Shown here piece after piece: positions 1-64,000 of a stretch of 64,000 nt of DNA (position 1 is the first letter of the stretch; the number at the start of each line of letters is the position of its first letter). The notes under the pieces were generated by a model. That model made no database searches. It was not told where the DNA came from and saw only the letters and a list, made by a program, of their open reading frames with translations. The stretch covers positions 1,178,001 to 1,242,000 of the forward strand of contig NZ_CP100762.1 of the NCBI RefSeq assembly GCF_024296665.1, written 5' to 3'. This DNA is from Salinilacihabitans rarus. GTDB lineage: Archaea > Halobacteriota > Halobacteria > Halobacteriales > Natrialbaceae. The position numbers and the translations under genes were made by a program.

Positions 1-151
1 GGAGCGCGAGGTCGTGGTGGGCCTCGCCCCACGAGAGGAACGCGAAGCGATCGACGCGCTCCCTGACGTCGAGGTCGAGGTACGTCTCGTAGAAGTCGAC
101 GGCGCGGTCGAGGTCCGACACGGTGAGGTGGACGTGGCCGAGAGCGGGCAT
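1..151 (-). CDS. VOC (glyoxalase/dioxygenase) family protein, 5' part only
   Basis: Only the first 50 codons lie in the window; the gene continues past base 1. It starts MPALGHVHLTVSDLDRAV, the usual opening of vicinal-oxygen-chelate proteins: a beta strand with a metal-ligand His (HVHLTV) followed by the DLDRAVDFY helix. The ATG (read on the minus strand) is at 149-151. Substrate cannot be inferred. Family assignment is firm from the N-terminal motif. Confidence 0.8.
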   Translation of the reverse strand, partial: MPALGHVHLTVSDLDRAVDFYETYLDLDVRERVDRFAFLSWGEAHHDLAL

Positions 152-229
152 ACCACAACGGTGGTCCCGCCCCGGCAAAAGCGACGCGCCCGGACGAGCG
201 CGCCGGCGACTCGCGCGGCGGAGCCGTCG

Positions 230-760
230 TCAGCCGCCGTCGTCGCCGTAGCGGTCGGCGGCCGACTCGAAGCCCATCTCGTCGAGTTCGCGCCCGCGGC
301 GCTCCTCGAGGGCGGCGACCGCCTCCGGGTCGGGGGCGACGTCGTCGGTGATCCGCGCCCACGAGTCGTGGACCTTGGCGTGACACCACCGGCAGAGGTA
401 GACCGTGATCTCGTGGCCGAGGGTCTCGCCGTCGCTCGCGTACGAGAGGTGGTGTTCCTCGAGCAGCGGGCGCTCGTCCGAGTGGCCCATCCGGCGTTCT
501 TCGAGGCCACAGCGGACGCACTCGCGGTCGCGGTTGCGCGAGCGAAAGTGCGGGCAGTCGGCCCACTCCCAGTCGGAGTCGGGGTCGACGACCGGACACG
601 CGTAGTCGTCGGCGGCGCGCTCGCGGGCGAACGCGGGGTCGTGGCCGTAGTGATCGAACGCGTACCGGCACCGGCCCTCGCCGGTGAGGTGGTCGCAGAC
701 CCCGGCGAACTCGTAGGGGTCGTCGACGCCCACCGGGGTGCCGCGGGGCGTCTTCTCCAT
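230..760 (-). CDS. HNH-like zinc-binding protein (haloarchaeal conserved)
   Basis: A 176-residue protein starting MEKTPRGTPVGVDDPY. The middle holds several Cys/His pairs (CDHLTGEGRC, CPHF, CVRCGLEER). The C-terminal half has an HNH-like core: EEHHLSY, then ITVYLCRWCHAKVHDSW, with paired His, the CxxC and a final His. This resembles HNH nuclease treble-clef folds and a haloarchaea-restricted DUF family (I recall DUF7097 but could not check). No signal peptide or membrane segment. Nuclease activity is inference; it may be only a zinc-binding protein. It lies 56 bp downstream of the minus-strand FAD enzyme and could be cotranscribed. Confidence 0.8.
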   Translation of the reverse strand: MEKTPRGTPVGVDDPYEFAGVCDHLTGEGRCRYAFDHYGHDPAFARERAADDYACPVVDPDSDWEWADCPHFRSRNRDRECVRCGLEERRMGHSDERPLLEEHHLSYASDGETLGHEITVYLCRWCHAKVHDSWARITDDVAPDPEAVAALEERRGRELDEMGFESAADRYGDDGG

Positions 761-816
761 GTTCGACGGGGAAAGGTTAGACGGGTTCGGATTTGAATCC
801 ACCGTCGGCGCTCGAC

Positions 817-2535
817 TCACTCCCGCAGGCCGAGCACCCGGGCGACGGTCGCGAACCCCGTCCGCGGCCCCTCGGTCGCCCGCCTGTACCCCCGCCAGAG
901 GGCCGGCGCGGCCGCCCCGGGATGGGGCAGGCCGAGGCGCCAGTGGAGGGCGTCCTGTCGCCGCGCGGGTTCGAACGCCCGCGGCAGGTCGAACTCCCAC
1001 AGCCCCGGTGCCGCCGAGGGGTGGCCCTCCCGTTCGAGGATCGCGGTGACGGCCCGCCGCGCCGCCTCGCTGGCCGCCTCCATGCTCGCGAGGTCGGTGT
1101 GCGTGTGGACGTAGTCGGCGGCGACGGCGAGGTTCGGGACGGCGACGTCCGCCGGCGGCCGGTACTGCAGGGTGCCGACGGTGTTGACCAGCAGGGGCTC
1201 GCGGTTGGTCAGCCGACCCGCCGCCTCGTCGTACGCCAGCGCGGGGTCGACGAACCACTCGAGCAGGTTCTCGTCCGCGAGCGCCGCGTCCGCCGGGCCG
1301 CCGTCGAGGTGGGCTTTCAGTTGCGCCCAGACCTCGGCGGCGAGTTCCTCGCGGGTGCACTCGCGGGCGGGTTTCTCGTAGACGATTCCGGGCCGGTCCC
1401 ACTCGGAAATGATGACCGAGAGGACGCCGCCGACGGCGCCGTCGCCGTCGTAGCGGTCGAACTCCTCCCAGAACTGCCGCTGGGAGATCGAGGTCAGCGC
1501 CCACGGCGAGTCGTAGTAGACGCCGTGGCCCTCCACCGTCGGGACGTCCTCGGCGAGGTAGAACTGGACGCCGTTCATCCACGCGGTGTCGATCCGGTCG
1601 AGGTCGGCGAGCGAGGGGGCGGTGGCCGCGATCTCGGGCGTGACGAGGCGGCGCGCAGCCTCGACGGGGACCGCGAGGACGTAGTAGTCGGACTCGACGC
1701 GTTCCTCGCGGCCGCCGCGCTCGACGCGGACGCCCGAGACGCGCCCCTCGCGCTCGTCGAACTCGACGGCCGTCACGGTCGCGTTCGCGTGCAGCGTCGC
1801 GCCGAGGCGTTCGACGTGGGCGACCCAGGGGTCGATCCAGGCGTCGTTGGTCGGCCCGTTGAGCAGGCGGTCGGCGTGGACCGAGTCGTCGAACAGTCCG
1901 CGGAGCATCTGGAGGTAGATCCGTCCGATGGTGCGGGTGCTTGCCACCTCGGGGCGCATCGCGACCAGCGACTGGGTGACCCCGTAGGCGAGGAACTTCC
2001 GGTAGGTGTCGGACATCTCCGCGGCGTTGACGAACTCCCACCACGGGAGGCGCTCGTACTCCTCGTCGAAGCGCGCCTCGCAACTGGTCAGCAGCGTCAG
2101 CAGGCGGTCGACGAAGAACGCCGACTCGTCGGGGGGCACCTGCGCGCCGCCGAAGATCGAACCGAGTCGCTCGCGCCACCCGGCGAGCGACCGCGGGCGG
2201 TCGGTGACCATGACCCGCGAGTCGCCCGTCGTGACGGCCTGTAGCATCTGCGTCGTCCGGACGAGGTTGTCCGCGACGGTCCGGCCGGAGTCGTCCGCGA
2301 GCGGCGTCCGCTCCATCGTGTCGATCACGTGGCGGTAGAAGCCGGGGAAGAACCGGAAGCCGTGCTCGGCGGGCAGCGCCGCCCCGCCGTCGAGGCGGGG
2401 GCCGGGGAGACTTCGGGCCTTCCCGCCGAAGCGGGGGTTTCGCTCGTAGACGGTCACGTCGAAGCCGCGTTCGGCGAGTTCGTGGGCCGCGGTGAGGCCG
2501 GCGACGCCGCCGCCGAGGATCGTCACTCGTGTCAT
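817..2535 (-). CDS. FAD-dependent amine-oxidase/phytoene-desaturase-fold oxidoreductase (HpnE-like)
   Basis: A 572-residue protein. The first residues, TILGGGVAGLTAAHEL, are the Rossmann dinucleotide-binding motif, followed by an acidic strand end (VYERN) and FGGKARS, as in the amine oxidase/carotenoid desaturase superfamily. The HGFRFFPGFY segment resembles hydroxysqualene dehydroxylases and related FAD enzymes of isoprenoid metabolism. The C-terminal NLAVAADYVHTHTDLASMEAA is the second FAD-contact region. Substrate is unknown; a squalene/carotenoid-type isoprenoid is plausible because other isoprenoid genes (lycopene cyclase, Brp) occur in the window, though they are distant. Start ATG at 2533-2535 gives the dinucleotide motif at the extreme N-terminus, as expected. 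Confidence 0.82.
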   Translation of the reverse strand: MTRVTILGGGVAGLTAAHELAERGFDVTVYERNPRFGGKARSLPGPRLDGGAALPAEHGFRFFPGFYRHVIDTMERTPLADDSGRTVADNLVRTTQMLQAVTTGDSRVMVTDRPRSLAGWRERLGSIFGGAQVPPDESAFFVDRLLTLLTSCEARFDEEYERLPWWEFVNAAEMSDTYRKFLAYGVTQSLVAMRPEVASTRTIGRIYLQMLRGLFDDSVHADRLLNGPTNDAWIDPWVAHVERLGATLHANATVTAVEFDEREGRVSGVRVERGGREERVESDYYVLAVPVEAARRLVTPEIAATAPSLADLDRIDTAWMNGVQFYLAEDVPTVEGHGVYYDSPWALTSISQRQFWEEFDRYDGDGAVGGVLSVIISEWDRPGIVYEKPARECTREELAAEVWAQLKAHLDGGPADAALADENLLEWFVDPALAYDEAAGRLTNREPLLVNTVGTLQYRPPADVAVPNLAVAADYVHTHTDLASMEAASEAARRAVTAILEREGHPSAAPGLWEFDLPRAFEPARRQDALHWRLGLPHPGAAAPALWRGYRRATEGPRTGFATVARVLGLRE

Positions 2536-2754
2536 GGCTGAAAGCGGGGTCGCCCGCTCGTAGGAACGGGAAGGGCGCGGTCGACTTTACCTTTGGCCCT
2601 CACGGGGGTCGACACGGCCGGTCCGCCGGGGCTGACGATTGCTACGCGGGCCACCGTTCAGTAATATACACATGTCTAGTCGAGGTTAATTTAGCTCTTT
2701 TCCGTTCACAAAGTATTTACCGGGACGGGATCGACCGTCGATCGAACCTCTGGA
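2536..2754. promoter_or_regulatory. Divergent promoter region, AT-rich core about 2660-2720
   Basis: This gap separates a minus-strand and a plus-strand gene. In otherwise GC-rich DNA it contains an AT-rich block (cagtaatatacacatg, then gttaatttagctctttt and cacaaagtatttaccg). The last is about 35-45 nt ahead of the ATG at 2755. TATA-like elements for both directions are likely; exact transcription starts cannot be read. Confidence 0.4.
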
Positions 2755-2916
2755 ATGGCGCTACTGGCCGAACTGCTCGCGCGGGTCGTCGGCGGCGACG
2801 AGAGCGACCCGAAGCGGGTTCACTACGAGTGTCGGCGGTGCGGGAAGACGCTCTCGGCACAGGACGGCGAGTGTCCGGCCTGCGAGTCGGGGGAGGTCGT
2901 CGGCATCGAACTGTGA
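2755..2916 (+). CDS. Small zinc-ribbon (rubrerythrin-like) protein
   Basis: A 53-residue protein beginning MALLAELLARVVGG. It contains YECRRCGKTL and ECPACESGE, two CxxC knuckles that form a rubredoxin/zinc-ribbon domain at residues about 24-48. Such tiny zinc-ribbon proteins are widespread in haloarchaea and are of unknown role. A short T-run (aaccttttt) follows the stop and could end the transcript. Confidence 0.75.
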   Translation: MALLAELLARVVGGDESDPKRVHYECRRCGKTLSAQDGECPACESGEVVGIEL

Positions 2917-2949
2917 ACCTTTTTGCCCCGGCCTCACCGAGTCGGGCGC

Positions 2950-3303
2950 GTGCGACTCGTCCACGAATCGGCCGACGGGGCGGCGGTGATCGCGTCGAAC
3001 GTCGAGACCGCCGACACGCTCCGGCGTCAGGGGCGCGGACTGATGTTCCGTCGGTCGCTCCCCGACGACTACGCGCTCGCGTTCCGCTTCGGGTCCGTCC
3101 GGAGCCGCGGCATCCACACGCTGTTCGTCCTCGTCCCCATCGACGTCGTCTGGGTCGCCGACGGCGAGGTCAGCCGCGTCGAACGGCTCCGGCCGTGGCG
3201 GGGACTCGCCCGCGCCCGCGCGGACCTGATCGTCGAACTGCCGGCGGGGGCGGCCGACGGCGTCGAGGCCGGCGACCGCCTCGTCCTCGACGACGGGGCG
3301 TGA
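2950..3303 (+). CDS. DUF192 family protein
   Basis: About 117 residues from a GTG at 2950; an upstream in-frame TTG at 2923 would add nine residues with no family support. It has the DUF192 hallmarks: ADTLRRQGRGLMFRRSLPDDYAL near the start, then GIHTLFVLVPIDVVWV and VERLRPWRGLA, ending with PAGAADGVEAGDRL. DUF192 proteins form a small beta-barrel and are often secreted or membrane-attached; this one shows no clear signal peptide. The function of the family is not established. It follows the zinc-ribbon gene by 33 bp. Confidence 0.85.
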   Translation: MRLVHESADGAAVIASNVETADTLRRQGRGLMFRRSLPDDYALAFRFGSVRSRGIHTLFVLVPIDVVWVADGEVSRVERLRPWRGLARARADLIVELPAGAADGVEAGDRLVLDDGA

Positions 3304-3307
3304 ACCG

Positions 3308-3856
3308 TCAGTCGACGACCTCGACGGCCCCGTCCTCGACGCGCACCCGCAGCAGACTCGTCACTTCGTGGGGCAACTCGCCGGGGTCGGCGTCGACCCG
3401 TTCGAGGACGACGACCACGTCCGCGACTTCGGCGCCGGCCTCCGCGAGGGCGGCCGAGACCGCCCGGATCGTGCTCCCCGAGGAGAGGACGTCGTCGACG
3501 AGGACGACGCGGTCGCCGGCCTCGACGCCGTTCAGGTGGAAGTCGCTCTCGCCGTAGCCCGTCCGCTGGTGGACCGCGACCTCGTCGGGGAAGCCGTAGG
3601 ATCGCTTGCGGACGACGACGAACGGAACGTCGGTCGACAGCGAGAGCGCCGTCGCGTGGTGGACCCCCATCGCCTCGGGGGCGACCAGCAGGTCGACGCC
3701 GTCGAAGTCGATCCGCTCGCGGACGGCGTCGACGACCTCGCGCAGGATCGCCGGCTCGACCGGCGGCACCCCGTCGGTGACGCCGTGGACGAAGTAGTCG
3801 TAGCCGTCGCGGGAGACCACGGGGGCGTCCCGGAGGGAGCGCCTGAGCTGGTCCAT
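3308..3856 (-). CDS. hpt: Hypoxanthine/guanine phosphoribosyltransferase-like protein
   Basis: A 182-residue phosphoribosyltransferase-fold protein. The PRPP-binding loop is clear as VVLVDDVLSSGSTIRAV (residues about 117-133), and MGVHHATALSLSTDVPF forms the upstream strand-helix. Type I PRTases of this length in haloarchaea are annotated as purine salvage HGPRTase-like proteins; some relatives act as regulators. Start ATG at 3854-3856; an upstream GTG-type extension of 17 residues is of low quality. It diverges from the citramalate synthase gene and converges on the DUF192 gene. Confidence 0.8.
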   Translation of the reverse strand: MDQLRRSLRDAPVVSRDGYDYFVHGVTDGVPPVEPAILREVVDAVRERIDFDGVDLLVAPEAMGVHHATALSLSTDVPFVVVRKRSYGFPDEVAVHQRTGYGESDFHLNGVEAGDRVVLVDDVLSSGSTIRAVSAALAEAGAEVADVVVVLERVDADPGELPHEVTSLLRVRVEDGAVEVVD

Positions 3857-3961
3857 ACGCGCGCTTCCACGGCCCGGTAGTTGGCTCTTGGCCCGGCCCG
3901 CCGGCAATATTCCCCCGGACCGCCGGGGTTAACCCCCGTGCGGGGTACGGTGGGAATACAC

Positions 3962-4039
3962 ATGGCACGAGATACGCCCGCTGTGGAGGATAGGGGAAGT
4001 CGCCGCGAGGCGGCTGGCCGAGAAATTCTCCGGCGATGA
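3962..4039 (+). other. Possible 25-codon upstream ORF in the cimA leader
   Basis: ATG at 3962 opens a 25-codon frame (MARDTPAVEDRGS...) that stops at 4037-4039, 37 nt before the GTG of the synthase. The leader also holds the inverted repeat gccgc/gcggc around 4001-4013. There is no run of leucine or isoleucine codons, so a classical attenuation peptide is not indicated. It may be a chance ORF or a translated leader. Confidence 0.25.
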
Positions 4040-4076
4040 AGTACCCCCCACTGCGGTAGACGCGACCGTCCCCGGC

Positions 4077-5579
4077 GTGGACGGCGATCGAACGGTTCGA
4101 CTTCTCGATACGACGTTACGGGACGGCGAGCAAGCCCCGGGCGTCTCGCTCTCGCCCGACGAGAAGGTCGACGTCGCCCGCGCCCTCGACCGCGCCGGCG
4201 TCGCCGTCGTCGAGGCGGGCAGCGCCTGCACCGGCGCCGGCGAACGCGAGGCCATCTCGCGCGTGACCGACCTCGACCTCGACGCCCGCGTGACGAGTTT
4301 CTGTCGCGGGCTCCGGGACGACGTCGACCTCGCGCTCGACTGCGACGTCGACGGCGTCCACCTCGTCGTCCCGGCGAGCGACCGCCACGTCGAGGGGAAA
4401 GTCGGCACGACCCGCGAGGAGGTCCTCGAGACGACCGCCGACCTCGTCGCGTACGCGAAAGCCCACGACCTCTGGGTCGAGGTCATCGGCGAGGACGGCT
4501 CGCGGGCCGACCTCGACTACCTCGAAGCGGTGATGGAGACGGCGCTGGACGCCGGCGCCGACCGGGCCTGCTTCGCCGACACCGTCGGCCACGCGGGGCC
4601 CGAACGCACCCACGAGGCGGTCGCCCGACTCGCCGAACTGGGGCCGGTCAGCGCCCACACCCACGACGACCTCGGCCTGGGCGTCACGAACGCGCTGGCC
4701 GCGGTCTCGGCGGGTGCCGACCTCGTCCACTGCACCGTCAACGGTCTCGGCGAGCGCGCCGGCAACGTCGCCCTGGAGGAGGTCGCCATCGCGCTGGCAC
4801 ACGTCTACGGCGTCGAGACGGTCGCTCTCGAAGAGCTGTACGACCTCGCCCAACTGGTCTCGCGGTCGACGGGCGTCCCGCTGGCGCCGAACAAGGCCGT
4901 CGTCGGCGAGAACGCCTTCACCCACGAGAGCGGCATCCACACCGACGGCACGCTCAAGGACGACCGGATGTACGAGCCGTACCCGCCCGAGACGGTCGGC
5001 CGGGAGCGACGGCTCGCGCTCGGCAAGCACGCCGGCCGCGCCGGCGTCCGGGCCGCACTCGCCGAGCACGGCGTCGACGCCGACGACGACGAACTGGCCG
5101 AGATCGCCGCCCGGGTGACCGAACTCGGCGACCGCGGCCGCCGGGTCACCGACGCCGACCTGCTCGCGATCGCGGAGGACGTCACCGGCGACGACCGCGA
5201 GCGGACCGTCGACCTGCTCGGACTGACCGCGACCAGCGGCGGGCCGGTGCCGACCGCGAGCGTCCGGCTCTCGGTCGCCGGCGAGGAGCGCGTGGCGTCG
5301 GGGACCGGTTCGGGGCCCGTCGACGCCGCCGTCTCCGCCGTCCGCGAGGCGCTGGGGTCGGCGGCCGACGCCGACCTCGAATCCTACCACGTCGACGCCG
5401 TCTCCGGCGGCACCGACGCCGTCGTCACCGTCGAGGTGACGATGCACCGCGACGACCGCAGCGTCACCGTCGCCCGCAGCGAGGCGGACATCACCCGCGC
5501 CAGCGTGCAGGCGATGGTCGACGCGCTGGACCGGCTGGTCGACCCCGATCGGGAGGTCCCGGCGCCGGCGGACGACTGA
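4077..5579 (+). CDS. cimA: (R)-citramalate synthase / 2-isopropylmalate synthase family
   Basis: A 500-residue enzyme condensing acetyl-CoA with a 2-oxoacid (pyruvate or 2-oxoisovalerate) in isoleucine or leucine biosynthesis. The TIM-barrel carries LLDTTLRDGEQAPGVSL, the metal-binding HTHDDLGLGVTNAL and NGLGERAGN, and ESGIHTDG. A C-terminal LeuA-type regulatory domain (about residues 375-495) binds the feedback inhibitor in this family. Which 2-oxoacid is used cannot be settled by eye; the sequence resembles archaeal CimA. The start is GTG at 4077; no upstream in-frame start exists. It stands alone, with ilvD 16 kb away. Confidence 0.9.
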   Translation: MDGDRTVRLLDTTLRDGEQAPGVSLSPDEKVDVARALDRAGVAVVEAGSACTGAGEREAISRVTDLDLDARVTSFCRGLRDDVDLALDCDVDGVHLVVPASDRHVEGKVGTTREEVLETTADLVAYAKAHDLWVEVIGEDGSRADLDYLEAVMETALDAGADRACFADTVGHAGPERTHEAVARLAELGPVSAHTHDDLGLGVTNALAAVSAGADLVHCTVNGLGERAGNVALEEVAIALAHVYGVETVALEELYDLAQLVSRSTGVPLAPNKAVVGENAFTHESGIHTDGTLKDDRMYEPYPPETVGRERRLALGKHAGRAGVRAALAEHGVDADDDELAEIAARVTELGDRGRRVTDADLLAIAEDVTGDDRERTVDLLGLTATSGGPVPTASVRLSVAGEERVASGTGSGPVDAAVSAVREALGSAADADLESYHVDAVSGGTDAVVTVEVTMHRDDRSVTVARSEADITRASVQAMVDALDRLVDPDREVPAPADD

Positions 5580-5583
5580 CCGG

Positions 5584-5778
5584 CTAGTCGAGCCCGTGGT
5601 CGAGGACGCCCCACGGGTCGACGGCGTAAACGATCGCGAGGAACGTCGCCAGCACGACGACGAACAGCCGCGCGACCTCGCCGGCGGTCGACGGCACCGC
5701 CGGTTCGAGCGTCAGCGCCATCACGCCCGCGACCGCGAGCCAGAGCGTCGCGACGATCGCCCGTCTTCGAGGTTCCAT
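5584..5778 (-). CDS. Small two-helix membrane protein
   Basis: About 64 residues from MEPRRRAIVATLWLAVAGVM; an alternative start ten codons upstream adds MMGGGGERPD. Two hydrophobic segments (about residues 7-24 and 32-50) are joined by a short polar loop, with a basic N-terminus. No family recognised. It is convergent with the synthase, 4 bp from its stop. Confidence 0.6.
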   Translation of the reverse strand: MEPRRRAIVATLWLAVAGVMALTLEPAVPSTAGEVARLFVVVLATFLAIVYAVDPWGVLDHGLD

Positions 5779-5874
5779 GTCCGGCCGTTCGCCCCCGCCC
5801 CCCATCAACCCGCCGAGTTTCGCCGCCCGATCGAGCGGGGAAGACTCACGTAGTCTCGGCTACTACTCTCGCCC

Positions 5875-6117
5875 ATGACCGACTGGCTCCGCCTCGGCGG
5901 CGTCGCCCTGCTCGCGCTGCTCGCCCTCTGGCTCGCGTTCCGCCTCGTCGCCCTCCTGTTTGCGGTCGTCACGTGGGTGGTCGGGGCCGCCGTCTCGCTC
6001 GCCGTCCTCGCGGTCGTCCTCTACCTCGGCTACCTGCTGCTCAAACGACTGCTCGGCGGCTCTGGCGGCTCTGGGCCGCGCTCGCGGTCGAAGGGACGCG
6101 AGCGGATCTACGAGTAG
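5875..6117 (+). CDS. Small hydrophobic membrane protein
   Basis: An 80-residue protein starting MTDWLRLGGVALLALLAL. Two or three near-continuous transmembrane stretches span residues 6-62, followed by a polar basic tail (GGSGPRSRSKGRERIYE). This pattern, a hydrophobic core plus short cytosolic tail, matches haloarchaeal DUF families of unknown function. Start ATG at 5875. Confidence 0.65.
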   Translation: MTDWLRLGGVALLALLALWLAFRLVALLFAVVTWVVGAAVSLAVLAVVLYLGYLLLKRLLGGSGGSGPRSRSKGRERIYE

Positions 6118-6183
6118 TCGGCAGGCGCGGTGTTCGCGGACGGAGCACGCTACGCGGTGCTCGCGGCGTCGTTCGCGGAAAAG

Positions 6184-6268
6184 CGCCGAGAGGGAGATTT
6201 GAACTCCCGAGTCCGTGAGGACAGCAGATTTCGAATCTGCCGCCTTGGCCGGGCTAGGCTATCTCGGC
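6184..6268 (-). tRNA. tRNA-Ser (anticodon CGA)
   Basis: The minus strand reads GCCGAGA at the 5' end and TCTCGGC plus discriminator G at the 3' end, a perfect 7-bp acceptor stem. The anticodon stem is GCAGA/TCTGC around the loop TTCGAAA, giving anticodon CGA for UCG codons. A long variable arm (GTCC/GGAC) makes it class II, and the T-arm is GGGAG-TTCAAAT-CTCCC. CCA is not encoded. Confidence 0.95.
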
Positions 6269-6290
6269 TCACCCCAACCTATCCGGGTGA

Positions 6291-6300
6291 CGATTTTATC
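6291..6300 (-). promoter_or_regulatory. TATA-like box of tRNA-Ser
   Basis: On the minus strand gataaaatcg lies about 23-32 nt ahead of the tRNA 5' end (6268), the normal archaeal TATA distance. Confidence 0.5.
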
Positions 6301-6395
6301 GGTTTCGATTCGTCCGCCGCGTGCGAACCATCCACGTTCGTCGAACCTGACAGGCGAGCGGAAGAACTATGGGAGGGGGACGCGACCGGCCTCGC

Positions 6396-7346
6396 ATGGA
6401 CGTCACCCAGGCGAGCGAGGAGTGTGAGGCCGTCCTCGACGCGATCGGCGAGGCGGTCATCTGCGACCGCGAGTTCCTCGAAACCGTCCTCGTCGGCGTC
6501 GTCGGCCGCGGCCACGTCCTGCTGGAGGACGTGCCCGGGACGGGCAAGACGCTGACCGCCCGCAGCGTCGCGAACGCCCTCGGCCTGTCGTTCTCGCGCA
6601 TCCAGTTTACCCCCGACCTGCTGCCCTCCGACGTCACCGGGACGCACGTGTTCAACGAGCGCGAGCGCGAGTTCGAGTTCAACGAGGGACCGATCTTCGC
6701 CAACATCGTGCTGGCCGACGAGATCAACCGCGCGCCGCCGAAGACCCAGGCCGCCCTCCTGGAGGCCATGGAGGAAGGACAGGTCACCACGGACGGCGAG
6801 ACGCGCGAACTCCCGAAGCCGTTCTTCGTCATCGCCACCCAGAACCCCGTCGAACAGGAGGGGACGTTCCCGCTGCCGGAGGCGCAGGTCGACCGCTTCC
6901 TCGTCAAGACCTCGATGGGCTACCCCGACGAGGAAGGCGAGACGGAACTGCTGCGCCGGCGCGCCGGCCGCGAGGCGATGAGCCCCACCGTCGAGCGCGT
7001 GCTCGAATCGGACGCCGTGGCCGACCTCCGGCGGGTCCCCGAGACGATCACCGTCGACGAGGACCTGCTGGAGTACGTCGTCGCGCTGGTCCGCGAGACG
7101 CGCTCTGACGGCCGCGTCGAGGTCGGCGTCTCCCCGCGTGGCACCCAGCGGCTGTTCGAGGCCGCCCGCGCCTACGCGACGATCACCGGCCGCGAGTACG
7201 TCACCCCCGACGACATCAAGCGCGTCGCCCAGCCAGTGCTCGCCCACCGCCTCGTGCTCACGCCCGACGCGACGGTCAACGAGGTCCGGAAGTCACAGAT
7301 CGTCGAGACCGTCCTCGAATCGGTGCCGGTGCCGACCGTCGAGTGA
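6396..7346 (+). CDS. MoxR-type AAA+ ATPase
   Basis: A 316-residue AAA+ protein. Walker A is LEDVPGTGKTLTA, Walker B is IVLADEINRAPPKTQAALLEAMEE, and sensor 1 is FFVIATQNPVEQEGTFPLPEAQ, all standard for MoxR. The C-terminal lid contains VGVSPRGTQRLFEAARAYA. MoxR ATPases act as chaperones, usually with VWA and DUF58 partners encoded next door. None is adjacent here; the next gene is on the other strand, so this is an orphan MoxR. Start chosen at ATG 6396; an upstream GTG-type extension is possible but unlikely. Confidence 0.9.
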   Translation: MDVTQASEECEAVLDAIGEAVICDREFLETVLVGVVGRGHVLLEDVPGTGKTLTARSVANALGLSFSRIQFTPDLLPSDVTGTHVFNEREREFEFNEGPIFANIVLADEINRAPPKTQAALLEAMEEGQVTTDGETRELPKPFFVIATQNPVEQEGTFPLPEAQVDRFLVKTSMGYPDEEGETELLRRRAGREAMSPTVERVLESDAVADLRRVPETITVDEDLLEYVVALVRETRSDGRVEVGVSPRGTQRLFEAARAYATITGREYVTPDDIKRVAQPVLAHRLVLTPDATVNEVRKSQIVETVLESVPVPTVE

Positions 7347-7379
7347 AGGCGACGGGATCGAGCGCCCGCCTCGTGTCCG

Positions 7380-10300
7380 CTACAGCGGCGTGAACGGCAC
7401 CGCCGCGAGCGAGTCGGCGTCGTAGGCGAGCGCCTCGGACTGGTCGACGCCCGCTGGCGTCACGAGGTCGACGATCCGCGGGGCGTTCTCGACCGCGCCC
7501 TCCGTCGCGCCGCCGAAGACGAAGGCGCCGGCCTCGACCCGAACGGGGCGGAACGCGCCGAAGTCCTCGGAGCCGACGACCGGCAGCACCTCGGCGGCCT
7601 CGAAGTCGACGTCCGCGAGCAGGTCCTTCCCGACCGACGCGACGACGGTGTCGCCCTCGAAGTCGACGAACGTCTCCGGCGTCCCGAGGTCGGTCCCCTC
7701 GGCGTCGACGACCCCCGAGTCGAAGCCGTTGACGTCGATCCGGTAGTGCCACTCCTCTTCGAACTCGACGGTGACGTTCAGGTCGCCGAGTTCGGTCGTC
7801 CGGCCGCCCTCCAGCGAGGGGTCGCGCAGGTAGAGGACGAAGTAGTGTGGCGAGAACTCGCCGCCGAAGGCGTCGTAGAGGCTCTCGACCTCGAAACTGA
7901 ACAGGTACGACGCCTCGTCCTCGTAGACGCCGACCGAGCGGAGGTCGAACGCGCCCTCCCGGAACGCGTCGTCGGTCGGGTAGACGTACTCGCCGGGGCC
8001 GTGGTCGTCGCCGCTCGGGTCGTCGAGTTCGGCGACGACGTCCCCCGGCGCGACGGTGACGGTCTCGGCGGCGAGGACGGCGCCGTCCTCGGGGTCGCGG
8101 ACCGCGACCTCGTACGTGCCGAGGGAGTCGAGCGTGTAGCTCAGCGCGACCGTCTCGTCGGTCGCCCCCGGCGGTAGTCGGACGTTGTCGACGACGGCGA
8201 GGTCGCCGTCGACTTCGATCTCGACCGTGGTGCCGCCGACGTAGTCCCCGTCGTTCGAGCCGGTGGCCGTGACGAACCGCTCGCCCAGCCCGGGTTCGGC
8301 CTCGACGTCGAATTCGAGGTCCTGCTCCGGGCGCTCGTAGGCGGGCAGGTCGCGTCGCTCCCGTCCCCGCGCCGGGCGGAGGCGGACGGCGGTCCCGCCG
8401 CTGGGAGCCGTCGACGCGAGCAGCGTCGTCCCCGGGTCGACGACCGCCTCGTCGATCCTGACGGCTTCGAGGTCGGCGTCGACCCCGCCGCCGATGCCGT
8501 CGGAGTAGATCTCGGCGACGTACTTCGGCCCCTTCGGGCCGTTCCCCGGGGCGTCCCCGGACTCGCCGGCCGCGAGGAACTCGAGGGGGACGTCGATCGC
8601 ACGCCCGCCCTCGTCGGTCATCGCGCCGACGTACCACTCCTCGCCGGCCCGTCTGGCGACGACCGTGTAGTCGCCGATCGCCGAGTCGACGACCCGCGTC
8701 TCGTCCCAGCCGGCCGCCGGGACGGCCTCGATGAAGTCGAACTCGGGTACCGTCTCGAAGTTCTCGTTTTCGGGCTCGTAGCCCTCGTACTCGGCCGGCA
8801 GGGGCGACGGCTCGCCGTGCTCGGTCACCGCAACGGCGTTTACGTTGAAGCCGCCGACGTCGCCCTCGAACCCGTCCGAGTCGTCGTAGCGCAGTTCGAC
8901 GGCGACCTCGTTGTCGCTCGCGTCGAGTTCGATCTCGGTCGTGAACACGGCCCAGTCGTCCCAGTACTCCGTGAACTCGGGCGTGATCGTCTCGGTCGCC
9001 TCGTTCACCCGCAGGGTCGCCCGCGGGCCGCCGGCGTCGATCACGCGTTCGGCGTTGTCCCGTGGCGCGCTCGCGTAGCGCAGGTGGAGGTCGTAGGTAC
9101 CCGCCTCCGGGACGTCGCGGACGACGAACGAGACCGACGACCCGCTCGGCGCCCGGTTGGGGTCGACCGCGACGTAGTTCGTCCCGAAGGCGTCGCGCCA
9201 CTCGTCCTCGGTGACGAGGCCGTCGACGTCGCCGGCGGCGGCGTGGAGGACCTCGCCGACCGCGAACGTCTCGTCGACGTAGGCCTCGATCCGGTCGGCG
9301 ATCATCTGGAGGCCGCTGAGATACGTCGGGTACATCGCGAGCTGTTTCGCCCGCGTCGTCTGGACCTGCCCGCCCCGGTCGTCGGTGAACGTGAGGTCGA
9401 AGATGCCGGGCTGGAAGCTCGTCGGCCCGGCGAGCATCCGCGTGAACGGGAGCGTGACGTGGTGGTCCCGGCCGAGGGTCGACGCGAGGTAGCCGAAGCC
9501 GTCGAACTCCTGTGCCCGCACGACCTCGCGGTTGGCCACGTTGGGGTAGGTGCGGATCTCACCGGTGGGCTTGATCCCCTCGTGGATCTCGAGCAGCTTG
9601 CGGTTCGTCGCGGCCGCCCGGATGACCAGCCGGTGGTGGTTGACCGCAAGCTGGTTGTGCTGGTTGTGCGTCGGCTCGCGCCCGTCGTCGGCCTCGTCGA
9701 GGCCGAGCCCCGGGTCGGAGACGTAGCCGTTCTTGATCGAGCGGACCCCGAGGTCCTCGTACTCGGCGAAGACGTCGTCCTCGGTGATCTGGCGCTCGTA
9801 GTTCGGGAGCGCCCCGGCCGTCTCGTTGTGCATCGTCATCTCGACCGGCGCGTCGAGGTCGCGCCCGAACGCGGTGACCTCGCGGACGTCGAAGTCCGGG
9901 TAGGAGTCGTCGACGCCGAACTCCATGCCGGTGCCGTCGCCGGGGAAGGTGTCCCAGCCCTCGTTCCAGCCCTCGACGAGTACGCTGTCGACGCCGTTCT
10001 CGCTCGCGAACGCCATGTACCGCTTGGCGCGCTCGGTCCGGGCGCCGTGGACGTAGCCGGCCGCTTCCTCGGGGCTGGCGAACGCCTCGTCCGGCAGGTA
10101 CTCCCACTCGGCGGAGCCGGCGATCATCGTCCACCAGACGCCGACGTACTTCCGGGGCTCGATCCAGTCGACGTCCGGTTCGCCGTCGACGCTCGGGAAC
10201 GCCGACTCGTCGAGCGGGTCCGCGAGCAGCGGGAGCAACTGCGACTCGATCAGGTCGCCCGGGCGCGTCCCGACCTGAATCGTCCGCCACGGCGTCGCGT

Positions 10301-11201
10301 GTGGCGTCGCGAGCGACGCCTTCGTCCCGTCGGGCAGCGGCGTGAGTTCGACGTCGAGCGTCGTCCCGCCGGCCGACCGGGGCGCGAGCGTCGCCGACGC
10401 GTAGTCGTCGAGGTTCGCCTCGTGGACGCTCAGGTAGACGCCGTCGTCGGTCCGCACCGTAAGCGGCGTGTGCGCGCCGTCGCGGACGGGCGTGCCGGTC
10501 GGCCGCGTCTCGCGGGTGCCGGCCGGAATCTCGCTCAGCGGCGTCTCCGCGTACTCCTGTTCGAACCGCGGGTTGACCACCTCGTTGCGAATCCACCACG
10601 CCGTGTAGTCGCCGGCGAACGCGAACGCGGTGTTCTCCGAGGTGAGCACGGCCCGGTCGGCGTTGCTCGCGAAGCCGTCGCCGAGGACGAACCGGAAGCC
10701 CAGACCGTCGTCGAAGACCCTGATCTCGAGGTTCGCCGACCGGCCGGGGCCCTCGGCCTCCGCCAGCCCGAGGGTCAGCGACTCGTAGTCGGCCGCGACC
10801 CGGTCGAACTCGCCCCAGACCGGCTCCCACGTCTCGGTCTCGGACGCGCTTTCGCTCCCGGTCACTTCGATCGGCGATCCGTCGGCGCCGTCGGCCGAGG
10901 CGCCGAACGGCGGCTGGTTCCGGAAGTCGAAGCCGAGCGTCGACGGCTCGACGCACGTCGTCCCCTCGCAGGTGACGGCGTACGTCGGCGTCCCGTCCGA
11001 GACGTCGACCGTCACCGCGAGCGAGCCGTCGGGCGAGGCGACGCGCTGGACGTCGCCGTCGGCGGCGTTCGTCACCCGTGCCGCCATCTCCGCCGGGACC
11101 GGCCGCGCGTAGGCGGCCGCCGCCAGCGCCGACGCCGCCCCACCGAGGAACCGGCGCCGGTTCGACCGTCCGAACGTGTGGTGTGATTGTTCGTCACACA
11201 T
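7380..11201 (-). CDS. Tat-exported multidomain glycoside hydrolase, family GH97
   Basis: About 1273 residues, much longer than a typical GH97 (about 650-700). The N-terminus has a twin-arginine signal (SNRRRFLGGAASALAAAAY). A beta-sandwich GH97_N domain (about 45-330) precedes the barrel starting near YVGVWWTMIAGSAEW. Family motifs are MTMHNETAGALPNYE, IHEGIKPTGEIRTYPN and FTRMLAGPTSFQPGIFD. A CBM-like beta-sandwich of about 130 residues (EAGTYDLHLRYAS...) sits before the GH97_C part (AVPAAGWDETRVVD, WYVGAMTDEGG). The last 230 residues resemble the DOMON-like C-terminal domain of glucodextranase-type enzymes. Expected activity is extracellular alpha-glucoside or alpha-galactoside hydrolysis; linkage is not assignable. 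No transporter is adjacent. Confidence 0.87.
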   Translation of the reverse strand: MCDEQSHHTFGRSNRRRFLGGAASALAAAAYARPVPAEMAARVTNAADGDVQRVASPDGSLAVTVDVSDGTPTYAVTCEGTTCVEPSTLGFDFRNQPPFGASADGADGSPIEVTGSESASETETWEPVWGEFDRVAADYESLTLGLAEAEGPGRSANLEIRVFDDGLGFRFVLGDGFASNADRAVLTSENTAFAFAGDYTAWWIRNEVVNPRFEQEYAETPLSEIPAGTRETRPTGTPVRDGAHTPLTVRTDDGVYLSVHEANLDDYASATLAPRSAGGTTLDVELTPLPDGTKASLATPHATPWRTIQVGTRPGDLIESQLLPLLADPLDESAFPSVDGEPDVDWIEPRKYVGVWWTMIAGSAEWEYLPDEAFASPEEAAGYVHGARTERAKRYMAFASENGVDSVLVEGWNEGWDTFPGDGTGMEFGVDDSYPDFDVREVTAFGRDLDAPVEMTMHNETAGALPNYERQITEDDVFAEYEDLGVRSIKNGYVSDPGLGLDEADDGREPTHNQHNQLAVNHHRLVIRAAATNRKLLEIHEGIKPTGEIRTYPNVANREVVRAQEFDGFGYLASTLGRDHHVTLPFTRMLAGPTSFQPGIFDLTFTDDRGGQVQTTRAKQLAMYPTYLSGLQMIADRIEAYVDETFAVGEVLHAAAGDVDGLVTEDEWRDAFGTNYVAVDPNRAPSGSSVSFVVRDVPEAGTYDLHLRYASAPRDNAERVIDAGGPRATLRVNEATETITPEFTEYWDDWAVFTTEIELDASDNEVAVELRYDDSDGFEGDVGGFNVNAVAVTEHGEPSPLPAEYEGYEPENENFETVPEFDFIEAVPAAGWDETRVVDSAIGDYTVVARRAGEEWYVGAMTDEGGRAIDVPLEFLAAGESGDAPGNGPKGPKYVAEIYSDGIGGGVDADLEAVRIDEAVVDPGTTLLASTAPSGGTAVRLRPARGRERRDLPAYERPEQDLEFDVEAEPGLGERFVTATGSNDGDYVGGTTVEIEVDGDLAVVDNVRLPPGATDETVALSYTLDSLGTYEVAVRDPEDGAVLAAETVTVAPGDVVAELDDPSGDDHGPGEYVYPTDDAFREGAFDLRSVGVYEDEASYLFSFEVESLYDAFGGEFSPHYFVLYLRDPSLEGGRTTELGDLNVTVEFEEEWHYRIDVNGFDSGVVDAEGTDLGTPETFVDFEGDTVVASVGKDLLADVDFEAAEVLPVVGSEDFGAFRPVRVEAGAFVFGGATEGAVENAPRIVDLVTPAGVDQSEALAYDADSLAAVPFTPL

Positions 11202-11297
11202 GGTCGCCAACGGACCACGCGGCGACAGGTAAAACTAGCGGACGTTTCGATCGGCAAACGGGACGGCCGCCGGCGTCCCGGGAGTCGTGGACGGGAC

Positions 11298-13988
11298 CTA
11301 CCCGGTGTTTTTCATCCCGGCGGCGATGCCCTTCACCGTCAGCCGCAGGGTCCGCTCCTCGACGTCGGTGCGGTGGGTCCGCCCGAGCAGATGCGTCTGC
11401 AGCAGGTTCAGCGGGTCGACGTAAGGGTTGCGCCGTTCGAGGTTCTCCCCGAGCCAGTCGCGGGTGTGCAGCGTCTCGCGCTGGCCGATCGTCGTCACGA
11501 GGTCGACCGCGCGCTCGTACTCCTCGCTCACCCGCGGGAAGAACGCCTCGCGCAGGTCCTCGTCGGCGAGGTCGGCGTACTCCGCGGCGATTTCGAGTTC
11601 GGTCCGCGACAGCGAGAGCGCGGCGTTGTCGAGCGTCGTCCGGAAGAACGCCCACTCGTCGTACATCTCCTGGAGGGTCTCCACCGAGCCGTCGTCTTCG
11701 AGGTAGGCGTCGATCCCCTCGGCGATTGCGTACCAGCCGGGCAGGATGCACCGCGCCTGCGTCCACGAGAACACCCACGGGATCGCCCGCAGGTCCTCGA
11801 CGGTGCGCTCGCCGCTGCGGGAGGCGGGCCGCGAGCCGAGGTCCAGGTTCTCGATGACCGTGATCGGCGTCGCCTGCTCGAAGTACTGGACGAACCCCTC
11901 CGACTCGAGGAGGTCGCGGTACTCCCGGCGGGCGGCGTCGGCCATCGTCTCCATCGCGTCGAGCCACTCGTCGGGGACGTTCTCGCGGGGCTGTTCGAGC
12001 GCGCGCTTTCGCGCCCGGAGCTGGGCGTTGAGCATCTGCTCGATGTTGCGCTCGGCGATCCGGGGGTTGCCGTACTTCTCCGAGATGGCCTCGCCCTGCT
12101 CGGTGAACTTCACCTGCCCCGTCACCGTCGAGTTCGGCAGCGCGAGCAGCGCCTCGTTCATCGGACCGCCGCCACGGGAGATCGAACCGCCGCGACCGTG
12201 GAACAGCCGCATCTTCACGTCGTGGTCCTCACAGATCTCCGCGAGGCGTCGCTGGTTCTTGTACAGCGACCAGTTGGCGGCGAGGAACCCGTTCTCCTTG
12301 TTCGAGTCGGAGTAACCCAGCATGATCTCCTGGGTCCGCCCGCGGGCTTCGAGCGCCTGCGCGTAGGCCTCGTTCTCGAACAGCGTCCCCATGATCCGCC
12401 GGGCGCCCGAGAGGGCGTACTCGGTTTCGAGCAGCGGGACGACGTCGATACCCGCGTGCTCGGGCAGCGAGACGATGCCCGACTGGTCGGCCAGGAAGAG
12501 CACCTCGAGGACGTGGCTTGGCTCCTCGGTCATCGAGATGCAGTAGGTGTCCACCGCGTGGACGCCGTACTCGGCCTGCCAGTCCGCGAGGCTGGCGAAC
12601 AGCCGCAACACGCGCGCGGTCCCCTCCGAGAGGTCCTCGCGGTCTTCGAGGTCGATCACCGGTCCGTCCTGGAGGATCGCGTCGGTCAGCAACTCGACGC
12701 GCTCGTCCTCCGACAGGGACTTGTAGTCGACCCCCTGGCGCTCCAGCGTCTCGGCGATGGCGTCGGTGTGTTTCTGGCGGTGGTCGCGCAGGTCGAGGCT
12801 CGCCAGCGAGAAGCCGAACGTCGCCACCTGCCGGCGGAGGGGGTCGACGTGGGCCTCGACGACCGTCTCCGCGCCGTTCTCCCGGAGGCTCGCGGCGATG
12901 AGGTCGAGGTCGGCGAGCAGTTCCTCGACGCCGTCGTAGCCGCCGGGACGGACGTCGCCGACCCGTTCGAGGCGCTCGCGCATGAGCTTGAGCTTCTGGC
13001 GGTAGGGTTCGCCGGGGTAACGCTCCTCGGCCGTGCGGGCGCTGCCGGGCAGGCGCTCGCGGTCCGCCTCCAGCGAGGCCGCGAACTCGCCGCCGGCGTC
13101 GATCCGGCTACCGTCCTGACTCAGGACGCCCGAGAGGCGCTTGAGTTCGTCCCGGTACTTCTCGATGACGACCTCGCGCTGGCGCGCCAGGGTGTTCGCG
13201 GTCACCTCGGGCGTGACGAACGGGTTGCCGTCGCGGTCGCTGCCGGCCCACGAGCGGAACTCGAAGAGTTTGGGGACGTCCAGATTCGCGCCGACCTCGT
13301 CTTCGAGGGCGTCGGCCAGTTCGTCGTAGACCTCGCCGACGACGTCGAACAGCGTGTTCTCGAGGTACCACTGGACGTTGCGGGCCTCGTCCTCGGGTTC
13401 TGGCTGGCGTTTCCGTACCTGCGGGGTCTGCCAGAGGCTCGTCACCTCGGCGTCGACGTCGCGCCAGACCTGCTCGCTCTCCTTGTCGGTCAGCAGGCGC
13501 TCGTCGAGCGTCTCGAGGTGGGTCGCGACCGCCCGGAGTTTGGCCTTGACCGTCTTCCGGCGGGCCTCGGTCGGGTGGGCGGTGAACGTCGGCTCGATGA
13601 GGACGTCCTCCAGGATGCGCTCGACGGTCTCGGTGTCCTCCTCGGCGAGTTCCGCGGCGGCCTGTTCGAGGCTGTCCTCCAGGGTCCCCTCCTGTGAGTC
13701 CGCGCGGATCGACCGGACGCGCTCGCGCTCCTCGGCGAGGTTGATCAACTCGAAGTAGGTCGTGAACGCGCGCGCGACGATCCGCTGCTGGTGAGGCGAG
13801 AGCCCCTCGAGTTCGCGGGCGAGCGGTTCGCGCGAGTCGATGTCGCCGGAGCGGTAGTCGATGGCGGCGGTGCGACACGACTCGACGGTCTCGAACGCCC
13901 GTCGGGACGTCTGCTCTTCCAGTACGTCCCCGAGCAGCGCCCCGAGTTCGCGGACGTCCTGTCTGACTCCCCTGTTGTGCAGTCGCAT
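11298..13988 (-). CDS. ppc: Phosphoenolpyruvate carboxylase
   Basis: An 896-residue bacterial-type PEPC making oxaloacetate from PEP and bicarbonate (anaplerosis). Catalytic motifs are present: FTAHPTEARR (active His), FHGRGGSISRGGGP (catalytic Arg loop), GYSDSNKENGF, and the C-terminal KNTG, the position of the usual xNTG tail. Length fits the family. Start ATG at 13986-13988. Minus strand, between the glycosidase and transcription factor S. A cytosolic tetramer in known members. Confidence 0.97.
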   Translation of the reverse strand: MRLHNRGVRQDVRELGALLGDVLEEQTSRRAFETVESCRTAAIDYRSGDIDSREPLARELEGLSPHQQRIVARAFTTYFELINLAEERERVRSIRADSQEGTLEDSLEQAAAELAEEDTETVERILEDVLIEPTFTAHPTEARRKTVKAKLRAVATHLETLDERLLTDKESEQVWRDVDAEVTSLWQTPQVRKRQPEPEDEARNVQWYLENTLFDVVGEVYDELADALEDEVGANLDVPKLFEFRSWAGSDRDGNPFVTPEVTANTLARQREVVIEKYRDELKRLSGVLSQDGSRIDAGGEFAASLEADRERLPGSARTAEERYPGEPYRQKLKLMRERLERVGDVRPGGYDGVEELLADLDLIAASLRENGAETVVEAHVDPLRRQVATFGFSLASLDLRDHRQKHTDAIAETLERQGVDYKSLSEDERVELLTDAILQDGPVIDLEDREDLSEGTARVLRLFASLADWQAEYGVHAVDTYCISMTEEPSHVLEVLFLADQSGIVSLPEHAGIDVVPLLETEYALSGARRIMGTLFENEAYAQALEARGRTQEIMLGYSDSNKENGFLAANWSLYKNQRRLAEICEDHDVKMRLFHGRGGSISRGGGPMNEALLALPNSTVTGQVKFTEQGEAISEKYGNPRIAERNIEQMLNAQLRARKRALEQPRENVPDEWLDAMETMADAARREYRDLLESEGFVQYFEQATPITVIENLDLGSRPASRSGERTVEDLRAIPWVFSWTQARCILPGWYAIAEGIDAYLEDDGSVETLQEMYDEWAFFRTTLDNAALSLSRTELEIAAEYADLADEDLREAFFPRVSEEYERAVDLVTTIGQRETLHTRDWLGENLERRNPYVDPLNLLQTHLLGRTHRTDVEERTLRLTVKGIAAGMKNTG

Positions 13989-14104
13989 ATCACGTTCCTA
14001 CGCGCCCGACCGCAAAAATCCCCGCACCGTACGAATGTTTGCCTGACTCATCGTCTTTCGTGAACGTTGCGGCGGTCCGACGGCGGAGTCGATGGAGGAA
14101 AACG

Positions 14105-14428
14105 TCAGCTGTACTCCCGCCAGCGGTAACCGCACTCGGTACACTTGAAAAAGCGCGTCGGCGGCTCGTCGGCGGAGGCGGTCTGCTTGATCGTGTACCA
14201 CGCCTCGCCGTTCCCACACTCCTCACAGCGGACGTCGGAGGTGATGGGCTTGCCCTCGAAGTTCGCCCCCTCGTCGGACTCGATCACGTCGTCGAACGTC
14301 TGCGATTCCGTGGTGACGAACTCGGCTTCCGCCTCGCGGTCGCGGTCGATGGCGGCCCCGCAGTTCGTACAGACCATGCGGTCGCCGTCGGCTTTCATCA
14401 TCGAGCCGCAGTCGTCACAGAACTGCAT
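14105..14428 (-). CDS. tfs: Transcription factor S (TFS; TFIIS-like RNA polymerase cleavage factor)
   Basis: A 107-residue protein with two zinc ribbons. The N-terminal one is FCDDCGSMMK...CTNCGA (residues 3-29), the C-terminal one is CEECGNGEAWYTIKQT...FFKCTECGYRW. The acidic tip ASADEPPT carries the Asp-Glu pair that stimulates transcript cleavage in TFS/TFIIS, so this is the active TFS type rather than an RPB9-like form. Start ATG at 14426-14428. It is 62 bp downstream of the beta-RFAP synthase gene and probably cotranscribed. Confidence 0.95.
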   Translation of the reverse strand: MQFCDDCGSMMKADGDRMVCTNCGAAIDRDREAEAEFVTTESQTFDDVIESDEGANFEGKPITSDVRCEECGNGEAWYTIKQTASADEPPTRFFKCTECGYRWREYS

Positions 14429-14490
14429 GCCCGCGCGTACGATCCGCGACCGCAAAAACGAACCGCCGTGCGCTCGTGTCTCGTGTCGGC

Positions 14491-15468
14491 TCACCCGCGC
14501 TCGCGTACGTCCGCGCCGGCGGACGCCGGCGCCGAGAGGAGTACCTCGCCGGCACAGCCGAGGTCGTCGAGCGCGTCGGCGGCGGCCGCCCGCGCCTCCG
14601 CGGCGTGGTCGGCGTCGGTGAGGCCGTAGACGACGGGGCCCCACGAGGACTGGCCGACGCCCGAGACGACCGGACACGCCGAGAGCGCCTCGACGAGTTC
14701 GCCCGCCGGCGGGCGGAACAGCCCGCCCTGCGCGTCGGCGTACCACGCGCCGTTCTTGCGGCCGATCTCGGCGGCCGCGGCGCCGAACGCCTCCAGCCGT
14801 CCCTCCGCGGCGGCGGGCAACAGTTTCCGGGTGAGCGCGCCCGCTATCTCGTCGGCGACGGCGGGGTCGGCGTCCTCGACGACCGCGCGCATGCTCGCGT
14901 CCTCGTCCTCGCCGCTGCGGCCGGGGTCGGCCTCGGGGACGACGACGAGGAAGCGCCACGACGAGGGCAGGTCGTGGCGGGCGACGACCGGCGGCACCGT
15001 CCAGTCGCCCTCTCGCGGGGGTTCCGTGGTGAACCGGCCGGTCGGGTGGCCCGCGTCGACGACGAACCCGCCGGCCTCGAAGGTGGCGACGCCGACGCCG
15101 CTGCGCCCGCCGCGACCCAGCGCCGGCGCGCGCTCGCGGGCCCGCGGGTCGCGGCCGTGGGCGCGTGCGGTCGCCGCCAGCACCGCCAGCGCGAGTTGCG
15201 TCCCCGAGCCGAGACCGACGTGGCGCGGGAGCCGCCGGTCGAGCGAGACCGCGACGCCCGGCACGTCGAGGCGGTCGACGGCGCGGGCCGCGTACTCGCG
15301 GGCGAGCGGGTCGTCGGCCTCGACGCCGTCGGCGGGGTCGGCGCGGACGGTCACCCGGGGCTCCTCGAGGCCGACGCCGATCCCGCCGTAGAGCCGTTCG
15401 CGCGCGAGCGAGAGGTTCTGGAAGCCGACGTGCAGCCGCGCGCCCGCGCTGACCGTGACCGTCGCCAT
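14491..15468 (-). CDS. mptG: Beta-ribofuranosylaminobenzene 5'-phosphate synthase family protein
   Basis: A 325-residue GHMP-kinase-fold protein. SAGARLHVGFQNLS at the N-terminus and RHVGLGSGTQLALAVLAA (the GHMP glycine/serine loop) match beta-RFAP synthase. That enzyme joins PRPP and p-hydroxy- or p-aminobenzoate at the first committed step of tetrahydromethanopterin-type C1-carrier synthesis. C-terminal motifs include CPVVSGVGQSSWGPVVYGL. Haloarchaea are not methanogens; some carry homologues linked to modified folates, so the exact product is uncertain. Confidence 0.85.
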   Translation of the reverse strand: MATVTVSAGARLHVGFQNLSLARERLYGGIGVGLEEPRVTVRADPADGVEADDPLAREYAARAVDRLDVPGVAVSLDRRLPRHVGLGSGTQLALAVLAATARAHGRDPRARERAPALGRGGRSGVGVATFEAGGFVVDAGHPTGRFTTEPPREGDWTVPPVVARHDLPSSWRFLVVVPEADPGRSGEDEDASMRAVVEDADPAVADEIAGALTRKLLPAAAEGRLEAFGAAAAEIGRKNGAWYADAQGGLFRPPAGELVEALSACPVVSGVGQSSWGPVVYGLTDADHAAEARAAAADALDDLGCAGEVLLSAPASAGADVRERG

Positions 15469-15578
15469 GGGACGGCGTAGGGGAAGCCCCGGGAAGGGGA
15501 TTTCGGCGGTGGCAACGACTGACGGCGCCGGGGTCGACGACCGCCGGCGTTTTGCCCCCGTCGGCCGTAGGCGCCGGC

Positions 15579-16322
15579 ATGGACCTCGTGACGGCCCTCG
15601 GCGCCGACGCCGGGACGACCTGCGTCGTCGGCGCCGGCGGGAAGAAGACGACGCTGTACGAACTGGCCGGACGGCTCGACCGCGCCGTCGTCACCTCGAC
15701 GGTCCGGATCCCGATCTTCGACGAGCACGTCGCCGAGGTGCGGGTCGCGGCCGACCCCGTCGCTGCGGTGGCCGACGCGGAGTCGTGGCCGCTGGGGCTG
15801 GTCCCGTCCCGGGACCGCGAGGACCGGTACGCGGGCTACGACCCGGCGACCGTGGACCGACTCGCCCGCGAGGGCGACGCCGAGCACGTCCTCGTCAAGG
15901 CCGACGGCGCGCGGACGCGCCTGCTGAAAGCCCCCGGCGACGCCGAACCGCAGGTGCCGCGGGCGGCCGACGCCGTGCTGGCGATCGCGAGCGTCGACGC
16001 CGTCGGCCGCCCGCTGGCGGCGGCACACGTCCACCGCCCGGAGCGCGTCGCGGCCGTCACCGGCCGGTCGCTCGGGGAGCCGATCGAACCCGCCGACGTC
16101 GCGGCCGTCCTGACCAGCCCCGAGGGCGGCCTGAAGGGCGTACCGGAGGGGGCGACCTACGTCCCCGTGCTCAACGCAGTCGACGACGACGCCGCCCGCG
16201 AGGTCGCCCTCGACGTGGCAGACCGGATCCGCGACGCCGACGCGGCGGCGGCCGGCCGCGTCTCGCGGGTCGTCCTCGCGAGCATGATCGCGCCGGAGCC
16301 GCTGGTCGCGGTCGTCGACTGA
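15579..16322 (+). CDS. yqeC: YqeC-family selenium/molybdenum cofactor maturation protein
   Basis: A 247-residue protein with a P-loop-like CVVGAGGKKTTLYELA (residues about 16-31), STVRIPI, then LVKADGARTRLLKAP and TSPEGGLKG, the conserved blocks of YqeC. In bacteria YqeC goes with selenium-dependent molybdenum hydroxylases and is thought to load selenium or act late in cofactor maturation. Here it precedes an AOR homologue and a formate-dehydrogenase-like gene and lies with mobA, so a Mo/W cofactor role is favoured. Start ATG at 15579; it diverges from the beta-RFAP synthase gene. Confidence 0.8.
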   Translation: MDLVTALGADAGTTCVVGAGGKKTTLYELAGRLDRAVVTSTVRIPIFDEHVAEVRVAADPVAAVADAESWPLGLVPSRDREDRYAGYDPATVDRLAREGDAEHVLVKADGARTRLLKAPGDAEPQVPRAADAVLAIASVDAVGRPLAAAHVHRPERVAAVTGRSLGEPIEPADVAAVLTSPEGGLKGVPEGATYVPVLNAVDDDAAREVALDVADRIRDADAAAAGRVSRVVLASMIAPEPLVAVVD

Positions 16323-16365
16323 GTCGACCACAACCGCTTTTCGGCCTCGGGCCGACCGATCAGCC

Positions 16366-18201
16366 ATGGGACGAGCGCCCGCGCCCTCGCCGGCGCCCGA
16401 CGTCGTGCGAGTCGACCTCGGAGACGGCTCGGTCGCCCGCGAGCCGATCCCGGAGCGTCGGCGCCGGCGGTTCCTCGGCGGGAAGGGGCTTGCCGCCCGC
16501 TACCTCTACGACGACGTCGGGCCGGGCGTCGACCCGCTCGCGCCGGGGAACGCCCTCCTGTTCGCCCTCGGCCCGCTCTCCGGGCTCGTCCCCGGCGAGC
16601 CGCGGGTCGCGGTCGTCACGAAGTCGCCGCTGACCGGCGCGTTCCTCGACTCCTACTGCGGCGGGACGGTCGCCGCGCGCCTCCCCGGCGCGCTCGGGGC
16701 GACCGTGCTGTCGATCACCGGGCGGGCGCCGGAGCCGACGGCGCTCGTACTCGACGCGGGCGAGGTCCGCCTCCGGAGCGCGACCGACCTGTGGGGCGCG
16801 GACGCCCGGGCGACCGACGAGGCGTTCCCGGACGCCGCGGTGGCGTGTGTCGGCCCGGCCGGCGAGAACCGCGTCCGGTACGCGACGATCGCCGCCGACG
16901 GCGGCGACCACCACGCCGGCCGCGGGGGCGCCGGCGCGGTGATGGGGGCAAAGCGGCTCAAGGCGCTCGTCGTCCGCGGCCCGCCGCCGGACGAGCGCCT
17001 CGCGGACGCCCCCGCCGCCGTCCGCGAGTTGCGCGCGCGCACCCGCCGCCGGTTCGCCGAGTCGGAGACGGGCCGGTGGCTCGGCGCGAGCGGGACGATG
17101 GAGACGATCGACGCCGCGGACGAGGCGGGCGTGTTGCCGACCCGGGGCTGGCGACGCGGCTCGTTCGAGGGCGCCTCTGACCTCGGCATCGACGCCGTCC
17201 GGGAGGCGAGCGCGGGCCGCGAACGGCCCGCCGACTCGACGCCCGGCGACTTCCGGGTCGCGGGCCGGGACGGCGAAGTGGTCCCCCGCGGGGGGACGCC
17301 CATCGCCCTCGGGGCCGGCCTCGGCATCGGCGAGTTCGACGCCGTGGTCGAACTCGGGGAGCGTTGCGACCGTCTCGGCCTCGACGTGATCGGCGCCGGG
17401 AACGCCGTCGGGTGGGCGCTCCGTGCCGCCGAGGAGGGGTCGCTCGACCCCGCGCTCCTCGACGGCGTCGCGGACGGGGCGACCTTCGGCGACCCCGAGA
17501 CGGCGCGGGCGCTGATCGACGCGGTCGCGACACGGGAGGGGCGCCTCGGCGACGCGCTGGCCGACGGCGTCGCGGCGGCCGCGGACCGCCTCGGCGCGGC
17601 CGACCTCGCGCCGACGATCAAGGGGATGAGCCTCGCCTCGTACGACCCGCGGGGCTCGCCGGCGATGGCGCTGGCGTTCGCCACGAGCGACCGCGGCGCC
17701 TGCCACCGGCGTGCCCGCCCGGTCTTCCGGGAGGCGGTCGACGGCCGCGGCTGGTCCGACGCCGAGCGGGTCGCGACCGTGCGGGCCGAGCAGGACCGCC
17801 GGTCGGTCCGCTGGTCGCTGGTCGTCGACGACTTCGTCGGCGAGGTACTCGACGACGACCTCGTCGCGGCGTGGCTCGCGGCGGTCGGGGTCGACCCCGA
17901 CGGCGACCTGCGGACGGTCGGCGAGCGAGTGTGGACGCTCACGCGCCTCGTCAACGTCCGGGAGGGGTTCGACCGCGCGGACGACTCGCTGCCGGCGCTG
18001 CTCACCGACGGGCGCGAGGACGGGACCGGGCGCGGCCTCGACGGCGAGGCGTTCGACCGGCTGCTGTCGGCGTACTACGCGGCGCGAGGCTGGAGCGAGG
18101 ACGGGATGCCGACGGCCTCGCTGCTCGACCGGCTGGGGCTCGGGTCGGTCGTCGACGCGGCGACGCCGGTCGCCCGCGACCGGCCGGCGCGGGACGGCTG
18201 A
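16366..18201 (+). CDS. Aldehyde ferredoxin oxidoreductase family protein lacking the Fe-S cysteines
   Basis: A 611-residue AOR homologue. Kept: FLGGKGLAARYL near the N-terminus, AVVTKSPLTGAFLDSYCGG, GRGGAGAVMGAKRLKALVV, CDRLGLDVIGAGNAVGWAL (about 334-352) and DRGACHRRA, all bispterin-tungsten/molybdenum contact regions. Missing: the CxxCxxxC at the usual position is replaced by A-D-S-T-P-G-D-F (residues 289-296), and the distal fourth cysteine is absent around VVDDFVGEVLDDD. Only four cysteines exist, all scattered. Known AORs pass electrons from the pterin through this [4Fe-4S] cluster to ferredoxin, so this protein must use another acceptor or another chemistry. It lies 43 bp after yqeC and 117 bp before the molybdoenzyme gene. 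Confidence 0.85.
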   Translation: MGRAPAPSPAPDVVRVDLGDGSVAREPIPERRRRRFLGGKGLAARYLYDDVGPGVDPLAPGNALLFALGPLSGLVPGEPRVAVVTKSPLTGAFLDSYCGGTVAARLPGALGATVLSITGRAPEPTALVLDAGEVRLRSATDLWGADARATDEAFPDAAVACVGPAGENRVRYATIAADGGDHHAGRGGAGAVMGAKRLKALVVRGPPPDERLADAPAAVRELRARTRRRFAESETGRWLGASGTMETIDAADEAGVLPTRGWRRGSFEGASDLGIDAVREASAGRERPADSTPGDFRVAGRDGEVVPRGGTPIALGAGLGIGEFDAVVELGERCDRLGLDVIGAGNAVGWALRAAEEGSLDPALLDGVADGATFGDPETARALIDAVATREGRLGDALADGVAAAADRLGAADLAPTIKGMSLASYDPRGSPAMALAFATSDRGACHRRARPVFREAVDGRGWSDAERVATVRAEQDRRSVRWSLVVDDFVGEVLDDDLVAAWLAAVGVDPDGDLRTVGERVWTLTRLVNVREGFDRADDSLPALLTDGREDGTGRGLDGEAFDRLLSAYYAARGWSEDGMPTASLLDRLGLGSVVDAATPVARDRPARDG

Positions 18202-18250
18202 CGGCGCCCGAACCGGAACGTCAAACCCGCGATTCTGACCGCCTCAACCA

Positions 18251-18267
18251 GTCTCCGAGCCGGAGAC
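18251..18267. terminator. Short GC hairpin between the AOR-like and molybdoenzyme genes
   Basis: gtctcc-gagcc-ggagac forms a 6-bp perfect stem 50 nt after the AOR-like stop. It could attenuate or end the upstream transcript; there is no T-run, so this is weak. Confidence 0.2.
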
Positions 18268-18318
18268 TACCCTCCGTCCGACCAAAGACTCATGACGCTA
18301 TTGAACCGTCTAGTACGT

Positions 18319-20403
18319 ATGGGAGCAGACGAGCGCGGCGTACACACGATCTGTCCGTACTGCGGTGTCGGCTGCGGGCTCACGCTCCAGCCGGGCGACG
18401 AGGACGGCGAAGTCTCGTTCGCGCCGTGGTTCGACGCGCCGGTCAACGAGGGCCCCCTCTGCGTCAAGGGGAGCACCGCGACCGAGGTCGTCGACCACGA
18501 GGATCGGCTCACCGAACCGCTGATCAGGGAGGGCGACGAGTTCCGCGAGGCGACGTGGGAGGAGGCCCTCGGGCGCGTCGTCGACGAACTCGACCGCGTC
18601 CGCGAGACGTACGGGCCCGACGCGGCGGGCTTTTTCGCCTCCTCGAAGGTGACCAACGAGGAGAGCTACCTCGTCCAGAAGCTCGCACGCCGGTACGGGA
18701 CCAACAACGTCGACAACTGCGCGCGGCTCTGTCACGCCTCGACGGTGTACACCCTCCGGAACAGCCTCGGCGCCGGCGCGATGACGAACAGCATGCAGGA
18801 CCTGCGCGACGACGCCGACGTCTTCTGGATTCAGGGGGCGAACCCCGCCGAGCAGCACGTCATCGCCCACAGCAAGTACTTCCGGGCGGCCGCACGCGAC
18901 GGCGCGACCGTCGTGCAGGTCGACCCGCACGTGAACAAGACGAGCGACGACGCCGACCTGCACCTGCAGCTCAAACCCGGCACGGACATCCCCCTGCTGA
19001 ACGTCGTCCTGAAGACGATCATCGACGAGGGGCTGTACGACGAGGAGTTCGTCGAGGAGCGGACGCGGGGGTTCGACCACCTGCAGGCGACGCTCGCAGA
19101 CCTCGACGTCGAGGCGGCGGCCGAGACGTGCGAGGTCCCCCTCGAAAAGATCCGGGAGGCCGCACGCATCTACGCGGAGGCCGACAGCGCCGCCATCTTC
19201 ACGGGCATGGGGATGAGCCAGCACACCTGCGGCGTCGACAACGTCCAGAACGAGGTGAACCTCGCGCTGATCACGGGCAACCTCGGCCGCCCCGGCACCG
19301 GGGTGAACCCGCTGCGGGGCCAGAACAACGTCCAGGGGACCAGCGACGTGGGCGCGCTGCCGAACGTGTTGCCGGGCTACCTCGACGTCGAGGACGACGA
19401 GGCGCGCGCGTCCGTCGAGGAGGTCTGGGACTTCGAGGTTCCGTCCGAACCGGGGATGACGAGCGTCGAGATTTCGAACGCGCTCGGCGAGGACGTCCAC
19501 GCGCTGTACGTCGTCGGCGAGAACCCGGTGATGAGCGAACCCGACGCCACCGCGGTCGAGCGCCGCATGGAGGACCTCGAATTCCTCGTCGTCCAGGACA
19601 TCTTCATGACCGAGACGGCCGAGTTCGCCGACGTCGTCCTCCCGGCGACGTCGTGGGCCGAACGCGGCGGGACGGTGACCAACACCGACCGCCGGGTCCA
19701 GCGGATGCGCCCCGCCACGACGGTCCCGGGCAACACCCGCCACGACCTCGACATCCTCCGTGCGGTCGGCACGCGGCTGTTCGGCGAGGGGTTCGACTTC
19801 GACGGCCCCGAGGCGGTCTTCGAGGAACTCAGGCAGGTCGCGCCGATCTACCACGGGATCACCTACGAGCGCCTCGGCCACGAGGGCCTGCAGTGGCCCT
19901 GCTACGACGAGGACGACGAGGGCGACCTCTACCTCTACGCCGACTCCTTCGACACCGAGGACGGCCGCGGCGTGATCCGGGGCGTACGCCACCAGGATCC
20001 CGCCGAGGTCGAGGACGAGGCGTTCCCGCTGCGGCTCACCACGGCCCGCATCGAGGAACACTACAACACCGGGACGATGAGCACGCGGTCGCCGACGCTC
20101 GTGCGCCGCACCTCCGAGAACTTCGTCGACATCCACCCCGCCGACGCCGCCGAACGGGGGATCGAGGACGGCGACTACGTCGCGGTGCGGACGCGCCGCG
20201 GCGAGATCGTTCTGGAGGCGAACGTCACCGAGGACATCGCTGAGGGGTCGATCTGGACGACGCCGCACTTCTCGGACGCTCGCGCGAACACCCTCACCAA
20301 CGACGTGCTCGACCCGCTCGCGAAGATTCCGGAGTACAAGGCCGCGACGGCGGAGGTCGAGCCGATCGAGGGCGGCGAGGAGGCCGGCACGGCCGACGAC
20401 TGA
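18319..20403 (+). CDS. Formate dehydrogenase alpha subunit-like molybdopterin oxidoreductase
   Basis: About 694 residues of the DMSO-reductase superfamily. The N-terminal [4Fe-4S] motif ICPYCGVGCGL plus the downstream GPLCVKG is intact. NCARLCHAS supplies a Cys ligand to Mo/W where other formate dehydrogenases have Sec. Further motifs are GANPAEQH, GMGMSQHTCGVDN, RGQNNVQG and ENPVMSEP. The C-terminal ADAAERGIEDGDYVAVRTRRGE is the molydopterin-binding barrel. An ATG at 18292 is also in frame, but its codons (CTA, TTG, CTA, GTA) are unlike the gene's usage, so the ATG at 18319 is preferred. No beta or gamma subunit or fdhD is adjacent; formate is the likely substrate but unproven. Confidence 0.85.
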   Translation: MGADERGVHTICPYCGVGCGLTLQPGDEDGEVSFAPWFDAPVNEGPLCVKGSTATEVVDHEDRLTEPLIREGDEFREATWEEALGRVVDELDRVRETYGPDAAGFFASSKVTNEESYLVQKLARRYGTNNVDNCARLCHASTVYTLRNSLGAGAMTNSMQDLRDDADVFWIQGANPAEQHVIAHSKYFRAAARDGATVVQVDPHVNKTSDDADLHLQLKPGTDIPLLNVVLKTIIDEGLYDEEFVEERTRGFDHLQATLADLDVEAAAETCEVPLEKIREAARIYAEADSAAIFTGMGMSQHTCGVDNVQNEVNLALITGNLGRPGTGVNPLRGQNNVQGTSDVGALPNVLPGYLDVEDDEARASVEEVWDFEVPSEPGMTSVEISNALGEDVHALYVVGENPVMSEPDATAVERRMEDLEFLVVQDIFMTETAEFADVVLPATSWAERGGTVTNTDRRVQRMRPATTVPGNTRHDLDILRAVGTRLFGEGFDFDGPEAVFEELRQVAPIYHGITYERLGHEGLQWPCYDEDDEGDLYLYADSFDTEDGRGVIRGVRHQDPAEVEDEAFPLRLTTARIEEHYNTGTMSTRSPTLVRRTSENFVDIHPADAAERGIEDGDYVAVRTRRGEIVLEANVTEDIAEGSIWTTPHFSDARANTLTNDVLDPLAKIPEYKAATAEVEPIEGGEEAGTADD

Positions 20404-20414
20404 GAGAGGAACGC

Positions 20415-20422
20415 AGTTATAT
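20415..20422 (+). promoter_or_regulatory. TATA-like box ahead of mobA
   Basis: agttatat lies 25-32 nt ahead of the GTG at 20447, the spacing of leaderless haloarchaeal transcripts. This suggests mobA has its own promoter and fixes its start. Confidence 0.45.
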
Positions 20423-20446
20423 CGCGGGCGGCCGTACAGCCGCGCC

Positions 20447-21082
20447 GTGCCCACCCACCGATCGCTCGCGGGGGTCGTCCTCGCGGGCGGCTACTCGACC
20501 CGGTTCGGCGAGCGCGACAAGGCGGTCGCCGACCTCGCCGGCACGCCGATGATCCGCCGGGTCGTCGACCGCGTGGGCGAGGTGACCGACGCGGTCGTCG
20601 TCAACTGCCGCGAGGAGCAACGCGACCCGATCGCGGCGGCCCTGGACGGATGCGAGCCGACGGTCCGGTACGCGCTCGACCCGGTCCCCGACCGCGGCCC
20701 CGTCGCCGGCATCCGGACCGGCCTCTCGGCGACCGACCGGGAGTACGCCGCCGTCGTCGCCTGCGACATGCCGTTCGTCGACCCCGCGCTGCTCGACCGG
20801 CTGTTCGAGCGCGCCCGCGCGGCGGACGCCGACGCCGCGGTGGTTCGCCTCGACGACGGCTGGCTCCAGACCACGCAGGCCGTCTACCGGCGCGAGCCGA
20901 TGCGGCGGGCCTGCGCGACGGCACTGGCCGAGGACGGGCGGATCGTGACGGCGCTCGCGGAGATCGACCCCGTCGTCCTCGAAGGCGACGACCTCGACGG
21001 TCTCGACGGCCGGACGTTCGAGAGCGTCGACACGGAGGCGGCCCTCGCCGAGGCGGAGGCCCGACTCGGGGCGGTCGAGTGA
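20447..21082 (+). CDS. mobA: Molybdenum cofactor guanylyltransferase
   Basis: A 211-residue nucleotidyltransferase. The N-terminal VVLAGGYSTRFGERDKAVADL is the GTP-binding signature (LAGGxSxRxGxxK) of MobA. VRYALDPVPDRGPVAGIRTGL and VACDMPFVDPALLD follow, the latter with the metal-binding Asp. MobA attaches GMP to molybdopterin to make the bis-MGD form used by DMSO-reductase-family enzymes such as the gene just upstream. Start GTG 20447 agrees with the TATA position. Confidence 0.92.
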   Translation: MPTHRSLAGVVLAGGYSTRFGERDKAVADLAGTPMIRRVVDRVGEVTDAVVVNCREEQRDPIAAALDGCEPTVRYALDPVPDRGPVAGIRTGLSATDREYAAVVACDMPFVDPALLDRLFERARAADADAAVVRLDDGWLQTTQAVYRREPMRRACATALAEDGRIVTALAEIDPVVLEGDDLDGLDGRTFESVDTEAALAEAEARLGAVE

Positions 21083-21174
21083 GCCGGCGGCCGAAGCCGT
21101 TCGGCCGATCCGGGATCGCCAGCAACGATTGACCCGGAGGGGTGACTTATGCCCCCCGGGGCCCACCTGCGACT

Positions 21175-22914
21175 ATGAGCGAAGACAGCGAGTTCGACCA
21201 CGGGAAGGACGAACGGTTGCCGAGCCGGGACGTGACCGAGGGGGCCGAGAAGGCCCCCCACCGGGCGATGTTCCGGGCGATGGGCTTCGACGACGAGGAC
21301 CTCTCCTCGCCGATGATCGGCGTGGCCAACCCGGCCGCCGACGTCACCCCCTGTAACGTCCACCTCGACGACGTCGCCGAGGCGGCGATCGAGGGCACGG
21401 ACGAGGCCGGCGGGATGCCCATCGAGTTCGGCACCATCACCATCTCCGACGCCATCTCGATGGGGACCGAGGGGATGAAAGCCTCGCTGATCTCCCGCGA
21501 GGTGATCGCCGACAGCGTCGAACTCGTCGCCTTCGGCGAGCGCGTCGACGGCCTCGTCACCGTCGCGGGCTGTGACAAGAACCTCCCCGGGATGATGATG
21601 GCCGCCATCCGGACCGACCTGCCCTCCGTCTTTCTCTACGGCGGGTCGATCATGCCGGGCCAGCACGAGGGCCGCGACGTCACCATCGTCCAGGTGTTCG
21701 AGGGCGTCGGCGCCTACGGGGCCGGCGAGATGGACGCCGAGGAACTCGACGAACTCGAACGAAACGCCTGCCCCGGCGCCGGTTCCTGTGGCGGGATGTT
21801 CACCGCGAACACGATGGCCTCCATCTCGGAGGCGCTGGGTCTCGCGCCGCTTGGCAGCGCCGCCCCGCCGGCCGAACACCACGAGCGTTACGCGGTCGCC
21901 CGCGAGGCCGGCGAACTCGCCGTCGAGGTCGTCGAGGCGCAGCGTCGCCCCTCCGATATTCTCTCCCGGCAGTCGTTCGAGAACGCCATCGCGCTCCAGA
22001 CCGCCATCGGCGGCTCCACGAACGGCGTGCTCCACCTGCTGGCGCTCGCCCGCGAGGCCGGCGTCGACCTCGAAATCGAGGACTTCGACGAGGTCTCGAA
22101 GCGGACGCCGAAGATCGCCGACATGCAACCCGGCGGCGACAGCGTGATGAACGACCTCCACGAACTCGGCGGCGTGCCGATCGTGATCCGCCGTCTGCTC
22201 GACGCCGGCCTGTTCCACGGCGACGCGACGACCGTCACGGGTCGGACGATCGAGGAGGAACTCCGACACCTGGAGGAAGAACACGGGCTCCCGGACGACG
22301 ACGAGATCGACGCCGACTTCCTCTATCCCGTCGACGACCCGAAAGAAGAGGAGGGCGCGATCAAGATCCTCTCGGGCAACCTCGCGCCCGACGGCGCGGT
22401 GCTCAAGGCCACCGGCGAGGACCAGTTCCACCACGAGGGGCCCGCGCGCATCTTCGAGAACGAGGAGGACGCGATGCGCTACGTACAGGAGGGGCACGTC
22501 GAGTCCGGCGACGTGATCGTCATCCGCAACGAGGGGCCCCGCGGCGGCCCCGGGATGCGCGAGATGCTCGGCGTCACCGCGGCCGTCGTCGGCGCCGGCC
22601 ACGAGGACGACGTCGCGCTCGTCACCGACGGCCGCTTCTCGGGGGGGACCCGCGGGCCGATGATCGGCCACGTCGCCCCCGAGGCGTTCGTCGGCGGCCC
22701 CATCGGCCTGCTGGAGGACGGCGACGAGGTCACCGTCGACGTCCCCGAGCGTACCCTCGCGGTCGACCTCGACGAGGACGAACTCGCCGCGCGCCGCGAG
22801 GAGTGGGACCGGCCCGACCCGGCCTACGAGGGCGGCGTGCTCGCGAAGTACGGCCGCGACTTCGACTCGGCGGCCGACGGCGCCGTGACGAACCCTGGCG
22901 TCACGCGCGACTAG
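21175..22914 (+). CDS. ilvD: Dihydroxy-acid dehydratase
   Basis: A 579-residue IlvD/Edd-family enzyme converting 2,3-dihydroxy-isovalerate (or -methylvalerate) to the 2-oxoacid in valine and isoleucine synthesis. Fe-S ligands are visible in [23 protein letters not shown] and [18 protein letters not shown]. Other motifs are [28 protein letters not shown] and [13 protein letters not shown]. Start ATG 21175 ([20 protein letters not shown]) is preferred over an upstream in-frame start that reads through promoter-like sequence. It stops 2 nt before the convergent trkH end. Confidence 0.96.
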
Positions 22915-22915
22915 G

Positions 22916-24454
22916 CTATCGACGCCAGAAACCGCCGGTGAACAGCACGAGGACGGGGACGATTTCGAGGCGGCCGATCCACATCAGGAACACCATCAGC
23001 AGCTTCGACGTGCTCGGGAAGTCGTTGTAGTTCCCGAAGGGGCCGAGCGAGCCGAACCCCGGACCGATGTTGCCGATCGTGGCGAGGCTCGCGCTGATCG
23101 CTTCGAGGGTAGAGAGCGGGTAGCCGATCCGGGCGGCGTCGAGGGCGATGACCACGGTCGAGACGCCGAAGACGAGCAGGTACATGAAGGTGAAGCCGAG
23201 GACGCCGCGGATCGCCGTCTCGTCGACGACGTTGCCGGCGAGCCGGATCGGCTTGACCGCCTCCGGGTGGGCCGCGACGAACAGCTCCCGACGGAGGGTC
23301 TTGAGCACGATCACCCACCGGATCACCTTGACGCCGCCGCCGGTCGAGCCGGCGGAGCCGCCGACGAACATCGCGAACAGGAGCACGAGTTTGCCCGTCT
23401 CGCTCCACTCGACGAAGTTGCTGGTCGCGTAGCCGGTCGAGGTCAGCAGCGAGACGATCTGGAAGGCGGCCTGTCGCAGCGAGTTCTCCGTGACGCCGCC
23501 GGTCGTTCCGCCGAGGTCGCCAAGCGGGGGTGCCACGCCGCCGTAGAGCAACGCGGCGAGGATCGCGGTCAGGACGGCCATCGCGCCCGCGTAGCTGCGG
23601 AACTCGGTGTTCTGGACGATCCGGCGCGTCTCGCCGGAGAACAGGTACCAGAACAGCGCGAAGTTGGTCCCCGCGATCACCATGAAGGGGATGACCACCC
23701 ACTGGACGGCCGCCGAGAACGCCGCGATGCTGTCGCCCTCCGGCGAGAACCCGCCGGTGGGGAGGGTCGTGAAGCCGTGGGCGACCGCGTTGTAGAAGGT
23801 CATGTTCTCCGCGAGTCCCGCGAGGTGGAGGCCGTAGAGCAGGAAGACGTAGAGGACGGTGAACCCGAAGTAGACGAGCCAGAGGATGCGGGCGGTTTCG
23901 GCGATCCGCGGCGTGAGCTTCTGCAGTTGTGGTCCCGGCGCCTCCGACTCGATCAACTGGGCGCCGTTGACCGCGAGTTCGGGCAGGATGGCGACCATCA
24001 GGACGATGATCCCCATGCCGCCGAGCCACTGGGTGAGCTGGCGCCACATGAGCAGGGCGTGGGAGTGGCGCTCGAACGAGATCTCCTCCATCACGGTCGC
24101 CCCGGTCGTCGTGAACCCGGACATCGACTCGAACAGGGCGTTGGCCGGGTCCCCCAGCGCGGATTCGGTCCCGTAGCCCGCCAGCAGGAAGGGGATCGCA
24201 CCGACGAGCGCCACCGCGAACCACGCGAGCGCGACGAGTAACATCGCCTCGCGCGGTTGCAGGTCCGGCTCGCTCTCGAGGCGTTCGAGGGCGGCCCCGA
24301 CCCCCACCGTCAGCACGATCGAGACGGCGAAGACGAGGACGTCCTCGCCGTAGACGAGACCGACGGCCAGCGGCACGAACAGGGTAAGCGAGAGGTACTT
24401 CAGGACGGTCCCCGTGAGGGCGACGCTGGCCCGCCAGTTCACGCGGACCCTCAT
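22916..24454 (-). CDS. trkH: Trk-type potassium uptake protein TrkH
   Basis: About 512 residues, polytopic. Four selectivity-filter-like loops are recognisable: SMSGFTTTGATV, AHGFTTLPTGGFS, LTSTGYATSNF and TIGNIGPGFGSLG, the pseudo-fourfold signature of TrkH/KtrB/HKT. GGSAGSTGGGVKVIR lies in the middle of the channel. It imports K+, the main compatible ion of haloarchaea. The gating subunit TrkA (RCK) is not adjacent. The start MRVRVNWRASVALTG (ATG 24452-24454) is chosen because upstream residues are low-complexity and promoter-like. Confidence 0.95.
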   Translation of the reverse strand: MRVRVNWRASVALTGTVLKYLSLTLFVPLAVGLVYGEDVLVFAVSIVLTVGVGAALERLESEPDLQPREAMLLVALAWFAVALVGAIPFLLAGYGTESALGDPANALFESMSGFTTTGATVMEEISFERHSHALLMWRQLTQWLGGMGIIVLMVAILPELAVNGAQLIESEAPGPQLQKLTPRIAETARILWLVYFGFTVLYVFLLYGLHLAGLAENMTFYNAVAHGFTTLPTGGFSPEGDSIAAFSAAVQWVVIPFMVIAGTNFALFWYLFSGETRRIVQNTEFRSYAGAMAVLTAILAALLYGGVAPPLGDLGGTTGGVTENSLRQAAFQIVSLLTSTGYATSNFVEWSETGKLVLLFAMFVGGSAGSTGGGVKVIRWVIVLKTLRRELFVAAHPEAVKPIRLAGNVVDETAIRGVLGFTFMYLLVFGVSTVVIALDAARIGYPLSTLEAISASLATIGNIGPGFGSLGPFGNYNDFPSTSKLLMVFLMWIGRLEIVPVLVLFTGGFWRR

Positions 24455-24985
24455 CGGCCCCGCCTCCCGGTCTCCAGTCCCGACGTCATTCTTCGATGCA
24501 TTCGGTGACTGCCTCGCGGTATGAATCCATCGACACGTACCGACCCGTCCGCCACGCGACCGCTGGGCCACCCTCGGCGCCACCGTTCGAATCCCTCTCC
24601 CAAATATAGGAATTTATAGAGTATGGGGGAATGGTAAGAATACATATACTACGAGCCAGAGTCGAGAGCGTCACGGATTCGAGCGGGAACCGCCCGGCTC
24701 GGCCGTCGGCTCGCGCCACGGCTGGCCTCGTCTCGTCGCTTTGCGGTCGTCTCGGTCGGCTACAGCCGACCGACTCGCTCCCTTCCTCTCGCCGCGGCGC
24801 GCCGGTGAGCGCCCGGTCCGATTCGATCCGGGGCCCGGCGGTCGTCGTCATATAAGTTCACAGCCATGATACGGTATCTGTAACGGACCTACGTCGGACC
24901 CGCCGGCCGACCCCGGCAGCGCCCCCCGCTCGCGGCGCGTCGCCGGTGCGAAACATTTGTAGCGGTCTCGTCTGTTTGAGTGGGT
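24455..24985. other. Intergenic region with divergent AT-rich promoters, no convincing gene
   Basis: About 530 bp between trkH and rdfA. The core at 24600-24655 is AT-rich (ccaaatataggaatttatag, then gaatacatatactacg) and carries TATA-like elements for both strands. Short ORFs here have poor codon usage. A minus-strand frame ending at 24486 with MDSYREAVTECIEE looks protein-like over about 30 codons and could be a remnant, but has no support beyond that. Confidence 0.4.
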
Positions 24986-25594
24986 ATGGCGGACGAATCG
25001 GGGCGACGGCGGCGCACGAAAGTCGAGCGGGTGATCGACGCGTACGACCTCGACGGGTGGGGCGAGCGACTCGAGGCCGCGTGGCTCGGCGAGGGGCGCG
25101 AGCGGACGAGTCTCCGGGACCTCGCGCGGGAGTTCAACCTCGCCGTGCTCCGGGCGGCGCTGCGCGAGGCCGGCGAGTCACCGATCGACGCGGACGTCGA
25201 GAGCACCTACCGGATCCTCACCGACGACGACGTCAGCCGATCGGACGAAGTGCGAAAGCGCCGCGAACTCGAACGCGCGGGCGTCGACGTCGACGGCGTC
25301 CTGTCGGACGTCGTCACCCACCAGGCGATCCACACCTACCTGACGGACGTCCGCGGGGCGGAACTCGACCGCGACGAGGAGGACCGACTCGACCGCAAGC
25401 GGGAGACGATCCAGCGCCTCGCGACCCGGACGCAGGTCGTCACCGCCTCGACGCTCGACGAACTCGTCCAGGCGGACCTGCTGACCGAGCGCAACTACGA
25501 CGTCTTCGTCGACGTTCGGGCCGTCTGCGGTCGGTGCGGAACCGACTACGCCGTCGACGACCTCGTCGAGCGCGGCGGTTGCGACTGCGAGTGA
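24986..25594 (+). CDS. rdfA: Rod-determining factor RdfA-like protein
   Basis: A 202-residue protein. N-terminal KVERVIDAYDLDGWGERLEAAW plus RTSLRDLAREFNLAVLR match the haloarchaeal RdfA family, in which Haloferax volcanii RdfA is needed for rod-shaped cells. A central helical stretch (ELDRDEEDRLDRKRETIQRL) leads to a C-terminal zinc-like element (VCGRCGTDY...CDCE). The helix with SLRDLAREFN resembles a DNA-binding or adaptor helix-turn-helix. It precedes the SMC-related ATPase by 66 bp on the same strand; this pairing recurs in haloarchaea as I recall. Start ATG 24986, two codons after an in-frame GTG. Confidence 0.8.
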   Translation: MADESGRRRRTKVERVIDAYDLDGWGERLEAAWLGEGRERTSLRDLAREFNLAVLRAALREAGESPIDADVESTYRILTDDDVSRSDEVRKRRELERAGVDVDGVLSDVVTHQAIHTYLTDVRGAELDRDEEDRLDRKRETIQRLATRTQVVTASTLDELVQADLLTERNYDVFVDVRAVCGRCGTDYAVDDLVERGGCDCE

Positions 25595-25627
25595 CCGCGG
25601 CCACCGCCCCCGGACGCTCGACGTGAC

Positions 25628-25635
25628 ACTATTTA
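25628..25635 (+). promoter_or_regulatory. TATA-like box of the SMC-related gene
   Basis: actattta lies 26-33 nt before the ATG at 25661, consistent with a leaderless transcript separate from rdfA. Confidence 0.4.
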
Positions 25636-25660
25636 GGCCGGGACACCAATTGTCGAACGA

Positions 25661-27607
25661 ATGCCTTCGCTCAACGCGGTCGACTCACCGGTCGAGGTAG
25701 TCGCCGAGAACGTCGGCGGCATCGACAGTACGGACGTGACGCTCCGTCCGGGGGTGAACGTCCTGTCGGGGCGAAACGCGACGAACCGCACCTCGTTCCT
25801 GCAGGCGATCATGGCGGCCCTCGGGAGCCGTCGCCCCTCCCTGAAGGGAGACGCCGAGGAGGGCCGCGTCGAACTCACGTTCGACGGCGAGCGATACACG
25901 CGGACGCTCACCCGCCGCGACGAGACGGTCGCCTTCGACGGCGATCCGTACCTCGACGACCCCGAACTCGCCGACCTCTTCGCGTTCCTGCTCGAATCGA
26001 ACGAGGCGCGGCGGGCCGTCCGCCGGGGCGACGACCTCCGCGAACTCATCATGCGGCCGATCGACACCGACGAGATTCAGGCCGAGATCACGATGCTCGA
26101 AGCGGAGAAACGCGACGTCGACGAGCGCCTCGCGGACCTCGAAGGGCTAGAGGAGGAACTCCCCGCCCTCGAGGAGCGACGGACCGCCGTCGAGGCCGAC
26201 CTCGCCGAGCGCGAGGAGCGTCTCGACGAACTGGAGGCGGCGCTCGAACGGGCGGACGCGGACGTCGAGCGGAGCCGTCGGGCGAAACGAGAACTGGAGG
26301 AGACGTTCGCCGACCTCCGGGGGGCACGAGAGGCCCTCGAAGACGTCGAGTTCGACCTCGAGACGGAACGGGAGAGCCGCGACGAACTCGAACGCGAGCG
26401 CGAGCGACTGCGGGACGAACTCGAGGGGACCGACGCGGACGAACCGGAGTCGCCGGAGCGGCTCGAAGGTCGGGTCCGGGAGCTTCGCGAGCGAAAACGG
26501 TCGCTCGAGTCGACGCTGAACGAACTGCGCAGCGTCATCCGGTTCAACGAGGACCAGCTGGCCGACGGCGGCCCCGACTTCGGCGAGACGCTCGATCAGG
26601 GCGGCGACGGCGACGTCACGGACCGGCTCGTCGCCGACGCCGACGAGACCGTCTGCTGGACCTGCGGCTCGACCGTCCGGCGCGAGCGGATCGAGACGAC
26701 CCTCGATCGGCTCCAGGACCTCCACCAGGAGAAACTGGCCGAGCGCAACGACCTCCAGGAGCGGATCGACGAACTCGCGCGCCGGCAGGCGGAGATCGAG
26801 GAGCGGACCGAGCGGATCGAGCGCCTCCGGACGCGGCTGGCCGACGTGGAAACCGAACTCGCCGAGCGCGAGAAGCGCATCGAGGAACTCGAAGCCGAGC
26901 GCGAGGAGCGCGAGGAGCGCGTCGAGGAACTCGAAGCGCAGACGGACTCGTTCGAGCGCGCCGACTACGGCGAGGTGCTCGACCTCCACCGGGAGGCCAA
27001 CCGGCTCGAACTCGAGATCGGTGACCTCGAAGACGAGCGCGAGGAGATCGAAGACCGGATCGAGGAGATCGAGACGCGCCTCGATGAGCGAAGCGACCTC
27101 GAAGACCGACGCGAGGGGATTCGCGAGGAACTGACCGAGCTTCGGACCCGCGTCGACCGCATCGAGGCGGACGCCGTCGAGGCGTTCAACGACCACATGG
27201 AGTCGATCCTCGCGATCCTCGAGTACGAGAACATCGATCGCATCTGGATCGAGCGCCACGAGACGACCGTCCGCGAGGGCCGCCGGACGACCTCCCGGTC
27301 GGCGTTCGACCTCCACGTCGTCCGGACGGCCGACGACGGGACGACCTACGAGGACCGCGTCGAACACCTCTCCGAGAGCGAACGCGAGGTGACGGGCCTC
27401 GTCTTCGCGCTCGCGGGCTATCTGGTCCACGAGGTCCACGAGGTCGTACCGTTCATGCTGCTCGACTCGCTGGAGGCGATCGACGCCGACCGGATCGCCG
27501 CGCTCGTCGAGTACTTCGAGTCCTACGCCGACTGCCTCGTCGTCGCCCTCCTCCACGAGGACGCACAGGCGCTCCCGGACTCCTACGCGTACGTCACCGA
27601 CATCTGA
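25661..27607 (+). CDS. Archaea-specific SMC-related ATPase (Sph/ASRP type)
   Basis: A 648-residue protein with an ABC-type ATP-binding head split by a long coiled coil (about 130-500). The P-loop position reads SGRNATNRTSFLQAI (residues 36-50): the usual GxxGxGKS lysine is absent and replaced by NRTS, a variant I recall as typical of this family. A Rad50-like zinc hook CWTCG (Cys332, Cys335) sits at the coil apex. The C-terminal head has HLSESEREVTGLVFALAG (signature) and VPFMLLDSLEAIDADR (Walker B/D-loop). Likely roles are chromosome organisation or cell-shape control with RdfA; neither is proven here. Length is shorter than canonical SMC (about 1150). Confidence 0.85.
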   Translation: MPSLNAVDSPVEVVAENVGGIDSTDVTLRPGVNVLSGRNATNRTSFLQAIMAALGSRRPSLKGDAEEGRVELTFDGERYTRTLTRRDETVAFDGDPYLDDPELADLFAFLLESNEARRAVRRGDDLRELIMRPIDTDEIQAEITMLEAEKRDVDERLADLEGLEEELPALEERRTAVEADLAEREERLDELEAALERADADVERSRRAKRELEETFADLRGAREALEDVEFDLETERESRDELERERERLRDELEGTDADEPESPERLEGRVRELRERKRSLESTLNELRSVIRFNEDQLADGGPDFGETLDQGGDGDVTDRLVADADETVCWTCGSTVRRERIETTLDRLQDLHQEKLAERNDLQERIDELARRQAEIEERTERIERLRTRLADVETELAEREKRIEELEAEREEREERVEELEAQTDSFERADYGEVLDLHREANRLELEIGDLEDEREEIEDRIEEIETRLDERSDLEDRREGIREELTELRTRVDRIEADAVEAFNDHMESILAILEYENIDRIWIERHETTVREGRRTTSRSAFDLHVVRTADDGTTYEDRVEHLSESEREVTGLVFALAGYLVHEVHEVVPFMLLDSLEAIDADRIAALVEYFESYADCLVVALLHEDAQALPDSYAYVTDI

Positions 27608-27788
27608 TTCCCGCACTCGTCGACCCACGGTTTCCGGCCCGAACCGAGACCACGGCCGAGCGCCGCCTCCGGACCATTACACCGCTACGGACGTAATTAG
27701 AACGCGCCGGAGCGGGTTCGGTCCGTCGGACGGGCCCCGTGCTGGCCGTATTCGGAACCGACCGGCCGGGCGTCGAACTGACACGAAC

Positions 27789-27798
27789 TGTTTAGTGC
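27789..27798 (+). promoter_or_regulatory. TATA-like box ahead of the mini-ORF/gfo6 unit
   Basis: tgtttagtgc lies 22-31 nt ahead of the ATG at 27820, so transcription should begin at or next to that ATG. Confidence 0.4.
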
Positions 27799-27819
27799 GA
27801 ACCGGTCCCATCACACGCC

Positions 27820-27918
27820 ATGCGAATCACCGACTCCGAACCGTTCGAGGGACCGTCCCGGAGGCGCTTCCCGGCGCCGGCGACGAGCGGCGGGGCCGAC
27901 GCGAGGTGGTGTCTGTGA
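27820..27918 (+). pseudogene. 32-codon stump resembling the start of a sugar-acid dehydratase (mandelate racemase superfamily)
   Basis: The reading frame MRITDSEPFEGPSRRRF... is 32 codons long. Its opening resembles haloarchaeal gluconate/xylonate dehydratases, which begin M(R/E)ITDYELYEVPPRW by my recollection: ITD, E, E, P and R line up. It ends in TGA overlapping the GTG of the next gene (GTGA). The likeliest explanation is a deletion that removed the rest of the dehydratase and left its leaderless start driving the dehydrogenase. A short leader peptide is the alternative. Confidence 0.4.
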
Positions 27919-29015
27919 CGGAAACGCCCACCGCCGGACTCGAATCGCTGCTCGACGGCTACGCGTACCGCGCGTGGCGGACCGCCGACGAGGACGCGGG
28001 CCCGGTCCGCTTCGCGCTGATCGGCCTCGGCTGGTGGACGACCGACCAGGTGTTGCCCGCCCTCGAAGACGCGGCCCTGAGCGAGGCGACGGTCCTCGTC
28101 AGCGGGTCGGCCGAGAAGGCCGAGCGCATCGCGGCCGACTGGGAGAGCGTCGAGCGCGCCGTGACGTACGACGAGTTCCACGCCGGCGAGGCGGCCGACG
28201 CCTACGACGCGATCTACGTCTGCACGCCGAACGCCTACCACCTCGAGTACGCGGAGACGGCCGCCGACCTCGGGAAGGCGGTGCTCTGCGAGAAGCCGAT
28301 GGAGGCGACCGTCGAGCGCGCCGCGCGGATGGTCGAGGCCTGCGAGGACGCCGACGTCCCGCTGATGGTCGGCTACCGGATGCAGACCGACCCCCTCGTC
28401 CGCCACGCGCGCGAGTTGATCCGCGCCGGCGCGATCGGCGAGCCGGTCCACGCCCTCGGGAACAACTCGCAGACGCTGCTGGACATCATCCCGAACCCCG
28501 ACCAGTGGCGCCTCGACCCCGACCTGACGGGGTACGGGACGTCGGTGATGGACCTCGGCATCTACCCGCTGAACACGACCCGGTTCCTGCTGGACGCCGA
28601 CCCGGTCCGCGCGCGGGCCGCGATGGACTCGCGCCACGAGGCGTTCGACGAGGTCCCCGACGAGCGGTCGGCGTTCACCGTCACGCTCGACGACGGGACG
28701 TTGCTCACGGCGACCGCGAGCCAGAACGCCCACGGCGCCACGAGCCTCCGGATCGTCGGCACCGACGGGGAACTGCTCTTCGAGCCGGCGTTTCACATGG
28801 AGACCGCCCTGCGGATCCGCCGGGGCGACGACGAGGTGACGGTGGAGCCGGACCAGGCGAACCAGATGACCGAACTGTTCGACTACTTCGCCGACCGACT
28901 CCTCGCCGACGCCGACGTCGGCGCCGACGGCCGTCACGGCCTGCTCGACATAGAGGCGATCCGGGCGGTCCACGAGGCGGCCGAGACGGGGTCGGCCGTC
29001 GACGTCGGCCGGTAA
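27915..29015 (+). CDS. gfo6: Gfo/Idh/MocA oxidoreductase, probable D-xylose 1-dehydrogenase (NADP+)
   Basis: About 366 residues. The Rossmann start is FALIGLGWWTTDQVLPAL, followed by YVCTPNAYHLEYAE and CEKPMEA, the EKP motif of the Gfo/Idh/MocA family with its catalytic Lys. MDLGIYPLNTTRFLL carries the conserved GxYxxN/His region. The overall sequence resembles Haloarcula/Haloferax Gfo6, which starts oxidative xylose degradation by making xylonolactone. The GTG at 27915 overlaps the upstream mini-ORF stop by 4 nt, suggesting coupled translation. The other pathway genes (lactonase, xylonate dehydratase) are not in the window. Substrate by homology only. Confidence 0.78.
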   Translation: MTETPTAGLESLLDGYAYRAWRTADEDAGPVRFALIGLGWWTTDQVLPALEDAALSEATVLVSGSAEKAERIAADWESVERAVTYDEFHAGEAADAYDAIYVCTPNAYHLEYAETAADLGKAVLCEKPMEATVERAARMVEACEDADVPLMVGYRMQTDPLVRHARELIRAGAIGEPVHALGNNSQTLLDIIPNPDQWRLDPDLTGYGTSVMDLGIYPLNTTRFLLDADPVRARAAMDSRHEAFDEVPDERSAFTVTLDDGTLLTATASQNAHGATSLRIVGTDGELLFEPAFHMETALRIRRGDDEVTVEPDQANQMTELFDYFADRLLADADVGADGRHGLLDIEAIRAVHEAAETGSAVDVGR

Positions 29016-29705
29016 CGGTCGCCGGCACGGCCCCGGTCGACTCGCTCGCGGTGACCGACAGGCTCGCGAGCGCGGCCGCCGGCGCGGCGAGCGTCGCGGT
29101 TTTTTGGCCGTACCTGACAGCACCGGAGCATGCATTCGAATCGGATAGGTCTCTGGGCCGTCGATCTCCGGTCTCGTCACCAGATTACGGCGGGAGACGC
29201 AGTTTTCGGGCCAATAGCGGCCACTCAGCGGGTGTCGACGGGGGCGTCAGCGCCACGGCCCCGCGCCGGTGTCGGGACTTTCCGTGTCCCTCCCCCACCG
29301 CACACTTCGCCGCCGTCGGCCGCACGAACCCGTCGATTCCGGAGCCAGACGGGCGGAACTGCGACGGTACGCTCCCGGTCAGCGCGTCAGCTCGAATCGG
29401 TCGTCGAACCGATAGCTCGACGAATCTATCCGAACGATTTTGTTTCTCTTTGGACGAGGGTTCGGCAACCCCGGAGAGGTGACGGGTATCGGACCGCCTC
29501 GTTCGAGTGTCCGAACGGAACCGGCGTGCGTGCCCGTCCAACCGGCACGATCCGTTGCCGAAGCGGCGGCCGACGTGGACGGACCCGTCGAGGACGCGCC
29601 GGCGACGGTCGACGACCGGCGGGCACGGGGCGTCACTGCACCGGCCCGCCGACCGGAGTCGGTACCCGGGGCGAGTGCGAGGCGGACCCGCGTGCCGTTC
29701 CGGCG
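29016..29705. other. Long intergenic stretch, no convincing gene
   Basis: About 690 bp between convergent gfo6 and the deoxyhypusine synthase gene. A stem cgctcgcg/cgcgagcg (29043-29050, 29065-29072) followed by a T6 run (29100-29105) may terminate gfo6. Open frames of 80-110 codons occur on both strands but show Arg/Ser/Pro-rich shadow composition with no recognisable motif. A slightly AT-richer patch (29420-29455, with gattttgtttctcttt) has no downstream gene on the plus strand. Confidence 0.4.
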
Positions 29706-30677
29706 CTACGACGTGAACGCGCCCGCGATCAGGAGCGGGAACACGAGCGTCGCCTCCGCTTCGACGAGCGTGTAGTTGTCCTCGCGTTCTTTGATCTTGC
29801 CCCACGAGACCGCCTCGTTCGGCGGGGCCCCGGACAGCGAGCCGTCGCCCTCGACGCCCGTCGAGATGTAGACGACGTAGTCCGCGCCGCCGCGGAACAG
29901 GTTGGTCATGATCGCGTGGTGTTTGGGCACGCCGCCGCCCACGGCGATCAACCCGGTCGTGTCGGCCAGCAGCGACCGCTCGATGAGCGAGTCGTAGTCG
30001 TCGAGAATCTCGATGCCGACCTCCGAGTCGTGTCCCCGACGGTAGTAGTAGAGGAAGTTGCCGACCTCCGCGTCAGTGAGCGCCGGACAGTAAACCGGAA
30101 CGTCGTTGTCCGCGGCCTGCTTCAGCACCGAATCCTCGTCGTCCAGCGTCTCCCCGAGTTCCCGTGCGAACGCCGTCGGCGTTCGGACCTTCTCCTCCGC
30201 GAAGAAGTCGTCGAAGAAGTCGTAGAGGTACTCCTCCAGCCAGACGTACCGGTCCGAAGGGACGAAGATGTTCCCGAGTCGGTTGACGCCGCGTTCCCTG
30301 AGCGCCGCCTCGTCGGCGTCCCACTCGCCCATCTTGAACGGCTTGGCCGTTTTGATGACGTCCTCGGTCAGCGAACCGGCCGTCGTGATGAGCACGTCGA
30401 CGTACCCCTCGCGAACGAGGTACGCGACGGCCTCCCGGAGCCCGGACGAGACGATGTTCGACGTGAGCGTGAGGTAGATCGTCGCGTCGTCCGCCTGCAT
30501 CCGTTCGGCGATGTCGATCGCTTCGGCGAGCTGTGTCGCCTGAAAGCCCGTCGTCGCGTAGGCGTCCAGCATCTCGTCGAACTCGAACGAGCCACGGAAA
30601 TCGTAGCCACGAACGTCGGGCCCCGATACCTCCTCGTCGCTCCCGGGGACGACGTGTTCTCTGGAGTCTTCGTCCAT
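29706..30677 (-). CDS. dys: Deoxyhypusine synthase family protein
   Basis: A 323-residue enzyme transferring the aminobutyl group of spermidine (or acting on agmatine in some archaea) to a lysine of aIF5A. NAD-binding-type motifs include LTLTSNIVSSGLREAVAYL, DVLITTAGSLTEDVIKT and LIAVGGGVPKHHAIMTN. The catalytic lysine region is NEAVSWGKIKERE. Length and order fit DHS throughout. Start ATG 30675-30677. Monocistronic by position: 90 bp from the next upstream gene. Confidence 0.93.
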   Translation of the reverse strand: MDEDSREHVVPGSDEEVSGPDVRGYDFRGSFEFDEMLDAYATTGFQATQLAEAIDIAERMQADDATIYLTLTSNIVSSGLREAVAYLVREGYVDVLITTAGSLTEDVIKTAKPFKMGEWDADEAALRERGVNRLGNIFVPSDRYVWLEEYLYDFFDDFFAEEKVRTPTAFARELGETLDDEDSVLKQAADNDVPVYCPALTDAEVGNFLYYYRRGHDSEVGIEILDDYDSLIERSLLADTTGLIAVGGGVPKHHAIMTNLFRGGADYVVYISTGVEGDGSLSGAPPNEAVSWGKIKEREDNYTLVEAEATLVFPLLIAGAFTS

Positions 30678-30767
30678 ACCCCCGGTTTCTGCCGACCGGT
30701 TTTGAACTGCTCGAATCGGGCGTCGAACGGGGTGTTCTATCGAACGTGAACGCGGGGCTGACGCCCG

Positions 30768-31565
30768 TTACCGACCCGCCCGCTCGCCGGGGACGCCCAC
30801 CAGGTCGCGAAACGCGGCGCCCGATAGCTCACAGCGGTAGGCCGGCTTGAACATCATGTTCGCCCCGCCGGCGGTCACCGACCACGCCTCGGCGATCCCC
30901 TCGCGGAGGTAGTACTGCGGGCGCTCGTTGCCCTCCCTGACGTAGTAGTCGCTCAAACGGATCGGGTCGCGCTCGAACAGGCCGCCGGGTTCGCGCCCGT
31001 CGACGATCACGACCGTCTCGTCCGCGAGGTAGAGGTCGCCGTCCCGCGCGCGTTTCGCGTGGGCGTTCTCGGCGTGGCGTTCCAGCAGCCGTTCGCGTTC
31101 GGCGGCGGGGGTGTCGGGGCCGACCGTCGCGACCTCGTTCACGGTGAAGTAGCCGATCAGGTATCGATGGGCGCGCTCGCCGCCCGGACGGCGCAGCCCC
31201 GCGTAGAAGCCGACGACGTCGCCCGGTTCGAGTGCCCGCAGCCGCGAGACGTAGCCGCTCGTGCGGTGTTCGCCGTAGGTCAGCGCCTCGAAGTTGGGAT
31301 CGCGGTGCAGCGGCCACGACGCGAGGGCGTCGCCGGCGACGACGCGGTCGCCGTCGTGGATCGGCCGGGGTCTGATCCGGTTCGTCAGATCCGCCGCGGT
31401 CCGGTCGTCGTACCGCAGCGACCACGAGCCCAGCGTCTCGGTCTCGCGCGTGTCGCGGGTCTTCTCGGGGATCGGGACGTACTCGAAGGTCCCGTCGTCG
31501 TACAGCGGGCCGAGCGCGCCGAGGTTGGTGCTGTCGGCGCCGACGCCGGCGAGGACGACCGTCAT
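30768..31565 (-). CDS. Nmad3-like putative nucleotide-modification-associated protein
   Basis: A 265-residue protein. The N-terminus (VVLAGVGADSTNLGALGPLYDDG then FEYVPIPE) resembles Nmad3, a domain predicted in silico to take part in modifying nucleotides in DNA. The middle region has DPNFEALTYGEHRTSGYVSRLRAL and DVVGFYAGLR, and a basic/aromatic C-terminus (MMFKPAYRCELSG). No partner modification genes are adjacent, and a modified-base role is unproven. Many haloarchaea seem to carry single copies of such a gene, which argues for a housekeeping role. Start ATG 31563-31565. Confidence 0.5.
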   Translation of the reverse strand: MTVVLAGVGADSTNLGALGPLYDDGTFEYVPIPEKTRDTRETETLGSWSLRYDDRTAADLTNRIRPRPIHDGDRVVAGDALASWPLHRDPNFEALTYGEHRTSGYVSRLRALEPGDVVGFYAGLRRPGGERAHRYLIGYFTVNEVATVGPDTPAAERERLLERHAENAHAKRARDGDLYLADETVVIVDGREPGGLFERDPIRLSDYYVREGNERPQYYLREGIAEAWSVTAGGANMMFKPAYRCELSGAAFRDLVGVPGERAGR

Positions 31566-31714
31566 GGGAGGGAGGTTCGCGTCGGCGACGAAAAGCCGTC
31601 CGATCGAGTCCGGACGGAGCCGTCGAGGCGGCCGGAAGGGCGTCGCGAGCCATCGGCGATGCCCGGGCGATCTAGCCGATAGGATAATACGTCCGGTCGC
31701 CCCTACTCCGGCGT

Positions 31715-33775
31715 ATGGCGGCCGAGAGCGACGGGAAGTCCCGGATCTCGTTCGTCCCGAACGGGAACGCCCTCGACGTTCGCGACGACCTCGAGAGCCG
31801 CGCGCTCAGGCTGACGTTCGACGAACCGCCGTCCCCGCGACCGGCGCTCCCCGAGTTGCTTCCGGCGCCGGTCGACGACGCGGTATCGGTCGGGGCCTCG
31901 ACGATGCGCGTCCACGACCACGACGGGTCGTACCTGTGGAACGAGACCGGCGATCACATCGGAGAGTTCGCCGAGGAACCCCGCGAACTCCCGCGTGGAA
32001 CGTACTACGTCCAGATCGCCGGGCCAGTGACGGCGTACCTCCGGCTCGCCAACACCGCGTTCTCCGCCGCGTACGAGCGCCGGGACGCGGACGGAAACGT
32101 CCTCGGGTTCGAGTTCGACGAGTCGACGGAACTCACCGTCGGGGCGCGGTCGATCCACGCGCGACCGGAGGCGACGATCACCGTCCCCGACGCTCCCGAG
32201 GCGATCGCGACCGCGACGTCGTACCTCGGTTCCTCGATCAAGGAGTTCACCTGCGAGCGCTCGTGGCCGAGCGTCCGCGGGCACCCGCCGGCGATCGAGC
32301 GGGGCGACCGCCTCGAAGTGCCGCCGGCGCTGTCGACTCCCGAGACGGGCGTGACGATCACCGTCCCCGCGACCGTCGCGGACGTCTACCGCGTCGCTCC
32401 CCTCGCGTTCTACCTCGGGGCGACGGTCGAGACGGGCGACCGCCCCGCACTCCGCCTCGAGAACGGGCACGTCGAACCGCTCGAAACGTCGCGTCGGTCG
32501 CTCGAGGCGACGGTCGAGGACCTCCTCGGACGGTGTCTCCTGCTGGACTCGCTGGTCCGCGTCGGGGGGTACTTCTCGAACCCGCGGTACGAGTACGAGC
32601 ACCTCGGCGCCGACCTGCCGTTCTACCCGCCGAACCTCTACGACGTCCCCCTCCCGGATCAGTTACTGGAGTACCTCGAAGTCCCGTCGAACCTCCTCGA
32701 ACCGTACCGGCCGTGCTGGCCCGCGATCGGCGTCCTGCGGCCCGATCCCGCGGACGTCGAACTCCTCCCGTACCTGCTCGATCGGCTCGCGCCCGTCCGC
32801 GTCGCCGACGGCTCCACGTCCGACCCGGGTTCGGCGACGCCGAGCCCGCGTCGGTCCGAGGTGGTCGGATACGCCGACCGCGCGCCGCCGGCCGGGACGT
32901 GGCTGCTCCCCGAGGCGTTCGAGAACGCACTCGACCACCGGGTGCCGGATCGAACGGACGCGCGGGTCGTCTACGTCACGGCCGACGCCGACCGCGCCGA
33001 GCGCGTCCGGACGCTCGCGGCCGACCTCGACGGCGACGCCGTCTCGGTCGTCGAGGCGACGACGGCCGCGGAGTTGCGACGCACCTTCGCCGCGCGAACG
33101 CACTTCCTGTACTGTGACGTCCCCGTCACCTCGTCGGGGTTTTCCCTCCCGGAGGCGACGCTCCCGCCGCGCTCGATCGAGGACCTCGGCGCGCGGGCGA
33201 TCGCGACCCGCGGCCCGGCGGGCGTCGACGCCTGCTCGGCCGCGATCGAACGCGGCGCCCACGCCGGCCTGACGACGGAACGGCCCCTGCCGGCGCGGGA
33301 GACCGTCCGGCTGTTCACGTACCTCCTCGAGGGGTTCTCGGTCGTCCGGAGCGTCCGCCTCGCGGAAGTCGGCCTCGCGGCGACCCCGCAGTTCGTCGGC
33401 GACGTCACGCGGCCCGTCGTCCGCTACGACGTCGGCTCGCCGGTCGTGGCGGAGGTCGAGTCGGTCGGGTCGGACGAGCACGCCCTCTCGATCTGGTTCC
33501 AGCCGGCCGTGCTCTACCCCCTCGGCAGCGTCTCGCGATTGGCCGACGACGTCGTCGGCGGCGACTACCAGCTAGTCGGGGCGGTCACCCGCCGGCGGGG
33601 CCGGTTCACGACCGACGACGTGCTCGCCCTGCTCGCGGACGACTCCTGCGTGGTCCGCGTCGACGGTCGCGTCTGTCACGACGACGTCGCCGACCCCGAG
33701 GCGTTCCTGCAGGACGCGATCGGTCGCACCCGCGTCGACGTCGGCGACGCCCGCGCGTCCGACGACGGCCGCTGA
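31715..33775 (+). CDS. Large haloarchaeal protein of unknown function, possible inactive CHAT/caspase-like C-terminal domain
   Basis: A 686-residue soluble acidic protein. Residues 1-430 have no recognised domain but contain FVPNGNALDVRDDLESRALRL and a beta-rich middle. Residues about 455-570 run in the order of a CHAT domain: THFLYCDVPVTSSGF, RSIEDLGARAIATRGP, ACSAAIERGAHAGLTTERPL, TVRLFTYLLEGFSVVRSVRLA. Active CHAT proteins have a GH dyad in the first block and a NAC-type Cys in the second; here these read CDVP and ATRG, so protease residues are missing. The assignment rests on remembered family layout. Start ATG 31715, 150 bp from the divergent Nmad3-like gene. Confidence 0.6.
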   Translation: MAAESDGKSRISFVPNGNALDVRDDLESRALRLTFDEPPSPRPALPELLPAPVDDAVSVGASTMRVHDHDGSYLWNETGDHIGEFAEEPRELPRGTYYVQIAGPVTAYLRLANTAFSAAYERRDADGNVLGFEFDESTELTVGARSIHARPEATITVPDAPEAIATATSYLGSSIKEFTCERSWPSVRGHPPAIERGDRLEVPPALSTPETGVTITVPATVADVYRVAPLAFYLGATVETGDRPALRLENGHVEPLETSRRSLEATVEDLLGRCLLLDSLVRVGGYFSNPRYEYEHLGADLPFYPPNLYDVPLPDQLLEYLEVPSNLLEPYRPCWPAIGVLRPDPADVELLPYLLDRLAPVRVADGSTSDPGSATPSPRRSEVVGYADRAPPAGTWLLPEAFENALDHRVPDRTDARVVYVTADADRAERVRTLAADLDGDAVSVVEATTAAELRRTFAARTHFLYCDVPVTSSGFSLPEATLPPRSIEDLGARAIATRGPAGVDACSAAIERGAHAGLTTERPLPARETVRLFTYLLEGFSVVRSVRLAEVGLAATPQFVGDVTRPVVRYDVGSPVVAEVESVGSDEHALSIWFQPAVLYPLGSVSRLADDVVGGDYQLVGAVTRRRGRFTTDDVLALLADDSCVVRVDGRVCHDDVADPEAFLQDAIGRTRVDVGDARASDDGR

Positions 33776-34022
33776 CGGCGCGGCCCGCGCCTCGCCGCGC
33801 GTCCCGCTCCCCGGTACGTGTTCGTCTGGATGGGCCGTGAAAGCAACCGCGGGGTCGGCGGCGAACCGGTCGACGCGGAGTCGGTGACCTCGCCCCGGCG
33901 AGGTGACGGGCGCGACGCTCGGGACCTGCGACACCCAGCGGGACGGCGAGTTGCCCGTGACCGTCGAGAGCGGGGCCGACCCGGTCAGCGCCACGGCGGA
34001 GGTGTCCCCGCGGAGCGGCCGT

Positions 34023-35105
34023 TCAGGCCGACGGCGACCAGAGCCGCTGTTCCCGGTCGAGCAGCGTCGTGACGACGACGTGCGGGAGCGTCAGCACGGC
34101 GATCGCGACCAGGTAGAGCGCGATCAGGTCGGGGACGGTTCCGGGCGTCCGCGGTGCGGAGAGCCAGATCCCCGCGAACACCGCCAGCCCGCCCGCGGTC
34201 GGGAGCGCCGCGTCCCGGGCGAACCGGCGGCACGCGGCGCCGAACGCCCCGCGATCGAGCGCCGCGCCGGCGACGGGGTCGACGAGCATCGTTCGGAGGA
34301 CGTGCCGGAGGGAGTGCCAGAAGCAAAAGTAGAGCCCGATCGCGAGGATCGGGGGCACGACGGCGAAGTACGCGACGAGACCCAGGGTTTCGACCAGGTC
34401 GACCGCCCACGGGCCGCGGGCCCGACCCCGACTCCCGTCCTCACGGCCCGCCCCGACGAAGCCGAGGGTCAGCGCGAGCGCGACCGCCGCGCCGACGCCG
34501 ACCGCGACGGCCGCCCGGACCGGCGGGGCGAACGCCGGTTCGAGCGCGGCGGCCGCGCCGGGGTCGAACGAGCCGACGAGCGTCTCCGCGACGAAGGCGT
34601 ACTGTGCCGGGAACGCGACCAGCGGGACGAGCATCGGGAGCGCGCCGCGGACGACGAGGGTGAGCAGCCGACGCGTCCGCGTCTCGAGGTGGTCGGCGCC
34701 GGCGAGGGCGACGAGCGCGTAGACGTCGCCCTGCCCCCAGTGGACGAGCGTGACGAGAATAAACAGGACGAACGCGACGACGGGGGCGAGAAACCAGACG
34801 ACGGCGTAGGCGCCGCCGACGATCAGGTAGAGGAGGCCGACGAGCGCGAGCGAGCGCGGGGTGACGGGGTCCCCCCGGGCCCGGGGCAACGCGAGGTGGT
34901 CGACGGCCCCGTGGGGCAGTCCGAGGACGACGACGCTGAGCACCAGCGGGACGTACTGGTAGACGAGCGGCGGCGGGCCGGCGACGGCCGCGAGCGTCAG
35001 GGCGGCGGCGACGACGAGCGGTCCACAGCCGAGGGCGAGTCGGACGGCCACCCGTCCGGGATCGTCGCCCGCACCGGCGCCGCGAGCGAGCGTCTCACCG
35101 CTCAT
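34023..35105 (-). CDS. blh: Brp/Blh family beta-carotene 15,15'-dioxygenase
   Basis: A 360-residue polytopic membrane protein. Conserved histidines appear in GLPHGAVDHLALP, LVTLVHWGQGD, LYFCFWHSLRHVLR and LTLPHVVVTTLL, matching the metal-binding set of Brp/Blh enzymes that cleave beta-carotene into retinal. The start overlaps the end of the lycopene cyclase gene by 11 nt, so the two are cotranscribed. Together with bop and hop it forms a complete retinal-protein supply route. Symbol could equally be brp. Confidence 0.9.
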   Translation of the reverse strand: MSGETLARGAGAGDDPGRVAVRLALGCGPLVVAAALTLAAVAGPPPLVYQYVPLVLSVVVLGLPHGAVDHLALPRARGDPVTPRSLALVGLLYLIVGGAYAVVWFLAPVVAFVLFILVTLVHWGQGDVYALVALAGADHLETRTRRLLTLVVRGALPMLVPLVAFPAQYAFVAETLVGSFDPGAAAALEPAFAPPVRAAVAVGVGAAVALALTLGFVGAGREDGSRGRARGPWAVDLVETLGLVAYFAVVPPILAIGLYFCFWHSLRHVLRTMLVDPVAGAALDRGAFGAACRRFARDAALPTAGGLAVFAGIWLSAPRTPGTVPDLIALYLVAIAVLTLPHVVVTTLLDREQRLWSPSA

Positions 35106-35877
35106 CGGAGGACGGGGAGATACGGGCCTGCACGCCGGCGAGCGTCGGGAGTTCGTCGGCGCGGCCGAGCACCCACGCGTACATGACGAGCCCCTGGACG
35201 ACGAAGGCGTTGGTCACGAGGAAGAACAGCGCCTCCTCGACGGGCAGTCCCAGCGGGGCGTAGCCGACCGTGTGCGCGTCCGAGATGATCCAGACGCCCA
35301 GCTCGATCGCGAGCCAGTCGACGAGCCAGAGGTAGCCCGTCGGGGCGGCGACCGCGACGAGCACCGGGCGACGGGCGTCCCAGAGGTACGTGAGGCCGAA
35401 CCCCCACTGAATCGCGAGGATCGGGCCGGCCCAGAGCAACAGCCACCCGAGGTAGTACGTCGAGGTGTCGCCCGTCAGGACCCAGCCGACGCCGGCAATC
35501 CCCACGCCGCCGGCGACGCCGACCAGTCGGTGAGCGAGGGGGATCGCCAGCGGTCGATCGACGCTCACCGGAATCTGGAACAGCCAGAACGCCGCCAGAA
35601 TCGGCTGGAGGACGAAAAACAGGTACTCCTCGATCGGGGTGTGCCAGACGGTCGCGACGACCGCGCCCTCGCCGTACCACCAGACCCCCTCGGGGATCAG
35701 GTGGTTCGTCAGCGGCGTCGTGTAGACGAGCGCGAGGCCGATCACGATCACGAGTCCGGACAGCGGGCGAACGCCCCACCGCGCCCGGTCGCGCCGGTAG
35801 GCGAGCCACCCCAGCAGCAGGATCGGCGGCAGAACGAACGCCAGATGGACGTCGAGGTACGTGAGTGGAGCCGTCAT
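35095..35877 (-). CDS. crtY: Lycopene beta-cyclase (fused CrtYc-CrtYd type)
   Basis: About 260 residues with seven predicted transmembrane helices. Two homologous halves each carry the conserved Pro-x-Glu-Glu motif: TPIEEYLFFVLQPIL in the first and LPVEEALFFLVTNAFVV in the second, the signature of fused heterodimeric archaeal/actinobacterial cyclases. It forms beta-carotene, the substrate of the neighbouring dioxygenase. Start ATG 35875-35877 (MTAPLTYLDVHLAF), preferred over an upstream in-frame start without membrane character. Confidence 0.92.
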   Translation of the reverse strand: MTAPLTYLDVHLAFVLPPILLLGWLAYRRDRARWGVRPLSGLVIVIGLALVYTTPLTNHLIPEGVWWYGEGAVVATVWHTPIEEYLFFVLQPILAAFWLFQIPVSVDRPLAIPLAHRLVGVAGGVGIAGVGWVLTGDTSTYYLGWLLLWAGPILAIQWGFGLTYLWDARRPVLVAVAAPTGYLWLVDWLAIELGVWIISDAHTVGYAPLGLPVEEALFFLVTNAFVVQGLVMYAWVLGRADELPTLAGVQARISPSSDER

Positions 35878-36040
35878 GTGGGTATCAGCTGGTACTGTCG
35901 ATCCTCCGTCACGAGCCAGAAGTTCCGTGCCCACCGTACGGACAGCAGCCACAAAGCCCCGAATCCATACTGGTTAGGACCGGCCGCGTGGGGTCGGCAC
36001 CCGTAGCGAGTCGAGCGGGAACGCGAGTTATCGCGGCCTC

Positions 36041-36916
36041 TCAGTCGTCCGTCGGCGTGATCCCGGGTACGGTGGCCCCGTAATCCGCCCCGCCGGTGAT
36101 CGAGTCCGGTTCCCGGGCGACGTAGGACATGGCGACGAACGTCACGACGTACTTCGTGATGACGTCGAGGATGCTGTACCCCCACGAGGTGATCGCGACG
36201 TCCAGGACGGCGAATCCTTCGACTCCGAGCGCCCAGAGGATCGGGTAGCCGAACCAGCCGACGACGGTGAGGATCTTGAGCGTGCGAAACAGGTCACCCG
36301 TCCCTGTCCGTCTGGCCTCGGCGGTCCAGTCGACGAGGATGACGTAGACGATCACGAGGAAGAAGATCGATCCCAGCACGAACCACCACCAGCGCAGCAA
36401 CAGCGAGGACGTCGTCAGCGCGGCCGCGAGGCCGGTCACGCACATCGCGATGGTGAACGCACAGGTGGTGAGGATCTTCGTCCAGTTCGATCCCGCGATC
36501 ATCCCGAGGCCGAGCAGGATGAACGGCGTGGAGAACGTCCACGTGAGGTATCGCCCCCACATCGTCAGAACGCCGTCCTGTCCGGCCGTGGTCGCCCCCG
36601 CCGCCGGATGGCCCGGCGGCATCTCGACGACGCTCAGCGTCAGCGCCGACGTGAGTCCGGTGTAACTCGATATCGAGACGACCGAGATCAACATCAACGC
36701 GATCGTGATCGCCTTCGATCTGGGGTCGGTCAGGTTCCGACCGAGGTAGGCGATCCCGAGGATCGTCACTCCGGCGAGTGCGATGTTGACCACGAACGAC
36801 GCCGCGAGCAAGGTATTGTCACCGCCGAAGACGTACTCGAACAGCGTCGCATCGGTCGCCCCGTTCTGGAGGACGACGCCTCGCGTGTGGAAAACGAACG
36901 CAGCTAGTGACGGCAT
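36041..36916 (-). CDS. hop: Halorhodopsin (light-driven chloride pump)
   Basis: A 291-residue seven-helix retinal protein. Helix C is MWGRYLTWTFSTPFILLGLG: Arg122, Thr125 (where bacteriorhodopsin has Asp85) and Ser129, the anion-pump signature. The third motif position is Gly136, where Natronomonas halorhodopsin has Ala. The retinal lysine is Lys255 in SILDVITKYVV, with the counter-ion partner Asp251. AMCVTGLAAALTTSS in helix D/E is halorhodopsin-typical. It imports Cl- for osmotic and energy balance. It lies on the same strand as bop, 213 bp downstream, with its own TATA-like box. Confidence 0.95.
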   Translation of the reverse strand: MPSLAAFVFHTRGVVLQNGATDATLFEYVFGGDNTLLAASFVVNIALAGVTILGIAYLGRNLTDPRSKAITIALMLISVVSISSYTGLTSALTLSVVEMPPGHPAAGATTAGQDGVLTMWGRYLTWTFSTPFILLGLGMIAGSNWTKILTTCAFTIAMCVTGLAAALTTSSLLLRWWWFVLGSIFFLVIVYVILVDWTAEARRTGTGDLFRTLKILTVVGWFGYPILWALGVEGFAVLDVAITSWGYSILDVITKYVVTFVAMSYVAREPDSITGGADYGATVPGITPTDD

Positions 36917-36940
36917 CGATACGGGTTACGTCAGTCTCCT

Positions 36941-36950
36941 AATACATAAA
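36941..36950 (-). promoter_or_regulatory. TATA-like box of hop
   Basis: Minus-strand tttatgtatt lies 25-34 nt ahead of the ATG (36914-36916), giving a leaderless transcript. Confidence 0.45.
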
Positions 36951-37129
36951 CGGGTTTCCGTCCCGGGACGGAGAGTCACGTCCGCTGAACCGTACGGGCG
37001 CGCAAACGGGGTGACGGGCGCGTAGGCGGTGTCGACGAGCGGCGGGAGAAACGAGTCCGTCCGAGCGCGGGCCGACGGCGCGACCGATCGTCGCGAATCC
37101 GGTCAGCGGGGGTACGGCCGGGCTCGTCC

Positions 37130-37855
37130 TCAGGCCGGCGCCGCGGTCGGCGCGACGGCCCGCTCGAGGACGGAGCGGCTCCGCAGCAGGACTACCCCGA
37201 ACCCGACCTTTGCCGCGAGGTCGAGGACCATGAACGCGGCGGTCTCCCAGTACAGCGGGAGGATGCCGAACGTCCCTTCGGTCCCGAGGATCCAGACGAC
37301 GGGGTAGAGCAGCCACAGCACGATGACCAGGTTGCGGAGGGTGCCGAACAGCGACGCGACCTCGGGCGACTTCGCCCGCGCGCTCTCGGAGAGAGTCCCC
37401 ACGAGGAAGTACAGCAGGACGAGCAGGGCGGCCGTGCTGACCCCCCACCACGCGATGCGGGTCGCGGGAGTCTGCGAGAACGTCGCGATCACGCCGGTGC
37501 CGATCATGAACACGTCGAGGCCGATCAGCGTCGCGATGGTGTTGCGGTTAGCCCCCGCCAACAGCGCGAGGTCGAGCAGCAACAGCGGCGTCGTGAAGAT
37601 CCAGTCGGCGTACCGCGCCCAGTAGATCGTGAGCGCCTCGTCGCCGACGGTCACCTCGGTGACGCCGAACCCCGTCGCCATCGCGAAGTACATCGCCGCC
37701 GCGATGGTCGTGATGAATATCGTGATGATGTAGAACTCCTGCATCTTCGGGTCGCGGACGCCGCGTCCGCGACCGATGAAGTAGAGCGTTCCGATGGTCA
37801 TCCCGATCGTGCCGATCCACAGCCAGAGGGCCTCGGACCCTACCAGTTCTGACAT
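37130..37855 (-). CDS. bop: Bacteriorhodopsin-type light-driven proton pump
   Basis: A 241-residue seven-helix retinal protein. Helix C is [19 protein letters not shown]: Arg81, Asp84 (proton acceptor), Thr88 and Asp95 (proton donor), the DTD proton-pump motif. The Schiff-base lysine is Lys216 in [10 protein letters not shown], with Asp212. Proton-release glutamates Glu193 and Glu204 (in [14 protein letters not shown]) are both kept. This separates it from sensory rhodopsins. No opsin activator (bat) gene is adjacent. A TATA-like element lies just upstream. Confidence 0.96.
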
Positions 37856-37875
37856 GGGAGAGGCTAGCGCAGAAC

Positions 37876-37883
37876 AATAGATA
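37876..37883 (-). promoter_or_regulatory. TATA-like box of bop
   Basis: Minus-strand tatctatt lies about 21-28 nt ahead of the bop ATG. The adjoining AT-rich stretch (aacagaaataatctctag) may hold an activator site. Confidence 0.4.
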
Positions 37884-38017
37884 CGAGTTCTCCCTAACAG
37901 AAATAATCTCTAGACGGACGTGTCTGTCCGGAAATCCGATATCGAGCCCGGAATCGGAGCGTATATGCCGGTTCCGTGTCGACTCACCCACGTCGCGGAT
38001 CGAACGCCACCACACCG

Positions 38018-38626
38018 ATGACCTCCACCGAACCGGACGATCCGATCGCGGACGCGCTCCTCGGCGACTCGACGTACGAACGCCTTCGGGTACAACGCTA
38101 CGCGCTGATCAAGCGGCGGATTCCCCAGAAACTCGTCTGGCAGAGCGGCCTGCTCCTCGCGCTGGCGCTCGTCGTCCCGCTCGCCGCGACCTACCCGGCC
38201 GCGGTGCGGGCCGCCTTTCCGGGCGGCGATCCGCTGTGGTCGTCGCCGCTCGTCGTCTGGGCCGGCGTGTACGCCGGGGGGATCGAACTGGGAACCGCGG
38301 CGTGTCTCGTCGCGGTGGCCGTCGTCCGCCGTCGTCGCGAGCCGCAGCTGTCGGAAGCCGAGGCGCGCACGCTGTTGAACGTCGAGGACGTCGCGTCGAT
38401 GTTCGGTCTGGCGACGGGCGGGTTCGCCGTCCTGCTCACGGTCGGGTTCTTCGCGCTCGGCCACGCCGGGCCCGAGACGTTCGCAGCGGTCGTCGAGTCC
38501 GCCCCGCGAAACCCGTTCCAGCCGACCGGCGTCCCGGTCCCCGTGATCGCGGTCGGCGCGGGGGCGGCGGTGAGCGCCCTCGTCGTCTACTCGGTCGGCC
38601 GGCATCTCGACCCGACGGGCCGGTAA
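38018..38626 (+). CDS. Four-helix membrane protein of unknown function
   Basis: A 202-residue protein. The cytosolic N-terminus (about 35 residues, with ERLRVQRYALIKRRIPQKLVW) is followed by hydrophobic segments at about 44-65, 85-105, 130-150 and 172-192. No family recognised. It is divergent from bop, sharing a 160-bp promoter region, so co-regulation with the phototrophy block is possible but not shown. Start ATG 38018 is preferred over a GTG-type start 14 codons upstream. Confidence 0.7.
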   Translation: MTSTEPDDPIADALLGDSTYERLRVQRYALIKRRIPQKLVWQSGLLLALALVVPLAATYPAAVRAAFPGGDPLWSSPLVVWAGVYAGGIELGTAACLVAVAVVRRRREPQLSEAEARTLLNVEDVASMFGLATGGFAVLLTVGFFALGHAGPETFAAVVESAPRNPFQPTGVPVPVIAVGAGAAVSALVVYSVGRHLDPTGR

Positions 38627-38669
38627 CACAACACCACCGAGTGCGTCGGCGCGACCGCCGCGGCGGGGG

Positions 38670-40190
38670 CTACTGCCCCGTCGAGGGCTCCCGCTCGCCG
38701 CCCGGGTTCGCCCGCACCCGACTTCGGTAACAGGACGTCGCCAGCCGCCACACCCGCTCCCGGAACAGCAGTGGGAGGGCGGTTCCGACCAGGAGCGCGA
38801 TGCCGATCCATGCCTGTCGCGAGACGCCGTCGATCCCTTCGTCGAAAACCCGGTTGACGAACGTGGAGATGCCGCCGGTCATCACCGCGTCGAACACGAG
38901 TACGGCGGTCAGTCCCGCGACGAGCAGGGCAAGGCGCGTCACGGTGGTCCGCACCTCGTCGGTGGCGTCCACGTGTTCCCGCAGGGCCGCCCGCAGGTCG
39001 TCGGTCGCGTCCGCGTGCGCCTGAACCTCCTCCCGCAGGCCGTCGATAGCCGCGTTCTGGGCGCGGAGCCGCTCTTGCAAGCGAACCGTCTCCTCGGCGG
39101 CGCGGATCGAAAGCCGGTCGCGCAGGTGCTTCGAGAGCGACTCGATCGTTCGGTCGATCCGCTCCAGTTCGAACTGGACCCGCTCCACTTCCGTCTGCAG
39201 GCTCGCGACGTACGACTCCACGATTCCGTCCTCGCTGCCCCCGGGGAGCGCCGCGTCCTCGAACGGCGCGTCCCACTCCCGAAGCCGTCGCGCTACCCGG
39301 GAGCGTTCGTGGGCGACCTCGTGGTACAGCGGCGTCCACCGGTCGCGGACGGCGTGAACCGCGGCGTCCAGTTCCGGATACTCCGCCGCGCCTTCCGCGT
39401 CCGAGACCGACGGGAGGGCGTCGCGGGCCTTCTCCACCCGTTCTTCGGCCGCGTCGAGGTCCCGTTCCCTGACGGTACACCAGTAGTGGACCGCGTACAG
39501 CGTCGAGAGTCGCGGGAAGGCGCCGGCGAGGGCGCGTCCGATTCCGGGGTAGTCGTCCATGGCCTCCCCCGCGTCGACGGCGACCAGGTCGCCGAACGGC
39601 TGCTGTGAGTTGCCCATGAAGAGGACCGTCCCGTCGCCCCACTCGACGACTCCCCGCGCCGGAGTCGTGTCGAAACTCTGCAAGAACTCGGCGGGCGCGC
39701 CGTCGAAGAACACCTGTTTGATGCGTTCGACGTTCGGCGTCGACCCCGCGAGTTCGTGCGGGAGGGCGTCGGGCTTTACCCACACGAGCGTCGTTTCGGG
39801 CCCCGCCGGGTCGCCCGGGACTCGCTCCCGAACCGTCGCCATGTCCGTCTTCCACTCCCGGTAGTGTGGCGAGCGGTCCTCGGGGGCACATCGGTGGACC
39901 ACCCGGGAGAGCGCGTCGTCGCTCACGAGCGCGACGGAGACGACCTCGGTGACCGCGTCGGCCGACTCGACGAGGCGGACGGCGTAGAGGTCGAAATCCG
40001 AGAAACCGAGAGTCTCCGGATCGTTCGACTGGAACGTCCGGTCCGTCCGCTCGTCGCCGTCGACGCCGACCGCCCCGACCCTCGCGTTGGGACCGGCGCC
40101 GAACCAGTCGGTCAGGTTCGCCACCAATCGGTCGGTCTCCTCCCGCAACACGTAATCGAACCGGAGGAGAACGATTTTCTCTGGCTCCAT
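38670..40190 (-). CDS. Coiled-coil membrane protein of unknown function
   Basis: About 506 residues from MEPEKIVLLRFDYVLREE. A globular N-terminal part (1-250) contains GVVEWGDGTVLFMGNSQQPFGD. A helical coiled-coil stretch (about 330-415) has EVERVQFELERIDRTIESL and AQNAAIDGLREEVQAHADATDD heptads. Two C-terminal transmembrane helices (about 415-445 and 455-475) precede a short basic tail. The layout, a cytosolic sensor-like domain with a coil and a membrane anchor, recalls effector or signalling proteins, but no family is recognised. It borders the decayed zone that begins at 40191. Confidence 0.65.
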   Translation of the reverse strand: MEPEKIVLLRFDYVLREETDRLVANLTDWFGAGPNARVGAVGVDGDERTDRTFQSNDPETLGFSDFDLYAVRLVESADAVTEVVSVALVSDDALSRVVHRCAPEDRSPHYREWKTDMATVRERVPGDPAGPETTLVWVKPDALPHELAGSTPNVERIKQVFFDGAPAEFLQSFDTTPARGVVEWGDGTVLFMGNSQQPFGDLVAVDAGEAMDDYPGIGRALAGAFPRLSTLYAVHYWCTVRERDLDAAEERVEKARDALPSVSDAEGAAEYPELDAAVHAVRDRWTPLYHEVAHERSRVARRLREWDAPFEDAALPGGSEDGIVESYVASLQTEVERVQFELERIDRTIESLSKHLRDRLSIRAAEETVRLQERLRAQNAAIDGLREEVQAHADATDDLRAALREHVDATDEVRTTVTRLALLVAGLTAVLVFDAVMTGGISTFVNRVFDEGIDGVSRQAWIGIALLVGTALPLLFRERVWRLATSCYRSRVRANPGGEREPSTGQ

Positions 40191-40293
40191 GTTGTATTTC
40201 CTCTCCGTATTGCTTGATATCGAATTCACAAAAATCTACATACAAAATTCCCGTATTTTTACTTCAAGGACCGTCGTTTTGAGGGGGCGGCCG

Positions 40294-40315
40294 GTCCCGT
40301 CGTTCGCGACGGGAC
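40294..40315. repeat. Perfect 9-bp hairpin with TTCG loop
   Basis: gtcccgtcg-ttcg-cgacgggac is a perfect inverted repeat with a tetraloop that is very stable in RNA. It lies on the edge between AT-rich and GC-rich DNA and could be a terminator or an element end. Confidence 0.5.
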
Positions 40316-40358
40316 GAGAGTCGAATCCGCGTGCGCGCCCGCGTCCTCACCGGCCGTC

Positions 40359-40799
40359 GAGATCGCCGGCGTTCTCGTCGTCGTCCTCGCCACCAGCGTC
40401 TGGGCGACCCTCGCACGCGACGCCGTGGCGGCGTTCGGCCCGTCCGTCGCTTCGCCGGTCGTCGTCCTCTCCTAGCCGGCGTTCACCGCGTACGTCCCCG
40501 GCGTCGGCCTCGCGTCCGTCGCGTACCTGCGCCTCCCCGTCGCCCTCTCGCGCCCCGTGCCCTCCCCGGCGGCGCTCGTCGCCGTCGTCGCCCCCGCCGT
40601 CTTCGTCGCCGCGGGACGCGCCCTGCTGGTCTGTGGCGTGATCCACGAGACGGTCCGCCACCGCGTGGCCGGCGGCGCCCGCGCGCTGGCGCTCACGACG
40701 GTCCTCGCTGCCGTCGTCCAGTTCTCCCCGCTCGGAGTCGACGCGGTCGGCCGCGTCTCGGGGGGTGCCGTACTCGTGAACCTGAGCCGGTATTCCTAG
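40359..40799 (+). pseudogene. Broken small membrane-protein gene
   Basis: In one frame the sequence reads hydrophobic protein EIAGVLVVVLATSVWATLA..., meets an in-frame TAG at 40473-40475, then continues AFTAYVPGVGLASVAYLRLP... and LVAVVAPAVFVAAGRALL to a stop at 40797-40799. Several potential membrane segments occur on both sides of the stop, and codon bias in the third position is kept, so this is a formerly coding gene. No start codon is visible upstream. No family recognised. Confidence 0.5.
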
Positions 40800-40899
40800 A
40801 TTTCCCGGTCACTCAGACCGGGGTCAGTTATAAAGGAGGTGCCGGAGAGCATCCCGATCAGGACGATCTCCGCGCCTGTGGCCATGGCTCGGATGCGAA

Positions 40900-40932
40900 T
40901 ATGAACACGAGCGCGAGTCGGTCGTGTTCATA
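40900..40932. repeat. Perfect 11-bp inverted repeat
   Basis: tatgaacacga and tcgtgttcata are exact reverse complements separated by 11 nt. A bidirectional terminator or a protein-binding palindrome is possible, just downstream of the frameshifted DUF262 gene. Confidence 0.5.
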
Positions 40933-40995
40933 CTCGCGAAATCGGTCTTCGTAACGTGCGACCCCGAGCAGAAAGTCACTTCTTCAGGGCTTGAT

Positions 40996-42673
40996 CTAAA
41001 TTGACCACTTACTCACAAGATCGCCAGCTAATATTTCTGTTCTTCTTTCAATCTCCTCAACTGACCAACCATCATATTCTGATACTTCTTCGGCGATTTT
41101 TATATCTGAGTTTCGGTAGACATTACGCTTGCTGGTGAATGATGATTCGTCAAGTCGCCCATGATCCTCGGGAGAAAGTAATGTTAGATTCCCGAGCCTA
41201 TCTTTTGCATCTTCAAATTCATCTCGGTTGAGCCTTCGTTTCCAGTTTGAATACGAATTTCTACGTCCGGAACCAAATGTATTTCTTGGAGCGATATGTT
41301 CTATATGTAGATTATCAATCTCAACCATAAGTGGTCCCCGGCGTTCTTCTTCAATTGACACCAAGGTCAATAAGGTTCTAAATCTCCATTGGCCCCGAAG
41401 CGGCATAGAATTAGCTTTCTGGTGCTCTATTATCTCGGCGTCTTCTGGACCGTAATTATGTATGTGCTGTATGAGGGTTTCCTTAATGTCTTCACCTTTA
41501 TTTATGGTAACTGCAGCATTGTGAATCGCCTTCTTTCGGTCAGAAGAACGATAGTCTGCCAACATCATTCTCATAGAGAGAATAGCGGCAAGGCGAAGGT
41601 ACTCTTTTTTCCGCCTGTCATCCTCCATATTTCCCAAAATAGCCATAGTCAAAACCTCAGCATGGCTTGATGACGCGTTAAAATACTGTAAATACCTACG
41701 TTCTTCTTGGGACCACCCTCTTGGATTGACATTATATGATCCGCTTGAGATTTCTAAATAATCCTTAGATTTTTTTATGGAACCTATCCACGAATTTCAG
41801 TGGCTTTTTTGCGTCTTGTAAAGCGCCATCAAAAGTTCTATACAATGCAGATTTGTCTACTTCCCGTGGTGTGGGTGTGTCTGAATTAATCAATAACTGT
41901 GTGAGAGGGCGACGGACCCGATATTCTTCAGGAAATCTTGGTCGTTCTAGATTATCATTGAGGGTTTTATACATCTGTTTCCACTTTCCTTTCATTTCCC
42001 GTGTCCTTTGGAGATCATCCATTCGTTCGGCTTCGCCAAATACTCGTGCTTTAATTAGTACTTCAGGGCTGACTTCAACCCCTCTTTCGTTTTGAGATTG
42101 AAAAATCATGTAGGCTAGGCTAGTATCTTGTGAGGTAGTTTCAACAACCCTCAGATCATTTGTCAATTTTCTTAATAATTTATTAAGCTCCTCCTCTTCA
42201 AAATCATTAACTTTCTGCCGATAGAATTGATATGCGGTTTCTATATTGCCTCCGATCTCATCAATATTCCCTTCCCACAGATTCTCATAGTATCTATCAG
42301 CCTCCTCGTCGTATAGATTCAGCTTCCTTTCCGGATTATTTGATGGATATGATGTTAACACATCATCAATCAGTTGATGGTTAGATTTATCCATGTTGTG
42401 AGAATCCCGAATAGCCATCGTTAGTATGCTAATTGTAACCATCCGTTGCTGTCCATCAACTATTTCTAACTCTTCGTCCGATTCTTCACCAAGCAAAATG
42501 ATATTTCCAATATAATGTTTGTTGACTCTATCCCCAATCCTTTGAAGATCCCCCCACAGATCTTCAAAGTTCTTTTTATTCCATTCGTAACCACGCTGGT
42601 ATTCTGGAACAACGAACTTAGCAGCCCGCCTTCCAGCGAATAAGTTCCGTACGGACTTGAATTTCGCTTCCAT
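40996..42673 (-). pseudogene. DUF262/DUF1524 (GmrSD-like) protein gene with a one-base frameshift
   Basis: The first frame (42673 to about 41780, 302 codons) carries DUF262: VPEYQRGYEWNKKNFEDLW, YIGNIILL and EIVDGQQRMVTISIL (DGQQR motif). It ends KFVDRFHKKI-stop directly at a run of seven A (minus strand). Dropping one A continues HKKSKDYLEISSGSYNV... without a break into the second frame. That frame carries DUF1524: HIEHIAPRNTFGSG, then RLGNLTLLSPEDHGRLDESSF, the HNH-type nuclease core. The rejoined protein would be about 558 residues. Relatives include GmrSD type IV restriction enzymes that cut modified DNA and other phage-defence proteins. Whether the shift is real, a sequencing error or programmed is open. 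Confidence 0.8.
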
Positions 42674-42890
42674 GAGAAAGTCATATTAATTGATTGTTTA
42701 AATATCTTCCTCGTGTCCATCAATATATTTTTTCATATATTTATAACAATATTATAAATATTATTTATCTAAATAGCATCCCATATCAGGAAAACAACTC
42801 TAGTAGTGTTCGGCAAATTATTAATATAATCCAAATTAGTATTATAATTATTATGTTAAAGTATAAATATAAAATCAGGAGACTAAGACA
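40996..42890. mobile_element. AT-rich island, probably horizontally acquired
   Basis: Base composition drops sharply from the GC-rich background to strongly AT-rich across this span, and codons become AT-ending with many Lys, Asn and Ile. It holds one DUF262/DUF1524 gene and about 200 bp of extremely AT-rich DNA at its right end (e.g. ataatattattaaatag-like runs at 42724-42880). No integrase or terminal repeat was found directly at the edges; the tRNA-Pro partial repeat lies about 0.9 kb to the right. Confidence 0.6.
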
Positions 42891-43159
42891 GATTTGATTG
42901 GAAGTACATCGAGATCGGCGTCGTTCTCCGCCAGCCACCGCTGGAGCGGTTTTCGAGTCCACTTGTTCGACTCCCGTCGGACGTCACGAAGTTGCGGCTC
43001 ACGGGTTTGTCCGCCGCGAAATCAGTGGGACCACGATCACAGCAAAGTGCGCTATTCCCAGTTTCGCGTCGCGAAAAGTGGGAACGTCCCTATCCCCGGC
43101 CTGAATCAGTCGGGGTCTCGTGTCTTTGCCCACCTAGTCTGGTGTGGTCCACTGATTCC
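42674..43159. other. Non-coding stretch: AT-rich promoter side, gene fragment, MITE-like element
   Basis: From left to right: a TATA-like box for the DUF262 gene (minus strand atatttaaac, 42696-42705, 23-32 nt ahead of its ATG); about 180 bp of nearly pure A/T; a coding-like fragment on the minus strand (43021 to about 42893) reading RRESNKWTRKPLQRWL and AENDADLDVLP with no start; and the inverted-repeat element at 43020-43157. No intact gene. Confidence 0.5.
43020..43157. mobile_element. MITE-like element with imperfect terminal inverted repeats
   Basis: aatcagtgggaccac (43020-43034) and gtggtccactgatt (43144-43157) are reverse complements with a one-base gap, enclosing about 110 bp of non-coding sequence. 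Inside is a hairpin cccagtttcgcg/cgcgaaaagtggg near 43057-43082 and ccccg/cgggg around 43095-43115. No clear target-site duplication is seen. Confidence 0.35.
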
Positions 43160-43678
43160 TCACGAGAGAAACGCTTCCATCTCTTCAACTCGCTGTTGGA
43201 ACTGCGCGCGCTTCTCGTCGATCTCCGCGTCACTGTAGTGGTCCAGCATCCGCTCGTGTTCGTACTCGAGGCGAATCGTGATGTAACACGTATCACCTTC
43301 GTCGTCAATCCACTCGGGGAGATGGACCGGATGGAGGTGAATCTGAGCCATCAGATCGCCGGTATCGGGGTCCGAGAGTTTAACTTCCGCCGGTCCGTCC
43401 TTCCCGAAGCCGAAGATCCGTCCTGCAAATTGCTGGGTCGAAACGGTTGGCCCAACGGATGCCGAAACGGATCGCTGTTCGTCAGATACCGTTACGTGGA
43501 CAGCGTATGGTGCTGGCAGGTAGCGCCCGTTCTCCGGGAGAAGCCGGGGTGGGTAGTATATGTGTTCGCTTGTCCGCTTGCCATCCGCAGGGATGAGCCA
43601 CATCACGCCCACGACAGTATCATTATGGAATATCTCTAACTCCTCGTAGTTCGTCTCGAACGCCGTCGTCTCAGTCAC
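43160..43678 (-). CDS. Hypothetical protein
   Basis: A 172-residue soluble protein, MTETTAFETNYEELEIFHND..., with VVGVMWLIPADGKRTSEHIYYP and AVHVTVSDEQRSV early, PTVSTQQFAGRIFGFGKDGPAEV in the middle, and a charged helical end (DAEIDEKRAQFQQRVEEMEAFLS). Codon usage is intermediate between the AT-rich island and the chromosome. No family recognised. The stop lies 3 bp from the MITE-like element. Its position beside a partial tRNA repeat suggests accessory DNA. Confidence 0.6.
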   Translation of the reverse strand: MTETTAFETNYEELEIFHNDTVVGVMWLIPADGKRTSEHIYYPPRLLPENGRYLPAPYAVHVTVSDEQRSVSASVGPTVSTQQFAGRIFGFGKDGPAEVKLSDPDTGDLMAQIHLHPVHLPEWIDDEGDTCYITIRLEYEHERMLDHYSDAEIDEKRAQFQQRVEEMEAFLS

Positions 43679-43792
43679 GAATCAATTCACACCGAGCCTC
43701 TTCAAAAATATTCCCCAAAGCCACTCCAAACACCGAAGACGGCACTATGAGGGGATGAGATGCCCGTAGATGAACGAGTAGTAAATTACGAG

Positions 43793-43813
43793 TGGGACCG
43801 CCGAGAGTCGAAC
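43793..43813. repeat. Partial tRNA-Pro copy (att-like repeat)
   Basis: tgggaccgccgagagtcgaac here is an exact 21-nt copy of 43928-43948, the 3' end of the tRNA-Pro gene including its discriminator base. This is the usual trace of integration at a tRNA 3' end. Confidence 0.7.
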
Positions 43814-43927
43814 AGGTGCAAGACGTTCCGACTCGCTCCCTTCGGTCGCTCGTGGGCTGCGACTTGCATGTTCGATCTCGGCTCGATCCATAATCCTGCC
43901 GCTCACGGAGTTGTTCGCGGCAGAATA

Positions 43928-43998
43928 TGGGACCGCCGAGAGTCGAACTCGGGTCCTACGCACCCCATGCGCAGAGGATACCACTACCCCACGGTCCC
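43928..43998 (-). tRNA. tRNA-Pro (anticodon GGG)
   Basis: Minus strand: acceptor stem GGGACCG/CGGTCCC with discriminator A, T-arm CCGAG-TTCGACT-CTCGG, and anticodon arm TGCGC-ATGGGGT-GCGTA with anticodon GGG for CCC (and CCU) codons. 71 nt, CCA not encoded. Its 3' end is repeated at 43793. Confidence 0.95.
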
Positions 43999-44039
43999 GC
44001 ATCTCGGACGACGGGCGTCCATCGTTTAAGCGTGTCGTT

Positions 44040-45140
44040 TCACGACCGGGGGACGACGAGGCCGTCGTCGTCGCGCACCGCGAGGCTCGCGACCGGGTCG
44101 TTCTCGTAGGTCGTCGGCGACGGCCACCCGAGTACGTAGCCGTCGGCGGGCGCCGCGACCGTCTCGCGGGCCTCGCCGTGGGGGGAGACGACGTCCGCGA
44201 GCGGGTCGCCCTCGGCGAACGCCGCGCCGGGTTCCAGCCGCGGCCGGCAAAAGCCCGCCGCCGAGGCGTTCGGTCCCCGGAATCGTCGCACCGGGAACGC
44301 GACGGGCGACTCCAGGGTCGGCGCCGCGGCCTCGATTCCCTCGGGGACGGCGTCGAGCATCCCGAGGTGGACCATCGCCCGGTAGGCGGCCGCGACGCCC
44401 GCCGCGCGGTGGGGCTCCGCGATCGTCTCGTGGCCGCCGAGTTCGACGGTGAGCGACGGGACGCCCGCCTCGTTGAGGACGGCCCCCGCGGTCGAGCGGT
44501 GGAGGTTCCGATCGGCGTACTCCTCGGCGGGGTACTCGGTGACGACCGGAATCCCGGTCGCGTCGGCCAGCGCCGCGAGGCGCTCGGCGAGGGCCTCGGC
44601 GTCGCCCTCCTCGCGGCGCTCGCCGTGGAGGACGCGGTCGCGGATGACGAACGGCACCGACCCGACCTGCGCGGTGTGGACGTCCAGCAGCGCGTCGGCC
44701 GAGTCGACGACCGCCTCATAGAGCCGTTCGTCGATCAGTTCCTGGACCCGGCGACGGGTCGCGTCCCCCTCCGCCGGCGGGAAGTGCCGGTTCGGATCGT
44801 CGTCGTGGTAGTAGGAGGTGCGCTCGACCCGGCGGATCCCCGCGGGGTTGCACATGGGGACGCAGACGACGGTCCCCCGCAGGCCCTCGGGGACGCCGTC
44901 GGCCTCGTCCGGCGAGCCTCCGCTCGCGGAGACGCCCCCTCGCAGGACGTCCTGGACCGCCGCGACGCCCGTCACCTCGTTGCCGTGGATTCCGCCGGTG
45001 AGCCACAGCGTCGGCCCCTCGCGCTCGCCGCGGGCGAGGATCACCGGCAGCCGTTCGGCGCCGCCGGTCGGGAGGTCGGTCACTTCGAGGGTGCCCGTCG
45101 CCCGCTCGCCCGGTGCCGCGCTCGCCGTTCCGACGTTCAT
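44040..45140 (-). CDS. Succinylglutamate desuccinylase/aspartoacylase-like M14 family protein
   Basis: A 366-residue zinc carboxypeptidase-fold protein. The zinc ligands are in GGIHGNEVTGVAA (HxxE) and LLDVHTAQVGS (distal His); the general base region is LTVELGGHETI. The C-terminal half has the barrel-sandwich part (GYVLGWPSP...). AstE/AspA-like proteins remove acyl groups from amino acids; many haloarchaeal members are uncharacterised. It is the last gene of the Liv importer operon (54 bp after the KAS-III-like gene), so it may release an amine or amino-acid part of the imported substrate. Start ATG 45138-45140. Confidence 0.85.
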   Translation of the reverse strand: MNVGTASAAPGERATGTLEVTDLPTGGAERLPVILARGEREGPTLWLTGGIHGNEVTGVAAVQDVLRGGVSASGGSPDEADGVPEGLRGTVVCVPMCNPAGIRRVERTSYYHDDDPNRHFPPAEGDATRRRVQELIDERLYEAVVDSADALLDVHTAQVGSVPFVIRDRVLHGERREEGDAEALAERLAALADATGIPVVTEYPAEEYADRNLHRSTAGAVLNEAGVPSLTVELGGHETIAEPHRAAGVAAAYRAMVHLGMLDAVPEGIEAAAPTLESPVAFPVRRFRGPNASAAGFCRPRLEPGAAFAEGDPLADVVSPHGEARETVAAPADGYVLGWPSPTTYENDPVASLAVRDDDGLVVPRS

Positions 45141-45194
45141 ACGCCCCCTCGCGGGGGACGCGTCGAAAACCTCACGGTCGCCGCGGCGGGGCGC

Positions 45195-46217
45195 TCACCC
45201 GCGCCACGTCAGGACCGTCGCCGCCCACGTGTACCCCGTCCCGGCCGCCAGAAAGCAGACCACGTCGCCGGGGTCGAGCAGGCCGCGCCGGCGACCCGCT
45301 TCGAGCGCGAGGATCTGGTCGACGCTCTGGACGTGGCCGTACTCGTCGAGGTAGTGGCCGTCCGTCTCCGGGTCGAGCCCGAGTTCCGCGAAGAGTCGCT
45401 CGTGGAACGACCGCTTCATGTGGGTGACACAGGCGTAGTCCAGATCCGACCGCTCGAACCCGGAGCGGGCGAGCGCCGCGTCGGCCACCGCCAGATAGTT
45501 CGACAGCGAGACCGGCGCCAGCCGCTCTTTCATCCCCTCGGGGTCGGGGACGTCCAGCGCGTGCCGGCCCTCGGCGACCGTCTCCTCGCTCGGCGGTTCG
45601 CGCGACCCCCCGGCCGGCACGATCACGTCCCGGGCGAACGAGCCGTCGGTGACCGCCGCGCTCCCGCCGACGAGCGCCCGCGCGCGCTCGCCGGGGTCGG
45701 ACTCCAGGACCATCGCGCACGCCCCGGAGCCGAAGTTGAACGTGAACGACGCGCGCTCGTTGCCGTAGTCGACCAGGTCCTCCTCGCGGCTCGCGGCGAC
45801 GAGCAGGGCCGCGTCGACGTCCCCGGTCCGGAGTTGCGCGCTCGTCTCGCGGATCGCCACCGGCGCGCCCGCACAGAGGGCGTAGCTCTCGGTCGCGTAC
45901 GCGTTCGCGGCGCCGACGCGCTCGCAGACGTCCGCCGCGGCCGACCAGACGACGTGATCCTTGTACTCGCTGCCGTGGTACCGCACGAGGTCGAGGGCCG
46001 CGGGGTCGAGGGCCGCGTCGGCCAGCGCCGCCTCGGCGGCCGCGACGCACATATCGGTGACGTGGTCCTCGTCGGGCGGGCAGACGTGCTTTTGCCGGAG
46101 CCCCATCTTCTCGACGACTACGTCCTCGGGGACGCCACTCGCCGCCGCGACGTCCGCGCCGGTCAGCACCTCGTCGGGGAGGTACCGGCCGTAGCCGGTG
46201 AGGCCGACCGTCGTCAC
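45195..46217 (-). CDS. KAS III / HMG-CoA synthase-fold condensing enzyme
   Basis: A 340-residue thiolase-superfamily protein resembling 3-oxoacyl-ACP synthase III. TGYGRYLPDEVLTGADVA and EKMGLRQKHV are the N-terminal signature. The nucleophile is Cys in ESYALCAGAPVAI. A His follows in CVTHMKRSFHERLF and Asn/Gly-rich ends in FLAAGTGYTWAATVL. Haloarchaea do not make bulk fatty acids by the bacterial route, so such enzymes act in other acyl-CoA condensations or cleavages. It sits 54 bp after livM in the same operon. Partnering with the DUF35/thiolase pair upstream is suggested by precedent. Confidence 0.82.
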   Translation of the reverse strand: MTTVGLTGYGRYLPDEVLTGADVAAASGVPEDVVVEKMGLRQKHVCPPDEDHVTDMCVAAAEAALADAALDPAALDLVRYHGSEYKDHVVWSAAADVCERVGAANAYATESYALCAGAPVAIRETSAQLRTGDVDAALLVAASREEDLVDYGNERASFTFNFGSGACAMVLESDPGERARALVGGSAAVTDGSFARDVIVPAGGSREPPSEETVAEGRHALDVPDPEGMKERLAPVSLSNYLAVADAALARSGFERSDLDYACVTHMKRSFHERLFAELGLDPETDGHYLDEYGHVQSVDQILALEAGRRRGLLDPGDVVCFLAAGTGYTWAATVLTWRG

Positions 46218-46271
46218 GCGCGACCACCTCGCGCGTGCGGGGCCGGCCGCGGTCGGGAGTCGCTCATGGGC

Positions 46272-47465
46272 TCAGTCGCCACCCCCGCGGAGGTAACGGC
46301 GCGCGCGGTCGGGGAGGCGCTCGGCGACGGGGCCGCCGAGACGCTCCCGGAGCGTCCCGAGGATGCCGTGGGGGACGTAGAGGACGAACAGGATGAAGAC
46401 GACCCCGAGGTAGAGTTCGGCGCGGCCGTCGATCAGGACGTTGACGATCCGGACGACGGTGACGTCGCCGTAGCCGGCCCCGAGGACCGTGTTCGGCAGC
46501 GTCTCCCGCAGGTACCGCGCGAGGCCGTGTTCCTCCGTCGAGAGGACCCCCTCGACGAACTCGTGGAAGATGTGGCCGTACAGCGGGCCGGCGAGGGTCC
46601 CGAGGCCGCCGATGATCGACGCGAGCAGGGCGTCGGCGGTCACGAACAGGTCGAAGGAGTTGCCGGGGTGGACAGACCGGCGGTAGGCCGCAAACAGCGC
46701 GCCGGCGACCGCGGCGAAGAAGGCACTGACGGCGAACGCGCCCATCTTGTACCGGAAGGTGTCGTAGCCGACGGCGCGGGCGCGCTCCTCGTTCTCGCGG
46801 ACGGCGACCATCACCCGGCCGAACGGCGAGTGGACGATCCGCTGCATCGCGAAATACGACAGCAGGACGACGACGCCGACGGCGTAGTAGGAGACGTCCG
46901 CCGTCGAGAGGTCGATCCCGAGTCCGAGGAGGCTCTCGTAGCTGTCGCCGACGAGTTGGCCGACGTCCAGCGTCGCGACGCCGGGAATTCCGATCGAGAG
47001 CGCCTCGGAGCCGCCGATCGACGCGCCGTCCCGAGGGTTCGAACTGACGTACCCCCAGTTGCGGACGAACACGTGTGCCACCTCCGCGAAGCCGAGGGTG
47101 ATCATCGCGAAGTAGACGCCCGTGAGCCGGAAGGAGACGGCGCCGACGAGCAAGGCGACGACCACGGCCAGCGCCGCCCCGGCGAGCAGGAGGACCACGA
47201 ACGGCGTCCCCGCTCCCAAAAGCGGCACCTTGTCGGTCGCCGCGAGGACGACGAAGTAGGCGCCGATGCCGTAGAACATGGCGTGGCCGAACGAGAGGTA
47301 GCCGGTGTAGCCGCTGACGAAGTCGAAGCTCATCGCGAACAGCCCGACGTACAGCACCGCCACCATCGTCCGCGTCTCCGGCAGGACGACGTCGAGTTCC
47401 GCCCCGACCGGCGTCCCCATCAACGCGTCGTAAATCAGCGGATAGACCGCGAACGCGGCGATCAC
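46272..47465 (-). CDS. livM: Branched-chain amino acid-type ABC transporter permease LivM
   Basis: A 397-residue polytopic permease from a GTG at 47465. Family blocks are LFAMSFDFVSGYTGYLSFGHAMFYGIGAY, GVYFAMITLGFAEV, VRENEERARAVGYD (the EAA-like ATPase contact loop) and LLASIIGGLGTLAGPLYG. Upstream the frame stays open and encodes a hydrophilic leader plus RRHFEYHRVHLVV for about 58 codons back to livH, yet no ATG, GTG or TTG exists there; a non-standard ATT at 47640-47642 overlapping the livH stop is one option. The true start is therefore uncertain. Confidence 0.9.
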   Translation of the reverse strand: MIAAFAVYPLIYDALMGTPVGAELDVVLPETRTMVAVLYVGLFAMSFDFVSGYTGYLSFGHAMFYGIGAYFVVLAATDKVPLLGAGTPFVVLLLAGAALAVVVALLVGAVSFRLTGVYFAMITLGFAEVAHVFVRNWGYVSSNPRDGASIGGSEALSIGIPGVATLDVGQLVGDSYESLLGLGIDLSTADVSYYAVGVVVLLSYFAMQRIVHSPFGRVMVAVRENEERARAVGYDTFRYKMGAFAVSAFFAAVAGALFAAYRRSVHPGNSFDLFVTADALLASIIGGLGTLAGPLYGHIFHEFVEGVLSTEEHGLARYLRETLPNTVLGAGYGDVTVVRIVNVLIDGRAELYLGVVFILFVLYVPHGILGTLRERLGGPVAERLPDRARRYLRGGGD

Positions 47466-47637
47466 GACGAGGTGGACCCGGTGGTACTCGAAGTGACGAC
47501 GGAGCGTCGACGCCGTCCCGCTTCCCAGTTCGGTCCCGGCGTCGTCCCCGAAGGTGGTCTCCGCGGGCTCGTTCGTGCCGGCGGACCCGGTCGCCCCGGA
47601 GCCGTCGGTGCTCGCCGGCGCGTCGGACGGGGCGGGG

Positions 47638-48708
47638 CTAATGGCCGCCCACCTCCGCGACGCCGAACAGCCCCTGCGGGCGCACGATCAGCACGAGCAC
47701 GAGCACGAGGAACATCACCATCTCCGGCAGGCCGGGGAAGGGGACGTGCGTCTGGAACAGCCACGTCATGGTCGCGTCGGTGAGGCCGACGATCCCGGCC
47801 GCGACGACGGTACCCCGGAAGCTCCCGAGGCCACCGATGATGACCACGACGAACGCGATCAGCAGCGTCTCCACGCCGAGGGGGACGCTCGCGCCGAACC
47901 GCGGGTCCCACATCAGCAGGACGCCCGCGAGCGCGGCCAGTCCGGCCCCGACGCCGAAGACGACGGTGAACGACCGGTGGACGTCGATGCCGAGCGCCTG
48001 TGCCATCTCGGCGTCCTCGCTGCCCGCGCGGATGTGGAGGCCGTACCGGGTTTCGGTGAGGAACCACCACGTCCCGGCCACCACGGCGAGACCCACCAGC
48101 GCCTCGAACATGTAGATCCCTCGCGTCGAGACGCCGAAGACGTCGTAGAAGCCGCCGAGCACCGCCGGGCGGGTCCCCCACGGGGCCTCCCAGACCGTGC
48201 TCGGCTGGATCCCCCGGAACTCGAGGACGATCCGCGCCAGTTCGTCGACCACCAGCACGACGCCGAAGGTGAGCAGGATCTGGAACAGCGGCGGCCGGTC
48301 GTAGATCGGACGGATCAGGCTCACCTCGATGGCGGCGCCGACGGCCGTCACGGCCGCGAACGCGAGCGCCATCGCGAGGAAGAACAGCAGGAGGCGGCCG
48401 ATCCCTCCGGTCTCGGCGGTGACCGTCGCGACCATGAACGCGCCGCCGAGGTAGGCGCCGACCATCGTCAGCGAGCCGTGGGCGAAGTTGAGCACGCCCA
48501 TCAGCCCGAAGATCAGCGACAGCCCCGCCGCGACGGTGACGTAGAGGCCGAACTTCGAGAGCGCGTCGAGGCCGATCCGCAGCAACGTCCCCGGCCGCAG
48601 GAGGTCCCAGAGGACTTCGACGGCCGACGCGAGCGCCGGGGCCGGGTCGAGGGCGAACGCGGCCGCCTCGATCCCGGGGCCCGAGGCGAGGGCGACGGCT
48701 CCCGTCAT
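47638..48708 (-). CDS. livH: Branched-chain amino acid-type ABC transporter permease LivH
   Basis: A 356-residue membrane permease. GLSLIFGLMGVLNFAHGSLTMVGAYLG is the family opening; RAGSEDAEMAQALGIDV is the cytoplasmic ATPase-contact loop, and IGGLGSFRGTVVAAGIVG the last conserved block. Start ATG 48706-48708 overlaps the livF stop by 4 nt. It forms the heterodimeric pore with LivM. Confidence 0.93.
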   Translation of the reverse strand: MTGAVALASGPGIEAAAFALDPAPALASAVEVLWDLLRPGTLLRIGLDALSKFGLYVTVAAGLSLIFGLMGVLNFAHGSLTMVGAYLGGAFMVATVTAETGGIGRLLLFFLAMALAFAAVTAVGAAIEVSLIRPIYDRPPLFQILLTFGVVLVVDELARIVLEFRGIQPSTVWEAPWGTRPAVLGGFYDVFGVSTRGIYMFEALVGLAVVAGTWWFLTETRYGLHIRAGSEDAEMAQALGIDVHRSFTVVFGVGAGLAALAGVLLMWDPRFGASVPLGVETLLIAFVVVIIGGLGSFRGTVVAAGIVGLTDATMTWLFQTHVPFPGLPEMVMFLVLVLVLIVRPQGLFGVAEVGGH

Positions 48709-49442
48709 GCGGTGAGGTACCTCCGGATGCGCTCGTCGTCGGCGGAGACGTCGGCCGTCTCGCCCGACTCGACGACCCGGCCGTGGTCGAGCAGGTAGAA
48801 CCGGTCGGCGAGGTCCATCGCCATCGGGAAGTTCTGCTCGACCAGCACCAGCGTCGCCCCCTCGGCGGCCGCCGCGAGCGCGTCCGCCACCTCCTCGACG
48901 ATCAGCGGGGCCAGCCCCTCGCTGGGTTCGTCGACGAGCAGGACGTCGTTGTCGCCGACGAGCGCGCGGGCGATCGCCAGCATCTGCTGCTGGCCGCCGC
49001 TCAGGTCGCCGGCGTCGTGCTCGCGCAGCCGTTCGAGGTCGGGGAAGCGGTCGAACGTCCGCCAGAGGGCGTCCTCGACGTTCGCGTCGGGCGGGGTCGC
49101 CGCCCGGACGTTCTCCTCGACGGAGAGGTGGGCGAACATCCGGCGCGCCTCGGGCACCCAGCCGACGCCCCAGCGGGCGACCTCGTGGGTCGCCAGCCCG
49201 GTGACGTCCTCGCCGAACAGCCGCACCGTCCCCTCGCGGGGCGGCGTGAGTTGCAGGATCGACCGCAGCGTCGTCGTCTTGCCGACGCCGTTGCGCCCGA
49301 TGATCGCCACGCTCTCGCCGCGCTCCACCGACAGCGAGACCCCCTGGAGGACGTGGCTCTCGCCGTAGTAGGTGTGGACGTCCGCGAGTTCGAGGGCGGC
49401 GGCGTCGGCGTCGTCGGCCGCGGCGCTCGCCGTGCCCGTCAC
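48705..49442 (-). CDS. livF: ABC transporter ATP-binding protein LivF
   Basis: A 245-residue ATPase. Walker A IIGRNGVGKTTTLRSI, Q-loop region, signature LSGGQQQMLAIARAL, Walker B VLLVDEPSEGLAPL and the switch His region LVEQNF are complete. LYDHGRVVESG-type ending is as in LivF. Start overlaps livG stop by 4 nt. Confidence 0.93.
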   Translation of the reverse strand: MTGTASAAADDADAAALELADVHTYYGESHVLQGVSLSVERGESVAIIGRNGVGKTTTLRSILQLTPPREGTVRLFGEDVTGLATHEVARWGVGWVPEARRMFAHLSVEENVRAATPPDANVEDALWRTFDRFPDLERLREHDAGDLSGGQQQMLAIARALVGDNDVLLVDEPSEGLAPLIVEEVADALAAAAEGATLVLVEQNFPMAMDLADRFYLLDHGRVVESGETADVSADDERIRRYLTA

Positions 49443-50342
49443 GCGGCGGACACCCCCGGATCACCGTCGTTCGGCCGCGACCCGTCGGCGTCGTCGCCCC
49501 CGTCGCCGTCGCCCCCGTCGCCCTCGCCCTCGACGGTCGCGGCCGACTCCCCGTCCTCGCCGTAGCCGCCGAGGTACGCCCGCTGGACCTCGGGGTCGTT
49601 CCGGACGGCCTCGGGGTCGCCGTCGGCGATGAGGCTCCCCCGGTGGAGGACGGCGACCCGGTCGCTGACGCCCATCACCACGTCCATGTTGTGTTCGACG
49701 AGCAGGACCGCGTGGTCGGCGGCGACGTCCTCGATCAGCGAGACGATGGTGTCGACGCCGTCCCGGGAGACCCCCGCCGTCGGTTCGTCCAGCAGGAGCA
49801 CGTCGGGGTCGCCCGCGAGCGCGATGGCCACCTCGAGGTGGCGTTTGCGCCCGTGGCTCAGGTTCGCCGCGGGTTCGTCGGCGTGGTCGGCGAGGCCGAC
49901 CCGGTCGAGGATCGCCCGCGCCTCCGCGGCGTACTCCTCGAACGCGCCGACGTTGCGCCAGAGCCGCCACGAGTCGGCGCCGCCGTGGGCCTGGGCCGCG
50001 ATCCGGACGTTCTCCAGGACCGTCGAGGCGGGGAAGACGTTCGTGATCTGGTACGAGCGGTGGACGCCCAAAATCGCGGTCTCGTGGGGGGCCGCGTCGG
50101 TGACGTCGCGCCAGTCGTCGTCGCCCGCGTCGGCGTCGTCGACCGGCGGCCGGTACTCGATCCGCCCCGCCGTCGGCGCCAGCGTCCCCGTGAGCAGGTC
50201 GAAGAACGTCGTCTTCCCCGCGCCGTTCGGGCCGATCAGCGAGCAACACTCGTCGCGTTCGAGGGCGAAGTCGACGTCGTCGACGGCGACGATCCCGCCG
50301 AAGCGCTTCGTGAGCCCGCGCGTCCGGAGCAGGGTCGACGTC

Positions 50343-50353
<11 letters not shown>
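49439..50353 (-). CDS. livG: ABC transporter ATP-binding protein LivG
   Basis: A 304-residue ATPase, longer than usual (about 255). TKRFGGIVAVDDVDF and Walker A LIGPNGAGKTTFFDLLTG, signature NLSHGRKRHLEVAIAL, Walker B VLLLDEPTAGV and LLVEHNMDVVMG. About 35 extra C-terminal residues are an acidic tail (GDGGDGDGGDDADG), a common haloarchaeal feature. The start overlaps the livK end by 11 nt. Confidence 0.93.
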
Positions 50354-51794
<1,441 letters not shown>

Positions 51795-51860
51795 ACTACA
51801 AGAAAACGGCCCGACCCGCAAAACGGGGGAGGTTGATATACGAACCTCGGCCGGCGCCGC

Positions 51861-52490
51861 TTACGCCTCGTCGTCCTCCCGGTCGCCGTCGCCCGCCTCG
51901 TCGCTTTCGGCCCCGTCGCCCGCCTCGTCGCTTTCGGCCCCGTCGCCCTCCGTCTCGCTTTCGGCCCCGTCGCCCTCCGTCTCGCTTTCGGTCCCGTCGC
52001 CCTCCACCTCGTCGACGAGGTCGTCGGCGAGGTCCTCGTCGATCGTCATCTCGCCCGGTTCGGCGGGGTCGGCCTGAACGGCGTCGCTCGCGCGCTCGGC
52101 GATCTCCTCGGACGACACCTCCGCCTCCCGGATCCGGTCTGACGCCCCCTCGACGACGTCCTCGACGGCGTCGGTGCCCTCCGCCCCGTCCGTCGACTCC
52201 GCCGACGGCTCGCCGATCGGGATCTCGCGACCGTCGATCGGGACGGCTTCCTCGGCCCGCTCGCGGACCCCCTCGGGGACGAGGTCGTCGGCCGTCTCGC
52301 GGACCGCCTCGACCGGCGGGGCCGGCGCCCGCCGCAGGCGCCGCCTCGCGAGGTACGCCGCCGCCGCGACGGCACCCGCGAGCACCAGCGAGCGAACGAG
52401 CCGGGAACGGGACGACCCCTCGTTCCCGGTCGTGGCGCCGCCGTCCGTCTCCACGGTACCGCTCCCGACGAAGGCTGACAGGTGAGTCAC
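51861..52490 (-). CDS. Acidic membrane-anchored protein with C-terminal repeats
   Basis: A 209-residue protein. One transmembrane helix (about 33-50, VLAGAVAAAAYLARRRL) follows a short N-terminus; the rest is an acidic soluble tail with helical segments (EAVRETADDLVPEGVRERAEE). The end has four 9-residue repeats of GDGAESxxx type. No family recognised. It lies between the livK and DUF35 genes on the same strand (66 and 46 bp gaps). Confidence 0.65.
   Translation of the reverse strand: MTHLSAFVGSGTVETDGGATTGNEGSSRSRLVRSLVLAGAVAAAAYLARRRLRRAPAPPVEAVRETADDLVPEGVRERAEEAVPIDGREIPIGEPSAESTDGAEGTDAVEDVVEGASDRIREAEVSSEEIAERASDAVQADPAEPGEMTIDEDLADDLVDEVEGDGTESETEGDGAESETEGDGAESDEAGDGAESDEAGDGDREDDEA
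51891..51998. repeat. Four tandem 27-bp repeats within a coding region
   Basis: Four in-frame copies of a 27-bp unit (51891, 51918, 51945, 51972) encode GDGAESDEA or GDGAESETE. Two subtypes occur as pairs, so copies likely arose by recent duplication. Copy number probably varies between strains. Confidence 0.75.
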
Positions 52491-52536
52491 GGGTGTCGTA
52501 CGCCGCGCGGACGGAAGTTCGTTGGGGGTGGCCGGC

Positions 52537-52893
52537 TCAGGAGAACAGCGGCGCCGGCTCGTCGCGGTCGTCGACCGCGCCCGCGAGTTCGACCGCGTCG
52601 CCGATCCCGGCGTCGCCGTCGAGGCGCGCCAGCACGCGTGCCTCGCCGAGGTCGATCACGGCGACCCGGTACGGCCCCTCGAACCCCTCCGGGGCGACGG
52701 CGATCGTCGTCGCGGTGTGGACGACCCCCTCGGTCGGCAGCGAGACGGTCTCGACCTCGCGCGAACCGCAGCGGGCGCAGGCGGCCTTCGGCGCGGCCGT
52801 CTCGTGGCCGCAGTCCGGACAGCGCTGGCCGAGCAGGTCGCCGTCCTCGATGGCGGCGGTCCACTCCGCGTGAGTGAGGCGGTCGTCGCTCAC
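52537..52893 (-). CDS. DUF35 zinc-ribbon/OB-fold protein (thiolase partner)
   Basis: 118 residues from a GTG at 52893 (VSDDRLTHAEWTAAIEDG). A rubredoxin-like zinc ribbon (RCPDCGHETAAPKAACARCGS) is followed by an OB-fold (VVHTATTIAVAPEGFEGPY, VAVIDLGEARVLARL). In archaea DUF35 proteins bridge acetoacetyl-CoA thiolase and HMG-CoA synthase and share a CoA site; here it directly follows the thiolase. The start sits in a duplicated 25-bp junction that carries the ribosome-binding-like GGAGGTG. Confidence 0.88.
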   Translation of the reverse strand: MSDDRLTHAEWTAAIEDGDLLGQRCPDCGHETAAPKAACARCGSREVETVSLPTEGVVHTATTIAVAPEGFEGPYRVAVIDLGEARVLARLDGDAGIGDAVELAGAVDDRDEPAPLFS

Positions 52894-52961
52894 GCGACCA
52901 CCTCCGGAACGGGTTCCGGCGTAGTCGCGTTCGCGGCGCTCACGCGACCACCTCCAGAACG
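52887..52961. repeat. 25-bp direct repeat at the thiolase/DUF35 junction
   Basis: 52887-52911 and 52937-52961 are 25-bp copies with one mismatch, 50 bp apart. Each contains the thiolase stop-like TGA, a GTG and the GGAGGTG. It looks like a duplication of an original GTGA stop/start overlap. Confidence 0.65.
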
Positions 52962-54109
52962 GAGACGACCGTCGTCGCGGCGTCGCCACCCAGGTTGTGC
53001 GCGAGGGCGTACTCGGCGTCTGCAACCTGCCGGTCGCCGGCCTCGCCGCGCAGTTGCTCGGTCAACTCGACCAGTTGGGCGACGCCGGTCGCGCCGATGG
53101 GGTGGCCCTTCGCCTTCAGCCCGCCGCTGGGGTTGACCGGAATCTCGCCGCCGAGCGCGGTCGTCCCCGCCGCGGCGGCCGGGCCGCCCGCGCCGTCCTC
53201 GACGAACCCCAGCGCCTCGATGGCGAGCACCTCGGCGCCGGTGAAGCAGTCGTGGACCTCCGCGACGTCGACATGATCCGGCGCAATGTCGGCCTCCTCG
53301 TAGGCCTGCGCCGCGGCCTCGCGGGCCGACCGCGTCGCCGTGAGGTCGGCCTTGTCCGCCAGCGGGACGACGTCGGTCGCGTGGCCGACGCCCGCGACGC
53401 CCACCGGGTCGCCGGACAGCGACGCGGCGGCCTCCTCGCTCGCGACGATGGCCGCGGCGGCGCCGTCGGAGAACGGACAGCAGTCCATGAGGTGAAACGG
53501 CGAGGCGACGAGGGGACTGTCGAGGACCTCCTCGACGGTCGTCTCCTTGCCGAACTGCGCGCGCGAGTTCAGCGTGCCGTGGCGGTGGTTCTTGACCGCG
53601 ACCGCCGCGAGGTCCTCCTCGGTCGTCCCGTGTTCGTGCATGTGCCGGGTCGTCAGCAGGCCGAAGACGCCGGGGAACGACAGCCCCGTCGGCTGCTCGT
53701 ACTGGCGGTGGGCCGCGCTGGCGAACACCGCCGTCATCTCGGGCGTTCCCAGTCCCGTCGCGGGCGTGCAGCGCTCGACGCCGCCGACGAGGACGACGTC
53801 GTGCCGGCCCGACTCGACCGCGCGGACGGCGTGTTTGAACGCGTTCGAGGAGGTCGCGCAGGCGTCCTCGTAGCGCTGACAGGGGATCCCCGCGAGGCCG
53901 ACGTGGCTCGCGAGCGTCGGCGCGAGGTGGGTGTCCCGTTCGGTCTGGCCGCCCATCGCGTTCCCGAGGTAGAACGCGTCGATCTCCCCGCCTTCGACGC
54001 CCGCGTCGTCGAACGCCGCGAACGCCGCGTCCGCGAACAGTTCGACGAGGGGTCGTTCGTGGACGCCGAAGTCGGTCATCCCGACCCCGACGATCCGTGG
54101 ACTCGTCAT
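52940..54109 (-). CDS. Thiolase family protein (SCP2/archaeal acetyl-CoA acetyltransferase type)
   Basis: A 389-residue thiolase-fold enzyme. Nucleophile region YEDACATSSNAF (Cys), base region EVHDCFTGAE, and KGHPIGATG (His) are present; NLGGDAATTVVSVL closes the fold. This lineage pairs with DUF35 proteins and cleaves or forms 3-oxoacyl-CoA. It is followed by the DUF35 gene after the 25-bp duplication and precedes the Liv operon. It could perform the last thiolytic step for the imported substrate or make acetoacetyl-CoA for isoprenoids; the context favours the former. Confidence 0.9.
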   Translation of the reverse strand: MTSPRIVGVGMTDFGVHERPLVELFADAAFAAFDDAGVEGGEIDAFYLGNAMGGQTERDTHLAPTLASHVGLAGIPCQRYEDACATSSNAFKHAVRAVESGRHDVVLVGGVERCTPATGLGTPEMTAVFASAAHRQYEQPTGLSFPGVFGLLTTRHMHEHGTTEEDLAAVAVKNHRHGTLNSRAQFGKETTVEEVLDSPLVASPFHLMDCCPFSDGAAAAIVASEEAAASLSGDPVGVAGVGHATDVVPLADKADLTATRSAREAAAQAYEEADIAPDHVDVAEVHDCFTGAEVLAIEALGFVEDGAGGPAAAAGTTALGGEIPVNPSGGLKAKGHPIGATGVAQLVELTEQLRGEAGDRQVADAEYALAHNLGGDAATTVVSVLEVVA

Positions 54110-54181
54110 GATCGACCCGAAGCGGTCGGTGGTGAAAAACGATGTGAAACTGCCGGGAACGGAACCCGGGAGGGCGAGAGA

Positions 54182-54907
54182 TCAGTCGAACGGCTCCCGT
54201 CGCCCGTCTTCGAGGCGGTCGAGCGCGCTGACGACCCGCCGCAACACCTTGCGCTCGGCCCGGCGGACGTTCTTCGAGACGGCGGTGTCCGAGACGTCGA
54301 ACTCGTTTGCGAGCATCTGCAGCGTCGCGCCGCGGGGCTGGTCGAAGTAGCCCTTCCGGGCGGCGACTGCGAGCGTCCGGCGCTCGACCTCCGAGAGGGT
54401 GCGACAGCCTTCGAGCAACTCGGTCGCGGCCTCGGCGTTCTCGAGGAGGTCGTACAGTTCGTCGAGTTCGAGGGTCCGCCGGGACTCGACGGTGAACTCG
54501 TTGTCCCGTTCGAGTTCCGCCAGCGCGTCGCCGGCGGCCCGGTCGTCGTCGAAGCCGACCTCCCAGCGCTCGCTCCCGTCGGCGATGTGGAACGGCCCGG
54601 TGATGTAGCCGTCGTTGGCGCGGATCGCCCGCATCGCCTCCGTCTCGTCGATCACCGTCCGGATGAGCGCCGTCCCCTCGTGTTTCTTGAACAGTTCGCA
54701 CTCGCGCATGTTCCGGTGCTCGCGGAGCGTCGACAGCCCCGACTCCAGCGTCCGACGGTCCTCGCCGTCGACCATCATCCGCGTCTCGAGTTCCCGTCGC
54801 TCGGCGTCGAACCCCCACTGGACCGCGGTGAACGAGACGTCGTGGTCGTCCGTGGTGTCGATGAACGGACAGTCGTACTGCTCCATGTCCATGCTAAGAT
54901 CAATCAT
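54182..54907 (-). CDS. HTH-10 (bacterio-opsin-activator-like) transcription regulator
   Basis: A 241-residue protein. The N-terminal 150 residues form the family's sensor-like domain (CPFIDTTDDHDVSFTAVQW, ECELFKKHEGTALIRTVIDE). The C-terminal HTH-10 domain reads LSEVERRTLAVAARKGYFD, PRGATLQMLANEFDVSDTAVSKNVRRAE. It is encoded between the acyl-CoA synthetase and thiolase genes, all on one strand, so it probably controls this locus. An alternative start five codons downstream (54892) exists. No known ligand. Confidence 0.88.
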   Translation of the reverse strand: MIDLSMDMEQYDCPFIDTTDDHDVSFTAVQWGFDAERRELETRMMVDGEDRRTLESGLSTLREHRNMRECELFKKHEGTALIRTVIDETEAMRAIRANDGYITGPFHIADGSERWEVGFDDDRAAGDALAELERDNEFTVESRRTLELDELYDLLENAEAATELLEGCRTLSEVERRTLAVAARKGYFDQPRGATLQMLANEFDVSDTAVSKNVRRAERKVLRRVVSALDRLEDGRREPFD

Positions 54908-54986
54908 GGTAGATCATTCCAAACAAGGTGTCATAACGTTGGCCGTAATTTTCGCCGCGTCCAGCCGTACAATCGAGGATTTGAAG

Positions 54987-56573
54987 TCACGGGTCTCCCC
55001 CGAACCGCTCCTCGACCGCCGCCCGATCGATCTTCGACGGGCCGCTCGTCGGCATCTCGTCGACGAACGCGAGGTGTTTCGGGATCTTGAACCGGGCGAT
55101 GCGGTCGTCGAGGAACGCCTCGAGTTCCCCGAGGGTGAGAGGGCGGTCGGCGCCGCCGTCATCGCCGCCCTCCCCGGCGGCGTCGGCGGGTTCGATCACC
55201 GCCTTCCCGACCGTCCCCCACCGTTCGTCCGGGACGCCGACGACGATCACCTCCCCGACGGCGGGGTGGTCGGCGATGGCGTCCTCGACCTCCGGCGGGT
55301 AGACGTTCTCGCCGCCGCTGACGAACATGTTCTTCTTGCGCCCCTCGACGTGGTAGAAGCCGTCGTCGTCGACCCGGGCGAGGTCGCCGGTCGAGACCCA
55401 CCCGCCGCCGAAGGCGTCCGCGGTCGCCTCCGGGTTCCGCCAGTAGCCGGGGGCGGCGTGGGGTCCCGCCAGTTCGAGTTCGCCGATCTCGCCGGGCGGG
55501 AGGGGGTCGCCGTCGTCGTCGACGACGCGGGCGTCGGCGTGCAACACCGGCTTCCCGACGCTCGCGACCTTCCCGGGGCCGAACGCGTCGGGCATCGCGA
55601 AGTTGTTCGGCCCGCACTCGGTGAGGCCGTACCCCTGGGAGATCTCGACGCCGCGCTCGCGCCACGCGCGCACGGTGGCCTCCCGGCAGGGGCCGCCCCC
55701 GCTCTTGACGAACCGGAGCGTCGAGAGGTCCGTCCCCGCCCACTCCTCGTGGGTCGTCATCGACCGCAGGACCGCCGGCACCGCGACGAGCACCGTCGCC
55801 TCGTGGGCCTCGACCTGCGCGAGCACCCGGCCGGGGTCGACCTCGCGGTCGATGACGAGCGTCCCGCCGACGTGGAAGATGGGTATCGAGAGGACGTTCC
55901 AGCCGCCGGTGTGGAACGTCGGGAACACCATCGGCGTCACGTCGTCCGGGCGCAGCCCCCACGCGGTGATCGTGTTGAACGAGTTCCAGTAGATCGAGCC
56001 GTGGGTGATCGTCGTCTCCTTCGGCGTCCCGGTCGACCCGCCCGTGTGCAACAGCAGGTGCGGGTCCTCGAGCGAGCGCCGCCGCGTCTCGACCGGCGCG
56101 TCGTCGGCGGGGAGGGCGTCGCCGTACGTCTCCCAGCCCCCCGCGGGTTCGTCGCTCTCGAGTTCGAGCACCGGCGGTTCGACGTCGGCGCGAGCGATCG
56201 CGTGCTCGACGCGCTCGACGTGGGGCGACTCGATGACCAGCAGTCGCGGCTCGACGAGGTCGAGCAGCTCGGCCAGTTCCGGCGGCGCGAGGCGGTACGA
56301 CAGCGGCGCGAGGACGCTCCCGGTCTTGCCGGCCGCGGCGAACAGGTCGAACGGCTCGATCCGGTTGCGCGAGACGAGCGCCACGCGCTCGCCGTCCGCG
56401 ACGCCGAACCGATCGAGCAGCCGCGCCGTCCGGTTGGCCCGCCGTTCGAGGTCGCCGTAGGTGTAGCCCTCGCCGGCCGCCTCGTCGACGACGGCCGTCC
56501 GGTCGGGCGAGAGCGAGGCCCGTCGAGCGGTCCAGTCGCCGACCCACTCGTAAGCCGTCTCACCCCAGTTCAT
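54987..56573 (-). CDS. Acyl-CoA synthetase (AMP-forming)
   Basis: A 528-residue ANL-superfamily ligase. The P-loop-like LLLHTGGSTGTPKETTITHG, the A5 motif YGLTECGPNNF, A7 GWVSTGDLARVDDDG, A8 VEGRKKNMFVSGGENVYPPEVED and the A10 lysine region GPSKIDRAAV are all present. It makes an acyl-AMP then acyl-CoA from a carboxylate. Substrate is not readable; sequence resembles medium/long-chain or aromatic acid ligases. The start is 17 bp after the alpha/beta hydrolase stop, so both share an mRNA. Confidence 0.92.
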   Translation of the reverse strand: MNWGETAYEWVGDWTARRASLSPDRTAVVDEAAGEGYTYGDLERRANRTARLLDRFGVADGERVALVSRNRIEPFDLFAAAGKTGSVLAPLSYRLAPPELAELLDLVEPRLLVIESPHVERVEHAIARADVEPPVLELESDEPAGGWETYGDALPADDAPVETRRRSLEDPHLLLHTGGSTGTPKETTITHGSIYWNSFNTITAWGLRPDDVTPMVFPTFHTGGWNVLSIPIFHVGGTLVIDREVDPGRVLAQVEAHEATVLVAVPAVLRSMTTHEEWAGTDLSTLRFVKSGGGPCREATVRAWRERGVEISQGYGLTECGPNNFAMPDAFGPGKVASVGKPVLHADARVVDDDGDPLPPGEIGELELAGPHAAPGYWRNPEATADAFGGGWVSTGDLARVDDDGFYHVEGRKKNMFVSGGENVYPPEVEDAIADHPAVGEVIVVGVPDERWGTVGKAVIEPADAAGEGGDDGGADRPLTLGELEAFLDDRIARFKIPKHLAFVDEMPTSGPSKIDRAAVEERFGGDP

Positions 56574-56589
56574 CGGCGCTCACCCCCCG

Positions 56590-57414
56590 TCATCGTCCCC
56601 CGGCGGGAATCGGGTTCGCGGCCAGAAAGTCCCGGAGCCGATCCGTCACCCACGACGCCTCCTCGAGGAAGAACAGGTGGTGGCCGCCCTCGCGCAGTTC
56701 GAGACGCGCGTCCGGCAGCGCCGCCGCGAGCAGGTCGGCGTTCTCGACGGGGACGACGCGGTCCGCGGTCCCGTGGAGCACCAGCGCCGGCGCCTCGACG
56801 GCCGCGAGTTCGTCGGCCGCGTCGAACGCCTCCACCGCGGCGGCCTGGGCCGCCCGCGCCGCCTCGCTCGCGTCGGTCTCGAGGCGGCGGTCGACGATCC
56901 ACTCGACCAGATCCGGGCGCTCCGCGTAGAACGAGTCGGAGACGGCCGGCGCCATCCGGTGGCGGATCGTCTCGCGCTCGTCCGCGCCCGGGGGCACGTC
57001 GAACATGCGCTCCCGGGTCTCCTCGGGGACGGGAACCGCCTCGTCCCCGCCGGGAGTCGTACACAGAAGCGAGAGCGTCGCCGCCCGGTCGTACTCGACG
57101 GCGTACCGCTTGGCGATCATCCCGCCCATGCTCGCGCCGACGAGGTGGGCGCGGTCGACGCCCGCGTCCGCGAGGACGGCCTCGAGGTCGGCCGCCAGTT
57201 CGGGGATCGAGTACGGGCCCGGGGGCGCGTCGGAGTCGCCGGTGCCGCGGTTGTCCGGGAGGATCGTCCGGTACTCCCGCGACAGGGCCTCCCGCTGGCG
57301 GCGCCACATCCACCGGCCGTACCCCAGTCCTTCGAGGAAGACGACTGGCTCGGCGTCGACGGGGCCGTCGACCTCGTAGGCGAGGGAGACGCCGTCGTTG
57401 GTCGCCGTGTGCAT
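56590..57414 (-). CDS. Alpha/beta hydrolase (3-oxoadipate enol-lactonase-like)
   Basis: A 274-residue alpha/beta hydrolase. The oxyanion strand VVFLEGLGYGRWMW, DNRGTGDSD, nucleophile elbow LVGASMGGMIAKR (Ser), the acid in LVLHGTADRVVPVENA and His in EGGHHLFFLEE give a full triad. Similar to PcaD-type lactonases and other C-C or ester hydrolases; substrate unknown. It opens the hydrolase-ligase-regulator unit. Start ATG 57412-57414. Confidence 0.87.
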   Translation of the reverse strand: MHTATNDGVSLAYEVDGPVDAEPVVFLEGLGYGRWMWRRQREALSREYRTILPDNRGTGDSDAPPGPYSIPELAADLEAVLADAGVDRAHLVGASMGGMIAKRYAVEYDRAATLSLLCTTPGGDEAVPVPEETRERMFDVPPGADERETIRHRMAPAVSDSFYAERPDLVEWIVDRRLETDASEAARAAQAAAVEAFDAADELAAVEAPALVLHGTADRVVPVENADLLAAALPDARLELREGGHHLFFLEEASWVTDRLRDFLAANPIPAGGR

Positions 57415-57496
57415 AGGTACCGAATGTACCCTCCACACGAAGTACCCCCCCGTTCGACTATCAACCCTCGGGCAGGGGGGCCTCGTCGGCCCCGAC

Positions 57497-58399
57497 TCAG
57501 ACGAGCACTCGCTCTAACTCCACGACCGTCCCCGACTCGGCGTCGGGGTCGCCGACCAGCCGACCCAGACAGACCGCCGCGCCGGTCGGCGCGTAACAGG
57601 CGACCAGCGCGTCGCGGTCGACGTCGGGCGCTTCGAGGACGCCCGGGGCGTACACCGGCGCGCCCTCGGCGACCTCGCGGGCGGCGCTCTCTGCGATCGT
57701 CACCGCGGGCAGTCCGTCGAGGATCCGTTCGGCGGGGTCGACGACCTCGTACAGGGGCCCGGGGTCGTCGTCCTCGACCCAGAACGCGAGCGCGTCGAGC
57801 AGGTCGTGGGCGTCACACAGCGTCGCGTCGTCGAACGGGTCCGTCGCCGTCCGTCGCAGGTGGCCCATGTGCGCGCCCGTCCCCAGCGCGAGTCCGAGGT
57901 CGTGACAGAGCTTCCGGACGTAGGTGCCGCTCTCACAGCGGATTCGCAGCAGCGCTCGACGGTCCTCGACTTCGAGCACGTCGAGGTCGTACATCTCGCG
58001 GGTCCGGAGTCGCCGGGAGACGGCGCTCTTGCGCGGCGGCTTCTGGTAGATCGGTCCCTCGAACTCCGCGACGACCGCTTCGACGTCGGCGGGCACCGGC
58101 GCGTGACACTCGAGGACGGCGACGTACTCCTTCGCGCCCTCGAGGAACACCTGCGCGAGTCGCGTCGCGTCCCCGAGCATGATCGGGAGACAGCCGGTCA
58201 CCTTCGGGTCGAGCGTCCCGGCGTGGGCCGCCCGTTCGATCGGTTCGTCGCCCGACGCCGCGAGCGCCTCGGCGACGGCGTCGCGGATCCAGCCGCTGAC
58301 CTGGTGGGAGGAGGGGCCGGGGGGCTTGTCGAGGTTGACGACGCCGAACGAGAGCAGTTCGGCGGGCGATCGCTCCTCGGGGGGGCCGCGCAGGCTCAT
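57497..58399 (-). CDS. truB: tRNA/rRNA pseudouridine synthase TruB/Cbf5
   Basis: A 300-residue pseudouridine synthase. The catalytic Asp lies in HAGTLDPKVTGCLPI; KPPGPSSHQVSGWIRD starts the fold and YQKPPRKSAVSRRLRTREM plus LRIRCESGTYVRKLCHDLG follow. A C-terminal PUA domain (about 215-295, DGLPAVTIAESAAREVAEGA) makes it the archaeal Cbf5 type that works with H/ACA guides or on tRNA U55. Its ATG overlaps the cmk stop by 1 nt (TGATG). Confidence 0.95.
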   Translation of the reverse strand: MSLRGPPEERSPAELLSFGVVNLDKPPGPSSHQVSGWIRDAVAEALAASGDEPIERAAHAGTLDPKVTGCLPIMLGDATRLAQVFLEGAKEYVAVLECHAPVPADVEAVVAEFEGPIYQKPPRKSAVSRRLRTREMYDLDVLEVEDRRALLRIRCESGTYVRKLCHDLGLALGTGAHMGHLRRTATDPFDDATLCDAHDLLDALAFWVEDDDPGPLYEVVDPAERILDGLPAVTIAESAAREVAEGAPVYAPGVLEAPDVDRDALVACYAPTGAAVCLGRLVGDPDAESGTVVELERVLV

Positions 58400-58977
58400 C
58401 AGAACTCGTAGCGGACGTCGGTGACGGGCGTCTTCCCCTCGTCGCCGTCGGCGTCGTACTCCTCGACGGCGGTGACGAGCATGTCCAGCACCGCGTCGGG
58501 TTCCCAGCGGGCGGTGTTGATCGAGAGGTCGTAGATCGTCAGGTCGCGGATGTCGATGTCGTAGTACTCCGCGTACCGCTGGGCCTCGCTGGCCTCGCGC
58601 GCCCGCGTCTCCTCGGTCGCTCGCGCGGGATCTTTCCCCTCGCGCTCGGCGATGCGCTCGCCGCGGACCGACGCCGGCGCGTCGAGCCAGAAGCGAAAGT
58701 CGGCGTGCTCGCCCGCGAGCCACCCCGCGAGTCGCGACTCGAGTACGAGGTCGTCGCGCTCGACCGCGACCTCGCGCAGGCGCCGGTCGAGGTCGCGGTC
58801 GATCTGGTCGTTCTCCTCGGCGAGTTTGTTGAACTCGAGTGCCGTGTACCCCCGCTCGTCGGCCAGTTCGCGGAAGATGTCGCCCCCGCTTACGTGTTCC
58901 AGATCGAAGGCGTCGGCGAGCAGTTCCGCGGTCGTGCTCTTCCCGCTGCCCGGCGGGCCGGAAACCGTCAGTAACAT
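58399..58977 (-). CDS. cmk: Cytidylate kinase
   Basis: A 192-residue NMP kinase of the archaeal short type. P-loop [59 protein letters not shown] and [19 protein letters not shown] are family motifs. It phosphorylates CMP/dCMP. Gene order DUF106-cmk-truB is classical near archaeal ribosomal-protein regions. Confidence 0.94.
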
Positions 58978-59046
58978 ATCCGAACTGCGACGGGCCGAGT
59001 AAAATGGGTTTTGAATCGCCGGGGCCGACGAGGGCGTCCGGAGCGC

Positions 59047-59994
59047 TCAGGTCGTCGACGGGCTCATGTCGATGTTCAGCGACTTGCGCAGCAGTTGGGT
59101 AAAGCCCATCGAGCACAGGAAGTACCAGACGATCCACGCGCGCAGCGGGCCGAACACGTCGGCGCTCCAGTCGGTGGTGCCGATAAGCGGCATCACGACG
59201 GTCTCCTCGACGGTCTGGGGCCCGGTGCTGTGGATCTTCCAGTACATCCAGAGGAACAGCGGGATCGTAAAGAGCATGATCCAGACCATCGGCCGGAACT
59301 GCTCTTTGAACATCCCGAGGTTCTCGGCCATCGCCTCCATCTGCTCCTCCTGGACGCGATCCATCTCGTTTTCGAGGCGTTCGATCTCCGCGTCGCTGGC
59401 GCCACGCTCCTCGGCCGCCTTCTTTCGCTCCTCGACGTCCTTGCGTTTCTCCTGCATCGCCTGCATCCGCTCCTGGTACTTGGCGATGCGCTCGGTGTTC
59501 ATCAGGTTCGCCTGCAGCAGCGTCGAGTACAGGCCGGTCAGCATCGCGACCGCGAGGATCACGGCGTAAAACGGCAACACCGCGTCCAGCGGTCCGAGCG
59601 CGACGTCGATCACCGCGCCGACGGTGTCCCGGACCGAGTTGAACCAGTAGCCGACCATGAACAACAGCGCGGTCACGCCGGCGACCTTGTCCCACTGGGA
59701 CCACTTCGAGGCCTCCTCGTCGATGTCGACGTCGGGGATCGCGGTCTCGCCGTCGCCGTCGAGCGCCTCGTCGAAGGCCTCGCGGTCGGCGATCTCGAAC
59801 CCCTCGTCGCCGTCGACCAGCACGCCCTTCTCGATCAGCCGACCCCACTGGCCGCTCGTGAGGTCGCCGCGGACGTCCGCCCACTCGACCTCACCCCCGT
59901 TGGCGTCGGCCTCCTCGCGGACGGTCTCGAGGGCGTCGGCCATCGAGGCGTCCTCGCTGACGAGGGCGTCGATCTTCTCCGCTGTGCGCGTCAT
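59047..59994 (-). CDS. DUF106 membrane protein (EMC3/TMCO1/YidC-like insertase)
   Basis: A 315-residue membrane protein. A soluble N-terminus (1-100) leads to a helix at about 102-125, then VILAVAMLTGLYSTLLQANLM (about 142-165), a cytosolic coiled coil (IAKYQERMQAMQEKRKDVEE, 170-225), and two C-terminal helices (VWIMLFTIPLFLWMYW and WIVWYFLCSMGF). This is the archaeal Ylp1/DUF106 layout, homologous to the Oxa1/EMC3 insertases. It precedes cmk by 69 bp on the minus strand. Confidence 0.92.
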   Translation of the reverse strand: MTRTAEKIDALVSEDASMADALETVREEADANGGEVEWADVRGDLTSGQWGRLIEKGVLVDGDEGFEIADREAFDEALDGDGETAIPDVDIDEEASKWSQWDKVAGVTALLFMVGYWFNSVRDTVGAVIDVALGPLDAVLPFYAVILAVAMLTGLYSTLLQANLMNTERIAKYQERMQAMQEKRKDVEERKKAAEERGASDAEIERLENEMDRVQEEQMEAMAENLGMFKEQFRPMVWIMLFTIPLFLWMYWKIHSTGPQTVEETVVMPLIGTTDWSADVFGPLRAWIVWYFLCSMGFTQLLRKSLNIDMSPSTT

Positions 59995-60300
59995 CTGGTT
60001 TGCCTAGGTCACCTCCGGTATACAAGTGTTTATCTTCGCGCGGGCGAGTGCCGGCGAGCGGCCGGTCGGACCGCGGCCGCCCGCGGGGGCGTCGCGGCGA
60101 CCCGCGACCCGCGACCTCGCGGGCCGCCAGACCGCCGCCCGGCCCGACGAGGCCGAAAACGGCGGTCCCAAGATCCGACTGACGGGTCGGGGGACGCCGG
60201 ATAGGACCGCTATACGGCACGGCTACCCGACCTCACCGAGGCGGCCGAGAATACACGATCCTATAGATTAATATAATAGCGTTATTGACTTTCGCAAGAA
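59995..60300. promoter_or_regulatory. Intergenic region between divergent genes
   Basis: No gene. The right end has a strong TATA-like block, attaatataatag (60267-60279), 22-34 nt ahead of the ATG at 60301, giving a leaderless transcript for the VWA protein. The left end (ggtatacaagtgtttatc, 60016-60034) may hold the promoter of the DUF106-cmk-truB unit on the minus strand. Confidence 0.5.
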
Positions 60301-62721
60301 ATGAAACGTGTGGGTGAATCGCGGTCTCGATCCGGTGGGTCGGATCGGGGTGCTTCGCCGCAGGTGGGTATCGTCTTGCTGTTCGGAATGGTGTTCGTCG
60401 GCGCGATGGTGGTCATGGTCGCGGGAATGACGATGATCGACGACCTCCAGGGGTACGCCACGGACGAACGGAACGAACAGAACTTCAGGATGGTCGATAA
60501 GACGCTCTCGACGGAGACGGCCGCGGGAGACGGGAAGACCAGCTTCGACATCGAAACGGGCGACGACGGTGAGTACGAGGTCGCCGACCGGGGACAGTTG
60601 TCGATAAACGTCACGAACCGGCTCGGCGAGTCGTGTCAGGTCAGCGACTTACCGCTCGGCACGCTGGAGCACGAAACCGATCGGGGCGAGCGGATGGCCT
60701 ATCAGGCCGGCGGCATCTGGCGCACGTCCGGCAACACGACGGTGGTCGTCTCGGACCCCGACATCCGGTACTACACCGACACGCACGACGGGATCGAGAC
60801 CCAGCGGCTGGAAGTCTCGGTGACGAACCTCCGCGGGAACGTGAGTCGCGGCGAGCACACCGCGACCACCACGTTGCACAAACCCAAAGGTGCCGGCTGC
60901 ATCGAGGAGGTCCGCTTCCCGTCGAGCGTCACGATAACCGTCGAGGACACGCCCTACCACGACGGCTGGGAGCGGTTCCTGCGCGAGGAGTTCGACGCCG
61001 ACGACGACCAGATTTCGCACGATCCGGACGCCCGACGGGTCGAGGTCAACGCCCCGCTCGGACACACGCGGCCGTTCGCCGACTACGTCGACCTCGAACC
61101 GACGATCTACGGCGGGTTGTACGTGACGGGGCCGGAAAACAGCGACAAGAGCCAAATCAACGGGGACCTGACCGTCGACAGTTACGATAGCCGGGAAGAT
61201 ACGTACGCGAATACCGAGAACACGAGCGGTGACCTGTTCGTCGCGGACACCGACGAGTTGCACCTGGTCTCGCAAGCGACTATCTCGGGATATCCAGTCA
61301 TCAATGGGGACCTAAACGCCACGCCCAACTCGGAAGTGTCGCCGTTCGCGTACCGGTACGGTGAGGACGTAAGTCCGGAACCCGATCAGGCCGACGCGCT
61401 GTCGACCGAGCTATCGGAGCCGTTCGACTCGATCGACGACGTGGACGACGAAATCGACGCCGCACAGGAGTTCCTCGAGAGCCAGCCGGGTCTCCCCGGC
61501 GGCACGGTCGAAGACGGCGAGTACCACGTCGACGGCGATCTGGATCGGTCGAACCTCGAGTTCGACGTCAGTGACGGCGACGCCCACGTCGCGGTTGGTG
61601 ACAGCGACGATCCGGGAGACCTCGCTCTCGACGACGTCGACGTGACCGGCGGCGGGCAGGTGCACATCTACGTCACCGGCGACGAGATCGAACTCGAGGA
61701 CGTCGAGGTGCCCGACGATCGCGCGGACGCGATCTGGATCTACGGCGGAAGCGATACGGACGTGACGATCAACGGTGACTTCCAGGGCGTCGTCTACGCG
61801 CCCGGAGACGGGAACCTCAAGATCAAAGACGACACCGAGATTCACGGCGCTATCGTCGGCGGCACGCTCGGCCCCGGCGACGGGGGTGGAGCCGGTAACG
61901 GAGCCGGTAACGGCGGTGGAGCCGGAGACACGTACATCGGCGACGACGTCGAGATCCACTTCGACGTCTCGCTCCGGTCCGACGTCCCCATTCCGGAGGG
62001 CGACCTCACGGTCGACCAGGAGGTGCGACTGCCGATCGACGCCACGTTCGTCCTCGACCGGTCGGGGTCGATGGGACCGCATTGCACTCAATACGGCCCA
62101 TTTGGCGGGTGCTGGAACCAGCACCCCGGAAACGACCCGGACGAACGCCGCCTCGACGCGACCCGGGATTTCATCGGCGTGCTCAACGAATCGCAAGGCG
62201 ACAAGGTCGGCGTGTACGAGTTCAACAATTACGGACACGAGATCCACCATCTGAGCAACGACTTCGACTCGGTCAACGCGTCCCTCGACACCGAGGCCGA
62301 CGGCGGAACGAACATGGCGGCCGGGATGGACATCGCACTCGACGCCTACGACGAGGACGGCGACGACAGAGAGCGGGTCATGGTACTGTTGAGCGACGGC
62401 GAGAACAATAACGAATATCTCGACCAACAGACGAGACAGCGGGCGGAGGACGCGGCGGAAGACGGCGTCACCGTCTACACGGTCGGCCTCGGGAGCGACA
62501 TCAACGACGACCTGCTCGAGGAGGTCGCCAATACCACCGGCGGCAAGTACTTCCACGTCGACGACGCCGACGACCTCGCGGAGATCTTCGAGGAGGAGAT
62601 CGCCACCGACGTGATCGAGGCGGCCGAGGTGGAGTTCGAGACGGTCACCTACAGCGTGACGAGTTCCCCGGACGAGTACGTGATCAAAGTCGACGAGTCG
62701 GAGGTCGAAATCGAGGACTGA
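60301..62721 (+). CDS. Pilin-like membrane-anchored surface protein with VWA domain
   Basis: An 806-residue protein. After a basic start, ASPQVGIVLLFGMVFVGAMVVMVAG is a type IV pilin-like hydrophobic segment (residues about 19-45), as in DUF7289-type haloarchaeal proteins. The following 300 residues share AYQAGGIWRTSGNTT with the next gene. Residues about 395-540 look like a polymer-forming beta-helical surface segment (GGQVHIYVTGDEIEL, GDFQGVVYAPGDG), then a Gly/Ala linker. A von Willebrand A domain (about 575-770) has an intact MIDAS: DRSGSMG, GGTNMA and LLSDGENN. Likely extracellular and metal-binding, in adhesion or surface assembly. Confidence 0.82.
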   Translation: MKRVGESRSRSGGSDRGASPQVGIVLLFGMVFVGAMVVMVAGMTMIDDLQGYATDERNEQNFRMVDKTLSTETAAGDGKTSFDIETGDDGEYEVADRGQLSINVTNRLGESCQVSDLPLGTLEHETDRGERMAYQAGGIWRTSGNTTVVVSDPDIRYYTDTHDGIETQRLEVSVTNLRGNVSRGEHTATTTLHKPKGAGCIEEVRFPSSVTITVEDTPYHDGWERFLREEFDADDDQISHDPDARRVEVNAPLGHTRPFADYVDLEPTIYGGLYVTGPENSDKSQINGDLTVDSYDSREDTYANTENTSGDLFVADTDELHLVSQATISGYPVINGDLNATPNSEVSPFAYRYGEDVSPEPDQADALSTELSEPFDSIDDVDDEIDAAQEFLESQPGLPGGTVEDGEYHVDGDLDRSNLEFDVSDGDAHVAVGDSDDPGDLALDDVDVTGGGQVHIYVTGDEIELEDVEVPDDRADAIWIYGGSDTDVTINGDFQGVVYAPGDGNLKIKDDTEIHGAIVGGTLGPGDGGGAGNGAGNGGGAGDTYIGDDVEIHFDVSLRSDVPIPEGDLTVDQEVRLPIDATFVLDRSGSMGPHCTQYGPFGGCWNQHPGNDPDERRLDATRDFIGVLNESQGDKVGVYEFNNYGHEIHHLSNDFDSVNASLDTEADGGTNMAAGMDIALDAYDEDGDDRERVMVLLSDGENNNEYLDQQTRQRAEDAAEDGVTVYTVGLGSDINDDLLEEVANTTGGKYFHVDDADDLAEIFEEEIATDVIEAAEVEFETVTYSVTSSPDEYVIKVDESEVEIED

Positions 62722-62874
62722 GGTCAGGTTGGAGTAGCACCGACTCGAACGCCGGCACCGGGATACGCCGGCCGGCAGGGTTCCGTACCGACGTTTCGTT
62801 CAGTTTCGCGACGCCTCGTTTCGTTCCCCGTCGGCAGCTAATTACAACCTAACACGCATCTAACACAAGTCGAA

Positions 62875-62882
62875 TACTTTAT
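62875..62882 (+). promoter_or_regulatory. TATA-like box of the second pilin-like gene
   Basis: tactttat lies 27-34 nt before the ATG at 62909 but only 15-22 nt before the ATG at 62897, so it favours 62909 as the start. Confidence 0.45.
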
Positions 62883-62908
62883 CGTACTGGTTACTCATGC
62901 ACACGGAT

Positions 62909-64000
62909 ATGAGCGCGTGTCGGGACGATCCGTTGTCACCTCTTTCACAGGTCCGCGGACAGTCCGCGGTGCTCGGCATCGTACTCCTCATCGGCATCGT
63001 CGCGATCGGCAGTTTCAGCATCTTCGTCGTCGCGGGCGGGTCGATCGACGAGGCACAGCGAAACGCCGAACAGGAGCGCATCGAACAGGCGTTCGTCGAA
63101 CTGAGCCAGAACATGGCCACGGCGTCGGTCGACAACGACTCGGTCCGGACGATGGACTTCGAGGCGGGCGAACACGGCGCGGTGACGAAGACCAACGCGG
63201 GGAACATCACGCTCGAGTACGGGGGAGAAACGGAGAACGTCAGTCTCGGGGCCGTCGAGTACGAGGGCGACGACGGCAGCATCGTCGCCTACCAGGCCGG
63301 TGGCGTCTGGCGCGAACGGGGCAACGAGACGCACATGCTCTCGGCGCCGCAGGTCCACTACGAGGACGAGACGCTTACGCTCCCGATCGCGACCGTCAGC
63401 GGCGAGCAGAACCTCGACTCCGGTACGGTTACGATCGCGCACAATAACACGACCTCGCACGAGTCGCTGTCGGTCGAGAACGAGTCGGTGACGATGGTTA
63501 TCGAGAGTGAATACTACCGGGGCTGGGAGGAGTACGTTAGGACGCAGGCCGGTGACATGGCGGTTCGCGAAGTCGATCACGAGAATAACTCAGTTACCGT
63601 GCTACTCGGCTACGACGAGGTCGAGAACGCGTTCTCGTCTGGTGCAATGTACGGGAGCAAGAACGGTCTCGACGACGATAAAGACCATTTCGAAAACGCG
63701 ACTCGCGCGCCCATGCCGGAACTCGACGACGTAATACACGAGATGGCAGAGGACGCGCGAAACGAGGGTGAAGTCGGGGACGAACCGGTCGATATAAACT
63801 TAACTGGGAAAGATCTCTCCAGTGATATTTCCCAACCACTGTCGGACGGAATATACTATATTGACGAATTCGAGAACGGGGACGAACTCAACTTCGATAT
63901 CAGCGGAGGGAATGCAACGCTGATCGTCGACGGGAATATATCGGTGTCCGATAGTGGCGGGATCAATGTCGTGAACAAGGCGGACGAGAACACGTTAAAG
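62909..64000 (+). CDS. Pilin-like surface protein, 3' end outside the window
   Basis: At least 364 codons, open at the right edge. From MSACRDDPLSPLS it has RGQSAVLGIVLLIGIVAIGSFSIFVVAGG, a type III-like pilin hydrophobic stretch (about 19-47). It then shares the paralogous region VAYQAGGVWRERGNETHML with the upstream VWA protein, and YYRGWEEYVRTQ parallels YHDGWERFLRE there. The last visible part (DGIYYIDEFENGDELNF, NATLIVDGNISV) resembles the beginning of the surface segment of its neighbour. A VWA domain may follow beyond the window. Confidence 0.8.
   Translation, partial: MSACRDDPLSPLSQVRGQSAVLGIVLLIGIVAIGSFSIFVVAGGSIDEAQRNAEQERIEQAFVELSQNMATASVDNDSVRTMDFEAGEHGAVTKTNAGNITLEYGGETENVSLGAVEYEGDDGSIVAYQAGGVWRERGNETHMLSAPQVHYEDETLTLPIATVSGEQNLDSGTVTIAHNNTTSHESLSVENESVTMVIESEYYRGWEEYVRTQAGDMAVREVDHENNSVTVLLGYDEVENAFSSGAMYGSKNGLDDDKDHFENATRAPMPELDDVIHEMAEDARNEGEVGDEPVDINLTGKDLSSDISQPLSDGIYYIDEFENGDELNFDISGGNATLIVDGNISVSDSGGINVVNKADENTLK

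Follow-up and report, generated by a model that had tools for sequence, protein, structure and literature searches.

The described proteins closest to the one reported here are the Class I (single-subunit) AOR/WOR enzymes, among them PfAOR (1aor) and Haloferax volcanii WOR83 (9q1t). The cysteine motif that binds their [4Fe-4S] cluster occurs in 99% of the proteins of the family, according to the AorAB structure paper (PMC10413684), and a 2026 classification found very little variation in the AOR/WOR cofactor and cluster ligands (PMC13328260). Glu313 is described as universally conserved and as a proposed catalytic base, with Tyr312 taking part in the proton relay (PMC12096430). On cluster-free AORs, the open-access literature that we found holds only the 99% remark, and the clade presented here is undescribed in it. 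Outside the family, DorA and TorA of the DMSOR family are bis-pterin enzymes in which the cluster close to the metal has disappeared; they kept their catalytic residues and work with a haem partner. NifEN, the nitrogenase cofactor scaffold, is an enzyme paralogue that was turned into a scaffold beside its client.

In this study, we examine a 611-residue protein of the AOR family that is encoded in a 64,000-nucleotide stretch of the Salinilacihabitans rarus genome (the window), together with its relatives, its gene neighbours and their co-occurrence across genomes (Table 1). The open reading frame is intact and starts with ATG. Both Pfam domains of the family, AFOR_N and AFOR_C, are matched above cut-off (E 6.3e-63 and 1.7e-85), nine distinct PDB sequences of the AOR/WOR/BamB type match the protein, and its AF2 model (pLDDT 94, pTM 0.94) has the full-length AOR fold, with a TM of 0.89 to the AOR/FOR structures 1aor, 1b25, 9mqx and 9g7j. 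Domains and fold are common to PfAOR, WOR83 and this protein, as are most of the pterin- and phosphate-contact motifs and the active-site Thr, Tyr and His. Judged by sequence and fold, the protein is a member of the AOR/WOR family; judged by the functional definition, which includes the cluster and Glu313, it stands outside. Four further AOR paralogues of the same genome (L001, L002, L004 and L005) have four cluster cysteines each.

Table 1. Features of the AOR-like gene and its neighbours (positions in the window)
Feature	Coordinates	Strand	Remarks
AOR-family protein lacking Glu313 and the [4Fe-4S] ligands	16366..18201	+	611 aa
RERPADSTPGDFRV, residues 285-298, where the CxxCxxxC loop would be	17218..17259	+	
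PRGG, residues 307-310, where the family-conserved PEYE (E311, Y312, catalytic E313) would be	17284..17295	+	
H447, equivalent of PfAOR active-site His448	17704..17706	+	His kept in the whole clade
D488, at the position of distal cluster ligand C494	17827..17829	+	invariant Asp
YqeC (TIGR03172), P-loop protein	15579..16322	+	43 bp upstream of the AOR-like gene
FdhA, formate dehydrogenase alpha subunit	18292..20403	+	90 bp downstream of the AOR-like gene
MobA-like molybdenum cofactor guanylyltransferase	20447..21082	+	MobA is the top NCBIfam match (97 bits), short of the equivalog cut-off

An earlier sequence-only reading had described an AOR-family protein with no [4Fe-4S] cysteines, only four scattered cysteines in all, ADSTPGDF in place of the CxxCxxxC site and no distal cysteine, and the alignment to PfAOR bears this out. 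The motif ADSTPGDF starts at residue 289, and the cysteines of the protein are C98, C161, C334 and C446. At the ligand positions, C288 corresponds to a gap or a non-cysteine, C291 to Asp, Glu or another residue, C295 to Gly and C494 to Asp, and none of the four ligands is present in this protein or in any of the 110 aligned rows of its clade. A cluster held by cysteines elsewhere was rejected: the clade-conserved cysteines 161, 334 and 446 are scattered, and C334 and C446 match cysteines that PfAOR also has and that are not ligands of its cluster. What the same reading had missed is that, unlike in PfAOR and WOR83, E311-Y312-E313 is replaced as well, PEYE having become PRG followed by Ala, Ser or Gly throughout the clade, with a Cys at E311 in one row. 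The pterin motifs that it named are present, CDRLGLDVIGAGN from residue 334 and DRGACHRRA from residue 442; it had also missed that the second pterin motif, DxxGLC (D489...C494), is replaced and now reads W...D. Ordinary aldehyde oxidation via the usual cluster is unlikely for this protein, because the cluster ligands and the Glu-Tyr-Glu segment are lost.

Relatives were searched in 125 genomes of the organism's own family and in 394 genomes of the phylum. These searches returned a compact group, about 52-64% identical, and a sister group at about 39-48%; in the first alignment, all 73 distinct proteins of the compact group lacked the four cysteines and the sisters had all four. An alignment-based scan of GTDB contigs added 80 named loci, each Cys-free one being haloarchaeal and each other one retaining all four cysteines, and no Cys-free relative outside Halobacteria appeared among the matches listed. 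In a tree of 131 rows, 75 of them Cys-free and 56 four-Cys, the former make up a single clade with an SH-aLRT of 100 and a long stem, nested inside the four-Cys AORs, so that one loss event is enough. Close pairs within the clade have dN/dS values of 0.10-0.25. The Cys-free AORs are a haloarchaea-specific clade under purifying selection, and the haloarchaeal group lacking all four ligands that the sequence-only reading had suggested looking for therefore exists (110 of 110 rows); neither cysteines placed elsewhere nor isolated degradation, both of which would have spoken against its interpretation, was found. Decay of an isolated gene, or a sequencing artefact, can be dismissed with near certainty, since the same replacements occur across many genera and families in intact reading frames with the dN/dS values given above.

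The nearest relatives of this clade are the haloarchaeal four-Cys sisters (L104-L116, L158). They share with it the HHAGRGG motif, an aromatic residue at D489 and a Tyr at N93, and differ from it in having all four cysteines and PEYE. Conservation was counted over 85 alignment positions with 90% conservation or more among four-Cys AORs, comparing 110 clade rows, some of them near-identical, with 65 four-Cys rows. The Cys-free clade keeps 64 of these positions, keeps 13 partly and has lost 8, namely the four cysteines, E311-Y312-E313 and N260. The new residues are themselves fixed (R308 in 109 of 110 rows, G309 and D488 in 110 of 110). Equivalents of the active-site residues T243 (73/73), Y427 (71/73) and H448 (73/73) are retained, and so are the AGRGG motif and most of the cofactor contacts, which the earlier reading had suggested checking: R76 and D343 are kept, D338 is kept in 66 of 73, R182 has become His, D489 aromatic and C494 Asp. 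Two of these changes, those at R182 and D489, are not specific to cluster loss because the four-Cys sisters already have both. Gone from the clade are the entire [4Fe-4S] site and the acid/base segment Glu-Tyr-Glu; the fold, the Thr, Tyr and His and the greater part of the pterin pocket remain. As read from the alignment, the AOR protein has lost its way out for electrons together with its acid/base residues, and its remainder is preserved.

Cys-free AOR genes associate with formate dehydrogenase (FDH) and with the cofactor genes MobA and YqeC, a context that separates them from PfAOR and WOR83. In the window, yqeC, the AOR-like gene, fdhA and mobA follow one another on the same strand with gaps of 43, 90 and 43 bp, and the FdhA (761 bits to TIGR01591, cut-off 666) carries the active-site Cys-His motif and a cluster motif of its own, CxxCxxGC. 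FdhA, YqeC or MobA is nearby at 66 of 83 distinct Cys-free loci, versus 0 of 16 loci of the four-Cys sisters. Taken singly, FdhA is found at 48 of the 83, YqeC at 37 (median distance 752 bp) and MobA at 22 (median 183 bp), all of these counts being lower bounds because the locus stretches are of unequal length; at 17 of the 83 loci, none of the three lies within the stretch read. The commonest directly adjacent same-strand partner is a DUF7124 paralogue, closely 3' of the AOR gene at 33 of the 83 loci, always on the same strand and at a median of 42 bp. This protein is unlikely to be an electron-transfer partner, as it has almost no cysteines itself, and no conserved electron-carrier gene was found beside the Cys-free AOR at the 83 loci. 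The other DUF7124 copy, distinct from the AOR-linked paralogue, is present in nearly all genomes of the family (a linked example is at L071, 8802-9626).

These neighbours bear on the possibility that the protein is still an ordinary aldehyde:acceptor oxidoreductase whose electrons pass from the metal directly to a docking partner, as in the cluster-free DMSO reductases. DorA and TorA resemble the Cys-free AOR in having lost a cluster near the metal and in the bis-pterin, which for the Cys-free AOR is presumed; their fold and family differ. The AOR fold and the retained pocket would suit such an enzyme. It is nevertheless very improbable, in that E311-Y312-E313 is lost in all clade rows apart from the single Cys at E311, E313 is described as universally conserved and catalytic (PMC12096430), and no electron-carrier gene is conserved alongside. 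The sequence-only reading had left a choice between a different electron path, a partner protein and a different reaction; a changed role or reaction is now favoured, and of these options aldehyde oxidation by another route ranks last because Glu313 was lost with the cluster, the DUF7124 protein is nearly Cys-free and the neighbourhood is one of FDH and cofactor genes. The same neighbourhood, together with the lost ligands and catalytic residues, would fit a cofactor-free pseudoenzyme that serves FDH as a structural or regulatory partner. We consider this unlikely, because an empty scaffold would need neither the His, Thr and Tyr nor the pterin- and phosphate-contact motifs, which are for the most part kept, and the Cys-free AOR is not fixed beside one type of FdhA.

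Co-occurrence was scored across the 125 genomes of the family, with FdhA called at E<=1e-150, as raw counts that ignore kinship. The Cys-free AOR is present in 62 genomes, accompanied by FdhA in 60 and by YqeC in 61 of them, and in the two carriers without a strong FdhA match (G103 and G106) the AOR gene has an FDH-like neighbour. FdhA is present in 94 of the 125 genomes, 90 of which also have YqeC and 34 of which have no Cys-free AOR. YqeC is found in 31 of those 34, and in 26 of these it lies no more than 6 kb from FdhA. Of 12 AOR-less FDH regions read, 7 have the order YqeC-MobA-185 aa protein-FdhA or one close to it, and in one genome (G104, L223) the order is YqeC-FdhA-MobA, which is that of the window without the AOR gene. 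Strict dependence of FDH on the Cys-free AOR was rejected on these grounds. The Cys-free AOR is an optional element of the haloarchaeal FDH module, dispensable for FDH since it is absent from 34 of 94 FDH genomes. The protein of about 185 residues, which has no Pfam match, is encoded between MobA and FdhA in numerous FDH modules of haloarchaea (for example L086, 8773-9435, and L216, 4859-5413) and is a further candidate for FDH maturation.

Halobacteria often have FDH without fdhD, and how cofactor insertion and sulfuration then proceed is unknown, according to a review (PMC10609526). Consistently, FdhD (PF02634) was found in 0 of the 125 genomes of the family; E. coli and three control archaea gave positive matches, and an overlooked FdhD was rejected on that basis. 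YqeC has been described with the selenium-dependent Mo hydroxylase system (PMC2276186). That system does not explain YqeC here, because SelD passes its cut-off in only 12 of the 125 genomes and the genome studied, with sub-cut-off matches only, is not among them; the idea that YqeC serves selenium metabolism there was rejected. The YqeC model is that of a P-loop NTPase, and its best match is the cofactor-delivery GTPase MeaB, a weak one (E 1.4e-3, TM 0.44). Usually next to FdhA even where there is no AOR-like gene, YqeC is a candidate for an FDH maturation factor that replaces FdhD, and a better-linked candidate for that replacement than the AOR-like protein.

Loss of the cluster and of the catalytic acid, in genes that usually lie beside FDH or cofactor genes, suggests that an ancient enzyme has been put to a new use in one-carbon metabolism. 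We propose that the Cys-free AOR serves the cofactor side of FDH biogenesis where the organism lacks FdhD, as a handler of the bis-pterin cofactor comparable to NifEN, and put the probability of this reading at about 0.38. The protein would still bind W- (or Mo-) bis-pyranopterin and would be unable to run the AOR cycle. It would hold or protect the bis-MPT metal cofactor, which would be passed on towards MobA, for guanylylation to bis-MGD, and towards FdhA, with YqeC as an NTPase helper. Its contribution would have to be an optional improvement to FDH maturation, because many haloarchaeal FDH modules are without the AOR. That an AOR-type tungsten enzyme was converted outright into a scaffold or chaperone for FdhD-free FDHs, the 'NifEN' of the W/Mo-bis-pterin world, is a more doubtful form of the proposal. 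The likeness to NifEN is one of proposed logic only, without homology to the Cys-free AOR, for which such a role is itself part of the proposal. FdhD, the FDH sulfurtransferase/chaperone, would have the handling of pterin cofactor for FDH as a common niche with the Cys-free AOR, and the two are not homologous by any match.

Slightly in favour of cofactor handling are the closeness of MobA and YqeC, the disappearance of the catalytic Glu and the lack of FdhD. In line with it are also the narrow pattern of loss (7 of the 8 lost positions being cluster ligands or E311-Y312-E313), the single, selectively maintained clade with its full AOR fold, the linkage and co-occurrence counts and the weak resemblance of the YqeC model to MeaB. 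Against it count the dispensability for FDH, the G104 gene order without the AOR, the better claim of YqeC to substitute for FdhD and the 17 of 83 unlinked loci; in addition, the retained Thr, Tyr and His, together with the newly fixed Arg308, suggest that some chemistry remains. This last point leads to an explanation that we regard as about equally likely, in which the protein is a genuine W- (or Mo-) bis-pterin enzyme that carries out altered chemistry in formate or C1 metabolism. Such an enzyme could be redox-neutral, or its metal could be re-oxidised by a small diffusible acceptor instead of the cluster, and the near-invariant Arg308, which replaces E311, might bind an anionic substrate (formate or another carboxylate) next to H447. 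The preserved T243, Y427 and H448 equivalents and the fixed R308 and G309 would be expected of it, its dispensability for FDH agrees with it, and C1-folate or betaine-demethylation type neighbours occur at 28 of the 83 loci. It is weakened by the loss of the general base Glu313 and by the lack of a conserved redox partner, the adjacent DUF7124 protein being almost without Cys, and it leaves the adjacency of MobA and YqeC unexplained.

On either account, a large natural clade in which the cluster ligands and Glu313 are both gone and the rest is intact offers a test of a bis-pterin site without its wire. The question of how FdhD-free organisms obtain a sulfurated cofactor (PMC10609526) is now testable, with the Cys-free AOR, YqeC, MobA and the protein of about 185 residues as candidates. 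The public annotation of the clade proteins, 'aldehyde ferredoxin oxidoreductase C-terminal domain-containing protein', probably misleads metabolic reconstructions. If the scaffold or chaperone reading is true, this would be the first member of the AOR family with a non-enzymatic, cofactor-handling role.

TorD-like, HdrA/FlpD-like and C1/betaine-type genes recur around the Cys-free loci. At 26 of the 83 loci, the strand opposite to the nearby FDH/AOR cluster encodes an HdrA-like protein (for example L071, 12163-14301) that contains an FlpD domain and numerous 4Fe-4S motifs; it is possibly the electron acceptor of FDH. Betaine and C1-folate catabolic surroundings were seen at L214 (pHTUR02), L215 (Halobellus limi) and L090; the genes in these loci include BCCT transporters, a dimethylglycine-dehydrogenase-like protein, SHMT and formate-THF ligase. 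In the window, yqeC adjoins a gene at 14491-15468 (-) for a GHMP-kinase family protein related to beta-RFAP synthase of the methanopterin pathway, which scores above the TIGR00144 subfamily cut-off and below the equivalog cut-off. The window also encodes a large glycoside hydrolase of family GH97, whose C-terminal module is of the glucodextranase type, at 7380-11210 (-), and the haloarchaeal cell-shape protein RdfA (rod-determining factor A) at 24980-25594 (+).
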